The position numbers and the translations under genes are program-made. A stretch of 17,038 nt of DNA from Methylobacteriaceae bacterium (GTDB lineage Bacteria; Pseudomonadota; Alphaproteobacteria; Rhizobiales; Beijerinckiaceae): assembly GCA_019247255.1 (NCBI GenBank), contig JAFAPJ010000174.1:1-17038 (forward strand), written 5' to 3'. Position 1 is the first letter of the stretch. Each line of letters starts with the position of its first letter. The notes below the pieces were generated by a model. It made no database searches and was not told the DNA's origin. It worked only from the letters and a program-made list of their open reading frames with translations. Shown in pieces: positions 1 through 17,038 of this stretch.

Positions 1-1
1 C

Positions 2-268
2 GGCGACGCGACCTGGGGCGCGTTCGATCCCGGCCGCGCCCGGCGCGGCGCCGTCAATGTCGGGGAGATCGAGGCCGAATGGGCCCCGGCCGGACCGACC
101 CTCGCCTTCGCGCTCGCCGAAGCCGGGCCGGTCCCGGTGGCGCAGGGCGACGAGGCCGATTGCAAGGTTTGGCTCGCGCGGCTCGGACCCTATCTCGTGG
201 TCGCGGACAACCTGCGTTGCGGCGGCGCCAACGTCTCGTTCCGCGGCGTCTACCGCCGCGGGCGCTGA
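2..268 (+). CDS. C-terminal part of a small two-cysteine protein (hypothetical, cut by window edge)
   Basis: An open frame runs from the first base to a TGA at 266-268, giving 88 residues with no start in view. The last third reads DCKVWLARLGPYLVVADN, then LRCGGANVSFRGVYRR. Two cysteines about 20 residues apart and the ending 'CGGANVSF.GVYRR' recall a common alphaproteobacterial family of small, probably periplasmic proteins of unknown role; this is from memory of the family. High G+C in third positions supports coding. The neighbouring porin gene is convergent, ending 41 bases away. The signal peptide, if any, lies outside the window, so location is inferred. Confidence 0.6.
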   Translation, partial: GDATWGAFDPGRARRGAVNVGEIEAEWAPAGPTLAFALAEAGPVPVAQGDEADCKVWLARLGPYLVVADNLRCGGANVSFRGVYRRGR

Positions 269-309
269 CCGGGCCCGGACGGGCGGCGAGCCGCCCTCCC
301 CAGCGAACA

Positions 310-1782
310 TCAGAAGCGCAGGATCGCCGAGCTCTGGATGCGGCTCGATTCGCCTGACAGACCGTTCTGGTTCGTCCGGCGCCCGTAAAGGCCCTCGATG
401 CCGACGTCGAACTGGGCGAAGGGCGACCAGATGAGGTTTGCGACGCCGTAATGCGTTTCGCGCAGCGCGGTGCCGGTGACGAAGGATGGATTGTTTACCG
501 AGACGTAGCTGTAGCCGACGGTGGAGCGGAGGTTCGGCAGCCAGTAATGCTGGTAGCCGCCGTAGAGCCCGAGCGCCTCGATGGCCACCGCGCGGCCGAG
601 CGCCGGGCTGAACGCGTAATCGGCGCTGCCGATGCCGACGTCCTGGATGTAGCGGCCGATCCCTTCCCCGTAATTCACCTGGAAGCGGACGTTGTCCTTG
701 TCGCCGAGGAGCGGCGTGTTGATCACGCCGCTCACGTTGGCGCCGTAGCCGAAACGGGCGCCGAAGGGCGTGGCGGAGGCTGCGACGGCCGGGATGGGCG
801 TGCGGCCCGAGGTGTTGCGCAGCACGGTCGCGGCTTGCAGGTGACCCCAGCCGGCCTCGTAGCGCGCTTGGACTACGAAATCCGGGACATTCGTGTCCTG
901 CGCCGACAAGACCGTGTTCGTGGCCGCGTTCAGGAGCCGGCTTTCCGAGTTCTCGATGGAACCGGCGAGGCTGAACCCGGTCAGCTCGCCGTCGAACTTG
1001 TGGGTGTAGCGGATCTGACCCTGGCGGATGAACGAGTAGCCGTTGGTGCTCTGGAAATCCAAGGTGTTGAGCGACGCCGAGGGGTCCTCGAAGGCCGACC
1101 ACCATTGCCCGGCGAGGAAGGGCCCGACCTCGATCAGCGCGTGGCGCAGGCGGAAGCTGTCCGAATTCGACTCGATCTGGTTGCCGACAGCGCCGAAGAA
1201 GTCGCCTTCGATGAAGGCGCGGGCCGGTCCAAACTCGGTCGGGCCCGCGACCTCGATGTTGAACCGGCTCTCGCGCGCGTGGATGCGGTTGCGTGCATCC
1301 GTGCCGCGCGGCGGCCTGACGCCCGGGGCCGGCGAGGTCAGGATGTTGTTGGTGATGAACAGGTCCTCGGCGCCCGAGGTCTGCCCCGTGAGGCGGGTGA
1401 TGTAGTCGAGCTTCGCGTAGCCGTGGATCGAGAGATCGAATTCGCTGCCCGGGATGCGCCAGGATCCGGGCTTGCGGCCCTTGTGGATGAAATCCTCCGG
1501 ATCGAAGAGCGAGCGCGGCTCGCCATCCTTGCCGGCGACGACCGTGCGGGCCGAGCGGACCTGCTTCACATCCTCCGAGACGCGCTTCTGCTCGGTCACG
1601 ACGCGGGACTGCCCGCGCTTGAGCGAATCGACCTCCTGCCGGAGCGACCTGATCTCAGCCGCCTGCGCGCGAACGAGGTCCGCAAGCTCGTCGGTTGACA
1701 CCGCCGAGGCCTTTTGCGACCCGATCGAGACCGTAAAAACCGACAAAAAAGCGATCTTTGCGCAATTTTGCGCAGATTTCAT
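310..1782 (-). CDS. DcaP-like outer-membrane porin
   Basis: The 490-residue product begins with a signal peptide (KIAFLSVFTVSIGSQKASA, likely cut after Ala27). A predicted coiled coil follows at about residues 30-75 (LADLVRAQAAEIRSLRQEVDSL). A beta-barrel starts near HGYAKLDYI (about residue 120) and ends in ILRF with a C-terminal Phe, the usual signal for outer-membrane insertion. A coiled-coil N-terminus plus a single barrel of this size is the DcaP-type trimeric porin layout, whose known members pass small anionic solutes such as dicarboxylates. The ATG at 1782 is preceded by a purine-rich GAGAGGGGG ribosome site. The gene is divergent from the NiCoT permease across about 300 bases. The substrate cannot be read from sequence. 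Confidence 0.82.
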   Translation of the reverse strand: MKSAQNCAKIAFLSVFTVSIGSQKASAVSTDELADLVRAQAAEIRSLRQEVDSLKRGQSRVVTEQKRVSEDVKQVRSARTVVAGKDGEPRSLFDPEDFIHKGRKPGSWRIPGSEFDLSIHGYAKLDYITRLTGQTSGAEDLFITNNILTSPAPGVRPPRGTDARNRIHARESRFNIEVAGPTEFGPARAFIEGDFFGAVGNQIESNSDSFRLRHALIEVGPFLAGQWWSAFEDPSASLNTLDFQSTNGYSFIRQGQIRYTHKFDGELTGFSLAGSIENSESRLLNAATNTVLSAQDTNVPDFVVQARYEAGWGHLQAATVLRNTSGRTPIPAVAASATPFGARFGYGANVSGVINTPLLGDKDNVRFQVNYGEGIGRYIQDVGIGSADYAFSPALGRAVAIEALGLYGGYQHYWLPNLRSTVGYSYVSVNNPSFVTGTALRETHYGVANLIWSPFAQFDVGIEGLYGRRTNQNGLSGESSRIQSSAILRF

Positions 1783-2084
1783 GGCCGCCCCCTCTCAACA
1801 TCGGCGACCTTGCTCTTGAAACGGCGGCCGCTCGACTAGCTCTCTCCAGCTTAATGTAAGTCAAAACTCCGCTGACAACTCGGGCGCGCAGGGTTCACAG
1901 CTGTTTGACGGCGATTGTTGCAAATCTGTGACGCCTCGGATCCCGTCGGTGTCAGGCGCTCGCGACCGCGGGACGAGGGTTTGTCCGTGCGGGCTGCTTC
2001 CCACCGCGCAGTCATGCTAGCCGGCGGCTTTGGTCCGAGGCATGATGGCGACCGCGGCCGAACGGGATCGCGGGACGGAGCAAG
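1783..2084. promoter_or_regulatory. Divergent intergenic region between porin and NiCoT genes
   Basis: These 302 bases separate two divergent genes and should hold both promoters. On the minus strand, TTGTCA and TTTTGACT followed by ACATTAAG (about 1850-1885) are possible but poor promoter elements for the porin. On the plus strand, TTGACG near 1908 is a possible -35, but I see no good -10. I looked for a cobalamin riboswitch and for a NikR-type GTATGA/TCATAC dyad, as expected before some Ni/Co transporters, and saw neither. The permease has a clear ribosome site (GGAGCAAG before ATG at 2085). Confidence 0.35.
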
Positions 2085-3119
2085 ATGCAGGACACGCAAC
2101 ACGTCGCCAGGCGCGCCGCCTGGCTCATGGCGCTTCTCGTCTCGGCGAACCTGGCTGCTTGGCTGTGGGCCTACGGGCTGTTCTCGCTCGAGGCGACGCT
2201 GCTCTCGACGGCGCTCCTCGCGTATCTCCTCGGGCTCAGGCACGCGGTCGATCCGGACCACATTGCAGCGATCGACAACGTTACCCGCAAGTTGATGGAG
2301 GACGGGCAGCGGCCGACGACCGTCGGGTTCTGGTTCGCGCTCGGCCACGTGACCACGGTGGTGGCGGCGTCGGGCGCGGTCGCGCTCGCGGTCACCAGCG
2401 TCTCGGCGTCGGACGAGCTGAAGGAGCTCGGCGGCCTTCTCGGAACCGGGATCTCGGCCGGCTTCCTCCTGGTGATCGGGATCGTGAACCTCGTCGTGCT
2501 GGTCGGCATCTGGCGCAGCTTCCGGCAGGTCCGGCGCACGGGCCGCTACGTCGAGGCCGACCTCGACATGCTGCTCGCCGGCCGCGGCTTTCTCGCGCGG
2601 CTGCTGCGGCCGCTGTTCCGCCTCGTGACGAAGCCCTGGCACATGCTCCCGCTCGGCTTCCTGTTCGCGCTCGGCTTCGACACCGCGACCGAGATCAGCC
2701 TCTTCGGGCTCGCGGCCGCCGAGGCGTCGAAAGGCGCCTCGTTCTGGGCCGTGATGGTCTTCCCCGTCCTGTTCGCGGCCGGCATGGCGCTCGTCGACAC
2801 GGCCGACGGCATCCTCATGCTCGGCGCCTACGGCTGGGCCAGCGTGCGGCCCGCCCGCAAGCTCGTCTATAACCTCGCAATCACGACCGCCTCCGTCCTC
2901 ATCGCGCTCGGCATCGGGCTCGTGGAGGCACTGAACCTCCTGGCGACCAAGCTGTCGCTCGAGGGCGCGATCTGGAGCTGGGCCGCGTCGGCCAACGACC
3001 ATCTCGGCGTGATGGGCTTCGCGGCGATCGGCCTGTTCGCGGCAGCCTGGTTGGCGTCCTGGCTCGCGGACCGTGCGGGGCTCGCGGACGCCGCTCCCGC
3101 GACGCTGGAGCCGCGCTGA
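2085..3119 (+). CDS. NiCoT-family (HoxN/NixA) nickel/cobalt permease
   Basis: This 344-residue inner-membrane protein imports Ni2+ and/or Co2+. It carries the family's signature motif RHAVDPDHIAAIDN at residues 52-65 (family form RHAxDADHI), whose His and Asp residues bind metal. It also has GFWFALGHVTTVV (81-93), LGFDTATEI (196-204) and a later AAGMALVDTADGILM segment. About eight hydrophobic segments and the length match HoxN/NixA proteins. The Pro replacing Ala/Thr in HAVDPDH is common in the family. GGAG lies 5 bases before the ATG. Nickel versus cobalt preference cannot be read here, and no hydrogenase, urease or cobalamin gene is in the window to decide it. Confidence 0.93.
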   Translation: MQDTQHVARRAAWLMALLVSANLAAWLWAYGLFSLEATLLSTALLAYLLGLRHAVDPDHIAAIDNVTRKLMEDGQRPTTVGFWFALGHVTTVVAASGAVALAVTSVSASDELKELGGLLGTGISAGFLLVIGIVNLVVLVGIWRSFRQVRRTGRYVEADLDMLLAGRGFLARLLRPLFRLVTKPWHMLPLGFLFALGFDTATEISLFGLAAAEASKGASFWAVMVFPVLFAAGMALVDTADGILMLGAYGWASVRPARKLVYNLAITTASVLIALGIGLVEALNLLATKLSLEGAIWSWAASANDHLGVMGFAAIGLFAAAWLASWLADRAGLADAAPATLEPR

Positions 3120-3350
3120 GCGGTCCCCGGCCCGCTCGGATCGTCAGTCGACGAGAGCGACCGCACCCGCGATCGCCAGAGACCGGCTCGGCATGACCTC
3201 TCTTTCGCTCGACGCCATGGGTTAGGCGAGCACCACCGGGCTCGTCCACGCGGGCTGGTGGCCGTCCCGAGCGCGGCGGCGCCCGCCGGCTGGCGGATCC
3301 GGGCCGCGCATGCGAAAGGGGCGGCCCGAAACGCGAACGTACGCCATCCC

Positions 3351-3761
3351 ATGCTCGACCGTCTCGACCGCCTCGCGCCCTACGGGCTCGCGCTCCTGCG
3401 CATCGTGGCGGGTCTCATCTTCGTGCCCCACGGCCTGCAGAAGCTCTTCGGTTTCCCGGCCCCGCCTCCGAACGGGCTGCCGGCCGCCTTCACGCTGCTC
3501 TGGTTCGGCGCGGTGCTCGAGCTCGTGGGAGGCACGCTCGTCGCGCTCGGCCTATTCACGCGGCCGGTCGCCTTCATCCTCTCGGGCGAGATGGCCGTCG
3601 CTTATTGGATGTTCCACGCGCCTCGGAACCTCTACCCGACGCTGAACGGCGGCGACGCCGCGATCCTGTACTGCTTCGTGTTCCTGCTCCTCGCCTGCGC
3701 GGGGCCGGGAGCCTGGAGCCTCGACGGGGCGCGGCGGTCGACGCGCGCGAGCTTCGCGTGA
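3351..3761 (+). CDS. DoxX family membrane protein
   Basis: The 136-residue protein has four hydrophobic segments and the DoxX N-terminal pattern: GLALLRIVAGLIFVPHGLQK at residues 9-28, then KLFGF, with a later MAVAYWMFHAP segment. DoxX-type proteins are small inner-membrane proteins, some linked to thiosulfate:quinone oxidation or redox stress; most have no assigned reaction. I chose ATG 3351 because it gives the usual family length and puts the first membrane segment near the N-terminus. The frame is open further upstream to 3258, but that extension looks non-coding. No clear ribosome site precedes it. Its stop is 25 bases before the aspartate dehydrogenase start, so the two are probably cotranscribed. 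Confidence 0.85.
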   Translation: MLDRLDRLAPYGLALLRIVAGLIFVPHGLQKLFGFPAPPPNGLPAAFTLLWFGAVLELVGGTLVALGLFTRPVAFILSGEMAVAYWMFHAPRNLYPTLNGGDAAILYCFVFLLLACAGPGAWSLDGARRSTRASFA

Positions 3762-3786
3762 GCGCCGGGACGGAAGGAGGCGCCGG

Positions 3787-4590
3787 ATGACGAAGCTTCG
3801 CATCGCGCTCATCGGCTGGGGCGCCATCAACCAGCGCGTCGCGGCGCTCATCGCCGAGCGCAGCCCCGCGGCCGAGATCGTCGCGGTCGCGGTCTCCGAC
3901 CGGCCGGGCGCACGTCACGACGTTCCACGCGGGGCAGGCCTCATCCGCTTCCTCGGCGACCTCGACCGGGCGCAGCCGGATCTCGTGGTCGAGGCCGCGG
4001 GACGCGACGCGGCCGCCGCCTGGGTGCCGCGCGCGCTCGCCTGCGCCCGGGGCGTGATCCTCGCCTCGGCGAGCGCGCTCGTCGAGGACGAGCTCCTGGC
4101 GACCTTCGTCCGCATCGCGGAGGAGCACGAGAGCCAGCTCGTGGTGCCGGCCGGCGCCGTCGGAGGCATCGACGCCCTGAAGGCCGCGGGCCTCGGCGGG
4201 CTCGAGCGGGTGCACCATGCGGTCGTGAAGCCGCCTCGCGCCTGGTTCGGCACGGAGGCGGAGAGCCTCGTCGATCTCAGGGCGCTCACCGGGCGGGAGA
4301 CCTTCTTCGAGGGCACGGCCCGCGAGGCCGCCCGGCGCTTCCCTCAGAACGCCAACGCGACCGTCGTGACGGCGCTGGCCGGGCTCGGGCTGGACGGGAC
4401 GGAGGTCGCGCTGGTCGCCGACCCGTCTGCCGAGACGAACGGGCACGAGATCACGGCCGAGGGCGCCTTCGGCCGCATGCGGATCACGCTCGAGAACAAG
4501 CCGCTCGCCGGAAACCCGAAATCCTCCGAGCTCACCGCGCTCAGCATCCTGCGCCTCATCGAGAACGCCGCGAGCCCGTTCGTCGTTTGA
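3787..4590 (+). CDS. nadX: L-aspartate dehydrogenase (NAD(P)-dependent)
   Basis: The 267-residue enzyme matches L-aspartate dehydrogenase (EC 1.4.1.21), which converts L-aspartate to iminoaspartate/oxaloacetate and can feed quinolinate synthase in NAD synthesis in place of NadB. Visible features are the Rossmann motif IGWGAINQ (9-16), the loop VPAGAVGGIDALKAA (120-134), PQNANATVV (186-194), His220 in NGHEIT (the position expected for the family's catalytic histidine) and the conserved tail NPKSSELTALSILRLIEN (243-260). A strong GGAAGGAGG ribosome site ends 6 bases before the ATG. It follows a DoxX gene closely. No nadA or nadC is in the window, so a role in NAD synthesis rather than aspartate use is not settled. 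Confidence 0.9.
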   Translation: MTKLRIALIGWGAINQRVAALIAERSPAAEIVAVAVSDRPGARHDVPRGAGLIRFLGDLDRAQPDLVVEAAGRDAAAAWVPRALACARGVILASASALVEDELLATFVRIAEEHESQLVVPAGAVGGIDALKAAGLGGLERVHHAVVKPPRAWFGTEAESLVDLRALTGRETFFEGTAREAARRFPQNANATVVTALAGLGLDGTEVALVADPSAETNGHEITAEGAFGRMRITLENKPLAGNPKSSELTALSILRLIENAASPFVV

Positions 4591-4701
4591 CCGGGTCGGG
4601 CAGCGGAGATGTCGACGAGCCGAAGGCGTAACCCCGCTCGGCCGCGGCCTCGTCCCGTCGGCGAGCTGACTTTGCCCAGGTGTCTCTGACAGACAGTCCC
4701 G

Positions 4702-4948
4702 TTAAAGCCTGACCTGCAAGGGGCGAAACGACCTTCGCCCGGGGTTTGGAGGCGCATCGCGAGGATGGTCGCAACTCGGGACGCCGGGGCTGTCCGGCCT
4801 CCAGAGGCCGGCGACGATGGTGCCCGACGGGTTGCGCTGCCCGCTCAGCTCCAGGTTCAGGGCGAAGCACGGGGCCGCCTGCGCCGCGCAGGTCAGGACG
4901 GTGAGCAGGACGCAGGTCAGCTAGGACCGAGGGCAGAACGGGACGCAT
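4702..4948 (-). pseudogene. Frameshifted small secreted-protein gene
   Basis: On the minus strand an ATG at 4948 gives MRPVLPSVL. Removing one base near 4921 would continue it as LTCVLLTVLTCAAQAAP, then CFALNLELSGQRNPSGTIVA, ending at a TAA at 4702-4704. The restored N-terminus is a convincing signal peptide with an A-x-A cleavage site; without the shift the frame has no such signal and is Arg/Pro rich. In the raw sequence a TAG sits directly before the LTCVLL frame. I therefore read it as a disrupted gene for a roughly 80-residue exported protein, or a sequencing error. The part after residue 45 is less protein-like. The family is not recognised. Confidence 0.42.
4721..4740. other. Perfect 7-bp hairpin (possible weak terminator)
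   Basis: GGGCGAA (4721-4727) and TTCGCCC (4734-4740) form a perfect stem around a six-base loop. It lies 130 bases after the aspartate dehydrogenase stop, and also inside the C-terminal end of the disrupted minus-strand gene. There is no T-run on either strand, so a terminator role is weakly supported. Confidence 0.25.
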
Positions 4949-5009
4949 CAAGTGTCCAGGGCTCGATCGGTGGCAGGTGCGGGTGTCGAGGGCGCCCGGT
5001 GGGACCGGC

Positions 5010-5780
5010 TCAGGGCGCGGCGACGAGGCGCCCGTCCTCGAGGTGCACGATGCGGTCGGCCGAATCGAGGATGCGGTTGTCGTGGGTGACGAGGAGGGTC
5101 GTGGTCCCGCGCTCGTCCGCCAGCCGGCGCAGCAGGTCGATCACGACCCGGCCGGATTCCTTGTCGAGCGCGGCCGTCGGCTCGTCGGCGAATACCACCT
5201 CGGGATTGCCGACGAGCGCGCGCGCGATGGCGACGCGCTGCTTCTGCCCGCCCGACAGGTTCTGCGGCAGGTAGTCGAGCCGGTCCTCCAGGCCGAGGAT
5301 GCCGAGCATATGGGCGCAGTGCCGGCGCCATTCGGCGAGGGCCTCCGGCCCGTGCACCTCAAGCCCCATCCGCACATTGCGGATGGCGGTCAAGCTCTTG
5401 TGAAGGTTGTGGGCCTGGAAGATGAAGCCGAGCCGGCGGCGCATCGCGACCAGGGTCGCCTCGTCCGCCCCTACCAGCTCCTGCCCGAGAAGCCGCACGC
5501 TGCCCGCCTGGGCGGCCCGCAGGCACCCGATCACGGTCAGCAGCGTCGTCTTTCCGGAGCCGGACGGGCCGGTCATGATGATGAGCTCGCCCCGCCCGAT
5601 GGTGAGGTCGATCCCGTGCAGGGCCTGCTTGCGGGCCTCGCCCTCGCCGAAGAAGTAGTCGGCGCCCTCCACCACGATGGCCGGCTCCCGGCGGGCGACC
5701 TCGGAGCGCGCCTGGGTGCGACGGGCGTCGAGGTCGGAGAGGGTGGAGGCAGCGGAGGAGAAGGCGAGGACGTCGTCCAT
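5010..5780 (-). CDS. devA: DevA-type ABC exporter ATP-binding subunit
   Basis: This 256-residue ATPase has all the ABC motifs: Walker A GPSGSGKTT (71-79), Q-loop Gln122, signature LSGGQKQR (175-182), Walker B VVFADEP (195-201) and H-loop His233 (LVTHD). The start ATG at 5780 is 11 bases after the permease stop and gives a normal length; an upstream in-frame start at 5858 would run into the permease gene. It should power the DevC permease encoded next to it, together with the DevB adaptor. Such DevBCA or MacB-like exporters move glycolipids, lipids or small toxic compounds across the envelope, usually with an outer-membrane TolC protein, which is not encoded here. The substrate is unknown. Confidence 0.9.
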   Translation of the reverse strand: MDDVLAFSSAASTLSDLDARRTQARSEVARREPAIVVEGADYFFGEGEARKQALHGIDLTIGRGELIIMTGPSGSGKTTLLTVIGCLRAAQAGSVRLLGQELVGADEATLVAMRRRLGFIFQAHNLHKSLTAIRNVRMGLEVHGPEALAEWRRHCAHMLGILGLEDRLDYLPQNLSGGQKQRVAIARALVGNPEVVFADEPTAALDKESGRVVIDLLRRLADERGTTTLLVTHDNRILDSADRIVHLEDGRLVAAP

Positions 5781-5791
5781 GGCCGGCGCTC

Positions 5792-7042
5792 TCAGAACAG
5801 GTCGGCCGGGTCGGCCTTGGCGAGGCGGCGGGTCGCGATGGCGCCGGAGGCCGTACACATCGCGATCGTGAGGCCGAGCACCATGGCGGCCCGGCCCACC
5901 GTCATCGTGACGGGAAGGCCGGTGCCGGCCGCAGCGATCTGATAGAGGACGAGCGCCACGATGATGCCCGGAAGGAAGCCGAGCCCCGCCAGCACGAGCG
6001 CCTCCTCGAACACGACGCCGAGGAAGAAGCGCTGCGGGTAGCCCATCGCCTTCAAGGTCGCGTATTCGGCGAGGTGGTCCTGCACGTCCGTTGTGAGCAC
6101 CTGGTAGACGATCACGATGCCCACGATGACGCCGATGACGACCCCGAACGAGAACACGAATCCGATGGGCCGCTGCTTCGACTGGTAGGCGAGCTCGAGC
6201 TCGACCACCTGGTCGCGGGTGAGGGCGCGCGTGTCGGAGGACGGCAGAACCGCGCTGAGACGTTCGACGACCGCCTTGGGATCCTGGCCCGGCTCCACCT
6301 TGATGAAGACCATGCTCGGAGTGCCGCCGGCCCGGGTGGGGAAGAAGCGCAGGAAGGTCTGGTCGGACACGACGAGCGTGCCGTCCGTCGTGAAGGAGGC
6401 GCCCTGCGCGAACAGGCCCTCGATGGAGAAGCGGCGGCCGAGCGCCTCGAAGTCGGCGGGCTGGCCCCTGTCCACCTGCTCGACGAGCGCCTTGTAGTTG
6501 CCGCGCGCCTTGCGGTCGAACAGGGCCGCGCCCGGAATCTTCAGGGCAGCCATCTGCCGGGCGAGGTCGAGATCGGAGAAGACGGGGCTCTCGGGGTCGG
6601 CGCCGTACACCCGCACGCGGGTCTTCACGTCCGTCCCGGGGTCGATCCAGGACAGCTCGGCGAGGTAGACGGGCGTCGCGCTCGCCACGCCCTCGACCGC
6701 GAGAGCCTGGTAGAGACGTCGGCGCGGCAAGGTCCCGACCTCGTCCAGGTGGTCGGCAGTGGCGGATTGGAGCACGATATCGGCGTTCCAGCCGCGATGG
6801 CTCAGCACGCTCGTCTCCGACAGGGCGCCCATGAAGCCGAGCTGCATGAGAATCAGGATATCGGCGAAGGCGACGCCGGCGAGCGCGGCCGCCAGCCGGG
6901 CGCGGTTGTGCGTGAGCTGGAGCCAGCCGAGCGGCGTCCGGGCTCGCAGGAAGGACGGGATCCGGTCCCGCCAGCTGCGCCGAAGTGGCGGGGCGCTGGC
7001 GGGCGCGGCCGCGCCCGGGACCGTCGTGGTCGCGGCGCTCAC
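5792..7042 (-). CDS. devC: DevC-type ABC exporter permease (FtsX/MacB fold)
   Basis: The 416-residue permease has one N-terminal membrane segment (about 48-72), a large periplasmic domain, and three C-terminal segments (about 308-332, 350-378, 382-402) in the FtsX pattern. The stretch LAEYATLKAMGYPQRFFLGV is typical of DevC. It starts with GTG at 7042, whose last bases overlap the adaptor stop as GTGA (7039-7042), a sign of translational coupling. The end KADPADLF is common in this family. It sits between the adaptor and ATPase genes, which makes the DevBCA assignment firm. An alternative label is a generic MacB-like permease. Confidence 0.9.
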   Translation of the reverse strand: MSAATTTVPGAAAPASAPPLRRSWRDRIPSFLRARTPLGWLQLTHNRARLAAALAGVAFADILILMQLGFMGALSETSVLSHRGWNADIVLQSATADHLDEVGTLPRRRLYQALAVEGVASATPVYLAELSWIDPGTDVKTRVRVYGADPESPVFSDLDLARQMAALKIPGAALFDRKARGNYKALVEQVDRGQPADFEALGRRFSIEGLFAQGASFTTDGTLVVSDQTFLRFFPTRAGGTPSMVFIKVEPGQDPKAVVERLSAVLPSSDTRALTRDQVVELELAYQSKQRPIGFVFSFGVVIGVIVGIVIVYQVLTTDVQDHLAEYATLKAMGYPQRFFLGVVFEEALVLAGLGFLPGIIVALVLYQIAAAGTGLPVTMTVGRAAMVLGLTIAMCTASGAIATRRLAKADPADLF

Positions 7043-8277
7043 GGCTGAACCCTCACGCGGACCTGCAGCCCGGTCAGGCCGGCCGCACGGGTGGAGGATG
7101 CCGGGTCCAGCCGGATCCAGGCCTCCACGATGCGGGCGTCGGTGTTGGCGGCCGGCGTCGCGTCGACGATCGCCTGCCGCTGCACCTGGAGCCCGACTCG
7201 ATCGACGGCGCCCGTGAGGGGCGTGGCGAGCGGCTGGGCCGTGACGGTCGCGATGCGCCCGACCGCGAGCCGGCCGACATCGCTCTCGTAGATCTCGACG
7301 CGCACCATCATGGTGTCGGTCGCCCCCATGTCGAGCAGGCTGCCCGACCCGATCCGCTCGCCCGGTCGGACATGGACCTTCAGGATCTGGCCGCCGGCGG
7401 GCGCCGTGACGGATGTCTGGACGAGGTCGGCCTCCGCCTTCGCGACGGCGGCCTCCGCCGAGGCGAGCTCATGGGCGGCGAGGAGGATGTCGGGCTGCGA
7501 CTCGAGGGGACCCGCGTAGCGGCTCTGCGCGGCCTCGGCCTCCGTCAGGCGCTCCGTCGCCTGTCGGAAGGCGAGCGTGCGCTGGTCGAGCGTGGCGGCG
7601 GGCGTCACGCCGCGCTCGAAGAGCGCTTTGGACCGGTCGAGTTCGGAGCGCGCGATGTCGAGCTCGGCCCGGGAGCGGGAGACGGCGGCCTGGCGCTGGG
7701 CGCGTTCCGTGTCGACCACGAGGCGCGTGCGCTCCAGAGCCGCGCGCCGCTGGGCGACATCCGCGCGGATCTGGGTCAGGGCGGCCTTGAGCCGCGTCTC
7801 GTTGTCGAGCGTCGCGAGCCGGGCGCCCGCCTCCACGGTGTCGCCTTCCTGCACGAGAAGGCGCTCAACCCGGGCGTCCCCGACGCCGCTCGGCGCCGCC
7901 ACGCGGATCACCTCGCCGGCAGGCTCGATCCGGCCGAGGCCGACGACCGGCAGCGTCTCTGGCGAGATGGCAGGCGCCGGGCGGGGTGCCCGGGCGGCGA
8001 GGCGATCGGCGAGCAGGCCGCCGCGGAACCCGAGGCGCTCCAACGCCGCGAGCGCCGCGTCCGGCTTGAACCAGGCGACGGCGCTCCCGAGTCCCGCCAG
8101 GCCGAGCGCGATCGCGAGGAGCGCGACGAGTCCGTGCCGGAGCGGACGGCGCGGTCGAGGCTGGGCGGATGGAGGACTCGATCTCCGCTCGGGTTTGGAG
8201 ACGATCTCCGGAAGGGGAAGCGCGGTTTCCGGACGGATCGCGCTCCGGGCCTGCATCTGTCGCGCAGAGGCTGTCAC
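7039..8277 (-). CDS. devB: HlyD/DevB-type periplasmic adaptor subunit
   Basis: The 412-residue membrane fusion protein links the DevC/DevA pump to an outer-membrane channel. It has a basic, proline-rich cytoplasmic N-terminus, one membrane anchor (LVALLAIALGLAGLGSAVAW, 50-69), a biotinyl-lipoyl-like half motif (VERLLVQEGDTVEAGARLA), a long helical hairpin (about 165-275) and the second half (PAGGQILKVHVRPGERIGS). I chose the GTG at 8277 because CGGAG lies 7 bases upstream; the ATG at 8256 is an alternative that loses seven residues. The N-terminal tail before the anchor is longer than usual. It is first in the minus-strand devBCA operon. Confidence 0.88.
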   Translation of the reverse strand: MTASARQMQARSAIRPETALPLPEIVSKPERRSSPPSAQPRPRRPLRHGLVALLAIALGLAGLGSAVAWFKPDAALAALERLGFRGGLLADRLAARAPRPAPAISPETLPVVGLGRIEPAGEVIRVAAPSGVGDARVERLLVQEGDTVEAGARLATLDNETRLKAALTQIRADVAQRRAALERTRLVVDTERAQRQAAVSRSRAELDIARSELDRSKALFERGVTPAATLDQRTLAFRQATERLTEAEAAQSRYAGPLESQPDILLAAHELASAEAAVAKAEADLVQTSVTAPAGGQILKVHVRPGERIGSGSLLDMGATDTMMVRVEIYESDVGRLAVGRIATVTAQPLATPLTGAVDRVGLQVQRQAIVDATPAANTDARIVEAWIRLDPASSTRAAGLTGLQVRVRVQP

Positions 8278-8392
8278 GATACCGCTCCGCTCGGCTAATA
8301 ACCAGCCGGTCAGTCATTAATGAGCAGATATATGAACCGTTCCTTCCGTCAAGCGGGCCGTGCGACAGCTTTACGATCTCGTGACGAGGAGC
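8278..8392 (-). promoter_or_regulatory. Promoter/operator region of the devBCA operon
   Basis: The bases before the adaptor start contain ACCAGCCGGT (8301-8310), an imperfect ACC-N3-CGGT dyad of the kind bound by TetR-type repressors, and a CATTAATG palindrome (8315-8322). Read on the minus strand, TTATTA just past the dyad is a possible -10, so a repressor here would block the promoter. A decayed TetR-like start lies divergently at 8393, which fits an autoregulated pair that has lost its regulator. The operator is inferred from pattern only. Confidence 0.35.
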
Positions 8393-8545
8393 ATGAGCGA
8401 ACGAACGAGACCCCGCGGGGGCGCAAGGGAGCGTCGCCTCAGTTTCGGCCTGAGGTCTCGCGCGTTGAGGCGGTGCTGGTCCATCCGGCACGCGCGATGG
8501 CGAGCGCGTGGGGTGATCAAACCCCGAGCTGCGCCGGGTGTTGCA
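8393..8545 (+). pseudogene. Decayed N-terminal fragment of a TetR-type regulator
   Basis: An ATG at 8393 reads MSERTRPRG, as in many TetR regulators. The sequence then makes sense only by changing frame: SPQFRPEVSRVEAVL in the next frame resembles the family pattern PRQFDPEVALEAVL, and GVIKPRAAPG back in the first frame resembles GINKPSLYAAFG of the DNA-binding helix-turn-helix. After about 8545 the sequence turns A+T-rich and the rest of the gene is missing. A TetR gene divergent from an export operon is a common arrangement. The reading is based on remembered family patterns and several frame changes, so it is tentative. Confidence 0.38.
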
Positions 8546-8668
8546 GCCCGAGCTTTTGGCTAAAATCGCGTTCTGTTATCACCGGGTTCTCGATGAAGAG
8601 ACGTAATTACCAGTGCAACCACCGGCGTTGTCGCCAAATTTATCTCGGGCAGACAAAAATATGCTAGC

Positions 8669-8688
8669 ATTCGACATCGTCGTCGAAT
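8669..8688 (-). terminator. Candidate intrinsic terminator after the RCC1 gene
   Basis: ATTCGAC and GTCGAAT form a perfect 7-bp stem with a six-base loop, 22 bases past the stop of the RCC1-repeat gene. On the minus strand it is followed by GCTAGCAT and then a run of five T (8655-8659). The gap between stem and T-run is longer than ideal. Confidence 0.38.
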
Positions 8689-8710
8689 CCCTAGGTTTCG
8701 CGATTTTGAA

Positions 8711-9961
8711 CTAAAACTTGAGTCTCCGACCCGGGCCACGCAGTCCGTACGTCAACACCACGCCATCCCTAATAGCAGCAGCAACATTAACTGTCGCAGA
8801 TATCACATCAACCCCGTCAAGCATTGTAATGCTCCTTGGAATCTCCTCACTATCCGGCGATTTCGACGTACCAAATACGCTGTCATTTCCAATAAGATAA
8901 CACTTCCTATCAACATCGAGGAATAAAGTATAGAAAGTAGACGTCGATATCTGCTCTATTTTTGCCGTGAAATCGATGATTGCAGGTTGGCAATCGCTTT
9001 TACAGACCTCCTTACGAATGCCCCATCGCCATACTTTCCCGTCTTCTGCCAGGGCATACGTAGCGAGATCAGCCGAAACCGAGCGGATTTTTGGTAGGCT
9101 GGTCAATCGAGTAGCCGAAAAGCCGCGCTCGCCACTATAAAGTTCGCCTGAGCCCCTTGCCAATTGGTAGCTCTTGCCTCCCCAGGTCCAAACAACGCCC
9201 GCCTCATCGATCGCCATGGCATGGAAAGCGCCCAGGTAAACCTTCTTGATGCGAACGGGGAGCGGGACACGGACAAATTTTATATATGTTCTTTTCTGTG
9301 AACCGACGTCATCAATGCGTCCAGAGATTTGCCCCTCGCTGTCGTCTCCAAGGCCAAATACATTACCGTACTGATCGACAATCAGTCGTACCGTGCCACC
9401 TGTCTTTGGATTGTCAACGGACGCGGCATGGACAGCAGCAATGCCACCGATTGACCGTGACTCGACGCGGCAAACGGGAACCTCTTCGTTCGAACATACG
9501 CTGTCCCAGGTGCTAACTTCTCCGTTCTGCCCAAGGGCGATACCGTTCTGCCCGCCAGAGATGAATACAATTTTACTTTTTGGAAAAAGTGTAATCGGTT
9601 TTTCGCGAATTGTAGGCTTCTCAAAGACGCTCAAGCTGCCGTCGCTTCGGAGGACAGCCTCTGCAGCCCGGCCGATAGCTTTTGCAGCGCTGACATCATC
9701 GCTTGAATCGCAGGGAGAAATAGTAACTATCATGAATAGCAGATAAGCGATAAAGCTGTAAATTGGCGACCGACAATAAATAGGCGATCTGTCTCCTGTT
9801 TGCTTTGCTTTGAATGGGTTGAAGCAGATTTGCACGCTCGGCAAATGCTCTTGCGATGCATGATGGTACGGTGCAGCTGACGCCGTTTTGGGGGCAGGAT
9901 CTCGACTCGATCCTGACAAATTTTTCATCGCAGGTGACAATGATTTTGGTACTTCATACAA
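8711..9961 (-). CDS. RCC1-repeat (beta-propeller) membrane-anchored protein
   Basis: The 416-residue product carries repeats of the RCC1 type: GEVSTWDSV (147-155), GNVFGLGDDSEGQ (199-211), GVVWTWGGKSYQLA (255-268), GKVWRWG and GVVLTYGLRGPGR at the C-terminus, as in a seven-bladed propeller. One hydrophobic segment (YSFIAYLLFMIVTIS, 68-82) precedes the propeller, which would then lie outside the inner membrane. TTG at 9961 has a good GAGGAG site 7 bases upstream; ATG 9733 inside the hydrophobic segment is a poorer alternative. The gene is visibly A+T-richer than its neighbours, with many AAA, ATT and AAT codons, suggesting recent transfer. RCC1 proteins mediate protein-protein contacts; no specific role can be given. 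Confidence 0.78.
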   Translation of the reverse strand: MYEVPKSLSPAMKNLSGSSRDPAPKTASAAPYHHASQEHLPSVQICFNPFKAKQTGDRSPIYCRSPIYSFIAYLLFMIVTISPCDSSDDVSAAKAIGRAAEAVLRSDGSLSVFEKPTIREKPITLFPKSKIVFISGGQNGIALGQNGEVSTWDSVCSNEEVPVCRVESRSIGGIAAVHAASVDNPKTGGTVRLIVDQYGNVFGLGDDSEGQISGRIDDVGSQKRTYIKFVRVPLPVRIKKVYLGAFHAMAIDEAGVVWTWGGKSYQLARGSGELYSGERGFSATRLTSLPKIRSVSADLATYALAEDGKVWRWGIRKEVCKSDCQPAIIDFTAKIEQISTSTFYTLFLDVDRKCYLIGNDSVFGTSKSPDSEEIPRSITMLDGVDVISATVNVAAAIRDGVVLTYGLRGPGRRLKF

Positions 9962-9996
9962 CTTACCGCTCCTCAGTTTCTTTTAGCTCAGCTCGG

Positions 9997-10365
9997 TCAA
10001 ATGCATCTCGCATCCAGGGCGACCGGCGTGCGCGGGTGCGCCTGACCCGCTGCGGGCTTGCCGCGTCCGTTCGGGCTCAGCGTTGCCACGACCGGGTTCG
10101 GGTCGTGGTCGAGCGCCGAGCCGTTATAGGCGTCGACGCCGGCGCCGATCGCCCCGCCGATGAGCGCGTTGACCGCGAAGGCGACGCCGCCGCCGCCGTT
10201 CAGGTTGGTCGTCACCTTCACGTCCCGCGGGGCGTAGCCAGGCATCGTGGAGGTCGCGACGAATTCGCCCTGCGGGCGATCTTGATCGTGCAGCGCGTCG
10301 CCGGGGAGCCCTGGCCCATCGAGGTCGTCACGATACACTGCGTTGCAACGCTGCCGTCGTTCTTT
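9997..10365 (-). pseudogene. Frameshifted lipoprotein-like gene fragment (PEGA-like family)
   Basis: The minus-strand frame ending at 9997 encodes GEFVATSTMPGYAPRDVKV, then VAFAVNALIGGAIGAGVDA, then LDHDPNPVV, matching my memory of a family of small rhizobial lipoproteins with a glycine-zipper 'GAGVDA...PNPV' C-terminus. Near 10270 the reading must change frame: upstream the second frame gives VTTSMGQGSPATRCTIKIAR, which is what should precede 'KGEFVAT'. One base is missing there. The lipoprotein signal and N-terminus are absent upstream. It is therefore a truncated, frameshifted remnant; G+C is high again, unlike the RCC1 gene beside it. Confidence 0.55.
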
Positions 10366-10977
10366 GTACGGGGCCTGGTCCTCACGGCCGGCTCCCAGGC
10401 AATCTCACCGCGCGTCCGGTTCAGGGCTTCGGCAAGGGCTGCAGCGGAGAGGCAACCGAGAGTCGCCCCCGCATCGGGCGGGGATCAAAGCTTCAGCAGC
10501 TGCAACAGGTTCGGCCTTGTGGGTCGCCCCGCCTTCTGGGAGCCCTGATCGAAAGGAGGATGCCGCGTTCACCACCTGCGTTCACCTCCTGCGCAGGCGG
10601 GGGCCGACCTGCCAAACAGGCGAGACGTGGCGGTGGTCGCAGTCACCGTCGAACCTCTCTCCCGGGCGGCTACCCTGCTCAACAGGCTCAAAACAGGGAT
10701 TATTTCGATTTTTGACGCTCAAAACAGGGGCAACGGCCCGCCCAGCTCGTGTAGCATCACGAAATAAACCAGCCATATTAGACCCTTAGCCCGCTTCGTA
10801 GGCTTTTTCCTGTTTGTCTCCGGAACAGGGTACGATCAGCGGCGAACAGGCTACGCGTCAGACCTCATCAGGTGCTCGGGAAGCCGCTAGCAGGCAAGCC
10901 GGCGAGCGCGGGGCCGGACCTGTGGAATGCGGCCGGGCCGAGATGATGTTCGCCGTCTGTTCTGTTATACTGCATGG
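10366..10977. other. Non-coding stretch with repeat cluster, upstream of the methylase operon
   Basis: No convincing gene lies in these 612 bases. A small minus-strand frame at 10405-10572 (55 codons, GTG start) encodes an unremarkable Ala/Arg-rich peptide and is left uncalled. GCGTTCACC occurs twice (10565 and 10578). The main structure is a cluster of AACAGG hexamers, listed separately. TATACT at 10966-10971 sits seven bases before the methylase ATG and could be the -10 of a leaderless transcript, but no -35 is visible. Confidence 0.5.
10504..10850. repeat. Cluster of AACAGG repeats, including a 31-bp-period direct repeat
   Basis: AACAGG occurs at 10504, 10615, 10681, 10692, 10723, 10824 and 10845, with an inverted copy (CCTGTT) at 10809. 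GCTCAAAACAGGG is exactly repeated at 10686-10698 and 10717-10729 (period 31), and a shortened GCTCAACAGG precedes it at 10677. CCCTG (10673-10677) and CAGGG (10694-10698) also pair as an inverted repeat around this block. The density far exceeds chance for a high-GC sequence. Iteron-like binding sites, a recombination site or an operator are all possible. Confidence 0.6.
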
Positions 10978-12270
10978 ATGGACTGCTCTGATCCGCCTGT
11001 CCCGGCACCGTCGGCCTCGCAGCTCCTGGCCGTGACCTACCGGCCGGCGGCGAGCCTCCGGCCCGATCCGCGCAACGCGCGGACGCACTCAAAGCGGCAG
11101 ATCGAGCAGATCATCGCATCGATCCAGGCATTCGGGTTTGCGAACCCGATCCTGATCGACCCGGAAGGTGTCCTGATCGCTGGCCACGGTCGCCTTCTTG
11201 CGGCGAAGGCGATGGGCATGACGGACGTGCCAACGATCGAACTCGCCGGGTTGGATGACGCGCAGAAACGCGCCTTGCGTCTTGCCGACAACAAGATCGC
11301 CCTGAATGCCGGTTGGGATCTCGATCTCCTCAAGACCGAGCTGGGCGACCTGTCGTCCTTCAACCTGGACCTTGGGCTGACAGGCTTCTCGACAGGCGAG
11401 CTCGATGTGCTCCTTCGCTCGAGAGACGATCCCGAGGACGACGTGCTCCCGCCGGTCCGGGGCACGCCGCGCACGCGGCCCGGCGACGTCTGGCAGCTCG
11501 GTCCGCACCGCATTGGCTGCGGCGACAGCCGCGACCACGCGTTCTTACGTCGCGTCGTCGGAAGCGACGATAAGATCGACGCTGCTTTTCTCGACCCTCC
11601 CTACAACGTTCGGATCAACGGGCACGCCAACGCGAGAGGCCGCCATCGCGAGTTCGCCATGGCGTCCGGCGAGATGACCGACGAGGCCTTCCAGACGTTC
11701 CTGCGCGAGACGCTCGGCGCCGCGGCTGCGGTGTCGCGGGAGGGAGCCGTCCATTTCATCTGCATGGATTGGCGGCACATGGAGGATGTGTCGGCTGTCG
11801 GCCGCCAGGTCTACGGAGAGCTGCTGAACCTGTGCGTCTGGAATAAATCGAATGCCGGGATGGGTTCGCTTTACCGGTCAAAGCACGAGCTCGTCTTCGT
11901 GTACCGGGTCGGGAGAGAGCCTCATTTCAATGCCGTCGAGCTTGGGCGTCATGGGCGCAATCGGACGAACGTGTGGGATTACGCCTCCGTCAACTCGTTC
12001 GCGGGCAGCCGGCGGGAGGATCTGACCCTACATCCGACCGTGAAGCCGACCGCCCTTGTGGCGGACGCGATCCAGGACGTGACGCGCCGTGGCGACCTGG
12101 TGCTGGACACGTTCCTCGGCTCCGGCACGAGCTTGATTGCGGCCGAGCGGGGCGGACGACGGTTCCGGGGCATGGACATCGATCCGGCCTATGTCGATGT
12201 GGCGCTCGACCGCTGGAGCGCCATGACGGGCGGCGCGCCCGAGCTTGCAACCGATCAGGAAGCCGCATGA
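10978..12270 (+). CDS. ParB-N domain / beta-class DNA methyltransferase fusion
   Basis: The 430-residue protein joins a ParB/Srx-like N-terminal domain (about 20-115, with GVLIAGHGRLLAAK at 64-77 and LADNKIALNAGWD at 102-114) to an N6-adenine/N4-cytosine methyltransferase. Catalytic motif IV is DPPY (206-209), followed by HPTVKP (352-357) and the SAM-binding motif DTFLGSGT (377-384), then GMDIDPAYV. Motif IV before motif I marks the beta class (CcrM-like layout). No restriction partner is present, so it is an orphan methylase as found in phages and mobile elements. ATG 10978 is preferred over an upstream GTG-type start because the ParB-like domain begins soon after it. Its stop overlaps the next gene as ATGA. 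Confidence 0.88.
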   Translation: MDCSDPPVPAPSASQLLAVTYRPAASLRPDPRNARTHSKRQIEQIIASIQAFGFANPILIDPEGVLIAGHGRLLAAKAMGMTDVPTIELAGLDDAQKRALRLADNKIALNAGWDLDLLKTELGDLSSFNLDLGLTGFSTGELDVLLRSRDDPEDDVLPPVRGTPRTRPGDVWQLGPHRIGCGDSRDHAFLRRVVGSDDKIDAAFLDPPYNVRINGHANARGRHREFAMASGEMTDEAFQTFLRETLGAAAAVSREGAVHFICMDWRHMEDVSAVGRQVYGELLNLCVWNKSNAGMGSLYRSKHELVFVYRVGREPHFNAVELGRHGRNRTNVWDYASVNSFAGSRREDLTLHPTVKPTALVADAIQDVTRRGDLVLDTFLGSGTSLIAAERGGRRFRGMDIDPAYVDVALDRWSAMTGGAPELATDQEAA

Positions 12271-12830
12271 CGGGGAGTGCCGGTCATGGCCGCCCTCCCG
12301 CCGCGACCCGCTTCCGCAAGGGCGAGAGCGGTAATCCAAAGGGTCGGCCGAAGGCTGGTCCGAGGACCTCACCCTCCGCATTCGACGTGATCATCGACCG
12401 AACTTTCACGGTGAGGCAGAACGGCAAGGACCGCGAACTCACGGTCGAGGAGGCGCTTCAGCATCGGACGTACCAGGATGCGATTGCCGGCAACCGAGCG
12501 GCCCGGCGTGAGGTCCTGAAGATGATCGAGAAGCGAGAGAAGTGGCTGGCGGGCAGGAGCACGACGCGCCACGCAGTCGCGGTTCTGAGTGAGCCGACCG
12601 ATCCCAGAAACGCCGACGGAGCGCTGCTGCTGCTGGGGATCGCCGAACCAGATACCAAATTCGCCGGAGTAGCGGACCCGTACGATCGGCTGCTGCTGGA
12701 GCCGTGGGCCGTTCAGGCCGCCTTGAGACGACGTCGGCGACGCTTGTCGGAGAAGGAGATCGCGGCCGTCAAGCTTTGTACGCGCGACTCGCAAAGCCTC
12801 GTTTGGCCCGCGGAGACCAGCGATGAGTGA
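12267..12830 (+). CDS. DUF5681 domain protein, first paralogue
   Basis: The 187-residue protein opens with RFRKGESGNPKGRPKAG (15-31), the hallmark of DUF5681, a basic glycine-rich motif suited to nucleic-acid contact. The middle part (DRTFTVRQNGKDRELTVEEAL) and the C-terminal part (LLLEPWAVQAAL, then a run of arginines, LSEKEIAAV, and SLVWP) match the next gene position by position. The ATG overlaps the methylase stop by four bases, so I take it rather than longer starts inside the methylase. The function is unknown. DUF5681 genes often lie near phage-type or ParB/methylase genes in alphaproteobacteria (memory, unverified), which suggests a DNA-binding partner role. Confidence 0.8.
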   Translation: MTGSAGHGRPPAATRFRKGESGNPKGRPKAGPRTSPSAFDVIIDRTFTVRQNGKDRELTVEEALQHRTYQDAIAGNRAARREVLKMIEKREKWLAGRSTTRHAVAVLSEPTDPRNADGALLLLGIAEPDTKFAGVADPYDRLLLEPWAVQAALRRRRRRLSEKEIAAVKLCTRDSQSLVWPAETSDE

Positions 12831-13377
12831 GGCGAGTGAGGTCGGCTACCGCCGGCCGCCGACCTCGACACGGTTTCAGAAGGGCCGCAGCGGGAACCCG
12901 AAGGGCCGGCCCCGAGGACGGCACAACCGGCCACCCTACGAGGCGATCCTCGGCCAGACGGTTTCGATCAAGGAGGACGGTGTCGAGCGTCGCGTCAGCG
13001 CCGCCGAAGCCTTCCTCCTCTACATGACTAAACGCGGGCTCGACGGCGATGGCGCCGCGGCCCGGTACGCCTTGACCGCGATCGAGGAGGCCCGTGCGGC
13101 TCGGCCCGCCGAGAGCGGGGGTGGTGTGACGACCATCGTCCGGTGCTTCGTCGAGCCCGGAACGGTCAACATGGCGCTCGAGCCGCTGGGGATGGCGTCC
13201 AAGCTCGACCGCTATCGGCCCAGCGCCCGCATGATGCTCGAGCCATGGATCGTGGAGATGGCGCTGGCGCGGCTTGGAGACCGGCGTCTTACGCCAGGCG
13301 AGCAGGAGACCATAGTCCGCGCGGTTCGGACGCCGCACAAAGTGAAATGGCCAGACTGGTGGGAGGTGAAGGGCTAA
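12823..13377 (+). CDS. DUF5681 domain protein, second paralogue
   Basis: The 184-residue protein carries RFQKGRSGNPKGRPRGR (17-33), the same N-terminal motif as its upstream neighbour. It keeps the central helix region (VSIKEDGVERRVSAAEAF) and the C-terminal LEPWIVEMALARL (139-151) ... RLTPGEQ ... KVKWPDWW. It starts eight bases inside the preceding gene, so the pair is translationally linked. The two proteins are clearly related but strongly diverged outside the shared motifs, arguing for an old duplication with separate roles rather than a recent copy. The product is basic at the N-terminus and has no membrane segment. The function is unknown. Confidence 0.8.
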   Translation: MSEASEVGYRRPPTSTRFQKGRSGNPKGRPRGRHNRPPYEAILGQTVSIKEDGVERRVSAAEAFLLYMTKRGLDGDGAAARYALTAIEEARAARPAESGGGVTTIVRCFVEPGTVNMALEPLGMASKLDRYRPSARMMLEPWIVEMALARLGDRRLTPGEQETIVRAVRTPHKVKWPDWWEVKG

Positions 13378-13701
13378 ACTCGAGAGCGGCCAAGTTGGCT
13401 AGTGTGGCTTCGGTATCAGCAGAGCGTAATATTAGAACACACTTACGAGAGGTCTCACACGCCGAGGCTACAGCGTGCTCTGTGCGCGCCGATCGTACTT
13501 GCCCTGAAAGGTGGGAACTCGCCGCGCGCTGTCTCGGTAGCCGGTCCCGCCCGAACCGCCGGGTACCTGTTCGTTCGGCCTGGCCGATTGTTGGTTCGGC
13601 CGGCGAAATCTTGCTCGACCCGCGTTCTGGTGGTGCTGGTTCCCGCCCGGGCGATCCTACCCTCACCGTCACGAATGTCAGCCGATAAGCCTAACTGCAG
13701 T
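13378..13701. other. Non-coding gap after the DUF5681 pair
   Basis: These 324 bases hold frames on both strands, but none has protein-like composition, a good start or a recognisable motif. The segment GTTCGGCC occurs twice close together (about 13573 and 13594). The palindrome AACTGCAGTT (about 13693-13702), extended imperfectly by CCT/AGG, lies across the end of the next minus-strand gene. No clear intrinsic terminator for the plus-strand operon is visible. Confidence 0.4.
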
Positions 13702-14505
13702 TCAGGCCAGAATATTAACGGCCCGCGCCGCAACGAGAGCGATGGTCAAAAGCGACACGATCGCCTCCGCCATCATGAGGAGCTTGGCTCGCTCGGTGAG
13801 CGGGAGCGTGTCGGTCGGTGAGAACGCCGTCGCATTCGTGAAGGACAAGAACAGGTAATCCACGAAGCCCGGCACGAAGGGTGTTTCGCTCGCTTTCGCC
13901 TCCATCGTCATCTGCGGAAATAGGAAATCAGCCCCGCGCTCGCTGCGCAGGCTGCGCAGCGCCGGCCCGCCCCGGTCGGTGGACCAGTACCAGAGCGCGA
14001 ATATCAGGACATTGGTGCTCCAAATGTTGAGCGCATCGAGAAGCAGCGTGGGCGCCCCCGCGGATTTGCCGGCGAGCAGGGCCCGCACGAGCGCTGCGAG
14101 CGCGAAGGTGTTCATCGCCGTCACGAGCGCAGTCAGGATGACCGCCGCGACCCGGATGGCGCGACGATGCTGGGCGACCAAGCGCCAGTGCTGCTCGGTC
14201 GTGGCGCGCTGGGCCCGCCCTTGCGTCCAGGCGGTCGCGGCCGAGAGGGGCAGGAGTAGGGCGAGCTCGAGTGTGGGCACGAGCCAATGGGGCCCGAGCG
14301 TCAGATCGTTCACGAACAGGAACTGGAGGCCCGCAATCAAAGCGATAGCGCCGCGCGCGAGCCAGAAGTCGAGCGCACGAGTGTGGACGAGGTGACGATG
14401 TGCGCTGGACGTTTGCACGAATTTGGTTCCCACCATGAAGCTATCCCGCCCCGTTTGGGACGGAACAGGCCGTCTTGCAATGCAGACGCACGAACCTGCC
14501 GTCAT
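13702..14505 (-). CDS. Multipass inner-membrane protein of unknown function
   Basis: The 267-residue protein has five likely membrane segments (about 48-66, 74-92, 119-143, 155-174, 242-264). Family-like motifs are LIFALWYWSTDRGGPALR (167-184), FLFPQM, and VDYLFLSFTNATAFSPTDTL (215-234), which I recall from a group of uncharacterised bacterial membrane proteins. The FTNATAFSPTD loop between membrane segments looks pore-like but lacks a TVGYG potassium filter. The ATG at 14505 has an AGAGGGG site five bases upstream and overlaps the stop of the decayed upstream frame as ATGA. A shorter start at 14436 is possible. Its placement next to magnesium-transport genes suggests an ion-related role, but this is inference. 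Confidence 0.75.
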   Translation of the reverse strand: MTAGSCVCIARRPVPSQTGRDSFMVGTKFVQTSSAHRHLVHTRALDFWLARGAIALIAGLQFLFVNDLTLGPHWLVPTLELALLLPLSAATAWTQGRAQRATTEQHWRLVAQHRRAIRVAAVILTALVTAMNTFALAALVRALLAGKSAGAPTLLLDALNIWSTNVLIFALWYWSTDRGGPALRSLRSERGADFLFPQMTMEAKASETPFVPGFVDYLFLSFTNATAFSPTDTLPLTERAKLLMMAEAIVSLLTIALVAARAVNILA

Positions 14506-14890
14506 GCGTTCCCCTCTGCTGCCCGTGCGCCGCTCCGGTTTGCTCGGAAACCCGCGAGCTTGTGAGCAAGCGCTGCCTTGATCGCGTCGTGTTCGACCGG
14601 CCAGACGGCCGTGGTCACCAGCGTCGCGAGAAGCTCGACGACGCCCACGTCCTCCGCGCGCCGCGCTCGATCATCGCAATCGCGAATACGTATGGTTCAC
14701 GGCTGCAGGCGCCCGGACAGGAGGTCGTGCACGGGTCCGATCCCGTTGGCCGTGGTGGTCGCGCCGACCTCCAAACCGCTTCGCTGACGCGCTCGTGCGG
14801 GCGGTGCGCGATTCATCGCATCGCTCAGCGGACGCAGGAGCGGGTTGACGGCGAGCACGAGGCGGCGAGCAGGCCGGCTTCCGCGATTCA
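14502..14890 (-). pseudogene. Decayed C-terminal part of an MgtC/SapB-like protein
   Basis: Pieces of one protein can be followed across frames on the minus strand: VLAVNPLLRPLSDAMNRAP (about 14812-14870), VSEAVWR (about 14768-14788), GLEVGATTTANGIGPVHDLL, then YVFAIAMIERGA and, after a missing base, EDVGVVELLATLVTTAVWP ending in a TGA at 14502. This order (last membrane helix, 'LRPL...NRAP', alternating strand-helix domain, 'VELLATL') matches MgtC/SapB family proteins. At least three frameshifts and an in-frame stop disrupt it, and the membrane N-terminus is mostly gone. The final frame still overlaps the next gene's ATG, a fossil of the former operon. Confidence 0.5.
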
Positions 14891-14946
14891 TTGCGCCGGC
14901 AAAGCCGCCAGGCGCGCCGAGAAGCCTGGTTCGGCAGCAAAGGCGC

Positions 14947-16350
14947 TCACAACAGCGTTCCACGCAAAATCGCCAGCGCGACCGAAAAGTAGATCACGAG
15001 GCCTGTCACGTCGACGAGCGTGGCGACGAAGGGCGCCGACGCCGTGGCCGGGTCAAAGCCGATCCGTTGCAGGATGAAGGGCAGCATAGAGCCTGACATC
15101 GAGCCGAAGGTCACGATGCCGACGAGGGCAGCGCCTACCGTCACGGCGACGAGCACCCAATGATCGCCGTAATCGTAAAGACCGGCTTCTTGCCAGATCA
15201 CGACGCGCGTGACTCCGATGACGCCGAGAATCGCACCGAGCACGATGCCCGCCGGCAATTCGCGAAGCGCAACCCGCCACCAGTCCCGTAGGCGGAGCTG
15301 ATGCAGTGCCAGCGCTCGGATGATCAGTGAAGTCGCTTGGCTTCCTGAATTTCCGCCCGAACTCATGATGAGCGGGATGAACAAGGTCAGCACCAGCGCC
15401 TTCTCGAGTTCGCCCTGAAAGCCCTGCATCGCGGAAGCGGTCAGCATTTCCGACAAAAACAGGACGCACAGCCAACCCGCGCGCTTGCGGATCATCTCAC
15501 CAAACGAGATTTCCATGTACGGCTCGTCGAGCGCTTCCATTCCACCGAAGCGCTGAACCTGCTCGGTTTGCCTCTCCACGATCGCATCGATGACGTCGTC
15601 TACTGTGACGATGCCGAGAACATGATTTCTGTGGTCTACGACAGGTACCGCGAGGAGGTCATACTTGGAGATCAAGCGCACGGCTTCGTCCCGCGGCGCG
15701 AACGCGGCGACCTTAACGGGCTTGCGCGCGGGCGCTGCGGTCAACACGTTCGCGTGCGGGTCCGCCGAGATCAGGCGACGCAAAGGCACGGCGTGAACGA
15801 GCGTATGCTTGTCCGGATCAGTGACAAAGACGGAGTAGACCGTTTCCCGCGTGTGTTCGACCATGCGGATGTGATGCAGCACTTCGGCGATCGTCCAGGT
15901 CGCGGGAACGGAGACGAATTCCGTCGTCATGATGGCGCCGGCGCTTTCCTCCGGGTAAGCGAGGAGCACTTCGACCGTGCTGCGCGTCTCGTCGTCGAGG
16001 AGGGGAAGAAGCGCCGCTCGCGTGCCCTCGTCCATTTCTCGAAAAAGGTCGGCCACGCGGTCGGACGACACGCCGCCGAGGAGGCCCGCCGCTTGGTCCT
16101 GCGGCAAGGAGGCAACGATCTCGGGCCCGCACTCAAGGCCTGGCGTATCGAGAACCTCAATCGCGCGCTCTCGAGGTAGGGCGAGCAGAACCTGCGCAGC
16201 GTCGTCCGGAGAGCGATCGTTTAGGATCTCGACGATGTCGGCCGCTCGCTCTTCGGCTAAGCGGGCAACGAGATCCGCGGGCGCGAGGTGGACGACAGCG
16301 GCAGCCGTGTGGTCGCGCGTGGTCTCGATCACGGTGGGGGTGTCGTTCAA
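14947..16350 (-). CDS. mgtE: MgtE magnesium transporter
   Basis: The 467-residue protein has the full MgtE plan: a helical N domain (about 20-135), two CBS domains (about 140-200 and 205-262, ending GIVTVDDVIDAIVE), a plug helix, and five membrane helices (about 290-467). The pore-region motifs MSSGGNSGSQATSLIIRAL (329-347) and FGSMSGSMLPFILQ (415-428) are present, as is the Asp of LVDVTG (447), the position expected to bind Mg2+ in the pore. MgtE is a Mg2+ channel closed by Mg2+ binding to the N/CBS domains. TTG at 16350 is used because AGGAG lies 8 bases upstream; the nearby ATG is out of frame. No M-box-like leader was recognised. Confidence 0.95.
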   Translation of the reverse strand: MNDTPTVIETTRDHTAAAVVHLAPADLVARLAEERAADIVEILNDRSPDDAAQVLLALPRERAIEVLDTPGLECGPEIVASLPQDQAAGLLGGVSSDRVADLFREMDEGTRAALLPLLDDETRSTVEVLLAYPEESAGAIMTTEFVSVPATWTIAEVLHHIRMVEHTRETVYSVFVTDPDKHTLVHAVPLRRLISADPHANVLTAAPARKPVKVAAFAPRDEAVRLISKYDLLAVPVVDHRNHVLGIVTVDDVIDAIVERQTEQVQRFGGMEALDEPYMEISFGEMIRKRAGWLCVLFLSEMLTASAMQGFQGELEKALVLTLFIPLIMSSGGNSGSQATSLIIRALALHQLRLRDWWRVALRELPAGIVLGAILGVIGVTRVVIWQEAGLYDYGDHWVLVAVTVGAALVGIVTFGSMSGSMLPFILQRIGFDPATASAPFVATLVDVTGLVIYFSVALAILRGTLL

Positions 16351-16620
16351 GGGCTCATCTCCTGCGCACGGTCGCTTTCGGCCGGTCGCGGGCGAGCCAG
16401 ATCGGTCCGATCAGGCGAGCTGGTGCGAGACGGCCGAGGGCGGTGTGGGTCTTCGACAGGAACTGTCGCTGGGCATGGGACTGCGGATCCGTGAACCGCC
16501 GCGACCCCTTGCGTGTCGCCCGACGGCGAAGGGCGGATGACACCAGAGGGCTACGGCCGTCAAGCGGTGAGCTTTGTCGCCGGGAACGGTCGCGCGGGGG
16601 CCGGCCGCCCTCGACGCGCT
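16351..16620. other. Leader/intergenic region before mgtE
   Basis: This 270-base stretch precedes mgtE on the minus strand and follows the stop of the small secreted-protein gene. It is G+C-rich, and a 62-codon minus frame within it (16355-16543) is Arg-rich and not protein-like. I see no riboswitch-like conserved core and no strong terminator. It presumably holds the mgtE promoter if mgtE is not read through from the upstream gene. Confidence 0.35.
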
Positions 16621-16959
16621 TCAGCGAGACGCGACCGGTTCAGCCTCTGGCCAATCTAGCGCGAACAACCGGTTGCCCTCCTCGCGGTTGAAGCGCTCCG
16701 CCTCGCGCATCAGGGCGAGAATGCCGGCTTTGTCAGCGGCCCGCGGACACCCGGTATGGATTTCACCAAGCCCCTCAGCGATAAGACGTCGCTGGAAGTC
16801 GAGCTCGATCCGGATCATGGGCTCGGATGTCCGGAAAGGAGCCGACAGATAGAAGCGGTGCCCTGGCCGATCCGCCCCGTAGCAATACCGCCACTCCGCC
16901 GCGTCCGCCGTCGATGCGGCCGTGGCAGCAAGCACACCCAAGATCCATAAAACTCGCAC
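16621..16959 (-). CDS. Small secreted two-cysteine protein, conserved hypothetical
   Basis: The 112-residue product has a clear signal peptide (MRVLWILGVLAATAASTADA, likely cut near residue 21) followed by EWRYCYGADRPGHRFYLSAP. Cys26 and Cys71 could form a disulfide in the periplasm. The C-terminal helix MREAERFNREEGN resembles other small rhizobial periplasmic proteins of unknown role. The GTG start at 16959 has GAGGG 9 bases upstream. It lies on the same strand as mgtE but 270 bases away, so a shared transcript is uncertain. No enzyme motif is visible. Confidence 0.68.
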   Translation of the reverse strand: MRVLWILGVLAATAASTADAAEWRYCYGADRPGHRFYLSAPFRTSEPMIRIELDFQRRLIAEGLGEIHTGCPRAADKAGILALMREAERFNREEGNRLFALDWPEAEPVASR

Positions 16960-17038
16960 AGGACCGTTCCCTCGCCGCTCGCGTCCACGGTGCCATAACG
17001 TTCTTACAAGCTCTTCTCGGGAAGCGCGTCACCAATGT

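Follow-up and report, generated by a model that had tools for sequence, protein, structure and literature searches.

Results

Gene content of the cassette

The window, the whole stretch of 17,038 nucleotides analyzed here (Methylobacteriaceae contig JAFAPJ010000174.1), comes from a metagenome-assembled genome (82.65% complete) and carries on its forward strand three overlapping genes, hereafter the trio: a ParB-N/N6-N4 DNA methylase fusion (10978..12270), DUF5681-A (A; 12267..12830, 187 aa) and DUF5681-B (B; 12823..13377, 184 aa). These open reading frames were confirmed as first annotated, with an overlap of four bases between the methylase stop and the ATG of A at 12267, and of eight bases between the stop of A and the ATG of B at 12823; the methylase also has an alternative in-frame ATG at 10927. 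The methylase was recognized by both Pfam (N6_N4_Mtase, 3.2e-29) and PHROGs (ParB-like family, 6.8e-51), with a ParB_N match (8.7e-4) that lies below the Pfam cut-off, and it carries the motifs DPPY, FLGSGT, GHGR, and ADNK. All three genes are intact and the catalytic motifs are present. PADLOC classed the methylase as MTase_II; no restriction nuclease was detected by Pfam among the 10 window ORFs scanned, and no restriction nuclease partner of the trio by PADLOC among the 25 of 68 methylase matches listed. Two features go beyond the initial annotation: a larger, recombinase-bearing unit to which the trio belongs in relatives, and a cis array of AACAGG/CCTGTT repeats upstream of the methylase at 10681..10850 (forward strand; direct copies at 10681, 10692, 10723, 10824, and 10845, inverted copy at 10809). 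A gene encoding an RCC1-repeat-like protein with a TTG start (8711–9961, reverse strand) adjoins the cassette.

A and B are basic proteins (pI 10.1 and 10.0) that match PF18932 (4.7e-20 and 1.6e-18, respectively) and each represent an orthologue group. Their description as strongly diverged, full-length homologues with common motifs was borne out by 31% identity over 175 columns and an hhalign probability of 99.8, with GNPKGRP, LEPW, and a late WP common to both. PF18932 covers only the first ~90 residues of either protein; a second, C-terminal part (LEPW...L...WP, the LEPW domain of A) is common to A and B and missing from terminase-adjacent DUF5681 proteins in an alignment of 16 sequences. 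The PKGRPRGR motif of B is presumably AT-hook-like. When 29 A and 29 B sequences were placed in one tree, each group formed a single clade (support 100/100), indicating a single duplication before their spread. That A and B are partners, as had been proposed, gained support from the retention of the two orthologue groups in tandem and from a natural A-B fusion, P0243 (370 aa), in which A corresponds to residues 1–174 (40% identity) and B to 195–370 (51%); P0241, P0242, and P0247, which by eye resemble frameshifted versions, were left out of the fusion count. In the metagenomic P0245, one reading frame comprises a DUF5681, a C-terminal methylase fragment, and another DUF5681.

Database relatives at E ≤ 0.001 numbered 2465 for B and 1913 for A, the best 120 of each being mostly on short contigs, and 7177 of 8000 scored candidates belonged to the DUF5681 family at the same threshold. 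A and B are conserved at 56–77% identity across 19 and 18 aligned relatives, respectively. At the set cut-offs, B orthologues occurred in 4 of 385 genomes of the class, 4 of 397 of the order, and 1 of 298 of the family, the last being the host's own; no second DUF5681 was found in the 82.65% complete host assembly. The trio is a sporadic unit and, given its scattered occurrence, has probably spread between species.

Gene order in relatives

Pattern scans yielded 35 loci among 84,980 species genomes and 3 among 2.9 million viral contigs, in which 102 stretches matched a pattern. B scored over 90 bits in 36 of these 38 loci (L040 and L041, without such a match, were left out), and the removal of five loci truncated by contig ends (L009, L032, L035, L036, and L044) left 31 testable ones. 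The order methylase-A-B is kept in 28 of the 31, usually with four-base gene overlaps and in some cases in decayed form (e.g., L037), in support of the earlier view that the three genes are one unit and at odds with the possibility that they are not conserved together. The count includes L010, where methylase and A share one ORF and the methylase was scored present by hand. The exceptions were L017, which lacks a methylase match, retains just the end of A, and has an IS240-type transposase gene immediately upstream; L033, a fragment; and L039, where B stands alone near a methylase-DUF5681-TerL set. A large terminase was found in 0 of the 28 trio loci within the fetched flanks (four-sequence profile), so the trio is not regularly part of a complete prophage; constant membership of a complete prophage is what the initial annotation had named as refuting its proposal.

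A large serine recombinase of one family adjoins the trio in 20 of the 28 loci (antisense shadow ORFs of the methylase were struck by eye from the neighbour-family count). The earlier statement that no integrase is present thus holds for the window, but not for the cassette in general. All 20 loci also contain DUF2924, and 19 of them match DUF3489 as well (weakly in L016 and L029); Pfam identifies all three in L011, and the full element measures ~5.2–5.6 kb. The recombinase is missing from L024, L025, L030, L031, L037, L102, and the window even though upstream sequence is present, and its absence cannot be scored in L022, L023, and L038 because contig ends lie close by. No remnant of the recombinase, DUF2924, or DUF3489 was detected in the window by tblastn, and the ends of its element copy were not located. 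On the methylase tree, the recombinase label needs six changes, five of them forced by well-supported branches, compared with a mean of 7.1 for shuffled labels, 112 of 500 of which were as low as six; the count includes the contig cut L022, the terminase-type cousins L005 and L039, and the weak recombinase hits L006 and L095, and we read it only as the recombinase half having been lost or exchanged more than once.

Several loci carry further genes. Downstream of the trio in L024 (10687–12727), the one locus of this kind given to Pfam, genes for a YqaJ exonuclease and an ERF annealing protein were identified; relatives of these genes lie downstream of B in the Bradyrhizobium loci L030 and L031. 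In L073 (1042–7212), recombinase-DUF2924-DUF3489 at a tRNA-Ser is accompanied by a methylase-DUF5681-DUF5681 set that is inverted and belongs to another subtype. In L095 (6451–9790), HTH and IrrE-like peptidase genes are divergent from a methylase-DUF5681 pair, and the array adjoins the peptidase gene.

Element ends and mobility

A genome of the host's taxonomic order (G818) contains two copies of the element (L104 and L105) that are separated by 1.2 Mb, share 99.35% identity over 5,241 bp, and have different flanks, demonstrating recent movement or duplication of a relative of the window's element. Identity begins at CTCCGCCA and ends ~90 bp past the B stop, at GTTTTTGAGAA. Over the 520 compared residues, the recombinase stays in a single open frame in either copy. 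The coding sequences of methylase, A, B, and DUF2924, by contrast, are each divided between reading frames, identically in the two copies; movement or duplication therefore needs no trio. Two copies in Bauldia (L007 and L021) are 90% identical over 5.4 kb and lie in different places. Broken copies also include L010, L017, L020, L033, L037, and L101, in addition to L007 and both G818 copies.

At the left end of the element, CTCCGCCA is the end of many tRNA-Ser genes. Of the 20 loci with the recombinase, 18 have it facing away from the trio (in L028 and L029 it faces the opposite way and lies upstream of the array); in 11 of these 18, ARAGORN found an intact tRNA-Ser (GGA, GCT, or CGA) that ends 383–443 bp before the stop codon of the recombinase. 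On the other side, a tRNA-like piece starts 1–89 bp after B in ten loci (L008, L009, L012, L013, L015, L022, L026, L032, L035, and L036), which we take to resemble the 3' half of an initiator tRNA-Met. Left ends at tRNA-Ser and a tRNA-Met-like piece after B do not fit a simple attachment model. A similar initiator tRNA-Met-like piece is inverted in L018 and L041. In L036, ARAGORN called a tRNA-Met that spans the B 3' end and the tRNA half (252–326) and a second, complete tRNA-Met (498–574); another tRNA half lies ~8.5 kb further on (9077), as if a further island were there.

The AACAGG repeat array

The stretch from 10560 to 10978 of the window (419 bp), which was picked once the hexamers had been seen, contains seven of them, whereas 5000 Markov-1 shuffles averaged 0.19 and never exceeded three. 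Relative to the inverted copy at 0, the copies of the window array lie at -128, -117, -86, +15, and +36. Across 29 arrays, copies recur near -116 (25), -85 (21), +36 (18), +58 (17), and +79 (21), positions 0 and +15 being fixed by selection and not counted as evidence; the 29 anchors were hand-picked from one-mismatch matches plus later loci and are not all independent (L007, L022, L027, L036, L039, L102, L104, and L105 are not among them). The array is noncoding; it sits between the left end and the recombinase gene, except where that gene is missing or placed elsewhere, in which case the array precedes the methylase.

The pattern CCTGTTN{8,10}AACAGGN{13,17}AACAGG has a single match in the host assembly, and the array core was found in 6 of 385 genomes of the class, compared with 0 for the reversed control. 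Two of the six (G000 and G154) have methylase-DUF5681 without an intact recombinase, the DUF5681 of G154 being single and of another kind; G342 has both methylase-DUF5681 and the recombinase, G325 the recombinase set without a trio, and G145 a recombinase fragment, while G216 ends at a contig edge. The array therefore accompanies either half. It is also present in the recombinase-less L024, L025, L030, L031, L102, and the window. Three of these, the Bradyrhizobium loci L024, L030, and L031, form a clade in the methylase tree (99/96), and their arrays have altered spacing with an 11-bp step after +15; array retention in this clade is suggestive of a tie between array and trio, and only suggestive. 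L031 has two arrays 4.7 kb apart (1278 and 6023), the first without a methylase.

Relationship to phage packaging loci

A related methylase occurs in 1241 phage records, of which five were inspected, together with contig L003. Four of the five (pOW20-A, Javan178, ct3Oc712, and WO) have the order methylase-ORF-TerL, and in three of these four PHROGs identified the middle ORF as a terminase small subunit; in AcaML1, the terminases come ~2.4 kb further along. The middle ORF of Javan178 is weakly like both DUF5681 (0.005) and the small terminase (0.018). DUF5681 stands directly before TerL in L003, L005, L006, L039, and Leptospira phage LE3, and L003 brings together a recombinase, a short DUF2924 match, a methylase, DUF5681, and TerL, making it a plausible intermediate. 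This arrangement corresponds to the phage ParB-Tls packaging locus, which comprises a ParB-like protein, a DNA-modifying gene, and a terminase large subunit; the window gene combines the ParB domain with a DNA methylase as in that locus. In the portion of the source available, this locus is thought to direct DNA modification in packaging, and 36 methylases are described in Paracoccus (pro)phages, where, as here, a ParB-N/methylase fusion is concerned, there upstream of terminase genes (PMC6536676). Unlike ParB-Tls, the trio has no adjoining large terminase or structural genes, its DUF5681 is duplicated with a C-terminal domain added, and it is often joined to a serine recombinase.

A and B themselves are not directly upstream of a large terminase in the trio loci; they had no PHROGs small-terminase match and no PDB match, and the other DUF5681 proteins tested had no sequence or fold match to known small terminases. 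Searches with Foldseek and VIA returned nothing useful for the model of A, which was only fair, and the model of B was too poor to search. In Pseudomonas phage 254, a small terminase is annotated separately from the DUF5681 ORF. In the excerpt of the source available, the structural proteome reported for a Salmonella phage includes peptides from a DUF5681 protein (PMC8954984), which is odd for a small terminase. The order of ParB-methylase, small terminase, and large terminase, frequent in phages, with DUF5681 found in the place of the small terminase, points to descent from a packaging locus. As the initial annotation had suspected, and as gene position suggests, the methylase/DUF5681 half of the element thus appears to descend, quite probably, from a phage packaging locus without its large terminase.

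Discussion

We lean towards reading the cassette and its upstream array as the immobile remnant of a small alphaproteobacterial integrative element of packaging-locus descent, in which an A/B heteromer would guide the ParB-methylase to the array. The anatomy of this element is the part of which we are most confident: the full element begins with a left end at CTCCGCCA, as at the 3' end of tRNA-Ser, and the AACAGG array, continues with the large serine recombinase, DUF2924, and DUF3489 on the opposite strand, and closes with ParB-methylase, A, B, and a right end. In its ancestry, DUF5681 would have taken the place of the small terminase, followed by duplication, gain of the C-terminal domain, and loss of the large terminase. 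Co-translated with the methylase, A and B may assemble into a basic heteromer, which would bind the array, probably via the GNPKGRPRGR arm, while the ParB-N domain could help bring the methylase there; recruitment of the methylase to the array by A and B is a tentative proposal drawn from sequence features. The methylase would then mark the DNA of the element, or host DNA more widely, and might confer a benefit or take part in packaging. Against this explanation stand the many decayed relatives and L097, where the array occurs with the recombinase and no trio, which means that the array may serve the recombinase.

Part of these data would also suit a stand-alone epigenetic or anti-restriction cargo, in which the methylase shields the element from host restriction and A and B act as specificity or stability partners. 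The methylase is of an orphan type, with no nuclease among the ORFs scanned, and the trio is intact without a recombinase in the window and present without one in the L024/L030/L031 clade, L025, and L102. We consider this rather unlikely, as it leaves the fixed geometry of the array and the packaging-locus ancestry unexplained; like orphan type II methylases, the enzyme is solitary (PADLOC MTase_II), but here its DUF5681 pair is constant and it has a cis array. A reading of the cassette as functionless debris of a decaying mobile element would account for the common broken copies and the loss of the recombinase from the window. It is improbable for a trio whose genes are intact with catalytic motifs, whose A and B retain the identity given above, and whose array spacing is kept.

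A minimal phage satellite is a further reading, in which the recombinase excises the element, a helper phage or gene transfer agent packages its DNA, and A and B act on the array as a redirecting small terminase. The small-terminase position and the lack of structural genes agree with this, and like phage satellites, especially PICMIs, of which the source available in part describes examples of about 6 kb, the element is small, integrated, and without capsid genes (PMC10803314). Of 17 recombinase-bearing host genomes tested, 16 have Terminase_6C and the remaining one, G705, has a portal. Terminase_6C is also found in G818, with a background of 88 of 192 genomes of the class, and in 0 of 6 hosts whose copies are unclear or lack the recombinase (G000, G711, G712, G713, G718, and G719). 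However, these counts ignore kinship, with four Sneathiella genomes and Rhodobacterales among the hosts, and the recombinase-less G852 also has Terminase_6C. Many Rhodobacterales carry gene transfer agents. The 82.65% complete host assembly had neither a Phage_portal nor a Terminase_6C match. Moreover, the trio is broken in the G818 copies, which moved recently, only 3 loci came from the viral contigs of the pattern scan, and, unlike in phage satellites, the six genes that fill the element include no primase; the satellite integrases known to us are other than its serine recombinase. We therefore regard a satellite as a poor candidate. Still more doubtful is its extended form, namely ~5 kb alphaproteobacterial satellites with a packaging initiator that marks itself as their entire cargo. 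In these, a duplicated, heteromeric, small-terminase-like pair on an iteron-like packaging array would lead helper phages or gene transfer agents to package DNA marked by the ParB-methylase; the recombinase half would come and go, and copies without it, such as that of the window, would persist in host chromosomes as fixed sites of packaging or marking.

Modified DNA may be read by RAMA domains. The compact mobile element described here joins a recombinase, a DNA-binding DUF2924 protein, and a DNA methylase. According to the section of the source available, DUF2924 partly matches the RAMA domain (PMC11342252). In the portions available of full-text, open-licence papers, there was no recognised description of the element under DUF5681, DUF2924, DUF3489, or their combinations. 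Relatives of the element are known from soil and sea bacteria. On the reading favored here, the unassigned DUF5681 family would gain a role open to testing, namely that of a protein pair binding DNA at a proposed target site.
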